From NCBI RefSeq assembly GCF_000969985.1, contig NZ_CP009526.1, positions 1,178,001 through 1,242,000 on the forward strand: a stretch of DNA of 64,000 nucleotides, read 5' to 3'. The position numbers were made by a program, and so were the translations under genes. The notes under the pieces are model-generated. The model did no database searches. It saw only the letters and a list, made by a program, of their open reading frames with translations, and was not told the origin of the DNA. Below are positions 1-64,000 of the stretch, in pieces. The stretch's first letter is position 1. Every line of letters begins with the position of its first letter. Source of the DNA: Methanosarcina barkeri str. Wiesmoor. GTDB taxonomy: Archaea; Halobacteriota; Methanosarcinia; Methanosarcinales; Methanosarcinaceae.

Positions 1-1
1 A

Positions 2-3000
2 TGTTCTCTGGCCGAACTGGGAAAGAATGACCAAGCAGTCAACTGTTATGAGAAGGCTCTTTCAACCTTTCCGGTCTCTCCCGAAAACTGGTATAATAAG
101 GGTAACAAACATCTTGAGCTAAATAACTATGTTGAGGCTATCAACTTCTATGACAAAAGCTTTGCTGCAAATACCTATCTCTCTACGGTATGGTACCGAA
201 AAGCTCTTGCCTCTGAGCAGCTGGGGCTTGATCAGGAATCTCTGAACTCTTATGATAAATCTATTGAACTGAATTCCAATTCTTCCAGCTCTCTGCAGAT
301 GCAGGGAATGGCTTACCTCGGACTTGAGAAGTATCCTGAGGCAATTGAATACCTTGACAGCGCTCTTAATATTACTCCTGACAATGCTGAACTCTTGTAT
401 CAGAAAGGAGTAGTTCTTGATAAATCCGGTGATTACGAAACTGCAATAGACTGTTATGACAAAGCAATTTCTTTTAATCCAGATCTGGTAAATGCCTGGC
501 ATAATAAAGGTGTTAACCTTGAAAAGATGGGAATTTATGATGAGGCGCTTACTTGCTACGAGTTTGTTCTTCTGTCCGAGCCTGAAAATCTTGATGTTTT
601 ACAGAGAAAAGGTGTATGCCTTGAAAAGCTTGGAAGAAATGATGAAGCTCTTCAGTGCTATGACGAGGTTCTGGTCTACGATCCTGGCAGTTCCGAAGCC
701 TGGTATAGTAAAGGTTCTCTGCTTAATAAGACCGGCCAATATGACGCTGCAATAGCGTGCTATGATAAGGCGCTTAACCCGGACACAGGGGTTCAGGTTG
801 AGGAAATCGGAAGTGATTCGCTCGAACAACTAAATGTTTACGAAGCTGCACTTCCATCTTATCCCGAAAATCCTGAATTTAAGTCGTCACCTACAGTTAA
901 AATCTGGTACGAGAAAGCCCTAGCTTTTGATAAGCTTGAAAAATACGAATCTGCGATTGAGTGTTATGATAAGGTTCTTGAAACAGAGTCTGGACATGCT
1001 GTTGTCTGGTATCTAAAAGGCCTGGATCTTGAAAGGCTTGGCAGGTACGAAGAGGCAATTGAATGCTATGGCCGAGCCCTGAAACTGGACTCCGGGTATG
1101 CTAAAGTCTGGTATCGGAAAGGCTTAGACTCTTCAAAAATCAAAGACTACAAAGATGCAGTAGAAAGCTATGATAAAGCTCTCGAGATTGATGAAAACTA
1201 TACCCTTACCTGGGCTGGCAAGGCTTTTGCCCTGGCGAAACTTGGAGAATACGAAAGTTCGCTCACATGTTACAACAAAGTCCTTGGGGCTGTGCCCAGC
1301 AGCGCAGTTGCCTGGTACAATAAAGGGCTTGTTCTTGATGAACTCGGAAAGCATGCAGAAGCTTCTGAATGTTATAACCAGACTCTTCTGATCGATCCCG
1401 AATATTCGGCTGCGCGCTTTAAGTTGAACAAAAACATGAAACAGGACTCAACAGAAGCTCTAATATCAGAGCATGTTAAAAACAATAGTGCAGATGCCAA
1501 TCCTGCCCAGATGCTTTCTGGAGGTTTCTGGGCATATCTTCTGAACTATGAATACGCAAGCTCAGAAGACCGCGATGAGCCTTCCGAAGATCTGAACCTG
1601 TTTAGCCCCGATATCAGTTACGATGCCGCATGGTATGGAAAGGCCTCAATCTACGGTAAACTCGGAATGTACGACGATGCACTTAATTCTTATGATATGG
1701 TGCTTGCAATTAATCCTGCACGTGCTGAGGCCTGGTATGAAAAAGGCTCGATACTTGATAGGTTAGACAGAAGTGAGGAAGCTCTGGAATGCTACAGGAA
1801 AGCCCTGGACCTTGATCCACAGTCAAGTACAGCTCTGTATGGGATAGCCTCTACTACAGGTGATCTTGGAAAGCTTGAAGAAGCAGTCAGTTACTATGAC
1901 CAGTTGCTTACTCTAAACTCCAGTAACTCAGATGCCCTCCTTGGGAAAGGTCTTGCTCTCTCGAATCTGAGCAGGTATGACGAGGCAATTTCCTGTTACA
2001 CTAAACTTCTTAACTCTGAGCCTGAAAACCTTGAGGCGCTCAGAAGTCGGGCTTTTGCTCTCTCGAAATCCAATAAATCCAATGACGCGCTGGCAGATTA
2101 CGATAGAATAATTAAGCTTCAGCCTGAAAATTCCCAGATCCTGGCTGAGAAAGCCTCTTTACTTGAGGCACTTGGCAGGTATGAGGAAACTGCTGCATGT
2201 TATGAGAGAATGCTTGAAATCTCACCGAACAACAGGGAGATAATTTACAAACAAGGAAAAGCTCTGGAGAACAGCGGAGACTTTGAGGGAGCAGTGGGCT
2301 GTTACGATAGAATTCTTGAGCTGGATCCGGGCAATGTGGGTGCTTACAATAACAAAGGCTTTGTGCTCTACAAGCTGGAAAAATATCAGCAAGCTATTGA
2401 CTGTTACGATAAGGCTCTGGAATACAGTCCAGACAATGTTACAGCCTGGTATTTCCAGGGCTGTACTTATCTCACGTTAAGCAGCAATAAAGCAGCCCTT
2501 AATTGTTTCAACAAAACAGTACAGCTTAAACCTGATTGTATCACAGCATGGTATAACAAAGGATACATTCATAACATGATGGGAGAAACTGAAGAAGCAG
2601 TTTCATGCTATGATAATGTCCTTGCAATTAGTCCGAACTCACCTTCGGCTCTTTACAATAAACGGTTTGCGCTTTATACTCTAAAGAAACTAGATGAGGC
2701 TGCTGCATGCAAGGCAAAACTAGATGAGATAGATCCAGGTTTTGTGGACGCTCTGCAGGAAAGAGGAACTAAGTTCTTCCTTCCTGAATATTATAATAGC
2801 ACTCTGAATTATTCCCTGCCTTCAAGATGGTACGGAGGAGAAGAAAATGTCTCAGGAAATGTAAGTACAAACACGACTGCACCTTTATTAGGAAAGATAA
2901 CTGAATCCTCCGACAGCCCGGAAAATAACAGCAGCAATTATAATACTACGGAGCTTAATGATGGACAGGAAAGCGAGGATCCTACTGAGCTTGAGTATGG

Positions 3001-3085
3001 GCAGGAAAGTGAATATTCGGAGCTTGATGATGAGCAGGAAAGTGAGGATCCAGATTATTGGTATGTTCCCGAGCCTGATGGGTGA
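2..3085 (+). CDS. TPR-repeat giant protein (5' end outside window)
   Basis: The frame is already open at base 2 and runs to the TGA at 3083-3085, so the gene begins left of the window; the first internal ATG (299) lies inside the repeat array and is not a credible start. The visible 1027 residues are mostly tetratricopeptide repeats of about 34 residues with the recurring pattern A-W-Y-x-K-G ... Y-x-E-A-I-x-C-Y-D-K-A-L-x-(I/L)-D/N-P, roughly 25 copies, interrupted by two less regular stretches. TPR arrays are protein-protein interaction scaffolds. The last ~100 residues are different: Asn/Ser/Thr-rich with several N-x-S/T sequons, then three acidic repeats around GQESE, ending in a Tyr/Pro-rich tail. 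No C-terminal membrane anchor is seen. The sequons suggest an extracytoplasmic protein, but the signal peptide would be outside the window. Partner and function are unknown. Confidence 0.9.
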   Translation, partial: CSLAELGKNDQAVNCYEKALSTFPVSPENWYNKGNKHLELNNYVEAINFYDKSFAANTYLSTVWYRKALASEQLGLDQESLNSYDKSIELNSNSSSSLQMQGMAYLGLEKYPEAIEYLDSALNITPDNAELLYQKGVVLDKSGDYETAIDCYDKAISFNPDLVNAWHNKGVNLEKMGIYDEALTCYEFVLLSEPENLDVLQRKGVCLEKLGRNDEALQCYDEVLVYDPGSSEAWYSKGSLLNKTGQYDAAIACYDKALNPDTGVQVEEIGSDSLEQLNVYEAALPSYPENPEFKSSPTVKIWYEKALAFDKLEKYESAIECYDKVLETESGHAVVWYLKGLDLERLGRYEEAIECYGRALKLDSGYAKVWYRKGLDSSKIKDYKDAVESYDKALEIDENYTLTWAGKAFALAKLGEYESSLTCYNKVLGAVPSSAVAWYNKGLVLDELGKHAEASECYNQTLLIDPEYSAARFKLNKNMKQDSTEALISEHVKNNSADANPAQMLSGGFWAYLLNYEYASSEDRDEPSEDLNLFSPDISYDAAWYGKASIYGKLGMYDDALNSYDMVLAINPARAEAWYEKGSILDRLDRSEEALECYRKALDLDPQSSTALYGIASTTGDLGKLEEAVSYYDQLLTLNSSNSDALLGKGLALSNLSRYDEAISCYTKLLNSEPENLEALRSRAFALSKSNKSNDALADYDRIIKLQPENSQILAEKASLLEALGRYEETAACYERMLEISPNNREIIYKQGKALENSGDFEGAVGCYDRILELDPGNVGAYNNKGFVLYKLEKYQQAIDCYDKALEYSPDNVTAWYFQGCTYLTLSSNKAALNCFNKTVQLKPDCITAWYNKGYIHNMMGETEEAVSCYDNVLAISPNSPSALYNKRFALYTLKKLDEAAACKAKLDEIDPGFVDALQERGTKFFLPEYYNSTLNYSLPSRWYGGEENVSGNVSTNTTAPLLGKITESSDSPENNSSNYNTTELNDGQESEDPTELEYGQESEYSELDDEQESEDPDYWYVPEPDG

Positions 3086-3140
3086 AGAGAAAATAGCAGT
3101 GAAGAATGGAGTATTAAGGAACCCGACTAAAACTCAAATT

Positions 3141-3194
3141 CCGGAAAATTGAAAAACAGAAACCTTTTCCGGTATGCATTTAGCTGCATACCGG
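3141..3194 (+). terminator. Two overlapping hairpins after the TPR gene
   Basis: CCGGAAAA (3141-3148) pairs with TTTTCCGG (3165-3172), and CCGGTATGCA (3169-3178) pairs perfectly with TGCATACCGG (3185-3194). The two stems share CCGG at 3169-3172, so they compete. T-rich sequence follows (about 3200-3300). This is a likely 3' end of the TPR transcript; the competing arrangement could also be incidental. The remainder of 3086-3394 shows no gene. Confidence 0.5.
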
Positions 3195-3394
3195 TACGAT
3201 TTGCCTTTCTCTTTTTATGCTACTACCCAGGTTTATTAACTTTTTCTGTCTTATTATTTTTTTCTCCTAGTCTGTTAGCTTTTTATTATTTTTTTTGGCT
3301 TATCAACTCTGTAATACTAATTCTGTAACTTTTGCAAATAAAATTCTTTATCCTGAAAGTTTTAAACTTCATGCCATCCTAACCGTAAGCATCC

Positions 3395-4705
3395 ATGACA
3401 GACAATTCCAATGATATCGAGGCAAGGCCTAAGGCTGGTGCCCATACCTCGAGAGAAAGCAAGCATACACCGGAAGATTATATTGAAAATCCAGATAACC
3501 CTGGTTCAGGCCCCTCTTCTTTAAGGCCTGAAATCCCACCTAATGTAATCATAGTTCGGTATGGCGAACTTGCCCTTAAAAGTACAGGGGTTCGGAACTG
3601 GTATGAGAAAATTCTTATGAAGAATATTGCGGCAATGCTGGAATCTCGAGATATTCCATATTTCCAGATACGTCGGGAATGGGGCCGGATATTTATCGAG
3701 ACTATGGATTTCCGTGCGGCTGAAGCAGCTGCTGACGTTTTTGGGATTGTCTCTACTTCCCCTGCATTGACAACTGAGCCTACCCTTGAGAGCACAGCCA
3801 GTGTATGTGCTACCCTGGCTAAGGACCTGGTTTTAGAAGGCGAATCTTTTGCGGTCAGGGCTAGAAGAAGCGGGAACCATCCTTTTTCTTCGGTGGACAT
3901 AGGCAGAACCTGCGGAGATGCCGTCTGGAGTGCTCTGGAAAAAAAAGGGAAGCATCCCAGAGTTGACCTTAGTTCTCCTGATAAAGAAGTTTTTGTAGAA
4001 ATGAGGCAAAATCTCGCTTACGTCTATCTGGAAACATTTAAAGGAGTAGGGGGTCTTCCTCTAGGCACACAGGGAAGTATGGTTGTTTTAATGTCCGGTG
4101 GGCTTGACTCTCCGGTTGCAGCCTGGCTTATGATGAAACGCGGAGTTATGATTATTCCGGTATACTGTAATACTTCGCCCTATGCCGAGAACGCCGCAAG
4201 AGAACGCGCTTTTGAATGTATTCGCCAGCTCCAGAAATGGGCTCCAGGGCATCAGTTTAAGACTTATGAACTTCCTCACGGCCCCAATCTTCGGACTTTT
4301 ATCGACATCTGCAACCGAAAAAATACCTGTCTTCTCTGCAAACGAATGATGTACAGGGAAGCCTACGAGGTTATGAAAAAAGAAGGTGCAAGTGGAATTA
4401 TTACTGGTTCTTCCCTGGGACAGGTAGCTTCCCAAACTGCTGCCAATATGTATGCTGAAATTTATCAGCTTGCTATTCCTATTTACCATCCTTTGATTGC
4501 CTTTGATAAAACAGAGATAATAGACATTGCCCGCAAAATCGGAACCTATGATATTTCCAGTCAACCTGCAGGCAGTTGCACTGCTGTGCCTGAGCGGCCT
4601 GAAATAGGAGCAAATTATGACCTTGTCGTAACTGAAGAACAAAAAATGGATATCGAGACCATGGTTTTCAATGCTATGAAAGCCGCAAAAGTCCTTAAAC
4701 TCTGA
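3395..4705 (+). CDS. thiI: tRNA 4-thiouridine synthase ThiI, archaeal type
   Basis: Uses ATP to adenylate U8 of tRNA and inserts sulfur, giving 4-thiouridine; the family can also serve thiazole synthesis. From the N terminus: an unusual polar extension of ~50 residues, an NFLD/THUMP region starting near VIIVRYGELALKS, and the PP-loop ATPase with SGGLDSP at 234-240. There is no C-terminal rhodanese domain, which in bacteria carries the sulfur. Instead the archaeal set of three cysteines is present: C312 and C315 (CLLC) and C395 (GSC). In Methanococcus maripaludis ThiI the equivalent cysteines are essential and bind an Fe-S cluster. The start at 3395 lacks a clear ribosome-binding site, but no ATG, GTG or TTG lies closer to the conserved N terminus, so the extension is probably real. 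The gene stands alone, with AT-rich flanks on both sides. Confidence 0.93.
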   Translation: MTDNSNDIEARPKAGAHTSRESKHTPEDYIENPDNPGSGPSSLRPEIPPNVIIVRYGELALKSTGVRNWYEKILMKNIAAMLESRDIPYFQIRREWGRIFIETMDFRAAEAAADVFGIVSTSPALTTEPTLESTASVCATLAKDLVLEGESFAVRARRSGNHPFSSVDIGRTCGDAVWSALEKKGKHPRVDLSSPDKEVFVEMRQNLAYVYLETFKGVGGLPLGTQGSMVVLMSGGLDSPVAAWLMMKRGVMIIPVYCNTSPYAENAARERAFECIRQLQKWAPGHQFKTYELPHGPNLRTFIDICNRKNTCLLCKRMMYREAYEVMKKEGASGIITGSSLGQVASQTAANMYAEIYQLAIPIYHPLIAFDKTEIIDIARKIGTYDISSQPAGSCTAVPERPEIGANYDLVVTEEQKMDIETMVFNAMKAAKVLKL

Positions 4706-4807
4706 AAAAGTGATGATTTCTTTCTATTAGTTTTTAAAAGCTTTCAATTAATTTTTAATGTTTTCAATTAATTTTTTACGACATTAACTTGAACTCTAAA
4801 AGCTCTC

Positions 4808-4924
4808 TTATTTTTTCTTTTTTGACCGGCTTTTAAGAAGAGCGATCTCTATATTTTTGCATAGGTCTTCTTCTTTGAAAGGTTTCAAAATATATCCTTC
4901 TGGATCTGTTAGCTTTGCTCGTTC
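4808..4924 (-). pseudogene. Response-regulator receiver-domain relic (C-terminal end)
   Basis: Reading the minus strand, 38 codons end in a TAA at 4808-4810 and contain the receiver-domain signature G-Y-I-L-K-P-F followed by acidic residues and I-E-I-A-L, the helix-5 ending typical of CheY-like domains in Methanosarcina sensory proteins. The frame is closed upstream by a TAA (4925-4927), so only the last third of a receiver domain survives. It is a decayed fragment of a signalling gene. The rest of 4706-5054 is AT-rich and shows no gene. Confidence 0.6.
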
Positions 4925-5054
4925 TTACGTATGACCACCAAAAGTTACACAGTTATTATAAGCTCTTTTTTATTAATTTTTTATTAATGTTATTGTTACT
5001 TGTAAGCCTTTTTAAGGATTATCTCAAAGGATCTCAAATTAGCTTTTAAATCCC

Positions 5055-5456
5055 TTATCTAATTTGATGCCATTTCTTTAAAAGTACCTTCCAAATGAAT
5101 TTATCTCCAATCTTATTTTGCATTTCTGTTAATACCAGTAGTTGATATGCTATGAAACTCGATAGAGAATAGAGTTTTCTACTCTGATTTCTCACTCTTT
5201 TGATATCAAACTTTACTGTACCTTTAATATGTCCGTGTATCTTTTCACAGTCATTTCTCTTTTTATACTGTTCATCAAAAGTCTCATCTCTGATGTTCTG
5301 GGTTCTCAGGTACATTCTTACCTGTTCTTTCCTTCCAGTCTCATATAGAAATTTGAGTTTGTTTTCCATTGGTGCATGAATATCTCCACCGAATTTCCAT
5401 TTTTTATTTATCCAGTGATTGGTTCTTTCCTTTTTAACTTCTTTGTTAAGATGAGC
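5055..5456 (-). pseudogene. DDE-type transposase C-terminal fragment
   Basis: An open frame of 133 codons plus stop. The 104 codons after the internal ATG at 5369 are only part of it; the frame extends upstream to a TGA at 5457-5459. The content is basic, with KKRNDCEKIHGHIKG (about residues 65-79 of the fragment) resembling the E-containing catalytic helix of DDE transposases (Y-x-x-R-x-x-x-E-x-x-x-x-x-x-K pattern), followed by a hydrophobic helix (LSSFIAYQLLVL). The N-terminal two thirds of such an enzyme are missing and I see no terminal inverted repeats, so it is an inactive relic. The IS family was not assigned with confidence. Confidence 0.6.
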
Positions 5457-5478
5457 TCAATCAAATAAAAAAGAAATC

Positions 5479-6078
5479 TTATGGTTTTGCCCTGATCTTC
5501 CTGAAAACATCCTTAAAAGCCAGTTTTTTCGCTTCCTTAATGGTGAAGCCGGCTTTTTCAATATTTTTCACGGTATGTCGGGTTGTATGATCCCCAAGAA
5601 GAATAAACAGAACCGGATTAATTAAATGTTCTATGAAGTCAACAAAAGGGTAGTCACTGTGCACATGTTCAAGAGCTATCAGTTCCCCTGATGGTTTCAG
5701 GACTCGCCTCATTTCCTTAAGAGCTTTCACAGGATCGGGGATTGTACAGAGGACAAAAGTTGTGATCACATAGTCAAAGCTGTTATCAGGAAATTCAAGA
5801 TGTTCGGCATCCATAGGATAAAGAGTAATGTTTTTCCTGCCTTCGGCTTTTTCTTGGGCTCGTCGGAGCATCCTTTTACTTTTGTCGATTCCTATTACCC
5901 TACAGCTTGCCGGATAGTATTTCAGGTTTCTTCCGGTGCCCACCCCGACTTCCAGAATTTTTCCGCTCAGGCCTGAAAGAGCTTCTTTTCTCCATTCCCG
6001 GAAAAAGAAATATTCCAGAGGCAAGTCTATCAGTTCGTATATGGGTGCTATTCGGTTATACTTTGAAACAACGGACAT
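5479..6078 (-). CDS. Class I SAM-dependent methyltransferase, UbiE-like
   Basis: A 199-aa soluble protein with a Rossmann methyltransferase core. The SAM-binding motif I, ILEVGVGTGRN, is at residues 41-51; the acidic residue of motif II (GIDKS) follows about 20 residues later; an aspartate-containing motif near DAEHLEFPDNSFDYV and the LKEMRRVLKPSGELIALEH strand are all in the order of the UbiE/COQ5-like family. The substrate cannot be told from the sequence; in archaea such enzymes act on lipids, quinones, metalloids or unknown small molecules. It is a single gene. A fragment of a second copy with its upstream region lies at 7956-8100. The N terminus MSVVSKYNRIAPIYE matches the shared start in both copies, supporting the ATG at 6078. 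Confidence 0.87.
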   Translation of the reverse strand: MSVVSKYNRIAPIYELIDLPLEYFFFREWRKEALSGLSGKILEVGVGTGRNLKYYPASCRVIGIDKSKRMLRRAQEKAEGRKNITLYPMDAEHLEFPDNSFDYVITTFVLCTIPDPVKALKEMRRVLKPSGELIALEHVHSDYPFVDFIEHLINPVLFILLGDHTTRHTVKNIEKAGFTIKEAKKLAFKDVFRKIRAKP

Positions 6079-6250
6079 TAAGCAAATTTATGCGTTTTTC
6101 ATGATTAGCTTTTTTGGGATATGCAAGGAGAATTATCAATAAGAAGGGAAGATGTTTAAATATAGAAAAATAATTTGATAAATCACAAAATTTTTCAATA
6201 ATTATACGAAGCGTAAAACCTAAGCGTAAAACATTAACGACACAAAAAAG

Positions 6251-6499
6251 TTAATGAAATGGACTTAGAAAATATGTTTTAATCAGGTTGTTTATCATTT
6301 CAATTCCAATTTCCGGGATTATTGGCCTTTCTTCGATGTCTCCGATTATCTGGCATCTGTTGTCGTCCTGATGCATTGAGGGAGTTGTAGCGCAATTATT
6401 ACCGCCTTTGTACGACTTCCCGGTGCTCGTGTCCTTTAATTCGGTAATTTTTGCAATGGAACTCTTTGTATAATGACACAAAATATAGGAATAGATCAT
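6251..6499 (-). CDS. Possible small protein, unrecognised
   Basis: An 82-codon frame beginning MIYSYILCHYTKSS, with Cys residues and a fairly ordinary composition (IIGDIEERPIIPEIGIEM). There is only a weak GAG upstream as a ribosome-binding site, no recognisable domain, and the surroundings are AT-rich intergenic sequence. It could be a relic or chance frame. Confidence 0.25.
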   Translation of the reverse strand: MIYSYILCHYTKSSIAKITELKDTSTGKSYKGGNNCATTPSMHQDDNRCQIIGDIEERPIIPEIGIEMINNLIKTYFLSPFH

Positions 6500-6728
6500 T
6501 TTATCTCGCGGTGTTTTATTAAATATTTACTTTTATTATGATATTATATAATACTTTTATTTTTATAATTATCTGGCGATCTTGAGGCTTTATTATTGTA
6601 TATTATAATTTTGGTCAATAACTAAAAAATCAAAAAGATGGATAATTAATAAGCACTAAAAAGAATGAAAATAGTTAATTTGAGGAGTTTTTCGATAAAG
6701 TATATAACAGCAAACATAAAACAAATTA

Positions 6729-6768
6729 TGGAGTTCAAATGTAATGTGGAAGATCTATTTGAACTCCA
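6729..6768. promoter_or_regulatory. 12-bp perfect inverted repeat
   Basis: TGGAGTTCAAAT (6729-6740) and ATTTGAACTCCA (6757-6768) are perfect inverted copies separated by 16 bases. The element lies 115 bp before the secreted gene at 6883, in an AT-rich stretch (6079-6882) with little else recognisable. It may be an operator, an RNA hairpin or the remnant of a mobile-element end. Confidence 0.45.
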
Positions 6769-6882
6769 GGCGCCCAGAAGCAGGTTAGATAACTTTGGAG
6801 CAAATTACATTAATTTTGCGTATATTTAAGCTTACTTAAATCCTGCCTCCGGGGTAAAATCCTTAGGAGATAATAAATAGCA

Positions 6883-7470
6883 ATGAATAAAATATTTGGA
6901 GTAAGCGCAATATTTGCAACATTTTTGATAGTAACTGTTGTAGTTGTACTGGCAGTAAGTACAACTACAGAGGACGACAAATCAGATATAATAAATAACA
7001 TTGCCTTCGACAAAAAATTGCTTGACTTCAATGATACACTAGATAATTTTGAAACTGTTACTACAAATCCTACAGCTTTTCTCGATGATGCAGCTGATGG
7101 TCAGGTTACACTTAGACTGTTAGGACAAAATTTTGATCTTAAACTTCAGAAAATACATATAGTAAGTGACAACGCAACAATTACAGCAGCAGATGGATCT
7201 ATCTCAGATGCTCCTAAATCCTATTCGTATACTGGAACAGTTGTTGGGGAAGCAAATAGTAGCGTCGTATTAACAGCAGGGGATGGCGTTCTTATCGGAG
7301 AAATAAACGTTGATAATAAAAGTTATTATATTGACCAGACTGCTAAGAAATATAACAACAAAGTTGTCCATATAGTCTATTCTTCAGATGAGATTAAGAC
7401 GGGAAATATTTTGGCATATTGTACTGTTTTTCCCGTAATTTATTTTGTTCCTCAAGTGAGGAAGTCCTAG
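6883..7470 (+). CDS. Secreted protein, probably truncated protease propeptide
   Basis: 195 aa. Residues 5-26 form a hydrophobic signal peptide or anchor (SAIFATFLIVTVVVVLAVST). The rest resembles the N-terminal propeptide region of secreted M12-type metalloproteases: LRLLGQNFDLKLQ, YSYTGTVVGEANSSVVLT, GDGVLIGEINVDNKSYYID, then VVHIVYSSDEI. In such proteins a catalytic HExxHxxGxxH domain should follow; here the reading stops after a tail (about residues 177-195) that no longer looks like the family. I infer a gene cut short by mutation or deletion, though a stand-alone propeptide-like surface protein is possible. A purine-rich AGGAGA lies 16-20 bases before the ATG. The next gene starts 33 bp downstream. 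Confidence 0.65.
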   Translation: MNKIFGVSAIFATFLIVTVVVVLAVSTTTEDDKSDIINNIAFDKKLLDFNDTLDNFETVTTNPTAFLDDAADGQVTLRLLGQNFDLKLQKIHIVSDNATITAADGSISDAPKSYSYTGTVVGEANSSVVLTAGDGVLIGEINVDNKSYYIDQTAKKYNNKVVHIVYSSDEIKTGNILAYCTVFPVIYFVPQVRKS

Positions 7471-7503
7471 TTATAATAGAGAAATCTTAGTTGAGGAATT
7501 AAC

Positions 7504-7929
7504 ATGTCAAGAAAAAAATTAGTCATATTTGTATGCATATTCCTTTTGTTGATAAGCATTATTGTTTTAATTCCTGTTATTAAGCAGAATATTCTTCTTG
7601 ACAAAAATGAAAATAATAACGACAAAGAAAGCGGTAATTATTTTTTTATACATAATTGGGGTGATAAAAGCCATGAAGTTACTGTAGAAGTACTCGACTC
7701 AAAAAATACCTCTATATTTAACGAATCATATATGTCAGCTCCTAAAAAAGAATACATGAGAAAACAATTTCCATTTACACTGACATCAGGGACATACATT
7801 AAAGCTACATTAGACAACAATATTACAAAGACTGAAATGATCTCTAATGATGCTAGTGATCTAGCAATATATATCGATATAGAGATACAACCTGATGATC
7901 CATTGGACATAGGCATTGCGATTCCATGA
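7504..7929 (+). CDS. Small membrane-anchored extracellular protein, unknown
   Basis: 141 aa. A positively charged start (MSRKKL) and one strong hydrophobic segment (about residues 6-25) indicate an N-terminal anchor or uncleaved signal. The remainder is hydrophilic beta-rich sequence, with EVTVEVLDSKNTSIFNESY and several N-x-S/T sequons, looking like one immunoglobulin- or jelly-roll-like domain on the outside of the cell. I do not recognise the family. TTGAGGAAT gives a ribosome-binding site about 8 bases before the ATG. It follows the truncated protein at 6883 by 33 bp and may be co-transcribed with it. Confidence 0.65.
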   Translation: MSRKKLVIFVCIFLLLISIIVLIPVIKQNILLDKNENNNDKESGNYFFIHNWGDKSHEVTVEVLDSKNTSIFNESYMSAPKKEYMRKQFPFTLTSGTYIKATLDNNITKTEMISNDASDLAIYIDIEIQPDDPLDIGIAIP

Positions 7930-7955
7930 ATTAAATCTTATACATTGGTCATCGG

Positions 7956-8030
7956 TTAAGGAATTTTCTTGCCTGATAGTACGATGTCATAAATCGCTGA
8001 TATCCGGTTGTACTTCGAAACCGCGGACAT
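7956..8030 (-). pseudogene. Relic of a methyltransferase 5' end (copy of 6078 gene start)
   Basis: On the minus strand, 24 codons from the ATG at 8028-8030 read MSAVSKYNRISAIYDIVLSG and then leave the family and stop. This matches the start of the intact methyltransferase at 6078 (MSVVSKYNRIAPIYE). The similarity continues upstream into 8031-8090 versus 6079-6135, including the shared TTTTTGGGAT, so promoter and first codons were duplicated together. The remainder of 7930-8438 is the AT-rich leader of argH, with an 18-bp direct repeat near 8356-8395. Confidence 0.65.
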
Positions 8031-8438
8031 TAAATGAACTTAAGCTTTCCTTATGACTAGCCTTTTTGGGATACCGAAAGAAACCGGACAAGTAAGTAAG
8101 CCGTGATAGTTTTCAAAAATTTTTACTGAAAAAAACAAGGGCCTACCTGATACAGTTAGCCTTAAAAGAAAAACAAGGATAACTTCCCGAAACCGATTCA
8201 TATTTAAGCGTTCGAAATAATACCACGCTACAAATCTTACTTTAAATCTTGCATCAAGTATTTCATTTAAGTTTTATATTAAATCTTATAAGCCTCATAT
8301 CAAATCTCATATTAGTTTCACAAATACTATTGCCACAGATATTAACAGAAATTAGATTCGTATCAACAGGAATATTCGTATCAACAGGAATTATACTTAC
8401 ACCTACTGATATCACAAAAATCAGAGAGAGGAAAACCG

Positions 8439-9914
8439 ATGAGCAATATTTTACGCAGAGGCAGGCTGGAGGCTGCCCAGGACGAGGAAATCTTACGTTA
8501 TACCTCCTCTATGGAAGCTGACAGGTGGATTTTTGATGCTGACATAGCAGTAGACCTTGCCCACACAGTAATGCTAAAAGAGCAGGGCATCATAAATAGG
8601 GAGGACTGCAGTAAAATCCTTAGTGGGCTTTTAAAAATCCGGGAGGAAGGGATGGAAAAGCTCGATTTCAGCTATGAAGACATCCATATCTCTCTTGAGT
8701 CAAGGCTCATCGATATGGTTGGGGAAGACGTTGGGGGCAGGATGCATTCTGGGCGTTCCAGAAACGATGAGGTTGCAACTTGTATCAGGCTGGTGCTCAG
8801 GGAAGAACTGACCGGGCTGCTTGAAGAAATCCATGAGCTGAGGCAAGCACTTCTAACCCTTGCGGAAAAACATACCGAGACGCTCATGCCTGGTTTTACT
8901 CACATGCAGCATGCCCAGCCGACAACACTTGCTCATCACCTCTGCGCCCACGAAGCCGCTCTTGGCAGGGACTTTGACAGGATTCAGGACGCTTACTCCA
9001 GGGTAAACCTCTGCCCGCTTGGGGCTGCAGCTTTTGCTTCCACGGGTTTTAACCTGAACAGGAAAAGGACCCAGGAGCTTCTGGGCTTTGACGGCTTGCT
9101 TGAAAATTCAATGGATGCGGTTAGCACCAGAGACTTTCTTATTGAATGCGCCTCAGGATTTACAAACCTCATGATAAACCTGAGCCGTATGGCTGAAGAA
9201 CTTGTAATATGGTCCTCTTCCGAATTCAATTTCATAGAACTGGACGATATGTACGCTTCTACTTCTTCAATCATGCCGCAGAAGAAAAATCCTGACACTG
9301 CCGAACTTATGCGCGGGAAAACAGGAGTAGCAGTGGGCGCACTAATGTCTCTGATTACAATCTGCAAAGGGCTTCCCCTGAGTTACAACCGCGACCTTCA
9401 GGAAGCAACTCCAAATCTCTGGCGGTCTGTAGAAACGGTAAGGGCTTCAGTAAGGATCATGGAAGGGATGATAAAAACTATGAAAGTCCGTCCTGAAGTG
9501 CTTGTTGCCCAGTCAGTTACAGGTTTTACAACCGCAACCGAACTTGCGGATACCTTTGTCCGGGAAACCGGAATTCCTTTCAGGACTGCCCACCAGATCG
9601 TCGGGATGCTTGCAAGGGAAATGGAAAAACCAACTCTAAAAAAAATCGATTCCGTTGCCGAAATTGTGCTGGGCGAATCTCTTTCAAGCCGTGGGCTCAA
9701 GGAGAAAATGGTAAAAGAAGCCCTGAACCCATTTTCGAACGTAGAGATAAGAAAAATCGCTGGCGGACCAGCTCCCGAAGAAATGCGAAATTACCTCTCG
9801 AAAAGGCAGACCGAGCTTGAACTTAACAGGCAGGAAATTGCAACCCTGAAAGATATTACAGACTCAGCTTTTGAAAATCTACTTGCAACCGTTAATGAGT
9901 ACAGGCAAGCTTGA
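8439..9914 (+). CDS. argH: Argininosuccinate lyase
   Basis: Cleaves argininosuccinate to arginine and fumarate, the last step of arginine synthesis; a cytosolic homotetramer of the fumarase/aspartase superfamily. The 491 aa length is normal. Conserved blocks are in order: the N-terminal GRLE...RYTSSMEADRW, the SGRSRNDEVATCIRL region, the catalytic-histidine region THMQHAQPTT (H155, H158) and the flexible-loop signature SSIMPQKKNPD at 276-286, whose serine acts as the general base in the family. GAGAGAGGA ends 8 bases before the ATG. No other arginine gene is adjacent. Confidence 0.97.
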   Translation: MSNILRRGRLEAAQDEEILRYTSSMEADRWIFDADIAVDLAHTVMLKEQGIINREDCSKILSGLLKIREEGMEKLDFSYEDIHISLESRLIDMVGEDVGGRMHSGRSRNDEVATCIRLVLREELTGLLEEIHELRQALLTLAEKHTETLMPGFTHMQHAQPTTLAHHLCAHEAALGRDFDRIQDAYSRVNLCPLGAAAFASTGFNLNRKRTQELLGFDGLLENSMDAVSTRDFLIECASGFTNLMINLSRMAEELVIWSSSEFNFIELDDMYASTSSIMPQKKNPDTAELMRGKTGVAVGALMSLITICKGLPLSYNRDLQEATPNLWRSVETVRASVRIMEGMIKTMKVRPEVLVAQSVTGFTTATELADTFVRETGIPFRTAHQIVGMLAREMEKPTLKKIDSVAEIVLGESLSSRGLKEKMVKEALNPFSNVEIRKIAGGPAPEEMRNYLSKRQTELELNRQEIATLKDITDSAFENLLATVNEYRQA

Positions 9915-10168
9915 GATATAACGAAGCAAACTCCATACTTAAGTATACTTGATGTCAATGAACTAAGTATAATACTCAGCATTAATATTACATTGACCTC
10001 TTAAACTTAGTATTAATTTCAGTATTAATACTACTTTGACTTATCAGTACCATGCAAAATGCATAATATTGTAAAAGTAGCCAGGTATTATACAAGAATG
10101 TCTGTATAATACCGAAATGCTGGTCATCTATACATCATTTCAAAAAGTTGTCATAAAAGGGATTATTT

Positions 10169-11443
10169 ATGGAATTCAAACAGGGCGATCGGGTACGTAT
10201 TGAAAAGAACGGCACTGTCTACGAAGGTAAAGTGATGCCGTCCATGGAAGGATATATTACAATAAAAATGAACAGCGGTTACAATGCCGGTTTTTCCATG
10301 GATAAGGTAAAGATAACTCTTCTGGAAAACAATGGTGAAAACACAAATGGAGGCCTGAACGGCGGAAAAGAACATAAAACGGCAGGAGAGGAGGTCCAGA
10401 AATCTGGAAAAAAGCTTCCAAAGGTTGCTATTCTTTCCACAGGCGGAACGATTGCAAGCAAAATCGATTACAGGACGGGTGCAGTAACTTCCCAGTTTAC
10501 TGCTGACGATATCCTTGCAGCTATCCCTGAACTCAGAGAGATAGCTGATTTCAAAGGCAGGGTAATCTCAAGCATTCTCTCGGAAAACATGGATTCGGAG
10601 TCCTGGCAAAACCTTGCACGTGCCATCGTAGAGGAAATCGAGGCAGGTGCCGATGGAGTAATCGTAACCCACGGGACAGACACCATGATGTACACGGCTG
10701 CAGCCCTTTCCTTTATGATTGAAACACCTGTGCCCATCGTTATTGTAGGTTCCCAGAGAAGTGCAGACCGTCCGAGCAGTGACAATGCCATGAATGCAAT
10801 ATGTGCGGCCCTTGTTGCTATTAGTGATATTGCTGAAGTTTCGGTTGTTATGCATGGAACAACCTCAGATGATTTCTGTGAGATCCACCGTGGAACTAAA
10901 GTCAGGAAAATGCATACTTCCCGCAGAGATGCCTTCAAGTCAATAAATTCCCGACCTATAGGAATCGTGGATTACAATACAAGAAAAATAAAAACTTTCA
11001 TTGACTATATCAAACGTGGAGAAAGACCTCTCAAATTCAATCCAGGCATGGAACCGAAATGTGCTCTTGTTAAATTCACTCCCGGTTCAGGTCCTGAAAT
11101 CCTTGACCATTACATTGACAGCGGGTACAGAGGACTGGTTCTCGAAGGTACTGGGCTTGGGCATGTGTCTACAAAATGGATTCCCAAGATTCAGAAAGCA
11201 ACAGATGCAAAAATGCCTGTTATAGTTACGTCTCAGTGCCTTAATGGCAGAATCTGCGACCGCGTCTATGATACTGGCCGTGATATGCTGAAAGCCGGTG
11301 CAATCGAAGGAGAAGATACCCTGCCTGAAATCGCCCTTGTTAAACTTATGTGGGTGCTCGGTCAGACCGATGAATTTAACGAAGCTGTCAAAATGCTCAG
11401 GGAAGATATCAGTGGAGAGATTACAAAGTGCTGTTTTAAGTAA
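10169..11443 (+). CDS. gatD: Glutamyl-tRNA(Gln) amidotransferase subunit D
   Basis: The glutaminase subunit of the archaeal GatDE enzyme, which converts Glu-tRNA(Gln) to Gln-tRNA(Gln) by supplying ammonia to GatE. The N-terminal ~70 residues form the small beta-barrel domain of GatD ([17 protein letters not shown]). A type I asparaginase-like AnsA domain follows. The catalytic residues fit the Methanothermobacter enzyme (T101, T177, D178, K254) with identical spacing: T94 in TGGTIAS, T170-D171 in THGTDT, and K247 in KVRKMH. At 424 aa the length is usual. GatE is not in the window. T-rich runs after 11447 probably end the transcript. Confidence 0.96.
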
Positions 11444-11521
11444 AAAATCATTTTTCTTTCTTCACTTCTTTTTCCTGAACCTTATTTTCTTATTTTTTGT
11501 TTTCTTATCACAAATGATGAG

Positions 11522-11668
11522 ATGTATGAAGATGAGACCGGGTACGAAAAAGGAGAAGTTAATAAGAGGAAGATTGTTGAGACTGAGATGTTTTCAGTTG
11601 ACGATCGTATCACAATAATTAGTGGAATAATCGCAATTATGGGAAAAAAGGAAGGAGAGAGTACGTGA
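11522..11668 (+). CDS. Possible 48-aa protein, unrecognised
   Basis: An ATG-started frame of 48 codons, beginning MYEDETGYEKGEVNKRK and with a hydrophobic middle (ITIISGIIAIM) ending in a charged tail. Codon use looks ordinary, but no clear ribosome-binding site precedes it and the T-rich gatD terminator region lies just upstream. It may be a real small protein or the remains of a longer gene. Confidence 0.3.
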   Translation: MYEDETGYEKGEVNKRKIVETEMFSVDDRITIISGIIAIMGKKEGEST

Positions 11669-11716
11669 GGAGAATTATTCTCACGGACTTTCATGCCAAG
11701 GAAAGAGGCTTTCGCC
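11648..11716. repeat. Dispersed repeat with hairpins (copy 1)
   Basis: About 50 bp here match 32605-32660 (shared words GAGTACGT and ATTATTCTCACGGACTTTCAT). Copy 1 contains two small hairpins: CGTGAG/CTCACG flanking GAGAATTATT, and GAGGC-TTTC-GCCTC near 11703-11716. Copy 2 has lost the first stem. It separates gatD from the convergent GH16-like gene and could act as a bidirectional terminator or be the end of a lost mobile element. Confidence 0.45.
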
Positions 11717-11720
11717 TCAA

Positions 11721-13094
11721 TTAAGATGGTACATAACTAAAGTTAGATAAAACCATTTCTGCATTCTGTCCATTTATCGGTGCCAAATGATTCATAAGCC
11801 ACATCTGCATCGCAACTCCACCAGTTACATGTGGGATACTTGTCTGATCTGTACAGTTCCAGTCAGAAATGACAGTTCCATTAGAAAGCTTTGTGGTGAA
11901 GTGAACATACGTTGGCTCCCAATCAAAACTGTATGTCACGTCTGTGGCGTTTTGGTAAGGAGAGTCGTAAGGTATTGCACTCTGGTAGGCATTTGGCTGG
12001 ACACTATAACTAAGTCTGTCACTGTATATCCCGCCCCACTGAGTAGCTTCAATATCTATCTCATTAGTATCGTTATGTCGGAAGAACATACCAGCTACAA
12101 TATTAGGATCGAGATTCAGTATTGGTGATGAGACCGTACACGTATATACACCATAGATATAGTCAGTGGATGTTGTATCAACCTCTGTTGAATACCAGAT
12201 ATCTCCAATTTTCTGGATTGTCAGGTGTAGGTTCTGGTTTTCATCAACCCAAACACTGTTGCTTGAATTGCTCCAGTTGTTACCACCAGGATTACCAGGT
12301 ACATTTCTTACCCACCACTCTCTACCACACCAGTTTAGATAGGTGTCTGAAGTGTCTGGAGCGTCTGGAGCGTCTGGAGTGTCTGGGGCGACAGAAGATG
12401 GTACATAACTAAAGTCAGATAAAACCATTTCTGCATTCTGTCCATTTATCGGCGCTAGGTGATTCATAAGCCACATCTGCATCGCAACTCCACCAGCTAC
12501 ATGTGGGATGCTCGTCTGATCTGTACAATTCCAGTCAGATATAACAGTTCCATTAGAAAGCTTTGCGGTGAAGTGTACATATGTTGGCTCCCAATCAAAA
12601 CTGTATGTCACGTCTGTAGCGTTTTGGTAAGGAGAATCATAAGGTATTGCACTCTGGTATGAATTTGGCGCGACACCATAGTTAAGCCTGTCACTGTACA
12701 TCCATCCCCACTGAGTAGCTCCAATGTCTATCTCATTGGTATCGTTATGACGGTAGAACATAGCAGCTACAATGTTAGGATCGAGATTCAGTATTGGTGA
12801 TGAAACCGTCCACGAGTATACACCATAGGTATAGTCAGCGGATGTTGTATCAACTTCCGTAGAATACCACATATCTCCTACTTTTTGGATTGTCAAGTGT
12901 AGGTTCTCGTTTTCATCAACCCAAACACTGTTGTCTGAACTGTTCCAGTTGTTACTACCAGGATTACCAGTTCCACTTCTTACCCACCACTCTTTACCAC
13001 ACCAATTTAGATAGGTGTCTGCAGCAGCGGTGTTTGCGATCAAAAGCAATCCTAATGTACTTAACATTAAGAGCTGTAGATATTTTTTATTCAT
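11721..13094 (-). CDS. Secreted tandem GH16-like (laminarinase-fold) protein
   Basis: The start is placed at the MNKKYLQLL methionine (13094), which begins a typical signal peptide ending ...ANTAAA/D; two in-frame ATGs upstream (13121, 13103) are less signal-like. The mature protein is two copies of one ~210-residue domain (DTYLNWCG...WWVR ... MVLS-D/N-FSYVPS) joined by an Asp/Pro/Ala-rich linker. Both copies have the concanavalin A-like fold signature of glycoside hydrolase family 16, RHNDTNEIDI. The second has the complete catalytic pattern E-x-D-x-E (E345, D347, E349), whereas the first reads EIDIG, the acid/base glutamate being replaced by glycine at 125 through a GAA to GGA-type change. 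Only domain 2 is likely to be catalytic. It is probably a cell-surface or secreted beta-glucan-like hydrolase or lectin; the substrate is unknown. Confidence 0.8.
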   Translation of the reverse strand: MNKKYLQLLMLSTLGLLLIANTAAADTYLNWCGKEWWVRSGTGNPGSNNWNSSDNSVWVDENENLHLTIQKVGDMWYSTEVDTTSADYTYGVYSWTVSSPILNLDPNIVAAMFYRHNDTNEIDIGATQWGWMYSDRLNYGVAPNSYQSAIPYDSPYQNATDVTYSFDWEPTYVHFTAKLSNGTVISDWNCTDQTSIPHVAGGVAMQMWLMNHLAPINGQNAEMVLSDFSYVPSSVAPDTPDAPDAPDTSDTYLNWCGREWWVRNVPGNPGGNNWSNSSNSVWVDENQNLHLTIQKIGDIWYSTEVDTTSTDYIYGVYTCTVSSPILNLDPNIVAGMFFRHNDTNEIDIEATQWGGIYSDRLSYSVQPNAYQSAIPYDSPYQNATDVTYSFDWEPTYVHFTTKLSNGTVISDWNCTDQTSIPHVTGGVAMQMWLMNHLAPINGQNAEMVLSNFSYVPS

Positions 13095-13657
13095 ATTAAT
13101 CATAATATCAATAGAAAACATCTTTGAAAAATTTTCTTATTTGTCATTAAATAGAAAGGTTAAAGTATTTTTAAAATAATATATAATTTTGCAAAATTCG
13201 AGCCTTAATATATGAAAAATTAGAGAACAAAGATTACTTAATTTTAAGATAGTAGCTAAGAGAAAAAATATATCCAATAACACCAGACACCCCCAAAATT
13301 TCCGGCATAAATTAATAATTCATTTGTAAACTAACTATTTAATGTATTTTATCCTCTAAAGTTGTATTTTCTTATTTTTATGATAAGCTTAGTAAGTTAG
13401 AAATTATGTAAAATATTAGAAAAATTTAGATAAAAAATTCTATAAGTTTTCCAATATTAAAATAAATCTCAAAATAAGAACCTTAACTCAAAACACATCT
13501 GCTTTAAGTTACAGATTTCTCTAATTAATGCCCGAAAAGTCTTGATTTATTCACCTTTATTCAATTATTCGCTGACCAGCGTATCGTTTTTACAGATTAC
13601 TGAATATATATTTCAGATAATACAGATAATTATTTATAAACAATCAGTTCTGTATTT

Positions 13658-13942
13658 ATGTTAGTTATGTTGAAACTAAAAGAAATAAAGAATAATGCAA
13701 AAAAGTACATAGAACTATGCAAACTTATATATGTAGATCCTCGAACCCCCAAAACTGCAAAAATACTGTTATGGATCGCCATAGGTTATGCATTATCACC
13801 AATTGATTTAATACCGGATTTCATACCTGTAATTGGTTCTCTTGATGACATGATAATCGTCCCTGTGCTTTTATACATTGCAATTAGATCAGTACCCAAA
13901 AATGTGTATATAGAAAATTATGTTCAAATTTTGAGTAAATAA
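13658..13942 (+). CDS. DUF1232 (YkvA-like) small membrane protein
   Basis: 94 aa. The central sequence YALSPIDLIPDFIPVIGSLDDMIIVP is the DUF1232 signature in pieces: a first hydrophobic helix (LLWIAIGYALSP), the IDLIPDFIP core, then a second hydrophobic helix (IIVPVLLYIAIRSV). The function of the family is unknown; members are small inner-membrane proteins. Either the ATG at 13658 or the one at 13667 could start it. A MITE-like element begins four bases after its stop codon. The 535 bp upstream (13122-13657) are AT-rich and empty apart from putative promoter elements for the divergent genes. Confidence 0.85.
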   Translation: MLVMLKLKEIKNNAKKYIELCKLIYVDPRTPKTAKILLWIAIGYALSPIDLIPDFIPVIGSLDDMIIVPVLLYIAIRSVPKNVYIENYVQILSK

Positions 13943-13946
13943 GTTT

Positions 13947-14055
13947 CTAGTGTCAAGAAAATTTAGTTATTGGTCACATGTTAACTCTGAATCGCTACAT
14001 ATTGATGAGAATAAATCAAAAATTATGCTCAATAATTAAATTGCCATAACACTAG
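13947..14055. mobile_element. 109-bp MITE-like element, copy 1
   Basis: Bounded by CTAGTGTCA at the left and the inverse (TAACACTAG) at the right; the terminal inverted repeats extend imperfectly for about 28 bases. The whole 109 bp reappears in inverted orientation at 49095-49203 with only two differences. No protein is encoded. The CTAG at each end may be a target-site duplication or part of the repeat. It starts four bases after the DUF1232 stop codon, and an IS1634-type relic follows at 14142. Confidence 0.85.
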
Positions 14056-14141
14056 CCAGAAAAAGCAGTGTACTTTTTAGATTTTTGTTTTTAAAATTCT
14101 ACTCGGGTTATATTCGGGCACAAGGTTGTAATATTTCTTAA

Positions 14142-14654
14142 TATTTTAACCAGAAACCACTTGAGTTTTATAAAGGATGTCGAAGTAGTGTTAAGTACTC
14201 CTATTTCTCTGAATCTCTACAGAAAAAACAGCTAGAAGCAAAATTAAGAGCTGTTGTGAAGAAATTACAAGAAGCAAGAGATATTCAAAAAGCTGTCATA
14301 AACAACAAAAAACTTCCTAAGAAATTCAGAGTAAATAATACGTTGATTGAGATTAATTACTCTTTTAGAACTAAACTAGAAGAGCTGAGTGATGAGGAAG
14401 CTATAGAACTCCTGAAAGCTTCACTGATTAATGGAAGTGAAGAATTTTTCTGTCTGAAATCAAACAGGGATTTGACACTTGAAGATGCATTGATAACATA
14501 CAGGAAAAAGGATTCTATTGAGAAAATATTCCATTCATTGAAGAACGAAATTAATATTAAACCGTTGAGAGTATGGTCGGATGATAACATTAAGATAAAT
14601 GGGATCAAGGGACATATTTTTGCGAATTTTGCTATTATTAATAGCTACTATTAA
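14142..14654 (+). pseudogene. IS1634-type transposase fragment (C-terminal part)
   Basis: The open frame starts after a TAA at 14139-14141 and runs 170 codons. The C-terminal sequence has the IS1634-family pattern: FFCLKSNRDLTLEDAL, then YRKKDSIEKIFHSLKNEI with the catalytic glutamate of the DDE triad, then RVWSDDNIKINGIKGHIFANF. The first two catalytic aspartates and everything N-terminal are missing, and there is no start codon in context, so this is a relic. Small AT repeats (TATTAATAGCTAC) follow the stop. Confidence 0.75.
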
Positions 14655-14800
14655 TAGCTTGATAGTAGCAAAAATGAATGGAATTACATAAAACACATAT
14701 CCTATTTTTATAAACTCATGCAGAGTGTCAGGTCAATTGGACTAAAAAAGAAGGAGATATTCAGTACCAATTAATGGATACTGTCAAAGTCAGGATTTCT

Positions 14801-15040
14801 TGCTGGAACAAAAATTGATTCATAGGAACTGGTTATTAAAAATTGCAAACCAAAGTTGACTTTTAACTCGAGTCAACAAGGCTAAAGGGCTATTTTGCCA
14901 GAAAGGGCTATTTTGCCAGATTTTGTCAATAATTTTTCAACCCTTTAGCCTCGATTTTTTTATCTTTGTTCAAGTTAAAGATTTATTCACTTTCAGAATA
15001 TATTCTCAGTTTTGTATTTGTTGTCACTTTTATACAACTT
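14801..15040. repeat. 3'-flank repeat, copy 1 (matches 33033-33240)
   Basis: About 230 bp downstream of this PKD gene are near-copies of the region downstream of the decayed PKD gene at 33 kb, in the same orientation. Both contain a hairpin-forming pair GGCTAAAG...CTTTAGCC (here about 14880 and 14942) that could end the PKD transcripts. The copies show that the gene and its 3' flank were duplicated together. The interval 14655-14800 shows nothing recognisable. Confidence 0.7.
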
Positions 15041-16757
15041 TTATATATTCTGTTTTTGTTACCGTGTTCTTGCCTTTAGCATTCTTTACTGTCAAGTTAA
15101 CAGTGTATGTCCCTGCTTTTGAATACTTATAAATCGGATTCTGTTGGAATGACTTTGCTCCGTCTCCAAAGTCCCATCTCCATTTAGCAGGTGTCCCTGT
15201 GCTCGTGTCAGTAAATTTAACCTTTAATGGCGTTTTTCCTGATGTAACACTGCTGGTGAAGTTTGCCACAGGTTTTGATATCACTTTTATATATTCTGTT
15301 TTTGTTACCGTGTTCTTGCCTTTAGCATTCTTTACCGTCAAGTTAACAGTATATATTCCTGCTTTTGAATACTTATGAATCGGATTCTGTTGGAATGACT
15401 TTGCTCCGTCTCCAAAGTCCCATCTCCATTTAGCAGGTGTCCCGGTGCTTGTGTCGGTAAATTTAACCTTTAATGGGGTTTTTCCTGATGTAACACTGCT
15501 GGTGAAGTTTGCAACCGGCTTTGTTATCACTTTTATATATTGTGTTTTTGTTACCGTGTTCTTGCCTTTAGCATTCTTTACTGTTAAATTAACCGTATAT
15601 GTTCCTGCTTTTGAATACTTATGAATCGGATTCTGGTGGAATGATTTTGATCCATCTCCAAAGTTCCAGAACCAGGAAGTTGGAGAGCCAGTGCTAGTAT
15701 CAGTAAATTTAACTTTTAATGGCGTTTTTCCTGATGTTGGAGACGCAGAAAATGCAGCTACTGGCTTTGCTGAAGATTGACTGGATACCTTAATATACCC
15801 AGTTTTTACCTCAGAATCGCTTCCATCCTCGTTGAAAACAGTGAGGTTGACAGTGTAGATGCCGGCTACAGCATAAGTGTATACTGGGTTCTGTTCAGTG
15901 CTGTCAACAGTTCCATCATTATTGAAATCCCAAGAATAGGATGAGATGTTGCCAATTGATGCATCTGTAAACTGAACATCAAGCGAAGCTTTTCCACTGG
16001 TCCTGTTGGCTGTGAAGTTTGCAACCGGAGCTCCAGGTAGAGGTTCACTTACGATAATGTACTCGGTCTTTACTTCAGAATCACTTCCTTCTGCATTTGA
16101 AACCGTAAGATTGACTGTGTAATTACCGGCTGATGTGTATGTATGCACTGGGTTCTGCTCTGTAGCATTGTTACCATCTCCAAAATCCCAAATCCATGAT
16201 GTAGGTGTACCTGTGGATTGGTCAGTGAAGTTAACCGTAAGTGGGGCAAAACCGTTAGTTATGTCGGCATTAAAAGCAGCAACTGGTATTGGTTTATAAA
16301 TGTCAGGAACCCCTATCGTTACATTCGTATCCCCTGTGGTGTTGTTTTGCCTTTTGATTTCTTCTCCATCAGCCCATTCTTTTGCTGATACTTCTCCTGT
16401 AATTGAGTATGTCCCGTTTTTCGTTGTTGCCGGCACGAAAACATCATATATGACTGTTTTTTTACCAGGCCCCATTTCATCAATGAGTGCCCATTGCGTG
16501 TTCGCAGCCTGATATATCATTCCGTTGTTCTGGACTGGAGTTACAGTCCAACTGTCTGGAAGGTTTTCGTCAATCCCAGGTGCGTAAAGTGTGCCACCTG
16601 AAACTGTGACATTTAAAGTAACTCTTAAGCTTTCTCCTGCTTTCATGCTTGTAGTGTTTAGCGTTCGCTCACCGGTTATATCGGCTGCAAGCGCTGGTGA
16701 TGCTAAACCTATAATTAGAAAAATGGACAAGAAGGCTAGTAAAGTCATTTTTTTCAT
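15030..16757 (-). CDS. Secreted PKD-domain surface protein (paralogue 1)
   Basis: The start at 16757 is chosen because GGAG lies 9 bases upstream and MKKMTLLAFLSIFLIIGLASPALA/A is a clear signal peptide; 39 more in-frame codons upstream belong to the leader. The 575-aa precursor has an N-terminal ~140-residue domain shared with the two paralogues (DITGERTLNTTS...), then five PKD domains of ~80-85 residues with the WDFGDG / W-F-W-N-F-G-D-G motif, the last three nearly identical. PKD domains are beta-sandwich modules of archaeal surface layers, probably adhesive or spacer. Many N-x-S/T sequons suggest glycosylation. There is no C-terminal membrane anchor; the protein ends directly after the last PKD domain (EYIKVV). 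The near-identical repeats invite recombination. Confidence 0.9.
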   Translation of the reverse strand: MKKMTLLAFLSIFLIIGLASPALAADITGERTLNTTSMKAGESLRVTLNVTVSGGTLYAPGIDENLPDSWTVTPVQNNGMIYQAANTQWALIDEMGPGKKTVIYDVFVPATTKNGTYSITGEVSAKEWADGEEIKRQNNTTGDTNVTIGVPDIYKPIPVAAFNADITNGFAPLTVNFTDQSTGTPTSWIWDFGDGNNATEQNPVHTYTSAGNYTVNLTVSNAEGSDSEVKTEYIIVSEPLPGAPVANFTANRTSGKASLDVQFTDASIGNISSYSWDFNNDGTVDSTEQNPVYTYAVAGIYTVNLTVFNEDGSDSEVKTGYIKVSSQSSAKPVAAFSASPTSGKTPLKVKFTDTSTGSPTSWFWNFGDGSKSFHQNPIHKYSKAGTYTVNLTVKNAKGKNTVTKTQYIKVITKPVANFTSSVTSGKTPLKVKFTDTSTGTPAKWRWDFGDGAKSFQQNPIHKYSKAGIYTVNLTVKNAKGKNTVTKTEYIKVISKPVANFTSSVTSGKTPLKVKFTDTSTGTPAKWRWDFGDGAKSFQQNPIYKYSKAGTYTVNLTVKNAKGKNTVTKTEYIKVV

Positions 16758-16793
16758 AACATCTACTCCGTTTGATCCCTGCCGACCACGTTG

Positions 16794-16813
16794 ATACCTG
16801 TTCAAACAGGTAT
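16794..16813 (-). promoter_or_regulatory. Leader palindrome ahead of PKD gene 1
   Basis: ATACCTGTT and AACAGGTAT, perfect 9-base arms with a 2-base centre, lie 36 bp before the start codon. The same palindrome stands at the same distance before the other two PKD genes. Further up, an AT-rich TATATATA box at about 16935-16945 suggests a transcription start near 16912, placing the palindrome in a ~155-nt 5' untranslated leader, as a repressor site or RNA hairpin. Confidence 0.6.
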
Positions 16814-17003
16814 TTTTTAAAAAAACCGATTTTTTCTGAAAAAGGAGGTTCAGTGACAGTATTAAATTCTGCAAGTTTCTTTAGATTCCACTTTTATGCA
16901 AGGTCGACACTTACAGTTAAGGATATTGTCAGGAGTATATATATCTAAAAATTTGGCAAAGGATTGTTATCCAAAAAGGAAAAAACTGGAATAAATAAAA
17001 AAA

Positions 17004-17048
17004 GGTAATCTGAATATTACCTCAAAAACCAGTTGCTCCGTACAGGTA
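17004..17048 (-). pseudogene. Fossil 3' end of a PQQ gene with its terminator
   Basis: On the minus strand the codons YLYGATGF plus stop (17048 to 17022) are identical in protein sequence to the end of the intact PQQ-propeller gene (25934), followed by the hairpin GGTAAT...ATTACC (17004-17021) and a T-rich run. The rest of that gene is gone. The interval 17049-17262 has further degraded sequence, partly PKD-like (near 17120-17240). This marks the boundary of a tandem duplication unit. Confidence 0.65.
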
Positions 17049-17262
17049 GCCTGAAACGTTAACCATGTAATTGTAACCTTATAGTTTCCTTTCTGAAAAC
17101 ACTGATGTTCTGGATTTTTTTATCTTGAAGTTTTTCCGTCTCCAAAACTCCATTTCATGCGGTAGGAACTCCTGTGATTTCGTCAGTAAATCCTACCGCT
17201 AATAAAAATTTTCTAGAGATTGGAATTTCAGAGAATTTAAGCAACTGGTTTTATTACAATTT

Positions 17263-20200
17263 TTATACAACTTTTATATATTGTGTTTTTGTTACCGTGT
17301 TCTTGCCTTTAGCATTCTTTACTGTTAAATTAACCGTATATGTTCCTGCCTTTGAATACTTATGAATCGGATTCTGTTGGAATGACTTTGCTCCGTCTCC
17401 AAAGTCCCATCTCCATTTAGCAGGTATTCCTGTACTTGTGTCAGTAAAAGTAACCTTTAATGGTGTTTTTCCTGATGTAACACTGCTGGTGAAGTTTGCA
17501 GCAGGTTTTGTAATCACTTTTATATATTGTGTTTTTGTTACCGTGTTCTTGCCTTTAGCATTCTTTACTGTTAAATTAACCGTATATGTTCCTGCCTTAG
17601 AATACTTGTGAACAGGATTCTGGAGGAATGATTTTGATCCATCTCCAAAGTCCCATCTCCATTTAGCAGGTATTCCTGTGCTTGTGTCAGTAAATTTAAC
17701 CTTTAATGGTATTTTTCCTGAGGTTGGAGTTGCAGAAAAGTTTGCAACCGGTTTTGTTATCACTTTTATATATTGTGTTTTTGTTACCGTGTTCTTGCCT
17801 TTAGCATTCTTTACCGTCAAGTTAACAGTATATGTTCCTGCCTTTGAATATTTATGAACCGGATTCTGAAGGAATGACTTTGATCCATCTCCAAAATCCC
17901 ATCTCCATTTAGCAGGTATTCCTGTGCTTGTGTCAGTAAATTTAACCTTTAATGGTGTTTTTCCTGAGGTTGGAGTTGCAGAAAAGTTTGCAACCGGTTT
18001 TGTTATCACTTTTATATATTGTGTTTTTGTTACCGTGTTCTTGCCTTTAGTATTCTTTACAGTCAAGTTAACAGTATATGTTCCTGCTTTGGAATACTTG
18101 TGAATCGGATTCTGGTGGAATGACTTTGACCCATCTCCAAAGTTCCAGAACCAGGAAGTTGGAGAGCCAGTACTTGTATCAGTAAATTTAACTTTTAATG
18201 GTGTTTTTCCTGAAGTAGGAGACGCAGAAAATTCAGCTACTGGCTTTGCTGAAGATTGACTGGAGACCTTAATATACTCAGTTTTTACCTCAGAATCGTT
18301 TCCATCCGCGTTGGAAACCGTAAGGTTGACAGTGTAAGTACCTACCTTATCGTAAGTATATGAGGGGTTCTGTTCAGTGCTGTCTACAGTTCCATCATTA
18401 TTGAAATCCCAAGAATAGGACGAGATGTTGCCAATTGAAGCATCGGTGAAATTGACAGTGAGAGGAGCATTACCAGAAGTAGGTGTTGCTGTAAAATCTG
18501 CAACAGGAGTGCCAGAATGAGGTTCACTTACGATAATGTACTCGGTTTTTACTTCAGAATCATTCCCTTCTGCATTGGAAACTGTAAGGTTGACGGTGTA
18601 GTTTCCTGCTTCTGAAAAGGTATGCACTGGGTCCTGCTCTGCAGAGTTTGTACCGTCTCCAAAGTCCCAGTTCCATTCAGTTGCATTTTCAGAAAGATCA
18701 GTGAACTGGACTGAGAGAGGAGCAGTACCGCTTGTTACGTCCGCAGTGAAATCAGCAACTGGTGCCGGTTCTGTTGGTGTTGAGGATTTGGAAACAGTAA
18801 TGTAATCCGTTTTCACAGTACTGTCGCTTCCTACTGAGTTCGTGACTGTCAAATTTACAGTATAGTTTCCTGCAGCAGTAAAAGTGTATGTTGTATTCTG
18901 GTCAGTACTGTCCACAACACCATCATTATCGAAGTCCCAGGCCCACGAGGTAGGTGAGTTTGTAGAGAGATCGGTGAAATTAACTGATAACGGAGCAGAT
19001 CCCGACGTTACATTACTGGTGAAGTCTGCTGCCGGGAGTTGAGATGCAGCTACGGTAATGTTACCGTAATTCTCTATTGGAGCAATCAGAGGTGCATAAT
19101 CTGTACCAAAGCCAACTGTGTATGAAGTATCTCCAACTCCGTCCTCATCCGCATCAGCGCCTTTGTACTGGTCGAAGTAATTGCCAAGTATGCTTATGTG
19201 CTCTTTACCAGCATAATTGTAGTTGAGTTCAGAAGGAGAAGACCAGGAAACGCCCGCATCGTTACCCGGGTAATAGGCATAAGAGCTACAGTTAATGAAG
19301 TCGTTTTGATATATATCAATTTTATTGTTCGTTCCAACGAAATTAAATATACTCAATGTTACTTTGCAATTCTGATAATTATTTTTTACACACGTCACAT
19401 TATTTACGTTGTTTATTTTCATTATGTATTTGTAATTGTCATTCTCAAAAGTATTGTTTTTTACAAATCCACCGCCTTCTCCATTTATAATATATATATT
19501 AAATTGACTGTCTTTTACAGTGCAGTTTTCTATAATTGTACTATCTCTAACCATCAATGATCCTACAGCATTTTTAAATAAACAATTCCTTACATCCAAG
19601 AACTCAGAATTATAAACAATAGAACTAATGCCTAGTCCTTTTGATCCCGTAAATTGAAGGTTTTCAAATAGAGAATTATTAGCAAAATTGTTTACCTCCA
19701 TGCGAACATTATGAAGTATAACTGAGTCCTGGCTATCACCGATCACATTTAAAGGAGCAAGGATATTAACAGTAGTAGTCCTTAGATCACTTCCATATTC
19801 TCCTGAATGCCAGTATATTGTCGAATCAACGGGTGCATTCTCAATAATCGATTTAAAATCATCCCCTGGATATATATGGATGTCAGGAATCCCAATTGTT
19901 ACATCCGTATCCCCTGTGATGTTGTTTTGTCTTTCTGTTTCTTCTCCATCAGTCCATTCTTTTGCTGAAACTTCTCCTGTAATTGAATAGGTTTCTGTTT
20001 CTGCTGTTGCCGGCACGAAAACATCGTATATGACTGTTTTTCTACCAGGATTCATTTCACCAATGAGTCCCCATTGTGTGTTCGCAGCTTCGTATGTCAT
20101 TCCATCATTCTGAACTGGAGTTACAGTCCAACTGTCAGGAAGATTTTCGTCAATACCTAGCGAGTAAAGTGTGCCACCTGAAACTGTGACATTTAAAGTT

Positions 20201-22311
20201 ACTCTGAAGCTTTCTCCTGCTTTTATATTTGTGTTGTTTAACGTTCGCTCACCGGTTATATTGGCTGCAAGTGCTGGTGATGCTAAACTTATAAGTAGAA
20301 ACTCGGTTTTTACTTCAGAATCACTCCCTTCTGAATTGGAAACCGTAAGATTGACGGTGTAATTACCGGCTGATGTGTATGTGTGCGCTGGATTCTGCTC
20401 GGTAGCATTGGTACCGTCTCCAAAGTTCCAGAACCAGGAAGTCGGTGATCCAGTTGACTGGTCTGTGAAATTAACCAAAAGAGGAGCAGTACCGCTTGTT
20501 ACATCAGCAGTAAAAGCCGCGACTGGTGCCGGTTCTGTTGGTGTTGAGGATTTGGAAACAGTAATGTAATCCGTTTTCACAGTACTGTTGCTACCAACTG
20601 AGTTTGTGACTGTCAAATTTACAGTATAGTTTCCTGCAGCAGTAAAAGTGTATGTTGAATTCTGGTCAGTACTGTCCACAACACCATCATTATCGAAGTC
20701 CCAGGCCCACGAAGTTGGTGAGTTTGTAGAGAGATCGGTGAAATTAACATTCAGTGGAACTTCGCCAGAAGTCGGCATTGCCATGAAGTTCGATGTAGGG
20801 AAATCAGCGTCTCTAAAAGCATATAATTTCTTGTCGAGGCTGCCAATATATAAGGTTCCATCTGCTCCTATTGCTGGTGAACTAACTATCTGGTTTTCTA
20901 CGGCATATGTCCATTTTAATGTTCCGTCAGGGTTTAATGCATATAATTTGTTGTCATTGCTCCCGAAGTAGATAGTTCCATCTGCTCCTATTGCCGGTGA
21001 ACCAATCTGGTTTCCTGTTATTGCATATGTCCATTTGAGTGTTCCATCAGAGTTTAACGCATATAATTTGTTGTCGCTGCTTCCAATATATATTGTTCCA
21101 TCTGCTCCTATTGCTGGTGAACTTCCTAAATTGCCTCCTGCAGTATAGCTCCATCTAAGAGTTCCTTCGGGATTTAATGCATATATTTTTTTGTTGTCAG
21201 TAGTTCCAAAATATATTGTTCCGTCCGCCCCTATTGCTGGTGAACCTGCTACCCCTTCCCCTCCATTGTAGCTCCATTTAAGAGTTCCATTAGGATTTAA
21301 TGCATAAACATCTCTGTAGCCGCTTTCGATATATATTGTTCCGTCTGTTCCGATTGCTGGAGTACACTGTAGCTGTGCTCCTGCGTAGTATTTCCATTTT
21401 AGAGTTCCATCTGGATTTAATCCATATAGGTATTTGTCGTTGCTTCCGATGTAAACAGTTCCATCTGTCCCGATTGCAGGAGAACAGCTTATCCTGTTTC
21501 CTGTAGTGTAGCTCCATTTTAGAGTTCCATCGGGGTTTAGTGCGTATATGTTTTTGTCATAGCTTCCGATATATACTGTCCCATCCACTCCGATTGCTGG
21601 AGAACTACTTATTCTGTTTCCTGTAGTGTAGCTCCATTTTAGGGTTCCATCGGAATTCAATGCGTATAATTTGTTGTCGTAGCTTCCGATGTATATCGTT
21701 CCATCTGTCCCAATTGCTGGCGAACTGCTTATCTGCTTTGTTGCAGTGTATGTCCAAATGCTATTGTTTGTTTGGGGCCCGTTGTATGACGATTGTCCAG
21801 AGTTGTTGAGATCTCTCTGAAACTTAGGCCATGCCGAATTTGCGAGTCCACCTGATGTCATTATTTCTATTGTTACATCCGTATCTCCTGTGATATTGTT
21901 TTGTCTTTCTACTTCGTTTCCATCAGTCCATTCCTTTGCTGATACTTCTCCTGTTATTGAATATATCCCGGTTTTCGTTGTTACCGGCATGAAAACATCG
22001 TATATGACTGTTTTTTTACCAGGATTCATTTCACCAATGAGTCCCCATTGCATGTTTTCAGCATCGTATATCATTCCATCATTCTGAACTGGTGTTACAG
22101 TCCAACCGTCTGGAAGATTTTCATCAATACCTAGCGAGTAAAGTGTGCCACCTGAAACTATGACATTTAAAGTTACTCTGAAGCTTTCTCCTGCTTTCAC
22201 GCTTGTAGTGTTTAACGTTCGCTCACCGGTTATATCGGCTGCAAGCGCTGGTGATGCTAGACCTATGATTAGAAAAATGGATAAAAAGGCTAGTAAAGTA
22301 ATTTTTTTCAT
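17263..22311 (-). CDS. Giant secreted PQQ-propeller / beta-helix / PKD protein (fusion, paralogue 2)
   Basis: Start at 22311 (ribosome-binding GGAG 9 bases upstream, standard signal peptide). The 1682-aa precursor contains, in order: the ~140-residue N-terminal domain shared by the paralogues; about ten PQQ-like propeller strands (SSPAIGTDGTIYIGSYDNKLYALN type); two PKD domains; at about residue 670 an internal LLISLASPALAANITGE, i.e. the second half of the family signal peptide followed by a second copy of the N-terminal domain; a right-handed beta-helix region (IENCTVKDSQ, VKNNTF, DVRNCLF turns) with DADEDGVGDTSY at its end; and seven PKD domains. I read this as two surface-protein genes fused in frame. 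It is rich in N-glycosylation sequons and has no C-terminal anchor. Likely a cell-envelope adhesin or matrix protein; no enzymatic motif is seen. Confidence 0.88.
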   Translation of the reverse strand: MKKITLLAFLSIFLIIGLASPALAADITGERTLNTTSVKAGESFRVTLNVIVSGGTLYSLGIDENLPDGWTVTPVQNDGMIYDAENMQWGLIGEMNPGKKTVIYDVFMPVTTKTGIYSITGEVSAKEWTDGNEVERQNNITGDTDVTIEIMTSGGLANSAWPKFQRDLNNSGQSSYNGPQTNNSIWTYTATKQISSSPAIGTDGTIYIGSYDNKLYALNSDGTLKWSYTTGNRISSSPAIGVDGTVYIGSYDKNIYALNPDGTLKWSYTTGNRISCSPAIGTDGTVYIGSNDKYLYGLNPDGTLKWKYYAGAQLQCTPAIGTDGTIYIESGYRDVYALNPNGTLKWSYNGGEGVAGSPAIGADGTIYFGTTDNKKIYALNPEGTLRWSYTAGGNLGSSPAIGADGTIYIGSSDNKLYALNSDGTLKWTYAITGNQIGSPAIGADGTIYFGSNDNKLYALNPDGTLKWTYAVENQIVSSPAIGADGTLYIGSLDKKLYAFRDADFPTSNFMAMPTSGEVPLNVNFTDLSTNSPTSWAWDFDNDGVVDSTDQNSTYTFTAAGNYTVNLTVTNSVGSNSTVKTDYITVSKSSTPTEPAPVAAFTADVTSGTAPLLVNFTDQSTGSPTSWFWNFGDGTNATEQNPAHTYTSAGNYTVNLTVSNSEGSDSEVKTEFLLISLASPALAANITGERTLNNTNIKAGESFRVTLNVTVSGGTLYSLGIDENLPDSWTVTPVQNDGMTYEAANTQWGLIGEMNPGRKTVIYDVFVPATAETETYSITGEVSAKEWTDGEETERQNNITGDTDVTIGIPDIHIYPGDDFKSIIENAPVDSTIYWHSGEYGSDLRTTTVNILAPLNVIGDSQDSVILHNVRMEVNNFANNSLFENLQFTGSKGLGISSIVYNSEFLDVRNCLFKNAVGSLMVRDSTIIENCTVKDSQFNIYIINGEGGGFVKNNTFENDNYKYIMKINNVNNVTCVKNNYQNCKVTLSIFNFVGTNNKIDIYQNDFINCSSYAYYPGNDAGVSWSSPSELNYNYAGKEHISILGNYFDQYKGADADEDGVGDTSYTVGFGTDYAPLIAPIENYGNITVAASQLPAADFTSNVTSGSAPLSVNFTDLSTNSPTSWAWDFDNDGVVDSTDQNTTYTFTAAGNYTVNLTVTNSVGSDSTVKTDYITVSKSSTPTEPAPVADFTADVTSGTAPLSVQFTDLSENATEWNWDFGDGTNSAEQDPVHTFSEAGNYTVNLTVSNAEGNDSEVKTEYIIVSEPHSGTPVADFTATPTSGNAPLTVNFTDASIGNISSYSWDFNNDGTVDSTEQNPSYTYDKVGTYTVNLTVSNADGNDSEVKTEYIKVSSQSSAKPVAEFSASPTSGKTPLKVKFTDTSTGSPTSWFWNFGDGSKSFHQNPIHKYSKAGTYTVNLTVKNTKGKNTVTKTQYIKVITKPVANFSATPTSGKTPLKVKFTDTSTGIPAKWRWDFGDGSKSFLQNPVHKYSKAGTYTVNLTVKNAKGKNTVTKTQYIKVITKPVANFSATPTSGKIPLKVKFTDTSTGIPAKWRWDFGDGSKSFLQNPVHKYSKAGTYTVNLTVKNAKGKNTVTKTQYIKVITKPAANFTSSVTSGKTPLKVTFTDTSTGIPAKWRWDFGDGAKSFQQNPIHKYSKAGTYTVNLTVKNAKGKNTVTKTQYIKVV

Positions 22312-22347
22312 AACATCTACTCCGTTTGATCCTTGCCGACCACGTTG

Positions 22348-22367
22348 ATACCTGTTCAAACAGGTAT
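22348..22367 (-). promoter_or_regulatory. Leader palindrome ahead of PKD gene 2
   Basis: The same ATACCTGTT/AACAGGTAT palindrome, 36 bp before the start at 22311. The leader and the upstream AT box (minus-strand TATTTATAC near 22490-22500) are almost identical to those of the other two PKD genes, implying common control. Confidence 0.6.
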
Positions 22368-22565
22368 TTTTTAAAAAAACCGATTTTTTCTGAAAAAGGA
22401 GGCTCAATAACAGTATTAAGTTCTGCAAATTTCTTTAGATTCCACTTTTATGCAAGGTCGACACTTACAGTTAAGGATATTGTCAGGAGTATAAATACTT
22501 AAAAATTTGGCAAAGAATTGTTATCTAAAATGGAAAAAACTGGAATAAATAAAAAAGGGTAATAA

Positions 22566-22610
22566 GGTAATCTCAAGATTACCTCAAAAACCAGTTGCTC
22601 CGTACAGGTA
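22566..22610 (-). pseudogene. Fossil 3' end of a PQQ gene with its terminator (second)
   Basis: Minus-strand codons YLYGATGF plus stop (22610 to 22584), then the hairpin GGTAAT/ATTACC (22566-22583) and T-rich sequence, the same arrangement as at 17004-17048 and as the intact gene end at 25934. Upstream of it (22611-22668) the sequence joins the 3' flank of PKD gene 3 directly, showing the breakpoint. Confidence 0.65.
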
Positions 22611-22668
22611 TGGAGATTTTCTAGGTTGGAATTTCAGAGAATTTAAGCAACTGGTTTTATTACAATTT

Positions 22669-25605
22669 TTATACAACTTTTATATATTGTGTTTTTGTTA
22701 CCGTGTTCTTGCCTTTAGCATTCTTTACTGTCAAGTTAACAGTATATGTTCCTGCCTTTGAATACTCGTGAACCGGATTCTGATGGAATGACTTTGCTCC
22801 GTCTCCAAAGTCCCATCTCCATTTAGCAGGTATTCCTGTACTTGTGTCAGTAAAAGTAACCTTTAATGGTGTTTTTCCTGATGTAACACTGCTGGTGAAG
22901 TTTGCAGCAGGTTTTGTTATCACTTTTATATATTCTGTTTTTGTTTCCGTGTTCTTGCCTTTAGCATTCTTTACTGTCAAGTTAACAGTATATGTTCCTG
23001 CCTTAGAATACTTGTGAACCGGATTCTGAAGGAATGACTTTGCTCCATCTCCAAAGTCCCATCTCCATTTAGCAGGTATTCCTGTGCTTGTGTCAGTAAA
23101 TTTAACCTTTAATGGTGTTTTTCCTGATGTAACACTGCTGTTGAAGTTTGCAGCTGGTTTTGTAATCACTTTTATATATTCTGTTTTTGTTACCGTGTTC
23201 TTGCCTTTAGCATTCTTTACTGTCAAGTTAACAGTATATATTCCTGCCTTTGAATACTTGTGAACAGGATTCTGTTGGAATGACTTTGCTCCATCTCCAA
23301 AGTTCCAGAACCAGGAAGTTGGAGAGCCAGTGCTTGTGTCAGTAAATTTAACCTTTAATGGTGCTTTTCCTGAAGTAGGCGACGCAGAAAATGCAGCTAC
23401 TGGCTTTGCTGAAGATTGACTGGAGACCTTAATATACTCAGTTTTTACCTCAGAATCATTTCCATCCGCGTTGGAAACCGTAAGGTTGACAGTGTAGGTA
23501 CCGACTGCATCATAAGTGTATATAGGATTTTGCTCAGTGCTGTCTACAGTTCCATCATTATTGAAATCCCAAGAATAGGATGAGATGTTGCCAATTGAAG
23601 CATCGGTGAAATTGACAGTGAGAGGAGCATTACCAGAAGTAGGTGTTGCTGTAAAATCTGCAACTGGAGCTCCAGTCAATGGTTCACTTACGATAATGTA
23701 CTCGGTTTTTACTTCAGAATCATTCCCTTCTGCATTGGAAACCGTAAGGTTGACGGTGTAGTTTCCTGCTTCTGAAAAGGTATGCACTGGGTTCTGCTCT
23801 GTAGAGTTTGTACCGTCTCCAAAGTCCCAAAGCCATTCAGTTGCATTTTCAGAAAGATCAGTGAACTGGACTGAGAGAGGATAAGTACCGCTTGTTACGT
23901 CCGCAGTGAAATCAGCAACTGGTGCCGGTTCTGTTGGTGTTGAGGATTTGGAAACAGTAATATAGTCTGTTTTTACAGTACTGTTGCTTCCTACTGAGTT
24001 CGTGACTGTCAAATTTACAGTATAATTTCCTGCAGCAGTAAAAGTGTATGTTGGATTCTGGTCAGTATTGTCCACAACGCCATCATTATCGAAATCCCAG
24101 GTCCATGAAGTTGGTGAGTTTGTAGAGAGATCGGTGAAATTAACTGATAACGGAGCAGATCCCGACGTTACATTACTGGTGAAGTCTGCTACTGGAAGTT
24201 GAGGTGCAGCTACGGTAATGTTACCGTAATTCTCTATTGTAGCTATCAGCGGTGCATAATCGGTATCAGATCCAACGGTGTATGAAGTATCTCCAACTCC
24301 GTTCCCATCTGCATCAGTACCATTATACTGGTCATAATAATTGCCAAGTACACCTATGTTTTCTTTACCAGCATAAGTGTAGCTAAGTTCAGAAGGAGAA
24401 GACCAGGAAACGTCAGTTCCTGAACCTGAAGTCAAAGAGGAACAATTTATGAAGTTGTTTAGGTACGTAGTAACTTTTTGTGAGTCGCCCTGGAATTCAA
24501 TGGCACCTTTATCAACGTTACAGTTTTCAAAAGTGTTATTTTGGATAACTATATTCACACTATTACGGGGTGCAATTACGGATCCAGCTGCAGAAATACC
24601 ATCAAAAATATTGTCAGTGATTGATGTATTCTGTGCTTGCAATAAATAAATGACTTCGTTATTTATATGGTTATTCACGAATTTATTATTTGATACTGAA
24701 ACGTTACTCATAGTTCTTTTAAGATATAAAGGTCTCACGTTTCCTGATACCTCGAACAAATTATTTCTGATTGTACCTCCACCAGAGCCAGTCCATATCC
24801 TTAAATATGAATTACCTATGAAAGTACAGTTTTCTAACAGGCTATCGTCTTGAATTTGTACGGATGAATTCTCAAATATACAATTTCTGATTTTATCATA
24901 ATTAGAATTACTGGTAAATTGTGGTCCCTTGTTTATAAAATGAATTCCTTCAATTGTGGTACCAGGTGATCCACCCCATCCAATGTTTGTTAAATTAACA
25001 AGATTTGCTCCATCCCCTATTATATGCAATGAATTAGATATTGTATATCCTCCATTTCCTGTATAGTTCCCTGCATGCAAGTATACCGTTGAACCTTCTT
25101 GAGCATTCAGAAGAATAGATTTAAAATCATCCCCTGGATATATATGGATGTCAGGAATCCCAATTGTTACATCCGTATCCCCAGTGATGTTGTTTTGTCT
25201 TTCTGTTTCTTCTCCATCAGCCCATTCTTTTCCTGAAACTTCTCCTGTAATTGAATAGGTTTCGGTTTCTGCTGTTGCCGGCACGAAAACATTGTATATT
25301 ACTGTTTTTTTACCAGGATTCATTTCATCAATGAGTCCCCATTGTGTGTTCGCAGCTTCGTATGTCATTCCATCATTCTGAACTGGAGTTACAGTCCAAC
25401 CGTCAGGAAGATTTTCATCAATACCTAGCGAGTAAAGTGTGCCACCTGAAACTGTGACATTTAAAGTTACTCTGAAGCTTTCTCCTGCTTTCACGCTTGT
25501 AGTGTTTAACGTTCGCTCACCGGTTATATCGGCTGCAAGCGCTGGTGATGCTAGACCTATAATTAGAAAAATGGATAAGAAGGCTAGTAAAGTAATTTTT
25601 TTCAT
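22669..25605 (-). CDS. Secreted beta-helix / PKD surface protein (paralogue 3)
   Basis: Start at 25605 (GGAG 9 bases upstream, signal peptide MKKITLLAFLSIFLIIGLASPALA). The 978-aa precursor has the shared N-terminal domain (to about residue 145), a right-handed parallel beta-helix of ~270 residues beginning IHIYPGDDFKSILLNAQ with repeated N-N-x-F and E-N-C turns (NosD/pectate-lyase-like), a calcium-loop-like DADGNGVGDTSY, then six PKD domains, the last three nearly identical. The layout equals the second half of paralogue 2, which supports that protein being a fusion. Predicted extracellular, glycosylated, without a C-terminal anchor. Role: surface layer or adhesion, by family analogy. Confidence 0.9.
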   Translation of the reverse strand: MKKITLLAFLSIFLIIGLASPALAADITGERTLNTTSVKAGESFRVTLNVTVSGGTLYSLGIDENLPDGWTVTPVQNDGMTYEAANTQWGLIDEMNPGKKTVIYNVFVPATAETETYSITGEVSGKEWADGEETERQNNITGDTDVTIGIPDIHIYPGDDFKSILLNAQEGSTVYLHAGNYTGNGGYTISNSLHIIGDGANLVNLTNIGWGGSPGTTIEGIHFINKGPQFTSNSNYDKIRNCIFENSSVQIQDDSLLENCTFIGNSYLRIWTGSGGGTIRNNLFEVSGNVRPLYLKRTMSNVSVSNNKFVNNHINNEVIYLLQAQNTSITDNIFDGISAAGSVIAPRNSVNIVIQNNTFENCNVDKGAIEFQGDSQKVTTYLNNFINCSSLTSGSGTDVSWSSPSELSYTYAGKENIGVLGNYYDQYNGTDADGNGVGDTSYTVGSDTDYAPLIATIENYGNITVAAPQLPVADFTSNVTSGSAPLSVNFTDLSTNSPTSWTWDFDNDGVVDNTDQNPTYTFTAAGNYTVNLTVTNSVGSNSTVKTDYITVSKSSTPTEPAPVADFTADVTSGTYPLSVQFTDLSENATEWLWDFGDGTNSTEQNPVHTFSEAGNYTVNLTVSNAEGNDSEVKTEYIIVSEPLTGAPVADFTATPTSGNAPLTVNFTDASIGNISSYSWDFNNDGTVDSTEQNPIYTYDAVGTYTVNLTVSNADGNDSEVKTEYIKVSSQSSAKPVAAFSASPTSGKAPLKVKFTDTSTGSPTSWFWNFGDGAKSFQQNPVHKYSKAGIYTVNLTVKNAKGKNTVTKTEYIKVITKPAANFNSSVTSGKTPLKVKFTDTSTGIPAKWRWDFGDGAKSFLQNPVHKYSKAGTYTVNLTVKNAKGKNTETKTEYIKVITKPAANFTSSVTSGKTPLKVTFTDTSTGIPAKWRWDFGDGAKSFHQNPVHEYSKAGTYTVNLTVKNAKGKNTVTKTQYIKVV

Positions 25606-25641
25606 AACATCTACTCCGTTTGATCCTTGCCGACCACGTTG

Positions 25642-25661
25642 ATACCTGTTCAAACAGGTAT
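25642..25661 (-). promoter_or_regulatory. Leader palindrome ahead of PKD gene 3
   Basis: Third copy of ATACCTGTT/AACAGGTAT, again 36 bp before the start codon (25605), within a leader almost identical to those at 16.8 and 22.4 kb. Confidence 0.6.
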
Positions 25662-25915
25662 TTTTTAAAAAAACCGATTTTTTCTGAAAAAGGAGGTTCA
25701 ATAACAGTATTAAGTTCTGCAAATTTCTTTAGATTCCACTTTTATGCAAGGTCGACACTTACAGTTAAGGATATTGTCAGGAGTATAAATACCTAAAAAT
25801 TTGGCAAAGAATTGTTATCCAAAAAGGAAAAAAGTGGAATAAATAAAAAAGGTACCTTAAATAGTTAAGGTCATTCCAAAAAGAAAAAAGTGGAATAAAT
25901 AAAAAAAGGGAATAA

Positions 25916-25933
25916 GGTAATCTAATAATTACC
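25916..25933 (-). terminator. Hairpin terminator of the PQQ gene
   Basis: GGTAAT (25916-25921) and ATTACC (25928-25933) form a 6-bp stem directly after the stop codon of the 25934 gene, followed on the minus strand by a T-rich run (about 25900-25912). The same element is retained with the fossil gene ends at 17004 and 22566. Confidence 0.6.
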
Positions 25934-27226
25934 TTAAAATCCAGTTGCTCCGTACAGGTATCCTGCATCGTTTCCGTAAACAAGATATCCATTAGCAAAA
26001 GCTATTCCCTGTAGTGTGTAAGTTGAGTTGCTAGGTTGCCAAGATCCACTGCTACCTAAGGAACCATCGATAAAGTTCAAATAGTAGCACTTAGCAGAGG
26101 CATTATTTGTAGTCACATACACTCTTTCTTGTCCGGAAGTATTTGTGGTTATAACGGGAGAGGCTTTTACAAGTCCACCGAGATTGGAGGATTCGTCTTC
26201 CAAATTCAAATTTGTATCAAAACACTTTACAGTACCAGTAGGATTACTATAATTGCCATTGTCAGTTCCTACATAGATATAATTATTAGTTACTGCAGGA
26301 GTTGAAGTTGAGTATACGTCAGATCCGAAGCTATTTGATGCTTGTAGATTGCTCAATATGCCGGAAGGACTAATCGAGGCTTTTAACAAATAGCCTGGCT
26401 TAGCAGTAAAGTATATGTATCCATTTTTGTAGACGATGCCTGAACGGATGCTACCGTAAGAAGACGCGTCCAGAGAACTTACTAGGCTTCCAGTCGCTTT
26501 ATTGAAAGAGCGTACTTTACCTGCGTCATCCCCAACGACAACATAGTCACCAATGATTGCAGGGGATGCTCCGTAATAGCCACGGGTACTGCTGTCATTT
26601 CTCCAGATTACATTGCCATTGCTTGCATCCACACAGTAGAAGTAACCTCCAATTGTACTATAATTTTCATCAAACCCTACCGAGCCAAAATACAGTTTTC
26701 CAGAGTCGTATTTTATTGGAGAATCAATCTGGTAGTTAGATGGGAAATAGGTGTCACTTGAATTATACCATACAACATTCCCAGTCGTTGCATTTAGTGC
26801 ATAAATGGTTGAACCAATATTTGTATTTCCATAGTTTCCGTTTGACAAACCAACATATAAACGATCATTGTTATATACAGGCACAGATATTTCGTAACTG
26901 TACGGATTATCATTTGCAATATTGGTGTTAACCCAATTCTGAGCTCCTGTTGTCAGGTTAAATGCATATACGGTTCCATTGTAATTTACGCAATATGCAA
27001 CATTATTATCATCAATTACAACTCCTGCATCCAACCCTGCATAATCACCAGCAGCTGTTGTGCTAGTCCAGTTCGTAGCAAAAGTTGTAGTAATATTTTC
27101 ACTGGTAACTCCGTTATTGTCGTTGTTCCCCTGGAACGAAGTCCAGCTTGAAGCTGATACTGCCACGGGCAGCAATCCAATTATTACCATGCTTATCAAA
27201 AGCATAAACAAATTTTTATTTTTCAT
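25934..27226 (-). CDS. Secreted PQQ-like beta-propeller protein
   Basis: The start is placed at the methionine of MKNKNLFMLLISMVIIGLLPVAVSAS (27226), a standard signal peptide; a TTG seven codons upstream (27247) is less likely. The 430-aa precursor is a single PQQ-type propeller: WTSFQGNNDNNGVTSEN at the mature N terminus, then blades with VYAFNLTTGAQNW, IYALNATTGNVVW, FYCVDASNGNVIW, VRSFNKATGSL, ending YLYGATGF. These are propeller folds of outer-surface proteins without the residues expected for PQQ-dependent alcohol dehydrogenase, so a structural or binding role is more likely. It is the first gene of the minus-strand surface cluster; truncated ends of duplicates remain at 17022 and 22584. 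Confidence 0.87.
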   Translation of the reverse strand: MKNKNLFMLLISMVIIGLLPVAVSASSWTSFQGNNDNNGVTSENITTTFATNWTSTTAAGDYAGLDAGVVIDDNNVAYCVNYNGTVYAFNLTTGAQNWVNTNIANDNPYSYEISVPVYNNDRLYVGLSNGNYGNTNIGSTIYALNATTGNVVWYNSSDTYFPSNYQIDSPIKYDSGKLYFGSVGFDENYSTIGGYFYCVDASNGNVIWRNDSSTRGYYGASPAIIGDYVVVGDDAGKVRSFNKATGSLVSSLDASSYGSIRSGIVYKNGYIYFTAKPGYLLKASISPSGILSNLQASNSFGSDVYSTSTPAVTNNYIYVGTDNGNYSNPTGTVKCFDTNLNLEDESSNLGGLVKASPVITTNTSGQERVYVTTNNASAKCYYLNFIDGSLGSSGSWQPSNSTYTLQGIAFANGYLVYGNDAGYLYGATGF

Positions 27227-27635
27227 GTTCGGTACTCCGTTAATCAATGTTCTGTATCAATTTTTGATACCCACAGGTAAGCGAATTCTCCTGTAGTTCA
27301 CCCACTCGTTATTGATTGAATCCCAACTACGTTTTTTAATTTAGTGGGATGTAAATAAGTTTGTATTTCTTAATATAATAAACAATCAAATTGGGAAATT
27401 ATTGTTAGCCTTTAGCTATACATTATGCTCATTTTTTGACTGATTTATTAACATTATTAATACTGTTACCTTCAAAGGATACTCTATATCTGTTTTCATA
27501 TATTTACAAACAAACTTAATGAATAAGCTTAATATCTGTAGTCTCAGCCTTGTTTTAAGAGATTTACTCCATAGGAGGCTTGCCCTGAAAGTCGATGAGG
27601 CCCTCATGCTTGAAAATCAAAGTTGCGCTGGCGCA

Positions 27636-28225
27636 CCCCGCTGCAAGCAACGGGGTATGTTCGCGCCACCGCTCGGTTGTATTGGCTTATTGAAAATCGA
27701 TTATTTTCATTTGTTTGTATGCTTCTTTTTCTTCCTGATTTCCCTGATTTTCAATATAGCTTTTTATTACATCGGAAGTTGTTCCATCTCCTACGGTTCC
27801 GATGTATCCTCCATCACTCCACAGTTCACTACCCCAAAGCTGTTTTTTGATCTCAGGGTATTGCTTAAAAATTTGTCTTGCTGTAATGCTTTTTATTATT
27901 TGCATTACTCTTGAAGGAGAATATTTTGGTTCGGCACCAACAAAAAGATGGACATGATCACCATCAGTACCAATTGCATCAAACTCAAAACAGTACCTTT
28001 CACCAATTCCAAAGCATATGGTTTTCAAAAAACGAATGATTTCAGCATCTAAAAGAAGCTTTTTCCGATATTTCATACAAAAAACCATGTGGTATCTTAT
28101 TTTATAGACACAATGGTTTGCATGTCTGAGTTCCATTTACAGTACAAATGTAGCTAAAAATATAAGGTAGTTATTTAACAACGGTTCTCGGGGAAGTTTT
28201 CCATCCCCGCAGCAAGCTAGCGGGG
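27636..28225 (-). mobile_element. IS200/IS605-type insertion sequence
   Basis: One intact Y1 transposase gene flanked by GC-rich subterminal hairpins: CCCCG/CGGGG around CTGCAAGCAA at 27636-27655 and CCCCGC/GCGGGG around AGCAAGCTA at 28205-28225. These similar hairpins in a strongly AT-rich region are the recognition structures of IS200-type single-strand transposition. There is no tnpB. The exact cleavage ends may lie a few tens of bases outside. On the left side, 27227-27635 shows only promoter-like AT-rich sequence of the PQQ gene and a short uncertain frame. Confidence 0.8.
27687..28136 (-). CDS. tnpA: IS200-type Y1 transposase TnpA
   Basis: 149 aa, the normal length. The HUH nuclease motif is DHVHLFV (histidines near residues 61 and 63) and the catalytic tyrosine lies in IKSYIENQG near residue 127. 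The start MELRHANHCVYKIRYHMVFCMKYR is typical for the family (N-terminal beta strand, then H-V/M-F/V-x-x-K-Y-R). It would cut and join single-stranded DNA at the element ends, with the hairpins as guides. No frameshift is seen, so the element may still be active. Confidence 0.92.
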   Translation of the reverse strand: MELRHANHCVYKIRYHMVFCMKYRKKLLLDAEIIRFLKTICFGIGERYCFEFDAIGTDGDHVHLFVGAEPKYSPSRVMQIIKSITARQIFKQYPEIKKQLWGSELWSDGGYIGTVGDGTTSDVIKSYIENQGNQEEKEAYKQMKIIDFQ

Positions 28226-28790
28226 TATTCGAATGAAATCAAATCAAAAAAATTTTGGAGGATGATGGATTATAAACTACTAAATATAAAATTACTGATA
28301 TGTTGTAACCAATAACGGCGCAAAATGTAGATGAATATAAAATTCAGTGATAAATGGTTAATTACTGATACATATCATTGAAAAATTAGCATTTCATGTA
28401 ATTTTTTTTACAAATTGAATAAATACATAAATATTAGTTATGTGTTGAAAATTTGAATCGGGTATTTTTCTTTATTATATTACTAAGAATTACCATAATT
28501 AGAATTATTGGCACAAAATTTCATTAAATTAAATCTAAAGTGCGTTAAACAAATTTTTTTGCAAAATAGATATTATTATTTAATATTATTGAGAAATAAG
28601 GAATTTTGTAGAAAATGGTGGAACCTCAAATAATAAAGAATAATATATGAGCTCATCCCAAACTCCAAACCAATTTTATTCTTAAATCAATAGGAGTTTT
28701 GGAAATATTTTTCGTTATGATATACTCGATTGAGAATTCCAAATTTGAAATTCAGAGATGCGATTTTGAATTTTAGGAGAAGCTCTATAA

Positions 28791-28982
28791 TAAAGTAATA
28801 TATTACATTCTAAAGTAATATATTACATTCTAAAGTAATATATTACATTCTAAAGTAATATATTACATTCTAAAGTAATATATTACATTCTAAAGTAATA
28901 TATTACATTCTAAAGTAATATATTACATTCTAAAGTAATATATTACATTCTAAAGTAATATATTCTAAAATATATTACATTC
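28791..28982. repeat. 20-bp tandem repeat, eight full units plus a degenerate ninth
   Basis: The unit TAAAGTAATATATTACATTC is repeated identically eight times from 28791 to 28950, followed by a shuffled unit to 28982. Each unit contains the 12-base perfect palindrome GTAATATATTAC. There are no spacers, so this is not a CRISPR array. It sits ~100 bp after the end of the minus-strand gene at 29080, in a ~940-bp AT-rich gap (28137-29079) that holds no gene I can recognise. Confidence 0.95.
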
Positions 28983-29079
28983 GTTTTGGAATCATAGTAA
29001 TAGTGGAACGATTCCCATAAATGAGGTGATGGCCGATAAGGCCATCAATTCACTTGTATTATATTCGTTAATATGAAGT

Positions 29080-32000
29080 TCACTTATTGAACTTCATAGG
29101 CGAATTGTTTTTCCAGTACATAACCATCGATTGTATATTGTTTAGTGAAATTTTGTAGTTAGAGTCTATTGAAATACCTTTTTTCCAATGAAGCACGGCA
29201 GTCTGTAATTCGTCAAGTGAAATATACGCTCCGGACTCCGAATCTGGATCATTGAAAACATTCCAATCTCCTTCAACACAGTATAGATTTCCTCCATCTG
29301 TTCCAAAGTAAGCTTTTCCCTGAGAAAGTGCTACTCCCTGCAGGATATACCCATCGTCAGGAGGATTATATTCCCACACAAGACCTCCTGATTCATTCAG
29401 GCAGTAAAGGGAACCGTTATCCTCTGCAGTTGTGAAATAAATACGAGGTGTTCCATAATACGTAGAAACTGCAGGAGAGGATTTCACACCTGCATCCACA
29501 TGGTATTCCCATACTTTTTTACCATCACTATCATCCAAACAGATCATCTTACCATCATATCCATGCTCTCCCTGTCCAACGTATACTTTACCGTTATAGA
29601 TTGCAGGAGTCGAGGTACTGAACATCTGGTCAGAGCGCCATCCCTGGTTAAGGAATGTACCAGTAGAGTCATCGAATCCTACTTTCCAGACATAACCAGT
29701 TTCCTGTGCTAACTCTGAAGTCGTATAGACATACCCGCCATGGTAAGCGACAGAGGAACGGAATCTTCCCGGCTCAGGGAGAGCAAATAAAATCCGACTC
29801 GACACATCGCTGTCCAGGCTTATTTCATCGACAAGCGCTCCTGTTTTCCTGTCAAGACATGTGAGATTCCCTTCATGGGTAGAATATATCAGATAATCTC
29901 CTACAACGGATGCACCGTTCCATATGAAGCCGGATGTGTTCTGAGTTGCATGTTTCCATAAAAGGTTTCCAAGGTCATCGTAGCAATAATAGTATTTTGT
30001 ATCCACCCCGCCTTCAAGACCTTCTGCAACGTATATCCTGTGATCGTAATACGTAACCGGACTTTCTGGACCTACATCCGTTACATGTACTTTCCATTTC
30101 TGGACCCCTGTACTTGCGTTATAGGCATAAAGATTTCCACCTTCAGTTAATACAAAGAGATTTCCGTCTCCATATGCGGGTGTTGAAGAGTGTAAAACCG
30201 AAGCAGCATCAAGTGTTGCATGCCATATTGGTTTACCTTCTGCTTTGTTATAAGCATACAATTCTCCACTGGAAGCTAGTATATAGACGTTATCTCCTAC
30301 AACTATTGGGCAAAGATCGATATTCCCACCAAAATCATCCGCACTCCACTTAAGTTTAACAGAATCATCAAGGGGTGCATATCCTTCAGTAACACCATTT
30401 CTATCACTTCCCCCCTGAAATTGTGTCCAGTATATTGCAGATTTTGCTTCAATTACTGTTTCCGGTTTTACCGTAATAGGCAGAGTCACCTGGTTATTAG
30501 TTTCATCACTTTCCGATACATTGTTCTCCGTATCAGCAAATACTGTAAACCCAAAGTTTCCGGCCTCCTGGGATTCCCATGTAAAATTTAGTTCAGCGCT
30601 CTGGGAAGGACCAAGCTGTTCGAAAGTCTTTGCAGCCAGTTCATTTGTTCCTTCTTTTACGGTCACTGTAAAATTACTTGCCATGGAAGTACCCTGGTTT
30701 TTCACAACTGCTTTCATTTCATATGAAGTATTTGAAAAGATAGCAGAAGGTGTGATCGATACAGGGATAAGGTCTGCATCACCAGCTAAAGCAGTTACAT
30801 TTATTCCCCTAGAATTATCTGCATCATTATTTTCAGGAACGGACCCTGTAGCATGAGCTTCAACCGTTATGTTATAATCCCCTGGAGCTTCTGGTGTCCA
30901 GGAAAAACTCACATTTTTGGCCAGGTTACTTCCGATCTTTGTTACAAGGTTATCTTTCTGTTCACCATTTACCAGGAAGGATACGGATACGTTGTCAGCA
31001 TACGTGTTGCCGTTATTTCTAATAGTTGCAGCAATTTCATTCGGATAATAGGGGTAGACGCTTCCTGCGACCACTGAAACATTTTGGACAACCATATCTA
31101 GATAAGGATCAGCCTGCCCATAGGCATAGACTTCGCCGTCATCGCCAATTGTATATATACTACCATTTGCAATAGAACAAGCTCCTCCAGCCGTGGATTC
31201 CCATAAAACATCGCCTGTATATGCATCATATTCCACAATGTGATCATAACCATATGACGAAGTTTTTTTGCCTGCAAAAGCTTTTCCATCTGCAACTGTC
31301 ATGGAATTCGTCCATCCCCCGGCACTGCCGCTCCAGATAATTTCTCCTGAAGAAGCATTAACACAATATACCGGAGAGACGTAAACATTCCCATATGCAA
31401 GTGCAGGAGTGGAGTCCGTTCTTGGAATGTTTTGTTCCCAGAGGATCTGCCCATTATTTATATCCAACGCGCTTAATGCAGTAGTTTTATCGGTGTAGAA
31501 ATCATAAGACGTAACATATACAGCATTGTTTCCTACGGAGGCAGAACATAATACGTTGTCTGTAATTGGAGTGGTCCATATTTTCGAGCCGTTTTCTGCA
31601 TCTACACAATATACCTGTCCTTCATATACATTCGAGCCCACATTTATTGTACCATACCCACTTGTTAAGAAGACCTTTCCGTCTTTATAGGAAGGGACAC
31701 CTTGTGCGGAACCTATTACTGAATAAGTCCACAAGAGTTTTCCAGTATACTCGTCCACACAATAATAATGACTTCCTCCCCAGTCAGAACAAAAGACTTT
31801 TCCATTAGCTATTGATGGCCCGGCATTACATGATGTTTGACCACTCGGATTAGTGAATTTCCATTTTTCAGTGCCGTTTGAAGCATAAACACAAATCGTG
31901 TCAGTACCTCTGGAAGCAAACACCATCCCATCATCATAAGCAGGAGATGACCATGAACCATACTTATCTGTTCCCGTATTCGCAGTCCATACTACATCAC

Positions 32001-32283
32001 CTGTTGTAACATTCAAAGCTTTCAATGAATTGGACCTACTTATAACAAAAACCATGTTTTCAGCGGTTACAGGCGCGGAATCTATAACTGCGCCTACTCC
32101 ACTACTCTTCCATTGTAACTGGAATGCATCCGGTAATTCTCCTGCATAAAAACCGGTATGTTCTATGTTATTCTGAAACTGTGGCCAGTTGTTTTCCTCT
32201 TCAGATAATGCCAGTGGTATACTTTGCAATATTGCGAGCATTACTATAGGTATCAAAATTAGTTGACGCATTTTTTGTTTCAT
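29080..32283 (-). CDS. Secreted double PQQ-propeller protein with CARDB domains
   Basis: Start at 32283: GGGAAGAGAG precedes the ATG and MKQKMRQLILIPIVMLAILQSIPLALS is a signal peptide. The 1067-aa precursor comprises a first PQQ-like propeller (about residues 30-390; GVGAVIDSAPV, WTANTGTDK, LLWTYS blades), two CARDB-type beta-sandwich domains (about 395-615; ATIRNNGNTYADNVSVSFLV, AVVKNQGTSMASNFTVTVKEG, SESDETNNQ), a second propeller (about 620-1010; WTQFQGGSDRNGVT) and a C-terminal ~55-residue helical pair (YISLDELQTAVLHWK, ISLNNIQSMVMYWK) resembling the dockerin/EF-hand-like tails of Methanosarcina surface proteins. Predicted extracellular; binding or structural role inferred. No frameshifts are seen, unlike its decayed relative at 33-34.6 kb. 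Confidence 0.88.
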   Translation of the reverse strand: MKQKMRQLILIPIVMLAILQSIPLALSEEENNWPQFQNNIEHTGFYAGELPDAFQLQWKSSGVGAVIDSAPVTAENMVFVISRSNSLKALNVTTGDVVWTANTGTDKYGSWSSPAYDDGMVFASRGTDTICVYASNGTEKWKFTNPSGQTSCNAGPSIANGKVFCSDWGGSHYYCVDEYTGKLLWTYSVIGSAQGVPSYKDGKVFLTSGYGTINVGSNVYEGQVYCVDAENGSKIWTTPITDNVLCSASVGNNAVYVTSYDFYTDKTTALSALDINNGQILWEQNIPRTDSTPALAYGNVYVSPVYCVNASSGEIIWSGSAGGWTNSMTVADGKAFAGKKTSSYGYDHIVEYDAYTGDVLWESTAGGACSIANGSIYTIGDDGEVYAYGQADPYLDMVVQNVSVVAGSVYPYYPNEIAATIRNNGNTYADNVSVSFLVNGEQKDNLVTKIGSNLAKNVSFSWTPEAPGDYNITVEAHATGSVPENNDADNSRGINVTALAGDADLIPVSITPSAIFSNTSYEMKAVVKNQGTSMASNFTVTVKEGTNELAAKTFEQLGPSQSAELNFTWESQEAGNFGFTVFADTENNVSESDETNNQVTLPITVKPETVIEAKSAIYWTQFQGGSDRNGVTEGYAPLDDSVKLKWSADDFGGNIDLCPIVVGDNVYILASSGELYAYNKAEGKPIWHATLDAASVLHSSTPAYGDGNLFVLTEGGNLYAYNASTGVQKWKVHVTDVGPESPVTYYDHRIYVAEGLEGGVDTKYYYCYDDLGNLLWKHATQNTSGFIWNGASVVGDYLIYSTHEGNLTCLDRKTGALVDEISLDSDVSSRILFALPEPGRFRSSVAYHGGYVYTTSELAQETGYVWKVGFDDSTGTFLNQGWRSDQMFSTSTPAIYNGKVYVGQGEHGYDGKMICLDDSDGKKVWEYHVDAGVKSSPAVSTYYGTPRIYFTTAEDNGSLYCLNESGGLVWEYNPPDDGYILQGVALSQGKAYFGTDGGNLYCVEGDWNVFNDPDSESGAYISLDELQTAVLHWKKGISIDSNYKISLNNIQSMVMYWKNNSPMKFNK

Positions 32284-32604
32284 GCTACTCTCTTCCCATA
32301 AAAAATTCAAAATTTCTGGAACTATCCCTGTCAGTACTTGTTATTTATTCAATTCTCTTTGGTCAATTTTGAGAAATATTTCTAAAATGAAACAGTAAAA
32401 TTTTTCTTACATGTTGTGCCCGGTTTTCGTGTTCCGTAACTATAAATTGCCCCATAAAAGAATTAAAAATAATTAAAACAATGATGAAAAGGTGAATTTA
32501 TTTAAATGTATTATTTTGGCAAAAGATTGTTAGTAAAATGAGTAACAAGCTTTTCTAAGTGTGTGACAAGATACTATACTGTTAATTGAGTCAGACCTCA
32601 AGAA

Positions 32605-32660
32605 AAAAGGAAGGAAAGAGTACGTAAAGATAATTATTCTCACGGACTTTCATACCAAAG
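32605..32660. repeat. Dispersed repeat, copy 2 (matches 11648-11700)
   Basis: Shares GAGTACGT and ATTATTCTCACGGACTTTCAT-type words with copy 1, but the CGTGAG stem has decayed. It lies between the PQQ-CARDB gene promoter region and the decayed PKD locus. Confidence 0.4.
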
Positions 32661-32790
32661 AAGAAGTATATAAAGTTTACCAAGTTCCATAATACAAATA
32701 ATGTGAATACTTTAGAAGTCATCTGTAAACCGAGAATCATGCGTCCATTTTCTATAATGTTGGCAGATTCATTATAGTCTGATTCTGCAC

Positions 32791-32881
32791 TTTTTGATTT
32801 CTTGATATTATCCTTTTGGTTTCTTGATATTGTCCTTTTTGATTTCTTGATATTATCCTTTTTGATTTCTTGATATTGTCC
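32791..32881. repeat. 22-23-bp tandem repeat, four units
   Basis: Four units of TTTTTGATTTCTTGATATT(A/G)TCC, one of them a base shorter. Translating them gives an artificial charged peptide on the minus strand, so I treat the region as a non-coding repeat. The rest of 32284-33032 is AT-rich and otherwise empty. Confidence 0.85.
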
Positions 32882-33032
32882 TGTGAGCTTCACACACAAA
32901 CGTTACCGTTTATGCATGTCACAGTAAGATTACCTCAAATGGCAAATATAGTGCAGAGACGCAGTTAGTATAGTATAGCTTCTTGTCGCACATGCCGAAT
33001 ATAGGTTTTAAAACAGACTTTCTACAATTTAT

Positions 33033-33240
33033 TGCTGGAACAAAGATTGATTCATAGGAACCGGTTAGTAAAAATTACAAACCAAAGTTGGCTTTCAACT
33101 CTGGTCAACGAGGCTAAAGAGTTGTTTTGCCAGATTTTGTCAATGATCTCTCAACCCTTTAGCCTCGATTTTTTATCATTTTTCAATTAAGGTTATTTGC
33201 TTTCAGAATATATTCTCGGTTTTGTATTTGTTGTCACTTT
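33033..33240. repeat. 3'-flank repeat, copy 2 (matches 14801-15040)
   Basis: Same order of words as copy 1: TGCTGGAACAAA, GATTCATAGGAAC, GAGGCTAAAG, TTTTGCCAGATTTTGTCAAT, CAACCCTTTAGCCTCGATTT, TTTCAGAATATATTCTC. It is downstream of the PKD pseudogene as copy 1 is downstream of PKD gene 1. Confidence 0.7.
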
Positions 33241-34560
33241 TATGTAGTCACTGTTATATAATCTGTTTTTGTTACCGTGTTCTTGCCTTTAGCATTCTTT
33301 ACTGTTAAATTAACAGTATATGTTCCTGTCTTTGAATATTTGTGAATCGGATTCTGGTGGAATGACTTTGCTCCGTCTCCAAAGTCCCATCTCCATTTAG
33401 CAGGTATTCCTGTGCTTGTGTCAGTAAATTTAACCTTTAATGGTGCTTTTCCTGATGTAACACTGTTGGTGAAGTTTGCAGCAGGTTTTGTTATTACTTT
33501 TATGAATTGGATTCTGGTGGAATGACTTTGCTCCGTCTCCAAAGTTCCAGAACCAAGAAGTTGGAGAGCCAGTACTTGTATCAGTAAATTTAACCTTTAA
33601 TGGTGTTTTTCCCGAAGTCGACGACGCAGTAAATGCAGCTACCGGCTTTGCTGAAAAGGGACTGGAGACCTTAATATGCCCGGTTTTCACCTCAGAATCG
33701 CTTCCGTCCTCGTTGAAAACAGTGAGGTTGACATTGTAGGTACCGGCTGCAGCATAAGTGTAGATAGGGTTCTGCTCAGTGCTGTCTACAGTTCCATCAT
33801 TATCAAAGTCCCAGGCCCACGATGTCGGTGAACCGGAGGCCGTGTCATTGAACTGTACCGTGAGAGGTGCTTTACCACTTTCACATTTGCGATGAAATTC
33901 GCGACAGGTGAGGTAGAAGAGTCCTTGAAGGCATAGACTTTCTGGTCGCCTCCTATACTGAAAAGCATTCCGTCTGAAAGTGCAGGGGAAGAACCGGCAT
34001 AAGGAGAATTCCAGACGACATTGCCAGTGAAGGCATCCAGAACATAAAGATTTTCATAACCAAAATACCCCTCTTCTGCGCTTCCCACATAAACGATCCC
34101 ATCGGCAACCGCTAATGAACAGGTCCAGTCTCCTACCCCTCCTTCGTCTGTTATTTTTGAAGGTGTTGACCAGATAGGTGAGCCTGTAGTCGCATTGAAG
34201 CAGTAAGTTTGCACGTTGCTATAACCACTTGCTCCTCCGCAAACGTAGCATTTCCATAGGCCAAAGCAGGAGTCGAATCCGATCTTTCAATTGACTGTTT
34301 CCAGATTATCTGGCCTCAGATGCATTTAAGGCAAGAAGCTCTCCATTTCCGTAGAAGCTGTAAGTTGTCAGGTAAATGATGCTGTCTTTGTAAGCCGGAG
34401 AACCGCAGAAGTTATCTACGACATTATTGATGTGCCAGAGTTCTTTTCCGGTTACTGCATTCACGCAGTAAGCATGTCCCTGATATGAAGAACCATATCC
34501 CCAGCTCGTCATTTGAAAAAAATTGTAGCCCTTCTGGTAAAGAGATTTAACACCTGTCAA
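33240..34560 (-). pseudogene. Decayed PQQ-propeller / PKD surface-protein gene
   Basis: The minus strand reads as one former gene in several frames. A propeller part (from 34560; AYCVNAVTGKELWHINN, LLALNAS) is broken near 34309; a middle frame continues GQIIWKQSIERSDSTPALAYGN; a second shift near 34245 leads into VCGGASGY and QTYCFNATTGSPIWS; another near 33870 breaks the first PKD domain (KAPLTVQF should follow). The next PKD domain (GKTPLKVKFTDTSTGSPTSW) loses its second half by an apparent deletion joining HQNPIHK to FIKVITKP. The last PKD domain ends at a stop at 33240. There is no signal peptide or start, and the 5' end is missing. It is a relative of the 29080 gene (propeller part) and of the PKD paralogues (C-terminal part). 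Confidence 0.85.
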
Positions 34561-34668
34561 GATTTTTGCTGAAAGGCAAACCTGACTTTCCAGTTTTTTG
34601 GAAAAATATCAGGCATAGAGCTGTATAAAGAAAAGTAAGTGGTTTCAGTTCCTCTTTTTTGAAGATCT

Positions 34669-34780
34669 CCTATATTTTCATGGGGTTAACAGTGGTCTGG
34701 GCGGAAGAATCTGGCCACATTTTTGGTATCATGGCTGCGGCAGAATCAGGTTTCGGACCTTTTGAAGTGCCAGACCAACT
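34669..34780 (+). ncRNA. Candidate three-way-junction RNA, copy A
   Basis: A 5' hairpin (CCTAT-ATTTTC-ATGGG) is followed by P1 GGTCTGG (34694-34700) pairing with CCAGACC (34770-34776). Inside, P2 is TCTGGCCA pairing with TGGC...CAGA, and P3 is AGGT-TTCGG-ACCT (34748-34760). The junction strands are GCGGAAGAA and TTTTGAAGTG. Copy B at 35330 has the same layout, the same unpaired words (GCGGAA, TTCGGA, TTGAAGTG) and different but complementary stems. The strand is inferred from the downstream CobN-like gene; the minus strand remains possible. Confidence 0.5.
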
Positions 34781-36745
34781 GGATTTTTAAGAGATTATTG
34801 GAACATATACGCAGGAAATTTAGTTGTTTCCTGAAATTTACCCAGCAAATGTTATATTTGTAATCAATTAACGAATTTTATACACAACATAAATGCCATA
34901 CATGTCATTTTTCTAACATGATCTAAACGTAAAAACCATTACAGTTCAGGCATTTTGTATCTTACCTGAATACAAATAACGACATTCGGGTTGGAGTAAA
35001 CTTTTCTCCCTGAAAGTTCTCAAGGATTTATAATGGATATCTGATTAAACTAATTGTATATGATTAAACTAACTATTTGTTAAACATTTATAAATAAATG
35101 TATATGGCTAATTATTCTTAGCTTGTTGGCTAATAACCTGTCTTTTAAATTCTAGAAGTAAGGATGCTTTTAAAGTGAGGACATTTTTAGTTTTATTCCG
35201 TATTTTCTGTTTCATCGGCTTTCAAGAACTTCAGGCTTGAGATTGCTTTTTAATCAGTTAATACCATTATCAAAAAAACTTTAAATCATACGAAAAAGAT
35301 ATGTTTTCCTATTTCGTTATATAATTCTTCCTATGTTTTCATAGGGGTTAGGTTAGCCTGTGCGGAACCTGTGTATTCCTATAAGTGGCGTACTCAGGAA
35401 AGGAATTCGGACTCCTTGAAGTGGCAGGCTAACCGTTATCCGAGAACAATGTGGACTCAATGGAAGGATTTAGACCCCCATAGGAGGGGCCCTTAATTTA
35501 CTTCCAAGCTGTTTTTACGTTTTTTTCGAACTTTGAGGGAATATTTATGGAACTCTTTTTTTCGGTGAAGTTTATAGGTTTATGCAGTTGATACCTATTT
35601 TCAGTATCTCCTACATAAACTCTGGCTGTGCTGATTGTATTCGATCTTTTTCATCTGGGCATAACTAAAAGTTCTTAAGGAGGTATTTTGGGAGGTACAC
35701 TGCTTAACTTTGTTTCCTTAGTTAGCAGTTGGTCATAAAGAGTTAAACTGGCTTACCTCATTACTTCCATTTTTCAGCACATCGATCCCAAAGTATATCC
35801 ATAAATCTGAAATTTTGACTCTATCTATAGATCAATGAATTTCACATTAATAATGGATTTATTTTGGAATCTACAAACTTGTAATCTAAATAACTGGATA
35901 TAAATCTAACAAAATCGATAATAAGTTTGAGCTTTAAAGGTAACGTTGAAAAATTATCCACGAAATTGTCTCTATTAATATTGCTTACATAAATTTGTCA
36001 TAAGGAAAGAAAAATAACAGTAAAAAGTAATGCTTTTTGTAATCATTTTTCCATCAGTTTGAATCTTTCCTAATATCTTCATAACTATTTTTATTTTTAA
36101 ACACTATTATAATTTTACATATGTATGTCGAGCACAATACAATTTTATAATCAGTAATTACTTCTTTCCTTCACGGAATTATAACTTTCTTCAAAATTTA
36201 ACTTTTTCTTTATTATATTATCCCACAAAATTCATTTTTTTCACAGAATATGCTTTCTTTGCCTAGCTTTTTAATATATTTTTATCTTATTTGCAATTCG
36301 TCTATTAAATTTATCACAGCTCAATAAATAGCATTCGATGTTATTTTTTGGTCTATTTTCTAGCTATTATTACCTTTTTGGCTAATAATTATTATCTAAA
36401 ATCTTAGTCTTTTATACAAGTAAACTAAAATTGAGCTGAAATTACGTAATTGTTTACGATATTGAGGTGAGCATTTGAGAATTTGTGAGGTTATTGTTTT
36501 TTAAAATATCCTTTAATAACAGGTGTTAAATAGTGTTTTTCTTTGCACTGATAAGTAAAGTTTACTTTCGTTATTTGTATATAATGCAATTTCTTGTTCT
36601 TATTAATTTGATTTTCTTCATATCTATTAATAAAAAATTTGAAAGTTAAACAGTAAAGAATTTCTTTCAAGCAGCGTGCAGTCTCAAGATTAGTAATAAT
36701 ATCCTCACAACTCGGTATATTAAATTATTTTCTGGAGTAGGAATC
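34781..36745. other. Long AT-rich non-coding stretch with RNA candidate B
   Basis: Nearly 2 kb without a convincing reading frame on either strand. It contains RNA candidate B (35330-35434), a GC-rich hairpin (CCCC...GGGG near 35475-35490) just after it, and then ~1.2 kb of AT-rich sequence. A ribosome-binding GGAG and a start codon for the CobN-like gene stand at its right end. If the promoter of that gene lies before the RNA candidates, the leader would be very long. Confidence 0.5.
35330..35434 (+). ncRNA. Candidate three-way-junction RNA, copy B
   Basis: The hairpin CCTATG-TTTT-CATAGG (35330-35345) precedes P1 GGTTAGCCTG (35351-35360), perfectly paired with CAGGCTAACC (35425-35434). P2 pairs CCTGTGTA with TACTCAGG (one T-T mismatch), and P3 is AGGA...TCCT with TTCGGA in the loop. 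The junction strands are TGCGGAA and TTGAAGTGG. It is about 1.3 kb upstream of the CobN-like gene on the same strand. It does not fit the conserved core of the cobalamin riboswitch as I know it. Confidence 0.5.
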
Positions 36746-39700
36746 ATGAATGAACAGTTGAATAACGAAACGAACCTTTTGAACAAAAAAATTAAGGCTT
36801 CAATACTGGCATTTTTTATGCTTTTAACGTTGTTTTCGATTTCTCCGGCGGCTGGAAGCGGAAATCTTCAGTATGAACTCATTGCCAGTACAACCAGTGA
36901 TGCCGAAGGCAACTACCTGTTTTCCGGCGTTCCCGACGGAAATTATACGCTTATAGCTCTTTATAATGAGGACAAATGGCGACGTGCCGATGAACAAATT
37001 CAGGTTCAAAACGGAACGGACCTTATAGTGACTCTTGATACCTCCAGCAGGAATATCGATGAAAATGAGTCTCAGGCCCTTCTTGACCTGCCTGTCAGTG
37101 AGGCTGGTCTTTCTGGAAGTGCTATAATCAGTGGACTTACCCGCCAGAAACAGATGAATGCTGACCCTATACCTCTGGGTTCCACAAACGTTCTTCTGTT
37201 AAAGGAAGCTGGAACAGAAACTCAGGATAATTCCAGTGAGACTCAGAGTAATTCCAGCGAAACTCAAGATAACTCCAGCCAGGTCCAGAGTAACTCCAGC
37301 AGCAGTCAGCACCTGAACATTGCCATTGTGACCGGATACAGAAGCCATGAGCTTCCACTAAAAAATCTAGCGGAAGAGGTCAACAGTAACAACAGCCTGA
37401 ACCTTACTCTTAGCTGCTTTATGGCTGACTACGTAATGGAAAATGACGTTGACCTTAGTGCAATGGACATAATCTACATCAACATGCTCAGTCCTTCAAC
37501 AGCCCAGAAGCTCACACCGACAGTGGACAGTGCAATTGCTAACGGGTGTGTGGTTATTGATGACGATACCCTTCTGAATGAGAGCATCCCGCTTCCTGAA
37601 GACCAGATCGAAAGTTACAGGGAAAAACTGAACGACTACTGGAGTAATGGGGCTTACGACCAGAACAACTTGAAAAACCTTATATTCTGCATCGCCAGTG
37701 ACTGCTGCGGCAGATCTGACCTGCTATATGAGGAGCCGCATACGCTTCCAGAAAGAGCGATTTATCACACGAACATGACAGGTTACTTTACCGATTCTCT
37801 GGATACCTATCTTGCCTGGTATTCAAACCGGAGCGATGGAGGGCATGTCTACGATCCTGCAAAGCCTACAATTGCAATCACCATGTACCAGAGCTATTTC
37901 CCCTTCCAGATTGAGCCAATTGATGCCCTGATCTCAAAACTGGAAGCAAAAGACTACAATGTTATTGCCACATACGGATCTGATGATCTTGCCTCCGGCG
38001 ACTTTTTCAAGCAGGGAGATGAGGTTCTTGTGGATGCAATTATTTCATTTACATACTTTGGCAACAAATTTGATGCCGAAGAGCTCGGTGTGCCTGTAAT
38101 CAACGGCATTGTTGACAATTACATGAACAGGACCGATTATGAAGCCAGCAGCAGACCGCTTCCTGCGGACAAGATGATGAAGCTCGATTTGCAGGAACTC
38201 TGGGGAGCTATTGACCCAATAATAATGGCTGCAACGGAAGTAGATCCCGAAACCGAGACTGAAACTTCGGTTTCCATAGATTACCAGGTAGACTGGCTTG
38301 TTGACCGTGTGGAAAGTTGGGTGAACCTCAGTGAAATTCCGGAGTCGGACAAAAAAGTTGCTATAATCTATTATAATCATGGAGGAGGGAAGGATAACAT
38401 AGGGGCTTCTTATCTTGATGTCATTCCAAGTTTGTCAAACCTTCTTGACGCTATGTCTAAAGACGGATATGCTCTGAATGAAAATCAGACCTTAAACGAA
38501 ACTGATCTCCTGAATTTGATGCTTACCCAGGGTATAAACATAGGGACCTGGGCACCTGGAGAACTCCAGAAAATGGTTGATACCGGCAAAGTCGTTCTTC
38601 TCCCAGAAAGTACTTATGAGAAATGGTTCTCGGAACTCCCTGAAGAAAGACAGCAGGAGGTCATTGACCAATGGGGTCCTGCACCTGGAAAGATTATGGT
38701 CTGGGAAAACGAGACTGGAAAATACCTTGTTATTCCCAGAATTGAGGTAGGGAAGAATGTGATTCTGGCTCCACAGCCTTCAAGAGGCTGGCTTGATGAT
38801 AATGAGGCTCTCTATCACGACAAGGATTTGCCTCCTCACCACCAGTACATTGCTTTCTATCTCTGGCTCCAGCATTCTGAGGAAGAAGGAGGATTCGACA
38901 GTGATGCCCTTGTTCATTTCGGCAGGCATGGGACTCAGGAATGGCTGCCTGGAAAAGAGTTTGGGCTCTCTCGGTACGACTGGCCTTCCCTGATGATAGG
39001 TGATAAGCCCGTGATTTATCCTTACGTTATGGATGGGCTCGGAGAAGGCAATGAGGCAAAGCGCAGAGGAGGAGCAGTAATAGTTGACCATCTTGTACCC
39101 CCGATTCTTTCGGCAGGAAGCTATGGGAATTATTCAAATCTGAGTGAAGCTATCCAGAACTATGAACAGGCTGAGGCTGATGCCTCTCTTAAAGCGGCTC
39201 ACAGGTCTGAAGTCTTAAACCTGACTCAGTCTCTTTCCCTGGATAAAGAACTTAACATGACAGAGGCAGAAAATAACGAGACTTACTTTAATACCACTTT
39301 CCTTGAAGGGCTTGAAGATCTTCTGGACGAGTATAAGAGCCAGTCTATGCCTTACGGGCTTCATATCCTGGGTACAAGCCCTAAAGGAGAGCAGCTTGTT
39401 GGCATGGTAAATTCTATGCTTGGAACTGACTTTGCAGACTCGGTTAATGAATTCAATAAAACCGAAGGGGCTCAGCTTTATTTGCTTGACCTTGTCCTTA
39501 ACCAGGGAGTCAATTCCACAAACGCCCAGAAGCAGGTGCTCGGAAAAAGCAATGAAACCGTCAGTACCCTCCTATCCAATGCGGAAGAATATGCTGCAAA
39601 CCTGGCTCTTGGAGAAGAGGAAATCGATCAGGTTCTCAATGCCCTGGACGGCAAGTTTATCCCTGGAAATCTGGGAGGAGACCCTGTTAGAAATCCGGAA

Positions 39701-41362
39701 ACTCTGCCGTCTGGAAGAAACTTCTATGCGTTTGACCAGCGGATAGTGCCAACAGAAGCTGCCTGGACTCTCGGTCAGGAAATGGCTGACCAGATGCTTG
39801 AAGCTTATGTTACCGAGCACGGGACTTATCCGAAAAAGGTGGCTTACGTACTCTGGGCAGGAGAAACAACAAGGCACGAAGGGGTTATGGAAGCAGAGAT
39901 CCTCTACCTGCTAGGGGTTAAGCCTGTATGGAACAGCGGCAGAGTAGTTGATGTGGAAGCTATTCCAATGGAGACGCTGGGCAGGCCAAGAATTGATGTT
40001 GTAATGCAGATCTCTGGACTCTACAGGGACATGTACCCTGACAAGGTTCGCCTGCTGGACAAGGCCGTAAAACTGGCTTATGCCCAGGAAGACTCTCCCA
40101 ATTATGTCCGGGAAAATGCAGATGCTCTGAAATCTTCTTTGACGAGTGAAGGTTCCCTTAATGATAGTGAGGCTCTGGACCTTTCCCTGCTCAGGATTTT
40201 CGGGTCTTCGGACGGCGCCTACGGCACAGGCCTTCCAAATGCGATCTCTTCAAGTGATACTTGGGAAAGCAACGACGCTCTTGCAGAGCTTTACATCAAC
40301 AAGATGTGCAATGCCTACGGAGAAGATGTGTGGGGCGAAGATCTGAAGGATCTTTTTAAAGAAAACCTTGAAGGGGTTGAAGCTACAGTGCACAGCCGGA
40401 GCACAAACCTCTACGGGACTCTGGATAATGACGATTTCTTCCAGTACCTTGGAGGGCTGAATCTTGCTATCAGTTCCGTTTCGGGAGGAGAGTATCCTGA
40501 TTCATATATCACGAACATGCTGACAAATGGGGACGAGAAAACCGAAACCCTAGAAAAGTTTCTTACGAGGGAAACCTACTCCAGATATTTCAATTCGAAG
40601 TGGATTGAAGGTATGCAGGGAAGCGGTTATGCAGGAGCCAGGGAAATGTCGGATTTCGTTGAGAACCTCTGGGGCTGGGAAGCTACGAACCCGGATTTGA
40701 TCAGTGATGACATGTGGAACCAGGTGTATAAGACGTACGTGGCGGACCAGGAACTTAGCAACTGGATTAAGAAGAATAATCCTTATGCTTACCAGTCCAT
40801 GACAGCCCGGATGCTGGAGACCGCACGCAAAGGCAACTGGGACGCCTCTGATGAGGTACTCGAAAGCCTTGCTACGGAATATGAAGACTCCGTGGTCGAA
40901 GATGGGGTTACCTGCTGCCACCATACATGCGGAAACCCCCTTCTCAATAGCTACGTATCAGGCATGGTTTCGGTTCCAGGTTTTAGCGAAGCAATAGAAA
41001 ATGCTACGCAGGAATCTCTTGAACAAGAAGAGACTGAAGAACAAAGTAGCAGTGGTGAAAAACACAGCAGTGGTGGTAATAAAGGAAGTTCGACACCTGT
41101 AATTCGGAGTACGGAGAGTAGCAATCAGACTGTTGTAGAGAGCGATACGGGATATGGGGTCGATTCCCCCGAACCTGCACCTGAGGTCTCGAAATCATCT
41201 GCTGACTCGGATTATGTTGAAGGCTATGAGATGCAGAAAGATTCCACCGAAGAACCAGATAATAGCGGTTTCTCATTTTCGGGTTCCGATATTTTTGGAA
41301 TTCTCTTCGTGATAGCAGCCATTGGTGGAATCTATTTCGGGTTCTATAAAAAGAAAATGTAA
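36746..41362 (+). CDS. Extracellular membrane-anchored CobN-like chelatase-family protein
   Basis: 1538 aa. An N-terminal signal segment (about residues 17-36) is followed by a short carboxypeptidase-regulatory-like beta domain (DAEGNYLFSGVPDGNYTLIALY), a Gln/Asn/Ser repeat stretch (ETQDNSSETQSNSS; about 155-190), and the CobN / magnesium-chelatase H-subunit domain (about 190-1400) with the family motif HFGRHGTQEWLPGK (H724) and GEGNEAKRRGGAVIVDHLVPP. After a Ser/Glu-rich stalk, one membrane helix (about 1510-1532) precedes a KKKM end. CobN and ChlH normally insert Co or Mg into tetrapyrroles in the cytosol with ATPase partners; here the domain should lie outside the cell, no ChlI/ChlD partner is encoded, and the usual T of HFGTHGT is R. 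A role in binding or handling extracellular tetrapyrroles or metal is an inference. GGAG precedes the start. Confidence 0.85.
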   Translation: MNEQLNNETNLLNKKIKASILAFFMLLTLFSISPAAGSGNLQYELIASTTSDAEGNYLFSGVPDGNYTLIALYNEDKWRRADEQIQVQNGTDLIVTLDTSSRNIDENESQALLDLPVSEAGLSGSAIISGLTRQKQMNADPIPLGSTNVLLLKEAGTETQDNSSETQSNSSETQDNSSQVQSNSSSSQHLNIAIVTGYRSHELPLKNLAEEVNSNNSLNLTLSCFMADYVMENDVDLSAMDIIYINMLSPSTAQKLTPTVDSAIANGCVVIDDDTLLNESIPLPEDQIESYREKLNDYWSNGAYDQNNLKNLIFCIASDCCGRSDLLYEEPHTLPERAIYHTNMTGYFTDSLDTYLAWYSNRSDGGHVYDPAKPTIAITMYQSYFPFQIEPIDALISKLEAKDYNVIATYGSDDLASGDFFKQGDEVLVDAIISFTYFGNKFDAEELGVPVINGIVDNYMNRTDYEASSRPLPADKMMKLDLQELWGAIDPIIMAATEVDPETETETSVSIDYQVDWLVDRVESWVNLSEIPESDKKVAIIYYNHGGGKDNIGASYLDVIPSLSNLLDAMSKDGYALNENQTLNETDLLNLMLTQGINIGTWAPGELQKMVDTGKVVLLPESTYEKWFSELPEERQQEVIDQWGPAPGKIMVWENETGKYLVIPRIEVGKNVILAPQPSRGWLDDNEALYHDKDLPPHHQYIAFYLWLQHSEEEGGFDSDALVHFGRHGTQEWLPGKEFGLSRYDWPSLMIGDKPVIYPYVMDGLGEGNEAKRRGGAVIVDHLVPPILSAGSYGNYSNLSEAIQNYEQAEADASLKAAHRSEVLNLTQSLSLDKELNMTEAENNETYFNTTFLEGLEDLLDEYKSQSMPYGLHILGTSPKGEQLVGMVNSMLGTDFADSVNEFNKTEGAQLYLLDLVLNQGVNSTNAQKQVLGKSNETVSTLLSNAEEYAANLALGEEEIDQVLNALDGKFIPGNLGGDPVRNPETLPSGRNFYAFDQRIVPTEAAWTLGQEMADQMLEAYVTEHGTYPKKVAYVLWAGETTRHEGVMEAEILYLLGVKPVWNSGRVVDVEAIPMETLGRPRIDVVMQISGLYRDMYPDKVRLLDKAVKLAYAQEDSPNYVRENADALKSSLTSEGSLNDSEALDLSLLRIFGSSDGAYGTGLPNAISSSDTWESNDALAELYINKMCNAYGEDVWGEDLKDLFKENLEGVEATVHSRSTNLYGTLDNDDFFQYLGGLNLAISSVSGGEYPDSYITNMLTNGDEKTETLEKFLTRETYSRYFNSKWIEGMQGSGYAGAREMSDFVENLWGWEATNPDLISDDMWNQVYKTYVADQELSNWIKKNNPYAYQSMTARMLETARKGNWDASDEVLESLATEYEDSVVEDGVTCCHHTCGNPLLNSYVSGMVSVPGFSEAIENATQESLEQEETEEQSSSGEKHSSGGNKGSSTPVIRSTESSNQTVVESDTGYGVDSPEPAPEVSKSSADSDYVEGYEMQKDSTEEPDNSGFSFSGSDIFGILFVIAAIGGIYFGFYKKKM

Positions 41363-41488
41363 ATATTTATTAAAAGAGTATTGAAAGAAGAGGGCTTTCG
41401 TTTGATGCTCTTTTCTTTTCTGTTTTTCTGAAATTCAGGTACATATTGACCTGAATTTGACCTGAATTTGATCTTAATTTGACCTTAA

Positions 41489-42130
41489 TTATTTAATGTT
41501 ATATCCAAAATGCTTGAGGTCTTCTTCTAAAATCAAATGCTTTTTACTGTCGGCTTCGGTGATCGGACGAACCGGACGGCAAGGGTTGCCAAAAGCAAGA
41601 TGGTTATCCGGGATATCTTTTGTTACGACACTGCCGGCACCGATTACTACATTGTTTCCTATATGTACGCCGCCCAATACAACAACATTACATGCAATCC
41701 ACACGTTGTTGCCGATATGGATTTCTTCGGCATATTCGGCCATTATCGTGTTCCCGTTTTCATCTGTTCCCATACGTTCTTGGGCAATCAGGGGATGAGA
41801 AGTGGCCATTAACGAAACATTCGGTCCGAAGCATACATTGTTGCCAATATAAATACGTGCGTCGTCCATCACCATGAGATTGAAATTCGCAACAAAGTTT
41901 TCTCCAATAAAGGTGTGACAGCCATAATTAAACTGGATAGGTCCCTGAAAATAATATTTCTTGCCGATGCCGCCAATAAATTCCTTGATAATTGGCAAAC
42001 GTTCGGGATCATATTCGTCCATTGCATTGTATCTTTGACATGCAGTGTGCGCCTTATGCTTGATGTCTCTCAGTTCTTTTTTGCGCGAATCAAACATTTT
42101 GCCCGAAAATATCTTTTCTTCTTCTCTCAT
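41489..42130 (-). CDS. Maltose/galactoside O-acetyltransferase-like protein
   Basis: Start at 42130 because GGAGGA lies 10 bases upstream; a GTG/ATG eight codons further up would place the ribosome-binding site inside the gene. 213 aa with an N-terminal mac domain (EEEKIFSGKMFDSRKKELRDIKHKAHTACQRYN region) and a left-handed beta-helix of hexapeptide repeats (IYIGNNVCFGPNVSL, IHIGNNVWIACNVVVLGGVHIGNNVVIGAGSVVTKDIPD). The catalytic histidine is in ATSHPL. The family transfers acetyl from acetyl-CoA to sugar hydroxyls. The protein is close to bacterial LacA/Maa in all motifs, and horizontal acquisition is likely. It is convergent with the CobN-like gene. Confidence 0.9.
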   Translation of the reverse strand: MREEEKIFSGKMFDSRKKELRDIKHKAHTACQRYNAMDEYDPERLPIIKEFIGGIGKKYYFQGPIQFNYGCHTFIGENFVANFNLMVMDDARIYIGNNVCFGPNVSLMATSHPLIAQERMGTDENGNTIMAEYAEEIHIGNNVWIACNVVVLGGVHIGNNVVIGAGSVVTKDIPDNHLAFGNPCRPVRPITEADSKKHLILEEDLKHFGYNIK

Positions 42131-42348
42131 CTGAGAGTTTCCTCCATCTCTCAAATACTGATTTTTGATATTGTGACTTCGATTGGGAAACCATAAAATT
42201 TCTATTTATCTACGTGTTATATAAATAATTGAAATGTGACATCAGAAAATACTATTTTACCAGTTGAATTTGTTGATATTATTTAGAGTCTTTTATTCCT
42301 AACTCTTATAGTATAATCATTTGGAAACATCGATATGGAGATGGAAGC

Positions 42349-42951
42349 ATGTTGGAAAGCAGAATTATAGCCGCAAAATCTGATGACAATTATATAGAAA
42401 ATATGTGCTTTGAAGGCGATATTCTTTCGGACGTCGATATTGCAAGGATAGAATTTGAATCGGTACAGTTTATACAATGCCAGTTCAACAATTGTGATTT
42501 TTCAAAAGCCCTCTTTTACAATTCGGTATTTGATAACTGCAATTTTGCGAATTGCAGATTTATGGATAGCTACTGGAAAGGCTCCAAAATGTTAAAGTGC
42601 AAGGGCGATGGCGGTAACTTCAGTAAGAGCTGCATGAAACAAACCTCTTTAATTGACGATTCCTTTCGATATGTGGATTTTTCAAGTTCTGTATTGGAGA
42701 ACTGCACCATTCATGACTGCAATTTCAAGGAAGCTTTCTTATCCGAGATCCGGCTAAAGAAGCCCAAGCTGATAGCGGTTAATTTCACAGGTGCGGATTT
42801 CTTTAAGACCTTACTCAAAGACATCGATTTAGCGGATTGTATTATTGATGGGATTACAGTATCCGATACATACAAGGAACTCAGAGGGGCTATAGTCAAT
42901 GCAGAGCAAGCAATAGAACTTGCGCGGATTCTGGGAATTAAAATTGTGTAA
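42349..42951 (+). CDS. Pentapeptide-repeat protein
   Basis: 200 aa forming a right-handed quadrilateral beta-helix predicted from the A(D/N)LxX-like repeats: CQFNNCDFSKALFYNSVFDNCNFANC (seen at 52-77 in segments), DFSSSVLENCTIHDCNFKEA, NFTGADFFKTLLKDIDLADC. It ends ELRGAIVNAEQAIELARILGIKI, a C-terminal helix common in bacterial homologues. Some relatives mimic DNA and protect gyrase; this cannot be assumed here. GGAGATGGAAGC lies before the ATG. With its neighbours it forms a set of bacterial-looking genes. Confidence 0.88.
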   Translation: MLESRIIAAKSDDNYIENMCFEGDILSDVDIARIEFESVQFIQCQFNNCDFSKALFYNSVFDNCNFANCRFMDSYWKGSKMLKCKGDGGNFSKSCMKQTSLIDDSFRYVDFSSSVLENCTIHDCNFKEAFLSEIRLKKPKLIAVNFTGADFFKTLLKDIDLADCIIDGITVSDTYKELRGAIVNAEQAIELARILGIKIV

Positions 42952-43119
42952 GGCATTGACTCACATATATAAATCAGAGGAGAAATGAATGGATCTGTCT
43001 TGTGTCTACTAGGGAAAGCAATGCTTTTAAGCTCCAGTATAAATTTGTTTGAAAATACATAGATATATTTAGAAAGATGTGACTAAGGTTAATCGCTAAG
43101 TGTTGAGAAAGGTGATTTA

Positions 43120-43569
43120 TTGGGTACTGAAAATCTTCGAACTTATAATAAAATCGAACCATCTTCATGTTTTATAAAAGACAGAATGATCCAAGTTATT
43201 GGGTTCGCTGCATTATTATTATGGTTCGTAGTATACGCGATCCAAACAATCGACTTTAACGAATATGAAAGCGGTTCATTAATAAAAGTAATATTGTTTC
43301 TAGCCGCATTTTGCTTTACGGTGTCTATTCTTCTCGGAACGTGGACACACTACAAAATAAAGCGCGTTTATTCCAATGATCCGTCAACAGGAATAATGAA
43401 CGCATTTAAGTGGCTTGCATTCGGAATCTTTGTTCTTATGATATCAATTCCACAGATTTTTTTCCCAGAATCCGACCGGTTCTTTGGTATATACTTAATT
43501 GTATTAACGTATGTAGGAAAACACGTAATGGAAAAGATTTCAAAAAATCTGGAGGGCAGTAAATCCTGA
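43120..43569 (+). CDS. Small multi-pass membrane protein, unknown
   Basis: 149 aa, TTG start with AGGTGA five bases upstream. Four hydrophobic segments: about 24-43 (VIGFAALLLWFVVYAIQTI), 57-77 (VILFLAAFCFTVSILLGTW), 96-113 (WLAFGIFVLMISIPQIFF) and 120-135 (FGIYLIVLTYVGKHV). No recognised motif. It lies alone between the pentapeptide-repeat gene and the TolB-like gene. Confidence 0.7.
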   Translation: MGTENLRTYNKIEPSSCFIKDRMIQVIGFAALLLWFVVYAIQTIDFNEYESGSLIKVILFLAAFCFTVSILLGTWTHYKIKRVYSNDPSTGIMNAFKWLAFGIFVLMISIPQIFFPESDRFFGIYLIVLTYVGKHVMEKISKNLEGSKS

Positions 43570-43752
43570 CTTAACTTGAGAGTAAAGGACGGCTTATTTA
43601 CGTTCCTGTATTTGATTATAAGAAGCTCACCCAATCAGTAGTTTTAGAAAAATTACTGCATTTCTCTGGCCTGCTCCCTGTTAGCTCCTAATCTTATTTT
43701 CTACAGGATTATTCTGTGTGCAGAGGTAATAGTTTATCAGGTGATGAAAAGT

Positions 43753-44748
43753 ATGAAAAATAGAGTTCTCTCAGTATTTTTAATTTTCTTTCTTTTCGTT
43801 GCATTAGTAACAGTTGCATCGGCTGGAACAGAAACTCAACTCACTCAAGATGAACGATTAACATCTGGAATATCATTCTATGATAACCATGTTTTTTGGA
43901 CGGAGAGTGCTGGGAATGGTGTACATGCCTATGACCTGACTACAAGAAAACGAACAGATATTGAGGGTGGTCATGCTGTAGAAAGCCTAACTCATACACA
44001 TGGAAATAAGGTTGTATGGACTGATGCCGATGGTAAGGCTGATTCTGTTTATATGTACGACGTTTCTACAGGCAATGAAACTAAGATAGCATCTGAACGG
44101 CGTGCCCCTGATATTTACGGCAATTATATAGTGTATACTGATAGCAACTATTATTCTGGTCAAGATCACCAAAATAACGGAATTTATCTGTATAATCTCA
44201 ATACTAACAATGAAACTAAAATAGTCACTGTTCACGGCTATCCTGCTATCACTGTTCACAGCTATCCTGCTATATACGATAAGACAGTTGTATGGTCTCA
44301 AGCTAACAACAGCAGTGGTTATGATATCTGCATGTATGACATCTGTACTCACCAAACGAGCACAATAACAACTACGAATAGTTCAGGCTACGAGTCCCAG
44401 GGACTCGATATCTACGGAAATGTCGTAGTATGGATAGAATCAGGCAATCTGTATATGTATGATATTACTGCCCATAAAGTAACTCAGGTTACCAATAGTG
44501 GAAATGCAATTGATCCTGCAATATATGGCAAACGGATAGTATATACATTAAATCGTCCTCACTCTTTTGGCGTTGGGGATATCTACATGTATGAGATGTC
44601 TACTGCCAAAACAACCCGCATAACAACCAGCACCTGTGCATTTAATCCATCTATTTATGGCGACAAAATTGTATATGCAGATGGTCGAAATTCGGAATCT
44701 CCGGATGTAAGAGATATTTATCTATATGATCTCAAGCCCAAAAACTGA
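43753..44748 (+). CDS. Secreted TolB-like beta-propeller protein
   Basis: Of three in-frame starts (43741 GTG, 43744 ATG, 43753 ATG) the last has AGGTGA seven bases upstream and begins a clean signal peptide, MKNRVLSVFLIFFLFVALVTVASA. The mature protein (331-aa precursor) is a six-bladed propeller of ~50-residue blades with the recurring pattern IYGNYIVYTDSN...IYLYNLNTNNETKI and IYGKRIVYT...IYMYEMSTAKTTRI, typical of methanogen surface proteins related to the TolB propeller. It is probably extracellular and ligand- or protein-binding. It ends with the last blade and has no anchor. Confidence 0.86.
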   Translation: MKNRVLSVFLIFFLFVALVTVASAGTETQLTQDERLTSGISFYDNHVFWTESAGNGVHAYDLTTRKRTDIEGGHAVESLTHTHGNKVVWTDADGKADSVYMYDVSTGNETKIASERRAPDIYGNYIVYTDSNYYSGQDHQNNGIYLYNLNTNNETKIVTVHGYPAITVHSYPAIYDKTVVWSQANNSSGYDICMYDICTHQTSTITTTNSSGYESQGLDIYGNVVVWIESGNLYMYDITAHKVTQVTNSGNAIDPAIYGKRIVYTLNRPHSFGVGDIYMYEMSTAKTTRITTSTCAFNPSIYGDKIVYADGRNSESPDVRDIYLYDLKPKN

Positions 44749-45018
44749 AAAGCTAAAAGCAATAATAGAGAAATAACAACAGTTTCACGTAAAACGCTAC
44801 TGTTCTTTCTTGCAGCTGATGTCATGGAAGCTCTAATAAGTATTTCTGTAGCTCTTTCCACGATTTAAGAGATTCCCTGCAAAATCGAATACTTTTACGG
44901 GAAAATACTGCATTCAACAATATAAAGCCCAATATACTGATATTTAATATCATTGAATTGCTGTAATTAGTATTAATCAGGTGTTTATACCGAATAAAAC
45001 AATAAAAAGGAATTTATC

Positions 45019-45657
45019 ATGGATATTATAATTCGCAATGAAAAAGTAGAGGACTTTAATCAAGTAGAAAACTTAACGAGAGAAGCATTTTGGAATCTCT
45101 ATGTACCTGGTTGTAATGAACATTATTTAGTACATATCATGAGAGATCATCCAGATTTTATTAAGAAACTTGATTTTGTTGCAGAATATAATGGTGAAAT
45201 AATTGGTAATATTATGTACACCAAAGCCTGGTTGTATTCGGAAGATGGAGTTAAGATAGAAATTGCAAGTTTTGGCCCCATAAGTGTATTACCAAAATAT
45301 CAGCGGAAAGGTGTAGGCAGTGCATTAATTCACCACACAATTGATATTGCTAAAAACGATGGAATAAATGTAATTGTGATATTTGGCGACCCTCATAACT
45401 ATTGCAAGCACGGTTTTAAAAGCAGCAAAGATTTCAATATTAGTGACATGACTGGTGAATACCCTTACGGCATGCTTGCTCTAGAATTAAAAGAGGGAGT
45501 TGTTAAAGGGCATAACTGGAAGTATAAATATAGTCCGGTATTAGAAATTAATGAAATTGATGCAGAAAAATATGACAAAAGATTTGAACATAAAGAAAAA
45601 GGATACAACCCTTCCCAGGAAATATTCTCAATTGCAATCAGATCATACCTAAAGTAA
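45019..45657 (+). CDS. GNAT-family N-acetyltransferase
   Basis: 212 aa. Acetyl-CoA binding motif A is FGPISVLPKYQRKGVGSALIHH (about 89-110, written here as two parts: FGPISVLPKYQ and RKGVGSALIHH), with the diagnostic Q-R-x-G-x-G. The N-terminal strand (IIIRNEKVEDFNQVENLTREAF) and YCKHGFKSS near 135 are usual for bacterial GNAT enzymes. The substrate is unknown. AAAAAGGAATTT before the ATG is a modest ribosome-binding site. The gene is AT-rich and bacterial-looking. Confidence 0.9.
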   Translation: MDIIIRNEKVEDFNQVENLTREAFWNLYVPGCNEHYLVHIMRDHPDFIKKLDFVAEYNGEIIGNIMYTKAWLYSEDGVKIEIASFGPISVLPKYQRKGVGSALIHHTIDIAKNDGINVIVIFGDPHNYCKHGFKSSKDFNISDMTGEYPYGMLALELKEGVVKGHNWKYKYSPVLEINEIDAEKYDKRFEHKEKGYNPSQEIFSIAIRSYLK

Positions 45658-45774
45658 CATTCATCTAACAATCGCTTCCCTATCAAATGCTTCCCCAGCA
45701 AATGAAAAAAATATTCGAAACACAGAGATGAGACTGTCATTCATTAGAAACTCCAAAAAAGATTTTTAAGATTA

Positions 45775-45996
45775 TCAATTTGAAATCAGAATCGTTTTCA
45801 TGTCTTCAAATTCTTCTTTTGTAATTTCACCTTTAGCATATCTTTCTTTTGCGATATCCAATGCAGACTTTACTTCATATCCACATGTCTTTTTCCAATT
45901 AATAAGGCATTTAATTCCCAGACAAGCTAGTACAATTATGGGAATCCAAAATATGAGTACTGTAAAGATTATTAGAATTTCACTTAACCCTATCAT
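45775..45996 (-). CDS. Small membrane protein with SHOCT domain
   Basis: 73 aa: a transmembrane segment (about 5-28, LSEILIIFTVLIFWIPIIVLACLG read in parts) and a C-terminal SHOCT motif, ALDIAKERYAKGEITKEEFEDMK, here residues 44-66 in two halves (ALDIAKERYAKG, EITKEEFEDMK). SHOCT motifs are short oligomerisation helices. Function unknown. The following 45997-46863 region contains no recognisable gene. Confidence 0.85.
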   Translation of the reverse strand: MIGLSEILIIFTVLIFWIPIIVLACLGIKCLINWKKTCGYEVKSALDIAKERYAKGEITKEEFEDMKTILISN

Positions 45997-46510
45997 TGAT
46001 TGACCCCTCGTATCATATTTAATTAATTAAATAAGTACTTTGTGCTTTTAATGTTATTAACTATATAGGATCCTTCCAAATCAGTACTAAAACTAAGGGC
46101 ATACAATGCTTATTTTAGATGATAGGTATGCATTTAGAGTTTCCCCAATTAAGGTACACTCTAAAAATCAATTTTTTAGATAAACAATTTATAATACTCT
46201 TTTAAATCAAGAAAAAATTGAGATAAATACTTTATTCTTTTACAATTTATATTTATTTATAAATAAGGTATCTGATGTCATTTTTATCCATACAAAATTC
46301 AATGTTAAAAGTAAGGAAAAATCAACGTTTAATTTACCAATTAAAGTACTTAAGTCATTTAAACAGCAAATAGATCATTTAATGAATGTATCTTAACTGG
46401 GAGAGGGCTGACACTACATTATATTTGGCAAATAAGGTTTAATATTCCTTAAAAAACTAATCATTTTTCAAGGGGTCTATAACTATAATAAAATATGAAA
46501 CTAGATGCCC

Positions 46511-46554
46511 ATTATCTAGCCTGAAAATGGAAAATTTCCAGGCAGCCAGATAAT
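46511..46554. other. Long imperfect hairpin in an empty region
   Basis: ATTATCT (46511) pairs with AGATAAT (ends 46554), and GCCTG with CAGGC, around GGAAAATTTCC. It lies in the 866-bp AT-rich gap 45997-46863, about 350 bp after the end of the beta-helix gene. A second small hairpin, CGGTTTT/AAAACCG-like, is at about 46616-46633. Possible remnant of a mobile element or a 3' RNA structure. Confidence 0.35.
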
Positions 46555-46863
46555 TAAATAGTTTTGTAGGAAAAGTGCTATGTTTCAGAAAATGTCAGAG
46601 AGTCTATTCAGAGTGCGGTTTTATAAGAAACCGTGTGAGAAGCAATTTTACAGAACGTTAGATACACAGAACTTTTATATACTCCGCAATTTTTTGGAAG
46701 CATGTGGATTTTTTCTGTAAAATTTAAAATTTTAAAAAGATATGTGATAGAAAATTATATGTGATAGAAAATTAACTGAATTTGAAGTTAAAACGGTTGG
46801 AATACAAGAAATTTCGTAATATCACAACTTTATATTACGCTCGGTTTAAAAAGAATTTTGAAA

Positions 46864-48138
46864 TTAATTTACTATATAATATGCTCTGTATATTATTGCC
46901 ATCAATCGTAACCTGATGGTTGTAGTAAGTGGAATAGAGTCCAATTCCATTGGTTTTACAAACTTACATGTCCATGTTGAGCCTGTCCAGGTCCAACCTG
47001 AAGAAGTCTGATGAGTTTCAGGATCTCTAAAATCGGCATTCGAAATGCTTGTTTGATATGCATCCCCGTTTTCATTATTGTAAAATGAATTGTTAGTTAC
47101 AGAAAGGTTTGCTTCTACAAGATCAGCAATCGCATACCCTGTTCCCGCCTGAGAAATTGCAGTATGTTGAACTGTATTTGTAAAAACATTATCTTTTATT
47201 ACTGTACCTTGCCCTCCAGCTTGATTTCTAAAGGCGTTATTTTTTACCCCATCAAAAACATTGTTATAAATCTGAGTGTCCTGGAACCCATCATTGACTA
47301 TGCCTCCTGTAGATGGAATGTTATAACTCTGTCCTATTTCATAGAACAAATTGTGATGGATCAGAACCTCCTGAGTGTTTGAGACTCCTGCATCATAGGC
47401 AACTAACCAGACACCTTTTCCCCATGTTCTATTAAGGACATTATTATAGATCTCTACATTACTTACAGTGCCTTTGGAATCTTCGATCTGGATGCCAGGA
47501 TCACCCCCGCCAGCGTCCAATTGTGCATCTATAACATTGTCATGGAATCTGACATTTGCAGAGTTCCAGATCCTAAGGCCACTGTTTGTTCTTGTAGTTA
47601 TTCGATTATTGAAGCATTCAATGTACTGGCTCTCAATGCCAAAGAAGCCTTCATGCCCGAGTCTGTAAACAAGATTATTATAAAATTCGATGTTTTTACT
47701 TCTTTTAATTCTCAGGCCATCTCCCAGACCATTGTGAAAAGTGCAGTTATATACCTGTACATTATCACAATCGATCATATAGATGCAGTTATGATATCCT
47801 GCACCATGCGGAGTTTCGGAATTTCCGTCACTGTTTGCATTAATTTCTAAACTTCGAATTGTGACATTTTGAACACCATTTCCTGAGATTAATGGTTTCC
47901 ATGCAGGCCATCCGGCGTGATCCGGAATTGTGATTACAGTTCCGGGTTCACCTTCCAGAATGGTGTTAGATTGGAGAATTATTGAGTCTGTCAAAGTATA
48001 ATTTCCAGCAGGAAGGTGAATTATTCCTCCCTGCTGAAGCTCCTGGTTAATATCAGTTTGGTTTGCTGCTCCAGCTATTCCAGGTGGCAGTAACATAAAT
48101 AGAATGATAGATAGAATGACAGTGGAATATATTTTCAT
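46864..48138 (-). CDS. Secreted right-handed beta-helix protein (possibly frameshifted at the end)
   Basis: 424 aa with signal peptide MKIYSTVILSIILFMLLPPGIAGA. The mature part begins as many pectate-lyase-like or NosD-like proteins do (INQELQQGGIIHLPAGNYTL; ILEGEPGTVITIP) and continues with parallel beta-helix coils (VQVYNCTFHNGLGDGLRIKRS, IEFYNNLVY, VEIYNNVLNRTWGKGVWL, TQIYNNVFDGV). It resembles carbohydrate-active epimerase/lyase folds, but no catalytic residues can be assigned. The last ~25 codons (DSIPLTTTIRLRLMAIIY) look out of frame; the +1 frame reads GIGLYSTYYNHQVTIDGNN, which suits the fold better. Confidence 0.82.
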   Translation of the reverse strand: MKIYSTVILSIILFMLLPPGIAGAANQTDINQELQQGGIIHLPAGNYTLTDSIILQSNTILEGEPGTVITIPDHAGWPAWKPLISGNGVQNVTIRSLEINANSDGNSETPHGAGYHNCIYMIDCDNVQVYNCTFHNGLGDGLRIKRSKNIEFYNNLVYRLGHEGFFGIESQYIECFNNRITTRTNSGLRIWNSANVRFHDNVIDAQLDAGGGDPGIQIEDSKGTVSNVEIYNNVLNRTWGKGVWLVAYDAGVSNTQEVLIHHNLFYEIGQSYNIPSTGGIVNDGFQDTQIYNNVFDGVKNNAFRNQAGGQGTVIKDNVFTNTVQHTAISQAGTGYAIADLVEANLSVTNNSFYNNENGDAYQTSISNADFRDPETHQTSSGWTWTGSTWTCKFVKPMELDSIPLTTTIRLRLMAIIYRAYYIVN

Positions 48139-48170
48139 TTTTTAGATTCCTTATTAAACAATACATAAAA

Positions 48171-48419
48171 TCAAAGACCGTATAGTTTTCTTAAGTGTTC
48201 AACCGTGCCTATTTCTATAGCTTCCTGTTTTCCGATTTTTTTCAATTTTTCAATGTATTCAGGTTTTAACTCTGGTCCTAAAATCACGTCTTCGTACTCT
48301 TCAGCTATTTTATTGATAGCAGCACTTTTGTCTTTTAAACCATATTTAGCTTTGATAATATTCAAAATTCTATTAGTGCGTTCATCAATGTTTATAATTG
48401 CCTGAACCACATATACCAT
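48171..48419 (-). CDS. DUF2683 family antitoxin-like protein, orphan
   Basis: 82 aa. VVQAIINIDERTNRILNIIKAKYG at the N terminus (residues 4-27, in parts) looks like a ribbon strand followed by a helix of ribbon-helix-helix antitoxins, then DKSAAINKIAEEYED and a helical C-terminal part binding a toxin in related systems. DUF2683 genes in methanogens often precede a RelE/HigB-type toxin. Here the beta-helix gene follows, so no toxin is visible. It may have lost its partner or act as a free regulator. Confidence 0.8.
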   Translation of the reverse strand: MVYVVQAIINIDERTNRILNIIKAKYGLKDKSAAINKIAEEYEDVILGPELKPEYIEKLKKIGKQEAIEIGTVEHLRKLYGL

Positions 48420-48931
48420 ATTAATAAAAGGTTAATGCCATATTAATATACATCGTTCTGCTTCTGATATGTTTTTTGGTAATGAGACAGTATGGCAATT
48501 TTTCTGCAAATTCAAAGCTGAATTTCTGGATAAGGTTTCAGATTTGGTTTAGCTACTTTTTGAGATTTATGAGTTTACAGAAAAATTGGCACACGACTAA
48601 GAAAATTCATAAGTTTTACAACAAAAACTATGCATCAAAAACAAGAAAAATAAAAATAAAACAATCAGGCTGGTTTTTAATAATCTGAGTATAAAAGTCC
48701 TTCTAGATTTTGGAATTAAGTTAAGGAATTAAGTTAAAGGTCTCATGATCCAATTGGATCTGTGACGGAAATGTCTAAAATTGTTTATCTAGTTTTTCAG
48801 AATTCACTTCGTTACTTTCTGCTGGAATTTTACCTTACTCAATATATTTAAATAACAAAAAGATTAATGTATAATGCTAACAAGTATCACGTTAACTATT
48901 GTCAGGATATTTTCCAGGAAGGTTATTGTAG

Positions 48932-49093
48932 ATGGTATTAGGAATAAATGATCCGCAAATTTGGCTTGCATATCTTGCTTGTATATTTAGTGCACTCGGA
49001 TGCATGGTTTATGGAGCATTGAACTGGAGAGAGGAGAAAGAAGAACAGGTAGTAAAGAGCAGTACCCAGAAACAGGTGACTCAAGACCAGTAA
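48932..49093 (+). CDS. 53-aa symporter small accessory protein
   Basis: ATG at 48932 with AGGAAGG about 11 bases upstream. It has one membrane helix (about residues 9-30, QIWLAYLACIFSALGCMVYG), then NWREEKEEQ and a polar tail. Short proteins beginning with I-x-D-P-x-I-W-x-A-Y and ending with a W-R/N-x-E-E tail are found directly before sodium:solute symporters in methanogens and other prokaryotes, and I assign this one by that pattern and by position (215 bp before the symporter). The intervening space is largely a MITE copy, inserted one base after the stop codon, so the pair was probably tightly coupled before. It would sit in the membrane with the transporter. Confidence 0.75.
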   Translation: MVLGINDPQIWLAYLACIFSALGCMVYGALNWREEKEEQVVKSSTQKQVTQDQ

Positions 49094-49094
49094 A

Positions 49095-49203
49095 CTAGTG
49101 TCATGGCAATTTAATTATTGGGCATAATTTTTGATTTATTCTCATCAATATGTAGCGATTCAGAGTTAACATGTGACCAATAACTAAATTTTCTTGACAC
49201 TAG
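49095..49203. mobile_element. 109-bp MITE-like element, copy 2 (inverted)
   Basis: The inverse complement of 13947-14055, with two base differences over 109 bp. It starts with CTAGTGTCA one base after the stop codon of the small symporter protein and ends GACACTAG about 105 bp before the symporter start. It has no coding capacity and needs a transposase from elsewhere. Confidence 0.85.
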
Positions 49204-49308
49204 TGAGAAATTTATTTTATAGATTTTTCTAAAGAGATTACTTCAATCAAACCTTTTTGGTAATACCTGAGAAAAAACAGTAGTCGAAACTATTCTGGAG
49301 TAATTTTT

Positions 49309-50970
49309 ATGGCAGTCAGTACTTCAACTCTAATCCTCCTTGTCATTATTTACTTTATGTGCACCTTCTACGTTGCCCGACTGGGGTATAAGAAAAATTC
49401 CCAGACCGATGATGGGTATATGCTTGCAGGCCGACGTGTACCCCCGGCAATTATGGCTCTCTCCTACGGAGCTGCGTTCATCAGCACTTCTGCAATTATA
49501 GGATTTGGAGGAGTAGCCGCTTCCTCAGGAATGGGGCTTCTGTGGCTTGTCTTTATGAATATCTTTTTCGGAATTTTCATTGCCTTCGTGATTTTTGGCC
49601 CAGGAACCCGGCGCATGGGGCTAAACCTTGGAGCCATTACTTACCCTGAATTCATAGGAAAACGTTTCCAATCAAGATTTATTCAAGCATTTTCCGGTCT
49701 CCTTATAGCGGTCTTCATGCCTCTTTATGCTGCAAGCGTGATCATAGGAGCAGGCAGATTTCTTGAAACCACGCTTGCGATAAACTATAATGTCGCTCTT
49801 TTGATCTTTATCGTCATCATTGCTTTTTATGTAATTAAAGGCGGCCTCCTCTCAGTAATGTACGTGGATGCAATGCAAGCCACTATCATGCTGATAGGAA
49901 TGACCTTTTTGCTGGTATATACCTACAGTAAACTGGGAGGAGTCGTAGAAGCCCACCAGGCTCTTACCAATATGGCAAACCTTGTGCCTCAGGCGCTTGT
50001 TGACCAGGGTCACAGGGGCTGGACTTCAATGCCAGCTTTTAATTCCTCAATCTGGTGGACAATGGTTTCCACAATTGTTATGGGGGTAGGGATAGGAGCA
50101 CTTGCACAGCCACAGCTTGCAGTCAGGTTCATGACTGTAAAGGACGACCGTTCCTTGAAAAGAGCAGTTGCTGTGGGAGGTCCCTTCCTTCTTATGATGG
50201 CAGGAGTTACATATGTTGTGGGAGCACTTTCTAATGTATACTTTTACAGAACTACAGGAATGATCGCCACTCAGTTTGTCCCGGGTGGAAACACCGACCT
50301 TATAATTCCCGCATACCTGAACCACGCAATGCCCGCGCTGTTTGTGGCAATATTCATGCTAAGCCTGCTTTCGGCAGCAATGTCTACTGCAGCTGCCCAG
50401 TTCCACACCATGGGTACAGCCATAGGATATGACTTTTACCAGCACGGCCTTATGAAAGGCAAGTCAAGTTCGAGCACGGTTCATGTTACAAAAATAGGAA
50501 TTGCCTTTACCATCGTGGTAGCAGTTATTCTGGCTTACGTTCTTCCTGGAAGTATTATCGCAAGAACTACTGCCATGTTCATGGGACTGTGCACATCCGC
50601 TTTCCTGCCTCTCTATATTGGAGCGCTGTTCTGGAAACGCACAACGAAAGCCGGAGCAACTGCAAGTCTTGTTATAGGATCGATAAGCAGTCTTTTCTGG
50701 CTGGTCTTTGTCCATGCAAAAGAAGCAGTGTCTCTAGGAATCTGCCAGGCAATCTTTGGAAAAGAAACTTTACTTACAGGCACCTGGCCCCTTGTAGATC
50801 CAATCATGATCGCAACTCCACTGTCTTTCCTTGTCCTGATTGTAGTAAGCCTTATGACACCCCGTTTCTCTCCAGAGTTTCTCAAAAAGGCTTTCAGGCT
50901 CAGGTTTGAAGATGAAGACGAAGCATCGGAAGCAACATCAAACAGTGTAGCGGATTCGACAGGCGTTTAA
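49309..50970 (+). CDS. Sodium:solute symporter family (SSS) transporter
   Basis: 553 aa with about 13 hydrophobic helices. The first helix (TSTLILLVIIYFMCTFYVARLGY) is followed by the sodium-binding region (DDGYMLAGRRVPPAIMALSYGAAFISTSAIIGFGG in parts), then LLIAVFMPLYAASVIIGAGRF and AMPALFVAIFMLSLLSAAMSTAAAQF, the latter the conserved SSS helix with small residues binding the second sodium. The cytoplasmic end is acidic (FEDEDEASEATSN). It imports an unknown organic solute (organic acid, amino acid or osmolyte) with sodium. GGAG lies about 9 bases before the ATG. It is probably paired with the 53-aa accessory protein upstream. Three LarA-like genes run towards it on the opposite strand. Confidence 0.92.
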   Translation: MAVSTSTLILLVIIYFMCTFYVARLGYKKNSQTDDGYMLAGRRVPPAIMALSYGAAFISTSAIIGFGGVAASSGMGLLWLVFMNIFFGIFIAFVIFGPGTRRMGLNLGAITYPEFIGKRFQSRFIQAFSGLLIAVFMPLYAASVIIGAGRFLETTLAINYNVALLIFIVIIAFYVIKGGLLSVMYVDAMQATIMLIGMTFLLVYTYSKLGGVVEAHQALTNMANLVPQALVDQGHRGWTSMPAFNSSIWWTMVSTIVMGVGIGALAQPQLAVRFMTVKDDRSLKRAVAVGGPFLLMMAGVTYVVGALSNVYFYRTTGMIATQFVPGGNTDLIIPAYLNHAMPALFVAIFMLSLLSAAMSTAAAQFHTMGTAIGYDFYQHGLMKGKSSSSTVHVTKIGIAFTIVVAVILAYVLPGSIIARTTAMFMGLCTSAFLPLYIGALFWKRTTKAGATASLVIGSISSLFWLVFVHAKEAVSLGICQAIFGKETLLTGTWPLVDPIMIATPLSFLVLIVVSLMTPRFSPEFLKKAFRLRFEDEDEASEATSNSVADSTGV

Positions 50971-50990
50971 ACCTGACCCTCCGCAGTTCA

Positions 50991-51116
50991 TTTCAGTATT
51001 GCAGTTTATTTCAGTATTGCAGTTTATTTCAGTATTGCAGTTTATTTCAGTATTGCAGTTTATTTCAGTATTGCATTTTATTTCAGTATTGCATTTTATT
51101 TCAGTATTGCATTTTA
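50991..51116. repeat. 18-bp tandem repeat, seven units
   Basis: Seven units of TTTCAGTATTGCA(G/T)TTTA; the first four have G, the last three T, showing stepwise amplification. A partial unit follows at 51117. It lies between the convergent symporter and LarA-like genes, just after the symporter stop. Confidence 0.95.
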
Positions 51117-51173
51117 TTTCAGTTTATTTTTTTAGTTTTGCTCCCTTTATTTCCTGCTTATTTTAGGAAGTTC

Positions 51174-52442
51174 TCAATTTTCTTTTCTAACAGGCAGGGT
51201 CTGACCTCCATGAGGCATAAGGTGAATTTTTGCGTCAGGATTCTTCGAGAGCACTGCAGATAAAGCATCTTCTACACTTGCCATAGGAGTAAAGAATGCA
51301 TTTCTTGTTTGCTCGTCCGAAAGCTTTGAAATCAGATAAAGCTTAAATCTCTTTGAAGTTTTTGCAATGATTGCTGTCTTGTGCCCCCCGAACTCAAAAC
51401 ATTTTTTGAAACGCTCAATCGCGTCGTCTGGGCTTCGGCACTCCCTGTTCCAGCATTCATAGACCTGGTTTCCTATCCCTTCAGCACATTCGGCTACAAG
51501 AATGATGGACCCTCCTGCTTTCACAGCCTGGGTTGCATTGTCAAGCGCCTTGTTTGCCTGGAAAAGGTTGATATCTTTCGGAAAACCTCCGCAGGAAACA
51601 ATTACCGCATCGGCAGGCTCCACAGGCACTTTATACATGGAATCCACAACTTCCACGCCTTTCCTGTGAGCCTCGAGAAAGTCCCCGGCAACGGCAGTAA
51701 CTATCTCTTTTTTGCTGTCTAGCACCACATTCAGGATAAAGTCAAGGCCGAAAATTTTTGCGGCTTCCTCCATGTCCTGCCTGACAGGGCCGTCAACCCT
51801 TCCGGAAACAGCTTTTTCGTCAATCATCATTTTGTGGTTTGTGATAACTGTTTCTTTCGAGCTTACTCCGGGCAGTACGGACTTTGCCCCTCCGCTGTAT
51901 CCTGCATAGTAATGGAATTCAATGCTTCCGGTTCCTATAACAACATCGGCATCCATAATGTCTTCAAAAACCTCAATCGGGGTTCCACGGGAAGTTATTC
52001 CAATACGTCTGCATCTGCCGGTATCATGCTGAATGCAATGAATTTTTTTGTAGACTTCTTCTCCAACCAGCTTTCGGGATTCCTCTTCAGTCTGGTTTCG
52101 ATGGAGCCCGAGAGCAAAGAAAATAGTAATGTTTTTGTTCTTTGCCCCTCCAATATAAAGTTCTTCAAGTAGAGGAGGAAGAAGTTTTACAGTAGGTGTT
52201 GGACGTGTAACATCGCTAACTATGATTGCAACTTTCGAATCAGGGTTTACAATCTCAGAAAGCCGTCGGCTTTTTATGGGATTTTCAAGAGCTTTTTTAA
52301 TTAAGGAAGTTGGATCTTCCTTTTTTTCAGGTTCTGAAGGCAGAATAATACTGGATACGTTTCTTTTCGGGATATCCAGCTCAAGTGCCATGCTTCCAAA
52401 AGCTAATGATATTGTTTTTGTGTTTTCAATCATATTTGGCAC
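51174..52442 (-). CDS. LarA-like nickel-pincer racemase family protein (copy 1)
   Basis: 422 aa. LarA racemises lactate with a nickel-pincer nucleotide covalently bound to a lysine; relatives act on other 2-hydroxy acids. Conserved elements: SDVTRPTPT (76-84), H114 in FALGLHRNQ, and HYYAGYSGGAKSVLPGVS with H177 and K187 (cofactor lysine), then H203. The spacing 177-187-203 equals H174-K184-H200 of Lactobacillus plantarum LarA. The substrate is unknown. The cofactor-synthesis genes larB, larC and larE are not in the window. It is the most divergent of three tandem copies: DTGRCRRIGITSRGT replaces DRKRCRHLGETSFGT, and the sequence after GVSS differs. Confidence 0.9.
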   Translation of the reverse strand: MPNMIENTKTISLAFGSMALELDIPKRNVSSIILPSEPEKKEDPTSLIKKALENPIKSRRLSEIVNPDSKVAIIVSDVTRPTPTVKLLPPLLEELYIGGAKNKNITIFFALGLHRNQTEEESRKLVGEEVYKKIHCIQHDTGRCRRIGITSRGTPIEVFEDIMDADVVIGTGSIEFHYYAGYSGGAKSVLPGVSSKETVITNHKMMIDEKAVSGRVDGPVRQDMEEAAKIFGLDFILNVVLDSKKEIVTAVAGDFLEAHRKGVEVVDSMYKVPVEPADAVIVSCGGFPKDINLFQANKALDNATQAVKAGGSIILVAECAEGIGNQVYECWNRECRSPDDAIERFKKCFEFGGHKTAIIAKTSKRFKLYLISKLSDEQTRNAFFTPMASVEDALSAVLSKNPDAKIHLMPHGGQTLPVRKEN

Positions 52443-52553
52443 TTCACTTGACCTTTTTCGATATTTGCTTTAGAATTGTCTTTCTTTACAGCTATCATTT
52501 CACATCTGTCTTTTATAGCCGTCTTCTTATAGCTGTTTTCTTATAGTGTATTC

Positions 52554-53816
52554 TTATTTTATTACGGGCAGAGTCCACCCGCCATTGGGCATAACATGGA
52601 TTTTAGCGTCAGGGTTTTCTGAAAAAATCTTTTCAAGTGCTTCTTCAACGCTTTTTACAGGAGTAAAGAAAGTATTTCTGCTTTCAGTGTCCGGAAGTTT
52701 AGAGACAAGATAAAGTTTGAAGGTTTTTGCAGACCTCCCAACAGTGGCAGCTTTGTGCCCCCCAAATTCAAAACATTTTCTGAATTTCTTTATTGCCTCA
52801 TCGGGAGTTTTGCATTCTGTGCTCCAGCGCTCATATACCTTATCCCCGATCCCTTCAGTACATTCAGCTACAAGCACTATTGAGCCTCCTTTTTTTACGG
52901 CAAAAACTGCATTTTCAAGGGATTTTGTCGCCTGGAAAAGGTTAATGTCTTTTGGAAAGCCTCCGCACGAGACAATTGCTGCATCTGCAGGCTCTATAGG
53001 CACCTTGTACATGGAATCAACAACTTCTACGCCTTTCCTGTGAGCTTCGATGAAATCTCCAGCAACGGCATCAACTATCTCTTTTTTGCTGTTAAGTACG
53101 ACATTAAGGATAAAGTCAAGGCCTGCAATCCTTGCAGCTTCCTCTATATTCTTTCTTGCCGGACTGTCGGTTCTGCCTGAGAGAGGTTTTCCTTCAAAGA
53201 GTTTGCTATAAAAGCTATGATAAGAAAGAATAGATTTTTCAGAACTGACTCCCGGAAGAATAGATTTCCCCCCTCCACTGTATCCCGCATAATAATGAAA
53301 TTCCAGGGTTCCCGTGCTTATGATAACGTCGGAGTCTGCTACTTCTTCAAAGACCTCTACAGGCGTTCCGAAACTTGTCTCTCCTAGATGCCTGCACCTT
53401 TTCCTGTCATGCTGGATGCAGCGAATTTTTTCGTAAACCTGCTCTCCAACCAGTTTTCGGGATTCCTCTTCAGTCTGGTTTCGATGGAGTCCGAGGGCAA
53501 AAACAATAGTAATATTTTCGTCCTTTGCTCCTCCAAGATAAAGCTCATCAAGTAGAGGAGGAAGAAGCTTTGCAGTAGGAGTTGGCCGAGTAACATCACT
53601 AACTATGATTGCAACCTTTGAATCAGGGTTTACAATCTCAGAAAGCCGTCGGCTTTTTATGGGATTTTCAAGTGATTTTTTAATAAGGGAAGCTTTTTCT
53701 TCCTTAATTTCAAACTCCGAAGGCAAAATAACACTGGCAAGATTTCTTTCAGGGATTTCAAACTCAATTCCTGTACTTCCAAAAGCAAGTGCTATTTTTT
53801 TTATGTTTGCAGTCAT
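52554..53816 (-). CDS. LarA-like nickel-pincer racemase family protein (copy 2)
   Basis: 420 aa, closely similar to both neighbours along its whole length. Signature residues: SDVTRPTPT (73-81), H111, H174, K184 (in GYSGGGKSILPGVSS) and H200, numerically identical to the L. plantarum LarA residues for the three cofactor and nickel ligands. The start MTANIKKIALAFGSTG is shared with copy 3. There are 111 bp between this gene and copy 1. Either an isozyme for another 2-hydroxy acid or a subunit-like paralogue; no substrate can be inferred. Confidence 0.9.
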   Translation of the reverse strand: MTANIKKIALAFGSTGIEFEIPERNLASVILPSEFEIKEEKASLIKKSLENPIKSRRLSEIVNPDSKVAIIVSDVTRPTPTAKLLPPLLDELYLGGAKDENITIVFALGLHRNQTEEESRKLVGEQVYEKIRCIQHDRKRCRHLGETSFGTPVEVFEEVADSDVIISTGTLEFHYYAGYSGGGKSILPGVSSEKSILSYHSFYSKLFEGKPLSGRTDSPARKNIEEAARIAGLDFILNVVLNSKKEIVDAVAGDFIEAHRKGVEVVDSMYKVPIEPADAAIVSCGGFPKDINLFQATKSLENAVFAVKKGGSIVLVAECTEGIGDKVYERWSTECKTPDEAIKKFRKCFEFGGHKAATVGRSAKTFKLYLVSKLPDTESRNTFFTPVKSVEEALEKIFSENPDAKIHVMPNGGWTLPVIK

Positions 53817-53897
53817 GTTTATGCCGATGTTTTATCTTGATATTATTTTTCTTTTTATTATTTTACAATAATAAGGGTAAACAAGTATAAAAAGAAC

Positions 53898-54118
53898 GAG
53901 AAGGTAGTTTTAAATGAAAAGGTAATTTTCAAGGAGAAAGCAGTTTTAAATGAAAAGGTAATTTTCAAGGAGAAAGCAGTTTTAAATGAAAAGGTAATTT
54001 TAAGGAGGTAATTTTAAGGAGATAATTTTAAGAAGGTAATTTTAAGAAGGTAATTTTAAGAAGGTAATTTTAAGAAGGTAATTTTAAGAAGGTAATTTTA
54101 AGGAGGAAGTAATTTTAA
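53898..54118. repeat. Nested tandem repeats between LarA-like copies 2 and 3
   Basis: Three 36-bp units (GAGAAAGCAGTTTTAAATGA plus AAAGGTAATTTTCAAG-like) pass into about eight shorter units of 14 bp, AAGAAGGTAATTTT or variants. The common core GGTAATTTT runs through both. It fills most of the gap 53817-54158, which lacks any gene. Confidence 0.9.
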
Positions 54119-54158
54119 CGGCACCTTAAACCTTCGTCTTTTTATCTATAGTACACTT

Positions 54159-55421
54159 TTATTGCTTTACAGTCAAAGTCCACCCGCCATTTGGCATAAC
54201 ATGGATTTTAGCATCAGGATTTTCGGAAAGAACCTTCTCAAGCGCTTCATCTATGCTCTTTGTCGGTATAAAGAAAGCGTTTCTACTTTCCATTTCCGGA
54301 AGTTTTGACACCAGATAAAGTTTGAATTTTTTTGCAGTCCTCCCGACAATAGCAGCTTTGTGCCCGCCGAATTCAAAACGGTTCTTAAAACGTTTTACTG
54401 CATCTTCAGGAGCTCTGCATTCCCTGTTCCAGCACTCATAAACTTTGTTTCCTATTCCCTCGGCACATTCGGCTACAAGGATAATTGAACCCCCGCTTTT
54501 TACCGCTGAGGTGGCGTTTTCAAGGGATTTTGTTGCCTGGTAAAGATTGATATCCTTTGGAAATCCACCACAGGAAACAACTACAGCATCCGCAGGCTCT
54601 ACAGGTACCTTATACATGGCATCGACATACTCTGCCCCTTTCCTATGGGCTCCGATTAAATCGCCTGCGACGGCATCAACTATCTCTTTTTTGCTGTCAA
54701 GTACAACATTCAGGATAAAGTCAAGGCCTGCAATCCTTGCAGCTTCCTCTATATTCTTTCTTGCCGGACTGTCGGTTCTGCCTGAGAGCGGGTCTCCTTC
54801 AAAGAGTTTGCTATAAAAACTATGGAATGAGAGAATGGATTTTTCCGAACTTACCCCTGGAAGGATGGACTTCCCTCCTCCTCCATATCCTGCATAATAG
54901 TGAAATTCAAGGGTTCCTGTGCTTATGATAACGTCGGAGTCTATTACTTCTTCGAAAACTTCAACAGGAGTTCCGAAACTTGTCTCCCCGAGATGCCTGC
55001 ATCTTTTCCTGTCGTGCTGTATACACCTTATTTTTTCAAAGATATCTTCCCCTACAAGCTGTCGGCACTCTTCTTCAGTTTGTACGCGATGGAGCCCAAG
55101 TGCAAAAACAATTGTGATATTCTCGTTTTTTGCCCCTCCAATATAAAGCTCTTCAAGTAGAGGAGGAAGAATTTTTGCAGTAGGAGTTGGCCGTGTAACA
55201 TCGCTTACGATAATTGCAATTCTCGAATCAGGGTTTACAATATCAGAAAGCCTTTTGCTTTTAATGGGATTTTCAAGCGCCTTTTTAATTAGGGAAGCCC
55301 CTTCTTCCTTTATTTCTAATTCTGAAGGCAGGATGATGCTGGAGATATTTTTCTCAGGTATATCAAGCTCCAAAATCCCGCTTCCAAATGCAAGTGGAAT
55401 CGTTTTTACATTCGTAGTCAT
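54159..55421 (-). CDS. LarA-like nickel-pincer racemase family protein (copy 3)
   Basis: 420 aa, the first of the three in transcription order, nearest to copy 2. SDVTRPTPT (73-81), H111, H174, K184 and H200 are all kept; the glycine-rich loop reads GYGGGGKSILPG rather than GYSGGGKS. Copies 2 and 3 share SEKSILS(Y/F)HSFYSKLFEG, absent from copy 1. The repeat-filled gap before copy 2 may contain a separate promoter or simply be spacer. The adjacent symporter and cooS suggest a metabolic neighbourhood, but not a defined pathway. Confidence 0.9.
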   Translation of the reverse strand: MTTNVKTIPLAFGSGILELDIPEKNISSIILPSELEIKEEGASLIKKALENPIKSKRLSDIVNPDSRIAIIVSDVTRPTPTAKILPPLLEELYIGGAKNENITIVFALGLHRVQTEEECRQLVGEDIFEKIRCIQHDRKRCRHLGETSFGTPVEVFEEVIDSDVIISTGTLEFHYYAGYGGGGKSILPGVSSEKSILSFHSFYSKLFEGDPLSGRTDSPARKNIEEAARIAGLDFILNVVLDSKKEIVDAVAGDLIGAHRKGAEYVDAMYKVPVEPADAVVVSCGGFPKDINLYQATKSLENATSAVKSGGSIILVAECAEGIGNKVYECWNRECRAPEDAVKRFKNRFEFGGHKAAIVGRTAKKFKLYLVSKLPEMESRNAFFIPTKSIDEALEKVLSENPDAKIHVMPNGGWTLTVKQ

Positions 55422-55625
55422 GGTCGTTTCGATGTCATAGTATTAATTATATAAAATCGTATAGGTAAACAATAAAAAATTAAATTCTAAAAAGAATTCG
55501 AACCGACATCAATAGGACTTTTATATTATAATTAGTTTATGATATTGCAATTAGTTTTTTATATTATATTTTGTTTTCTGCTTCTTTTTTCCAGAAGCTC
55601 CAATTAAATTTCCGGTAACATTTGT

Positions 55626-55684
55626 AGTGTAACATTGCAGTGTAACATTTGCAGTGTAACATTTGCAGTGTAACATTTTGCAGT
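55626..55684. repeat. 13-15-bp tandem repeat AGTGTAACATTTGC
   Basis: Four units of AGTGTAACATT(T)(T)GC of 13, 14, 14 and 15 bp, differing in the length of the T run. It lies in the 55422-56205 gap between the divergent LarA-like and cooS genes. Confidence 0.9.
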
Positions 55685-55824
55685 GCTTCATTTCCTGCCA
55701 TTAATTTATACATGATTTTAAAACTCCGCAAGAGGCACTTTTACTTATTCTTTTATTGAGCGCGTCCCAGAGCTGATCTTATTTGCATATAAATAAGAGT
55801 TCAGAACTGGTCTCATAATCGGAA

Positions 55825-55903
<79 letters not shown>

Positions 55904-56205
55904 AGAGATTTAAGGACGTAATTTTGAGTTTTGGTATTGGATTGCAATATATACTTTGAATAGATACTTTTTTACTTATCAAAGTGTCGAGTCCTAAAAA
56001 GTAAATATTTCCTCCACCGAATAATAATCACCGATTATAATCATCAATTATAATTAAAGTCACTACAAACATTAAAGTCATTACAAACCTGCATACCACT
56101 GATAATCTATTTAAAAAACATTCAGATGCATAAGTACCGGAAAGAGCTTTTTTGGTGCTTCAGAGGAGGCAGGAAAAGGGAATTCGTTGTGGGGGAAGAT
56201 TTACA

Positions 56206-58110
56206 ATGGACAAAGAAAGAATTTCTTATCACGAATCCGTTCTGAATATGTATGAACGGATAAAAAAAGACGGGATGACGAATGTCTGGGACCGTTACGC
56301 AGCCCAGGGTCTGGGAGGAAATCCAGACAAAAGATGTACTTTCTGTATGGGAGGAGTGCGCTGCGACCTGTGTTCCAACGGACCATGCCGTTCGGATGCT
56401 GCGAAAGACAAAAGAGGAGTATGTGGAATCACTGCCGATGGTATGGCGATGCGGATGATGCTTCTCAGAAATGTGATGGGAGCTTCTACTTACCACTATC
56501 ATACGGACCAGACCATAAGGACCTTGAGGGAAACTGCCAGAGGCAACACTCCTTATACGATAAGGGAACCTGAAAAGTTAAGGACGTTTGCAAGCCGGCT
56601 GGGGCTCAAAACCGAAGGATCGGACTCAGAAGTTGCTTTTTGCCTTTGTGAGTTTGTAGAAAAGGAGTTTAACAAACCTGCCTACGAACCAAGCCGGATT
56701 GTTGAGTTCCTCGCCCCTCCCGAAAGAAAAGAAAAGTGGAGAACACTGGACATATTTCCAGGTGGAATCTACGGGGAGATGATGCTTTCCACAAGCTCCT
56801 GCCTGACGAATGTGGATGGGTATTATGCGAGCCTGGCACTAAAAGCCATGCGTCTGGGAATTGCAATGGGATACCAGAGCCAGATTGTAAACGAATATTG
56901 CCAGGACATCCTTTTTGGAATTCCCAGTCCCCACACTATGAGAGTAGATCTTGGTGTGCTTGATCCTGAGTACGTGAATGTGCTCCCTAATGGGCACGAA
57001 CCATTTATTGGCTTTGCCATGGTCCAGCTTGCCCGAAAACCGGAATGGCAGGAAAAAGCAAAAACTGCAGGGGCAAAGGGCCTGAGGGTTATTGCCAGTA
57101 TTGAAACAGGGCAGGAAATGATCCAGAGATGGGAGGAAGACAATGCTTTCTACGGATTTACAGGCAACTGGATTTCCCAGGAAGCGGTATTTGCAAGTGG
57201 AAGTGTGGATCTCTTTGCAGCAGATATGAACTGTTCTCTCCCTGTTGCTCCTCTTTATGCTGAAAAATACAATTTTAAACTCATGCCTGTAAGTGAACTC
57301 GTAGCCTTCGAAGGCATAGGGGAACGCCTGAACTATAATCCCACCGAAGCCGAAAAGCAGGCAGCACAACTCCTGGATATGGCGATTGAAAATTTCAAAA
57401 AACGAAAAAGTTCGATAGAATCTGTTTCGAAGCTCCCTATGAAAGAAGCCGTGGTAGGCTTTTCAAACGAGAGCATCCTTGCAGCGTTTGGAGGTAGCTT
57501 TGACCCTCTCCTTGATTCTATAAAAAACGGAGCAATAAAAGGAATTGTGGGAATGGTATCCTGTACTACCTTGAGGGACTACGGTCAGGATGTACACAGC
57601 GTTGCTGTGGTAAAAGAGCTTATCAAAAGAAATATCCTTGTTCTGTCCCTTGGTTGCGGAAACGGGGCCATGCAGGTAGCAGGCCTTTGTACTCCTGAAG
57701 CCAGAGAATTTGCAGGAGACAGTCTAAAAGCCGTATGTAAAGCCCTTGGAGTTCCACCAGTGCTCAGCTTTGGGACCTGTACTGATACGGGCAGGCTTGC
57801 CGACCTTCTTGGAGCCATCTCCGGAGCTCTCGGAGGAGTTCCGGTTCCTGACCTGCCGGTTGCGGCTGCAGCCCCTGAGTACATGGAACAGAAAGCTACA
57901 ATAGATGCTATCTTTGCTCTGGCCCTCGGGCTCTATACTTATGTGAACCCTGTCCCAACCGTCACAGGCGCCCCGAATCTGGTCAAACTGCTTACAGAAG
58001 ACTGTCGGGAAGTTACAGGCGGGGTCATGAACGTGGAAAAAGATGCAGTAAAAGCCGTTGATGGGATAGAACAACACATTATGGAAAAGAGAAAAAAGCT
58101 TGGGATCTAA
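56206..58110 (+). CDS. cooS: CooS-type carbon monoxide dehydrogenase with altered cluster ligands
   Basis: 634 aa from the ATG at 56206 (GGGGGAAG 8-15 bases upstream; the in-frame start 54 bp earlier would add an untypical N terminus). Ni-Fe CODHs oxidise CO with a C-cluster and pass electrons by B- and D-clusters. The N-terminal cluster region has C44, C47, C53, C56 and C61. C44-x2-C47 replaces the usual C-x7-C D-cluster pair, position 52 being Arg. For the C-cluster, H264, C343, C453, C484 and C525 fit the ligands of Carboxydothermus CODH-II, but the cysteine normally just before TGNE (Cys295) is Glu300 (IETGQE). CO oxidation is therefore uncertain; another redox reaction is possible. There is no cooF or acetyl-CoA synthase gene nearby. 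Confidence 0.88.
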   Translation: MDKERISYHESVLNMYERIKKDGMTNVWDRYAAQGLGGNPDKRCTFCMGGVRCDLCSNGPCRSDAAKDKRGVCGITADGMAMRMMLLRNVMGASTYHYHTDQTIRTLRETARGNTPYTIREPEKLRTFASRLGLKTEGSDSEVAFCLCEFVEKEFNKPAYEPSRIVEFLAPPERKEKWRTLDIFPGGIYGEMMLSTSSCLTNVDGYYASLALKAMRLGIAMGYQSQIVNEYCQDILFGIPSPHTMRVDLGVLDPEYVNVLPNGHEPFIGFAMVQLARKPEWQEKAKTAGAKGLRVIASIETGQEMIQRWEEDNAFYGFTGNWISQEAVFASGSVDLFAADMNCSLPVAPLYAEKYNFKLMPVSELVAFEGIGERLNYNPTEAEKQAAQLLDMAIENFKKRKSSIESVSKLPMKEAVVGFSNESILAAFGGSFDPLLDSIKNGAIKGIVGMVSCTTLRDYGQDVHSVAVVKELIKRNILVLSLGCGNGAMQVAGLCTPEAREFAGDSLKAVCKALGVPPVLSFGTCTDTGRLADLLGAISGALGGVPVPDLPVAAAAPEYMEQKATIDAIFALALGLYTYVNPVPTVTGAPNLVKLLTEDCREVTGGVMNVEKDAVKAVDGIEQHIMEKRKKLGI

Positions 58111-58297
58111 GCCTGGAATCTAAGCCTGGAATCTAAGCCTGGAATCTGAAAACCAGATATTAATATTAGATTTCTGATAATAAGAGGTCTAATAAGAAGA
58201 GAGCCGAAAATTTGGATTTATCTACTCTTTTTCACATTTTATTTTTAAACAGGATAGACCAGAACCTGAGAAATCAAAGCTTAAATCAAAGCTTAAA

Positions 58298-58990
58298 TCA
58301 AAGATCTATAGATTCTCCGGGTTTCATGATAATGACTTTCGTATCGACTTTTGCCTCAACTGCTCTTTTGAACTCTTCAGGGTCCTGTTTTATTACGTCA
58401 AAGGTGCTATAGTGCATAGGGATTACGGTTCTGGGCAGGATGAGTTCTACGGCTTTTGTGGCTTCTTTTATGCCCATTGTAAATTTGTCGCCTATGGGCA
58501 GAAGGACCAGTTCAGGTTCATAGAGTTCACCTATGAGTTTCATATCCCCGAAAACCCCAGTGTCTCCGGCGTGGTAGATGGAATGTCCGTTGATTTGTAT
58601 AATGAAACCTGCCGGGGAGCCACCATCGAAACTAAAACCCGAGGCATCAATTGAGGAGGAATGGAGCGCATCGGTCATGGTTAGCTTTATGCCTTCTACA
58701 TTTACTGTACCGCCCTTGCCCATGCCTTCTGCAAAAACTCCTTTCGATTTTATATAGTTTGCAACCTCATGAATGGTAATTATCCGGCATCTGGTTCGTT
58801 TTCCGATTTCGATCGTATCTCCAAGGTGATCGCGGTGCCCGTGAGTCACGGTTATTATATCAGGGTTCAGTTCTTCAGGGCTGCACGGAGCCAGTGGGTT
58901 CCCTGAAATAAAAGGGTCGATCAACAATTTCTTTTCAGCTTCTAACAAAAAAGCCGAATGCCCGAGCCAGGTAATCTTTACGCCAACCAT
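58298..58990 (-). CDS. UPF0173 metallo-beta-lactamase-fold hydrolase
   Basis: 230 aa. The metal-binding motif [10 protein letters not shown] gives H-x-H-x-D-H; further ligands are in the DALHSSS region, [10 protein letters not shown] (H and D) and the C-terminal PMHYSTF histidine. The start [17 protein letters not shown] is the usual one for UPF0173. It is cytosolic and the substrate is unknown; members are conserved in archaea and bacteria. Just beyond its 3' end, 58111-58200 carries three copies of AAGCCTGGAATCT after the cooS stop. Confidence 0.93.
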
Positions 58991-59062
58991 CTTTTTGCCT
59001 CGAAATCATTACTTCTATTAAAATAATAATATGTGATTACGGAATTAAGTTGTCCGTAATTT

Positions 59063-59149
59063 AGCTATCAGTGAGTAATTTAGCTATCAGTGAGTAATTT
59101 AGCTATCAGTGAGTAATTTAGCTATCAGTAAGTAATTTAGCTATCAGTA
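59063..59149. repeat. 19-bp tandem repeat AGCTATCAGTGAGTAATTT
   Basis: Units at 59063, 59082, 59101 and 59120, plus a partial fifth at 59139; the fourth has an A for G change. It lies between the divergent UPF0173 and DUF2117 genes, in the upstream region of both. Confidence 0.95.
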
Positions 59150-59273
59150 TTTTCGCAATCAATAATTTAATTTTCGATAATTCTTGGCTTATCATGAAAT
59201 ATTAACAATAGAGAATGAAAGATAAAGCAAAGATAAAGGAAAAATAAAGAGTTGTACTGAGGATCATGTTAAT

Positions 59274-60485
59274 ATGCTTCTTCTGTCAAACGGAATGAAA
59301 ATGAAAATCGGTCTGGTAATTCATGGTCCCGAAGTGATCGATTCGGGAGAAGCTAAAAGAGTTTTTGAAAAGCTTTCCTGTGTGGGCAAAGTCGAGGCGA
59401 GGCTTGGCGGAACAATGGGAAAAGTAGCTGTCCTGGATGCTGGACTTGAAAACATTATAGACATAAGTAAGCACCAGAAGCCAAGTGCCTGCATTGAATC
59501 GCTTTTCGAAACCTCAGATCTTGTATGCCTCCTGAACCGGGGAAAAACCATTGAAACCGGGAAGGCATTTGGAGAAATGGTTGCTGTCCGGCTTAGAGAA
59601 CTTGAGATAAAACCTCTTATCCAGATCGAAAGCCCGCAAAGTACAAATGGAATTCTGATACCTCTTAATAAAAAAGCTGGAGAATATGGAGAATATCTTG
59701 AGAAGCTTTCTGAAATCCTGGGGCTTCCTATGGAAAGTCCTTTGCCCCTTCAAAGTTCGAGAGTTCAAAATTCTGTTCTTGTAAAAAAGTGTCCGGGAAC
59801 AGGCAAAATCCAGGTTATACGCAAGCTTTCAGGCGTTTTTCCCGGAGAAAATATCCTGGTAAACGGAACCGTGATTGGAAAAGCCTTTTCTTCCAAAGTG
59901 AGTATAATCTCCGAAAACGGCTTTATTGTCGCAATCGAAGGGGGAGAAATAAAAGAACATGGGCTCGAAAAACTTCATAATTATAAAAAAAGAGACCCTG
60001 TTGACCTTGCAAAAGCCTGGGTAAAAAGCGGTGGCCTGAGAAGAAGCAATTTCTCTCCCCTGCAAGCCCGGAAACCAAATTTACGAGGCAAAGATTCTGG
60101 TTTTTCTTACAGGCCGGCCGCAGGAAGAGTCGTACTTATAGACCATGCTGCGGAAGATACTTTTGAGTTGGCTGCCGACGCCGAACTTGTAGTTACCATA
60201 GGAGATGACACCACAACAATAGCAGGTGACATTCTCTTCAGGCTTGGAATTCCCATTCTCGGGATTACGGACGGAGATTGTGACAGGCTTGCTTGCCGAA
60301 CGGTTATTTTTCCAGGTTCTATTGTGCTCAGGCTGGCAGCGGGAAATGATGATGTTCTGGGTAAAAAACTGAAGCAGGAACTTTTAGGGGGAGAAAATTC
60401 TGCGATTTTAGAGGATATATACGCTTTTAAAGAAGATGTGCTGAAACTTGCAGAGCCCTTGATTGAAGCTGTTTTTGAATACTGA
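59274..60485 (+). CDS. DUF2117 family methanogen protein
   Basis: 403 aa, predicted soluble. The N-terminal half (MKIGLVIHGPEVIDSGEAKRV, VEARLGGTMGKVAVLDAGLE, LVCLLNRGKTIETGKAFG) and the C-terminal part (AELVVTIGDDTTTIAGDILFRLGIPILGITDGDCD) match DUF2117, a family seen almost only in methanogens. The C-terminal sequence has a nucleotide-binding look (GDDTTTIAGD), but no function is known. TGAGGATC lies 10 bases before this ATG; an internal ATG at 59295 is the alternative and corresponds better to the conserved N terminus. Confidence 0.8.
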   Translation: MLLLSNGMKMKIGLVIHGPEVIDSGEAKRVFEKLSCVGKVEARLGGTMGKVAVLDAGLENIIDISKHQKPSACIESLFETSDLVCLLNRGKTIETGKAFGEMVAVRLRELEIKPLIQIESPQSTNGILIPLNKKAGEYGEYLEKLSEILGLPMESPLPLQSSRVQNSVLVKKCPGTGKIQVIRKLSGVFPGENILVNGTVIGKAFSSKVSIISENGFIVAIEGGEIKEHGLEKLHNYKKRDPVDLAKAWVKSGGLRRSNFSPLQARKPNLRGKDSGFSYRPAAGRVVLIDHAAEDTFELAADAELVVTIGDDTTTIAGDILFRLGIPILGITDGDCDRLACRTVIFPGSIVLRLAAGNDDVLGKKLKQELLGGENSAILEDIYAFKEDVLKLAEPLIEAVFEY

Positions 60486-60589
60486 TAATAAAAGTAGCGT
60501 ACAGTTCGAAATCCTACTAAATGTTAATAGCTGTACTTCGCTAGACAAAACCTTTGAGCAAACTATTTATTTAATACAAGGAAAAAGGT

Positions 60590-60653
60590 ATCCTATAGGT
60601 GATGAAGTCCGCCAAGATTTACAGTCTAAACCGCTTATGCTGATGACTTCTAC
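60590..60653 (+). promoter_or_regulatory. Fluoride riboswitch (crcB motif)
   Basis: AGGTGATGAAGTCCGCC at 60597-60613, AACCGC at about 60629-60634 and GCTGATGACTTCTAC at 60639-60653 reproduce the conserved segments of the crcB-motif fluoride aptamer (G-GAUG-x-GU-x-C-x-CC, AACCGC, GCUGAUG-x-C-x-CCUAC) in the right order and spacing, directly before a crcB gene. The short distance from the aptamer to the start (20 bases) suggests control of translation initiation or early termination. Confidence 0.9.
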
Positions 60654-60673
60654 ATTAATTATTGAGGTTTAAT

Positions 60674-61072
60674 GTGTATACGATTTTGTTGGTAGGTATA
60701 GGCGGCTTCATAGGTGCTACCTTAAGATACGTATTCGGTGGATGGATTCAAAACAGTTTCGTTAATTTTCCAGTAGGTACATTAACCATAAATACAATCG
60801 GAAGTTTCTTTTTAGGTTTAATAATGTACTTTTCTGAATACCAGGGCTTGTTTAGTGATCAAACCAGAATATTTCTGACAATAGGTATTTTGGGAGCTTT
60901 CACAACGTTGTCAACGTTTGGTTATGAATCATTCCGATTGCTTGATGACTCAAAATTAATGCTGATGTCGATAAATGTAGTATCAACAGTATTATTTTCC
61001 ATGATGGCTGTATATTTAGGTAAGACTGTAGCTCTAGGTGTTAGCTCTTACTTATTAGGGGGAATGAAATGA
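60674..61072 (+). CDS. crcB: Fluoride exporter CrcB/Fluc
   Basis: The GTG at 60674 has GAGG 6 bases upstream and gives MYTILLVGIGGFIGATLRYVFGG (seen in parts), the standard N terminus; the TTG at 60662 would overlap the ribosome-binding site. 132 aa with four membrane helices. Conserved family elements: GGFIGATLRY, the GT-L-x-x-N-T-x-G-S-F-F-L-G sequence (GTLTINTIGSFFLG) and GILGAFTTLSTFGYE with the F-x-T-F-S/S-T-F-G channel region. Fluc proteins are dual-topology dimers that let fluoride leave the cytoplasm. It is under a fluoride riboswitch and overlaps the DUF190 gene by 4 bases (ATGA). Confidence 0.95.
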   Translation: MYTILLVGIGGFIGATLRYVFGGWIQNSFVNFPVGTLTINTIGSFFLGLIMYFSEYQGLFSDQTRIFLTIGILGAFTTLSTFGYESFRLLDDSKLMLMSINVVSTVLFSMMAVYLGKTVALGVSSYLLGGMK

Positions 61073-61449
61073 AAACGGAGCGAGCGAGGGGTTGTGAGGA
61101 AAATTACATGAAGAGTGAGTCTACAGCCATATTGTTAAGGATATTTATTGGGGAATCTGATCACTACAAAGGTAAGCCTTTATACATGTATATTGTTGAA
61201 ATGCTAAAAGCTGAAGGCATAGCCGGAGCTACTGTTTTTAGGGGCATTGCTGGCTTTGGAAAACATAGCCGCATTCATACAACCTCTATATTGCGTTTAT
61301 CAACTGATATGCCAATACTCATTGAAGTTTCTGATCTTGAAGAAAATATCGAGAGAATCAGACCAAAATTAGATGAGGTAATTAAGCAAGGGTTGATCAC
61401 AGAAGAAAAAGTTAAAATTGTATTTTATGATAGTGATAAAAATAAGTAA
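61069..61449 (+). CDS. DUF190 family CrcB-associated protein
   Basis: The ATG at 61069 overlaps the crcB stop; the ATG at 61108 (after GAGGAAAATTAC) is an alternative start giving MKSESTAILLRIFIGESD. 126 aa from the first start. DUF190 sequence: LRIFIGESDHYKGKPLYMYI, GIAGATVFRGIAGFGKHS and ILRLSTDMPILIEVSD, a PII-like ferredoxin fold. DUF190 genes very often lie beside or are fused to crcB. They probably modulate fluoride export or sense a ligand; this is not established. Translational coupling with crcB is likely. Confidence 0.92.
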   Translation: MKTERARGCEENYMKSESTAILLRIFIGESDHYKGKPLYMYIVEMLKAEGIAGATVFRGIAGFGKHSRIHTTSILRLSTDMPILIEVSDLEENIERIRPKLDEVIKQGLITEEKVKIVFYDSDKNK

Positions 61450-61491
61450 AAGTGAAGTACTTGGAAGCAAGAAATAGTTGGAAGTGTTGAC

Positions 61492-61989
61492 ATGACTGAA
61501 AGACAGGTCGAAAGCGTAATTGTTGAAATTCCAAAAGGGAGCCGGAACAAATTCGAATATGATAACGAAAAAAGACTGATTAAATTCGACAGAATGCTTT
61601 CTTCTTCAATGGTATATCCCTCAGATTATGGTTTTTTCCCCGACACCCTGTCCCTTGATGGCGACCCTTTAGATGCTATGGTTTTAACCTGGGAACCCAC
61701 ATTTCCGGGATGTGTAATCGAGGTCTATCTTGTAGCATTATTTGACATGGAAGATTATAAAGGAAGAGATCAAAAAATACTCTGTGTTCCAAAGAATGAC
61801 CCGATGTGGAATTATATTGAGTCCGTTGACCAGGTTCCGCCTCATTTATTTAAGGAAATTACTCATTTCTTCCAAACTTATAAGAACTTAGATAAAAAAC
61901 AAGTGAAAGTTATCGGTTGGAAAAGCCTCGAAACAGCAGTCGCTGTACTTCAGGAAGCTAAAGATCGATACGCTGAGCAGAAAAAATAA
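61492..61989 (+). CDS. ppa: Soluble inorganic pyrophosphatase (family I)
   Basis: 165 aa. It hydrolyses pyrophosphate to two phosphates with Mg2+ and is cytosolic. The family I signature D-G-D-P-L-D-A-M-V is present, along with VEIPKGSRNKFEYD at the N terminus, YPSDYGFFPDTL, and the region DPMWNYI...HFFQTYKNLD. Family I enzymes are strongly inhibited by fluoride, so its position 42 bp after DUF190 in the fluoride-riboswitch operon makes sense as supply of extra enzyme under fluoride stress. No separate promoter is evident before it. Confidence 0.95.
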   Translation: MTERQVESVIVEIPKGSRNKFEYDNEKRLIKFDRMLSSSMVYPSDYGFFPDTLSLDGDPLDAMVLTWEPTFPGCVIEVYLVALFDMEDYKGRDQKILCVPKNDPMWNYIESVDQVPPHLFKEITHFFQTYKNLDKKQVKVIGWKSLETAVAVLQEAKDRYAEQKK

Positions 61990-62133
61990 AGCAGCGAAAA
62001 GCCGGAAAACCATTGTCATCAATTGCGGAGAATGTGATTCGGGGTATTCCTTGTAGAAAAATGAAGAAAAATAGTTGACAAAGTTACTTTATTTGTAAAC
62101 TGAGCATTGTATGAAATCCGATTTTACTATTTT

Positions 62134-62274
62134 TTAATGTTGTACTGGTTCTGTAAATCTTATACAGAATTCAGTTCCAGAATCTCTTTTTAACTCAACT
62201 TCGTTCCCTAACTGATCTACCAGGTTTTTCACTAACTGTAATCCAAGAGGAATTTGATGATCTAAATATGCACG
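62134..62274 (-). pseudogene. Histidine-kinase ATPase-domain relic
   Basis: Minus-strand codons from 62274 to the TAA at 62134 contain IPLGLQLVKNLVDQLG, then EVELKRDSGTEFCIRF, the G2-box helix and last strands of an HATPase_c domain as in Methanosarcina sensor kinases. Only 46 codons remain, with a stop directly upstream in the same frame (TAA at about 62278-62280). It is a decayed signalling gene. The rest of 61990-62442 shows no gene. Confidence 0.65.
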
Positions 62275-62442
62275 TTTTTAGTCCTTGTATTACGTCATTT
62301 TGAGAGCACACATCCCGGATAAGTATCTGCCTTACTCATGAATTAGGTTTAAAATTAGCACATTACTATGGTGTTTCATTACCCATTTAGCCAAGTTAAA
62401 GTTTTGTTTATGGGATGATTTTCAGCATCCATGCAAAAATAT

Positions 62443-62550
62443 AACATGTTATACAATTGTTGCTGTTATGCAATTGTTGCTGTTATGCAGTTTTTGCTGT
62501 TATGCAATTGTTGCTGTTATGCAATTGCTGATGTTATGCAATTGTTGATG
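62443..62550. repeat. 17-bp tandem repeat TGCTGTTATGCAATTGT
   Basis: Five full units from 62461 to 62545, a diverged unit before them and a partial one after. The core ATGCAATTG is nearly palindromic (CAATTG). It overlaps the C-terminal codons of the small minus-strand frame 62500-62721, which may have been altered by the repeat. Confidence 0.93.
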
Positions 62551-62721
62551 TGCTATATTTTGATCTTGTGAGCTGCAGATGAGAGCTGTCTGCAGCTCTT
62601 TAGGAGATCTGTCTGGAAGTACCAGTGTATCGATTGAGAAAGAGGTTACTTCTTGAGATGAAGCTTTTTTTACCGAAAATGAGAGTTGTGCGGATCTGGG
62701 AACATTTTTGGAATCGATCAC
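62500..62721 (-). CDS. Possible small protein, unrecognised
   Basis: 73 aa with a GTG start preceded by a strong GGAGG at the right distance (6 bases) and an AT-rich promoter-like stretch further up. The sequence is Ser/Leu/Val-rich (SAQLSFSVKKASSQEVTSF, VLPDRSPKELQTAL), without a recognised domain. Its end is encoded by the tandem repeat (NISNCITATIA), so the reading may be truncated or altered there. No neighbour suggests a role. The rest of the gap to 63270 shows nothing else. Confidence 0.4.
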   Translation of the reverse strand: MIDSKNVPRSAQLSFSVKKASSQEVTSFSIDTLVLPDRSPKELQTALICSSQDQNIAHQQLHNISNCITATIA

Positions 62722-63270
62722 TTGATACCTCCAAAATATAAATAAACAATGTTCATTATATATTTATTGGATGTATTCTATATATTTTTATTTTAACTAT
62801 TTAGTTATTAGTTTCGTGGGGTTATTGGCAGGAATGAAACTATCCAAAGCAGAATAAAAATTAAAAAAGTAAGTTCCTGGAAGTCTCTTAATGAAGCCCG
62901 TGGGCACCAAATCAAAACTTGACAAAATCAAAGGTGAGAATCAGTACGATTCTCTGAGGTGCATCAGGCTGAATCAAGCGCGATGAGTGATTATACCACC
63001 GTTTTTCAGTCCAATTGTGTGAGCTCTCTCAAGATTAACTAAGTTTAATTTTAAGACACTCTTTCTGATTAAAAACTGACTCTGTAAACATAGAACGATT
63101 CCAAAGAACCCCAGTAATGGCCGAAAAAAATAACTGATCAAATATGGAGTTTGAAGGAATTATTCACGTTCAGGGGTCCTGTTCAATAATAACCTGTGGA
63201 TACAATCTGAAATAATATATAAGAAATAATTATATAAATAATTCATATAAAAAGTAGGTAGGGGAAATAA

Positions 63271-63909
63271 GTGATAACTGGAAACATCGGGTTTTTAATC
63301 CACGTTTTCACAATTATCTTCGTTGTTGTCAACCCTATCAGTGGAGTGGTGACTTTCATCTCTTTGACCAGCAAGATGAGGGATGAGGAAAAAAACGAAA
63401 TCGCAAAAAAGTCAGTCATACTTGCGTGCGTAATTGCCTTATTTTTTGCAATTGCAGGAGATATCATACTTAACCTGTTCAGCATTAGCGTTGATTCACT
63501 GCGGATTGCAGGAGGAATCCTGCTTTTCAGCATTGCTTTTGATATGATGCATGCTAAGATCTCAAAGGGGAGAATTACTGAAGAAGAGATTTCTCACTCT
63601 CAGGAGCGAGAAGACATCTGGATCTTCCCGATAAGCCTTCCGCTTCTGACAGGACCCGGTACGATCAGTACAGTGATTGTCCTGATGGGAGGAACAGGAG
63701 CAATTGTGCAAAAAATAATAATTCTTGTATCAATCACACTGGCGTTCATTATCTGCTATTACATCTTCCAATTCTCCAGGATGATTCACAAGCTGATAGG
63801 ATATAATGGGATGCTGGTCTTTACAAGGCTGATGGGTCTTTTGCTTGCTGCTCTTGCAGTGGATTTAATTGTTAAAGGTATACTAAATATATACCAGTTA
63901 ACAATTTGA
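63271..63909 (+). CDS. MarC family integral membrane protein
   Basis: 212 aa, GTG start with AGGGGA 8 bases upstream. Six hydrophobic helices in the MarC pattern: FLIHVFTIIFVVVNPISGVV with the conserved N-P, then SVILACVIALFFAIAGDIIL, SLRIAGGILLFSIAFDMMHA, ISLPLLTGPGTISTVIVLMG with the second conserved P-x-x-x-G-P-G, ILVSITLAFIICYYIFQF and LMGLLLAALAVDLIVKGI. The family name comes from a supposed multiple-antibiotic-resistance role that was not confirmed; the function is unknown, possibly transport. Confidence 0.93.
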   Translation: MITGNIGFLIHVFTIIFVVVNPISGVVTFISLTSKMRDEEKNEIAKKSVILACVIALFFAIAGDIILNLFSISVDSLRIAGGILLFSIAFDMMHAKISKGRITEEEISHSQEREDIWIFPISLPLLTGPGTISTVIVLMGGTGAIVQKIIILVSITLAFIICYYIFQFSRMIHKLIGYNGMLVFTRLMGLLLAALAVDLIVKGILNIYQLTI

Positions 63910-63936
63910 GACAGTCAGTTTTGCATGCTGTCTCAA
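63906..63936 (+). terminator. Hairpin over the marC stop codon
   Basis: TTGAGACAG (63906-63914) pairs perfectly with CTGTCTCAA (63928-63936) around a 13-base loop. The stem includes the stop codon TGA (63907-63909). There is no long T run, so it may protect the mRNA end rather than terminate. Confidence 0.45.
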
Positions 63937-64000
63937 AACTCAACATATTTCTCTACACTTCTTAATGTTCCATAATTGCCCAGTTTCCGGGCTTCTACAT

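Follow-up and report, generated by a model that had tools for sequence, protein, structure and literature searches.

Two stretches of DNA that read as copies of one folded RNA lie upstream of a CobN-like gene in Methanosarcina barkeri str. Wiesmoor, and they raise the question whether they control that gene, as an earlier note on this DNA had proposed, or serve other targets. They were analyzed within a window of 64,000 nucleotides, to which positions given here refer unless another locus is named. The coordinates, stems and words given in the earlier note for its copies A and B proved to be correct. Including its 5' hairpin (P0), copy A extends from 34663 to 34786 (+), with stem P1 formed by 34694-34700 and 34770-34776, and copy B extends from 35324 to 35440 (+), with P1 formed by 35351-35360 and 35425-35434. 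P0 of copy A (TCTCCTATATTTTCATGGGG, 34666-34685, +) is complementary to a Shine-Dalgarno (SD) sequence and is conserved in 37 A copies; copy B likewise consists of an anti-SD hairpin P0 and a three-way junction, and it stands alone. The words GCGGAA, TTCGGA and TTGAAGTG are each present in both copies. They had been described as unpaired, which is probably too simple a view of GCGGAA and TTGAAG(T); judged by their letters, these two can probably stack on each other through a C-G pair, three sheared G.A-type pairs and an A-U pair.

A pattern composed of the words occurred 6 times in the genome of origin. When 31 Methanosarcina genomes were searched, it occurred 18 times, in six of them, and the pattern read backwards, used as a control, gave no occurrence in either search. 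When 18 copies were aligned, the three-way junction with covarying stems folded as had been described, with 87% of the cells paired versus 32-44% when the 3' partners were slid by 1-3 columns. Changes on both sides of a pair affected 24 cells, compared to 9.1 ± 2.4 in shuffles, and were seen in P1, P2 and P3. Copy B also folds well by itself (z = -3.7 in the sense in which the words read, hereafter the A/B sense, which is the plus strand of the window; none of 200 shuffles was equally good), and copy A alone shows no folding beyond chance (z = -0.5 against shuffles).

A covariance model (R1) scores A at 101 bits and B at 95.7 bits, values to which both copies contributed by having helped to build the model. 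The search of Methanosarcina that the earlier note had suggested found further homologues with covarying stems, and the 66 distinct copies detected with R1 reside in 6 of the 31 genomes, the same six in which the word pattern occurs. They comprise 37 copies of type A, 8 of type B (one or two per genome, the window included) and 21 of a type C, which rise to 27 with a dedicated leader model (R2). In G001, one of the six, copies are arrayed between surface-protein genes over about 110 kb (5.206-5.316 Mb). Beyond Methanosarcina, the search with R1 extended to 26 further genera of the order (186 genomes in all) and found no copy, using stricter filters that may lose weak matches. For the question of genus restriction we prefer these order-wide model searches over a pattern scan of genome contigs, which covers only the matches listed; among the matches listed from viral and genome contigs, those outside Methanosarcina scored below 18 bits with R1 and the viral ones were at chance level. 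A viral origin or an occurrence outside the genus was therefore rejected, as only Methanosarcina loci stood out when the listed matches were re-scored. The copies share no transposase-like neighbour and track the surface-gene arrays, which speaks against an insertion-sequence terminal structure or a mobile RNA. Membership in a known Rfam family was also rejected: over 34550-36760 no Rfam 15 match exceeded the gathering threshold and the best sub-threshold hits were implausible, and a search of open-licence papers did not find a description of these RNAs. A and B are members of an undescribed family of folded RNAs, new to Rfam 15 and found only in some Methanosarcina.

The weak R1 matches point to a set of genes. 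Many type A copies have such a match at a distance of about 0.4-0.6 kb, where it adjoins the start codon of a divergent gene. These matches constitute type C, the last ~150 nt of the leader of that gene. On the gene strand, type C reads CTTCAAAGGTCCGAAAA ... TTTCCGCGCAGG ... CCCTATGAAAAATAGGAGAAAYGAAAATATG, and a three-way junction is followed by a hairpin containing the SD sequence (CCCUAUG-AAAA-AUAGGAG, SD ~10-13 nt before the start codon) and then by the start codon itself. All 24 distinct leaders that could be traced end in AGGAG or GAGG with an ATG within ~13 nt, and every one of them thus has a structured element next to SD sequence and start codon, as in a riboswitch-type leader. The genes behind C encode large surface proteins of the PQQ/PKD or LRR/PKD kind. 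Their N-termini are of at least two unrelated forms, so that conservation of the leader goes further than that of the coding sequence; in MQKKRFF genes, which have a changed N-terminus, the SD sequence is kept and P0 decays. The leaders of surface-protein genes number about two dozen, 12 of them in one of the six genomes. The arrangement of type C does resemble that of a leader sequestering the SD sequence, but on the strand opposite the words and in front of genes other than the CobN-like gene. Some C leaders, for example at L072:4059-4219 (+), have the loop of the SD hairpin replaced by a longer insertion (CCCACTAAAAGTCCCAGAAAAATAGGAG), with SD sequence and start codon unmoved. The ~300 nt between A and C are conserved as well (L066, L069, L072); they include a hairpin, CAGCATTT...AAATGCTG, as well as the words CGGATTTT / AAAATCCG, for which long-range pairing is conceivable, and perhaps form another leader domain.

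R2 was built without any A or B copy and provides an independent test of the relationship. It matches the reverse complements of A and B of the window at 38.9 and 33.3 bits (E values of 1e-6 and 2e-5), and across the same six genomes it detects reverse complements of A and B copies with scores of 25-42 bits. It follows that the three types are homologous and that C is used in the sense opposite to that in which A and B had been read. Correspondingly, the B loops are each complementary to a C loop: UUCGGA to UCCGAA, GCGGAA to UUCCGC and UUGAAG to CUUCAA. Read on the gene strand, neither A nor B has a start codon behind its SD word. If A and B are transcribed in the A/B sense, they are antisense to the C leaders over their full length, including the SD sequence.

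The best-supported, though unproven, reading is that B, and perhaps A, are antisense sRNAs that mask ribosome sites of surface-protein mRNAs. More fully, and with a probability of roughly 0.45, we propose a family with mirror-image roles, in which C is an SD-containing leader and B would be a trans-acting antisense sRNA that masks the ribosome site, with A falling either way. B would be an independent small RNA, made from a promoter of its own as the reverse complement of C and carrying the anti-SD word in its 5' hairpin; it would bind C leaders in trans, pairing being begun from the loops, and once bound it would mask the ribosome site of the surface-protein mRNA. A may be a second antisense RNA, divergent from each surface gene, or a second gene-strand element of the same leader. 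We infer transcription of the antisense RNAs, their pairing in the cell and translational repression. Calculated mean duplex energies with C leaders were -96.6 kcal/mol for B (shuffled B, -51.3; B with other leaders, -44.5) and -84.9 kcal/mol for A (shuffled A, -52.8; A with other leaders, -44.6). The window copies A and B, together with leaders in the same genome, reached -111.6 and -102.0 kcal/mol, respectively, which corresponds to potential end-to-end pairing. Complementarity of A and B to the SD region exceeds chance, but it is automatic from the antisense homology and no proof of use. Against the antisense reading, genomes G003 and G004 have A and B and no recognisable C, and the A loops show no visible co-variation with their local C partners.

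Which strand is transcribed was judged from substitutions and from promoter elements. Type B has 20 G.U versus 1 A.C cells in the A/B sense, or 6 versus 1 when counted as events on a tree. An archaeal BRE/TATA-like element precedes P0 of the B copies at nearly the same distance throughout; in the window it is CGAAAAAGATATGTTT at 35291-35306 (+). With a promoter matrix trained on the tRNA genes of the genome, itself noisy, 3 of 8 B elements lie individually above the 95% background level and the one of the window lies below; since the individual scores are weak, the case for a B promoter rests on position and conservation. Downstream of the window copy, a hairpin followed by the runs GTTTTTACGTTTTTTT (35473-35526, +) is a candidate 3' end of a B transcript; its T-runs are conserved in the window, G003, G004 and G028, and a single T-run follows the B copy of G024. 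The sequences favour the A/B sense as the transcribed one for B. For A in this sense, the same matrix gave no promoter support, as 5% of elements above the 95% background is what chance predicts, and a clear TATA box before type A, considered as a candidate, was dropped after this scoring. The substitutions in type A conflict among themselves: P0 has 69 G.U versus 3 A.C cells in the A/B sense, and the other helices lean slightly the opposite way. Counting by cell overstates the evidence because the copies are related, and the tree-based count brings A and C to no strand preference (33 G.U versus 42 A.C events in A, 16 versus 19 in C). For C, the position in front of start codons decides for the gene strand despite the neutral substitutions. 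A strand preference is expected of an RNA made from one strand, and its absence in A and C counts against the antisense reading; transcription of both strands, relaxed constraint or action of the elements as DNA could each account for this neutrality. The folding z-score was discarded as a strand indicator, as it is misleading: B has the better z on the strand that its own substitutions disfavour.

The strongest competitor, which we nevertheless regard as rather unlikely, would make A and C cis elements of one long gene-strand leader, a tandem riboswitch-like or protein-binding SD switch, and B a stray, derived copy. In its favour, C reaches up to the start codons and holds the SD sequence in its terminal hairpin, A is found on this strand ~0.4 kb before C, the consensus-fold index is slightly higher on the gene strand for both types, and outside P0 the A.C cells of A outnumber the G.U cells. 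However, the SD word of A leads to no start codon, the A hairpin has A.C mismatches on the gene strand in most copies where it has G.U pairs in the A/B sense, B shows the opposite strand signal and a putative promoter of its own, and six species of one genus would be an unusually narrow distribution for a metabolite aptamer. An explanation of lower probability is that the elements act as DNA, as hairpins promoting recombination or duplication in surface-gene arrays, or are partly decayed hitchhiking duplicates. The missing G.U/A.C strand bias of A and C is what DNA-level action or relaxed constraint predicts, and the copies multiply along with the gene arrays, but compensatory changes at constant loops, the G.U bias of B and the exact coupling of C to SD sequence and start codon argue against it. 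It is more improbable still that every copy is a stand-alone structured RNA in the A/B sense that works through a protein, and that C overlaps start codons only incidentally; the conservation of P0 and junction in all types and a U-rich stretch after P1 of C in that sense would fit, but all traced C copies are equidistant from an ATG, and the MQKKRFF genes retain the SD sequence while P0 decays.

The neighbourhood link to CobN-like genes is real. At seven loci in the six genomes, a member of the RNA family is followed after 1.1-1.9 kb by a CobN-like gene of the same orientation; this gene is of the window type in the window, G003, G004 and G028, and of a second subtype (~44% identical) in G001, in G000 at 3.84 Mb and in G024. 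CobN-like genes are often neighbours of the family, and so are other surface genes. In the window, the gene at 36746-41362 (+) encodes a CobN-like protein (PF02514, 1131 bits), and the T-tract behind B (35473-35526) and a TATA-like block (TTTTATACAA, 36410-36419, +) lie between B and this gene; the block, separate from B, is identical in four genomes, kept in G030 and G026, and not among the top matches of the tRNA-trained matrix. Window-type CobN orthologues of 86-96% identity occur in many genomes without the RNA family, among them G030 and G026 (92-96% identical). There, the upstream match to the window begins at 36,321 (G030, 81%) and 36,345 (G026, 78%), TATA-like block included, sequence further upstream, where the window has B, is unmatched, and no RNA copy was found with all filters off. 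The CobN unit, conserved from ~36,320 on, is therefore complete without B, which lies 0.9 kb outside of it. G001 and G024 have their closest CobN orthologue at a locus distant from all copies of the family. Duplex energies of the window A and B with the CobN leader amounted to -37 and -41 kcal/mol, which is background level.

The earlier note had inferred a riboswitch-like or regulatory RNA acting on the 36746 gene. A riboswitch for corrinoids, tetrapyrroles or metals that acts in cis on this gene, which had the recurrent downstream CobN-like gene in its favour, was accordingly rejected as very improbable on the grounds of the T-tract, the orthologues and upstream unit that persist where the RNA is missing, and the background pairing. 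The argument against cis action rests on the orthologues without the RNA; an indirect effect of A or B in trans on CobN is conceivable, with leader pairing at background only. It is more likely that the copies near the CobN-like gene act as antisense on surface proteins than as a switch for CobN, which is thus not a likely target. The CobN-like proteins at 36746-41362 (+), L073:7979-14452 (-) and L078:5444-11761 (-) have signal-peptide-like N-termini, and that of the window also shows a hydrophobic anchor at its C-terminus and matches a carboxypeptidase-regulatory-like domain weakly. These CobN homologues are apparently exported, form two subtypes and have multiplied in the genus, with 14 matches in G001.

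Beside copy A, a decayed and frameshifted PQQ/PKD surface-protein pseudogene was detected at 33243-34518 (-) by tblastn in three frames. As this fragment has lost its N-terminus and its C leader, A in the window may be a relic or an orphan regulator; a search of the window with R2 found no type C leader. In many genomes, type A copies have conserved inverted repeats on either side, which in the window lie at 34582-34616 and 34814-34836. They read CCTGACTTTCC...GGAAA..TCAGG before P0 and GGAAAT...ATTTCC after P1 and are possibly operators or RNA hairpins. Beyond type A, tandem TGATTAAACTAATTGTA-like repeats occupy 35040-35085; such repeats recur, as TGATTGAACTAATTGTA, at type A loci in other genomes. 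Elsewhere in the window, a fluoride riboswitch (Rfam RF01734, 46.6 bits; 60589-60659, +) directly precedes a CrcB/Fluc-like frame (~60659-61069), behind which follow a second small frame and a pyrophosphatase-like frame (names assigned by eye), and a group II intron fragment (RF02012 D1-D4-7, 46.3 bits; 32818-32951, -) lies just upstream of a PQQ/CARDB surface-protein gene.

The proposed antisense regulation resembles a system from the same genus. The gene of sRNA162 in Methanosarcina mazei is divergent and lies opposite a long 5' UTR; the RNA pairs as an antisense both in cis and in trans and masks a ribosome-binding site (PMC3510493). Unlike the present family, it is not described as a repeated family, it pairs in trans via a single-stranded linker, and mirror-image homologues in its target leaders are not described. 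As sRNA162 works in such a manner, the antisense proposal needs no new chemistry. The plasmid systems CopA/CopT and RNAI/RNAII are antisense pairs with mirrored structures in which pairing can start loop to loop. As in these systems, both proposed partners fold into complementary structures, but here they would be diverged paralogues at separate loci, with one B RNA for many leaders. Type C shares with SD-sequestering riboswitches a multi-helix junction followed by an SD-holding hairpin; it differs from them in that the family has no Rfam match, is confined to one genus and is attached to no metabolic gene, and in that reverse-complement copies exist, type B with a putative promoter of its own.

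Taken further, and more tentatively than the roles proposed for the single types, antisense sRNAs and the leaders they control might form a genus-specific network of reverse-complement paralogues of one ancestral element that expanded with the surface-protein arrays. One or two trans-acting B RNAs would then control many leaders, and A RNAs each their divergent gene, and the display of surface proteins would be coordinated or selective. To our knowledge, few archaeal sRNAs have known targets, and here about two dozen surface-protein leaders can be named as candidate targets by sequence, which bears on the control of surface proteins in Methanosarcina. The new point is that regulator and target would be reverse-complement paralogues that multiplied with a giant surface-protein family; if this is true, they would exemplify how a structured element, once duplicated, can give rise to a regulator from one strand and its target from the other.
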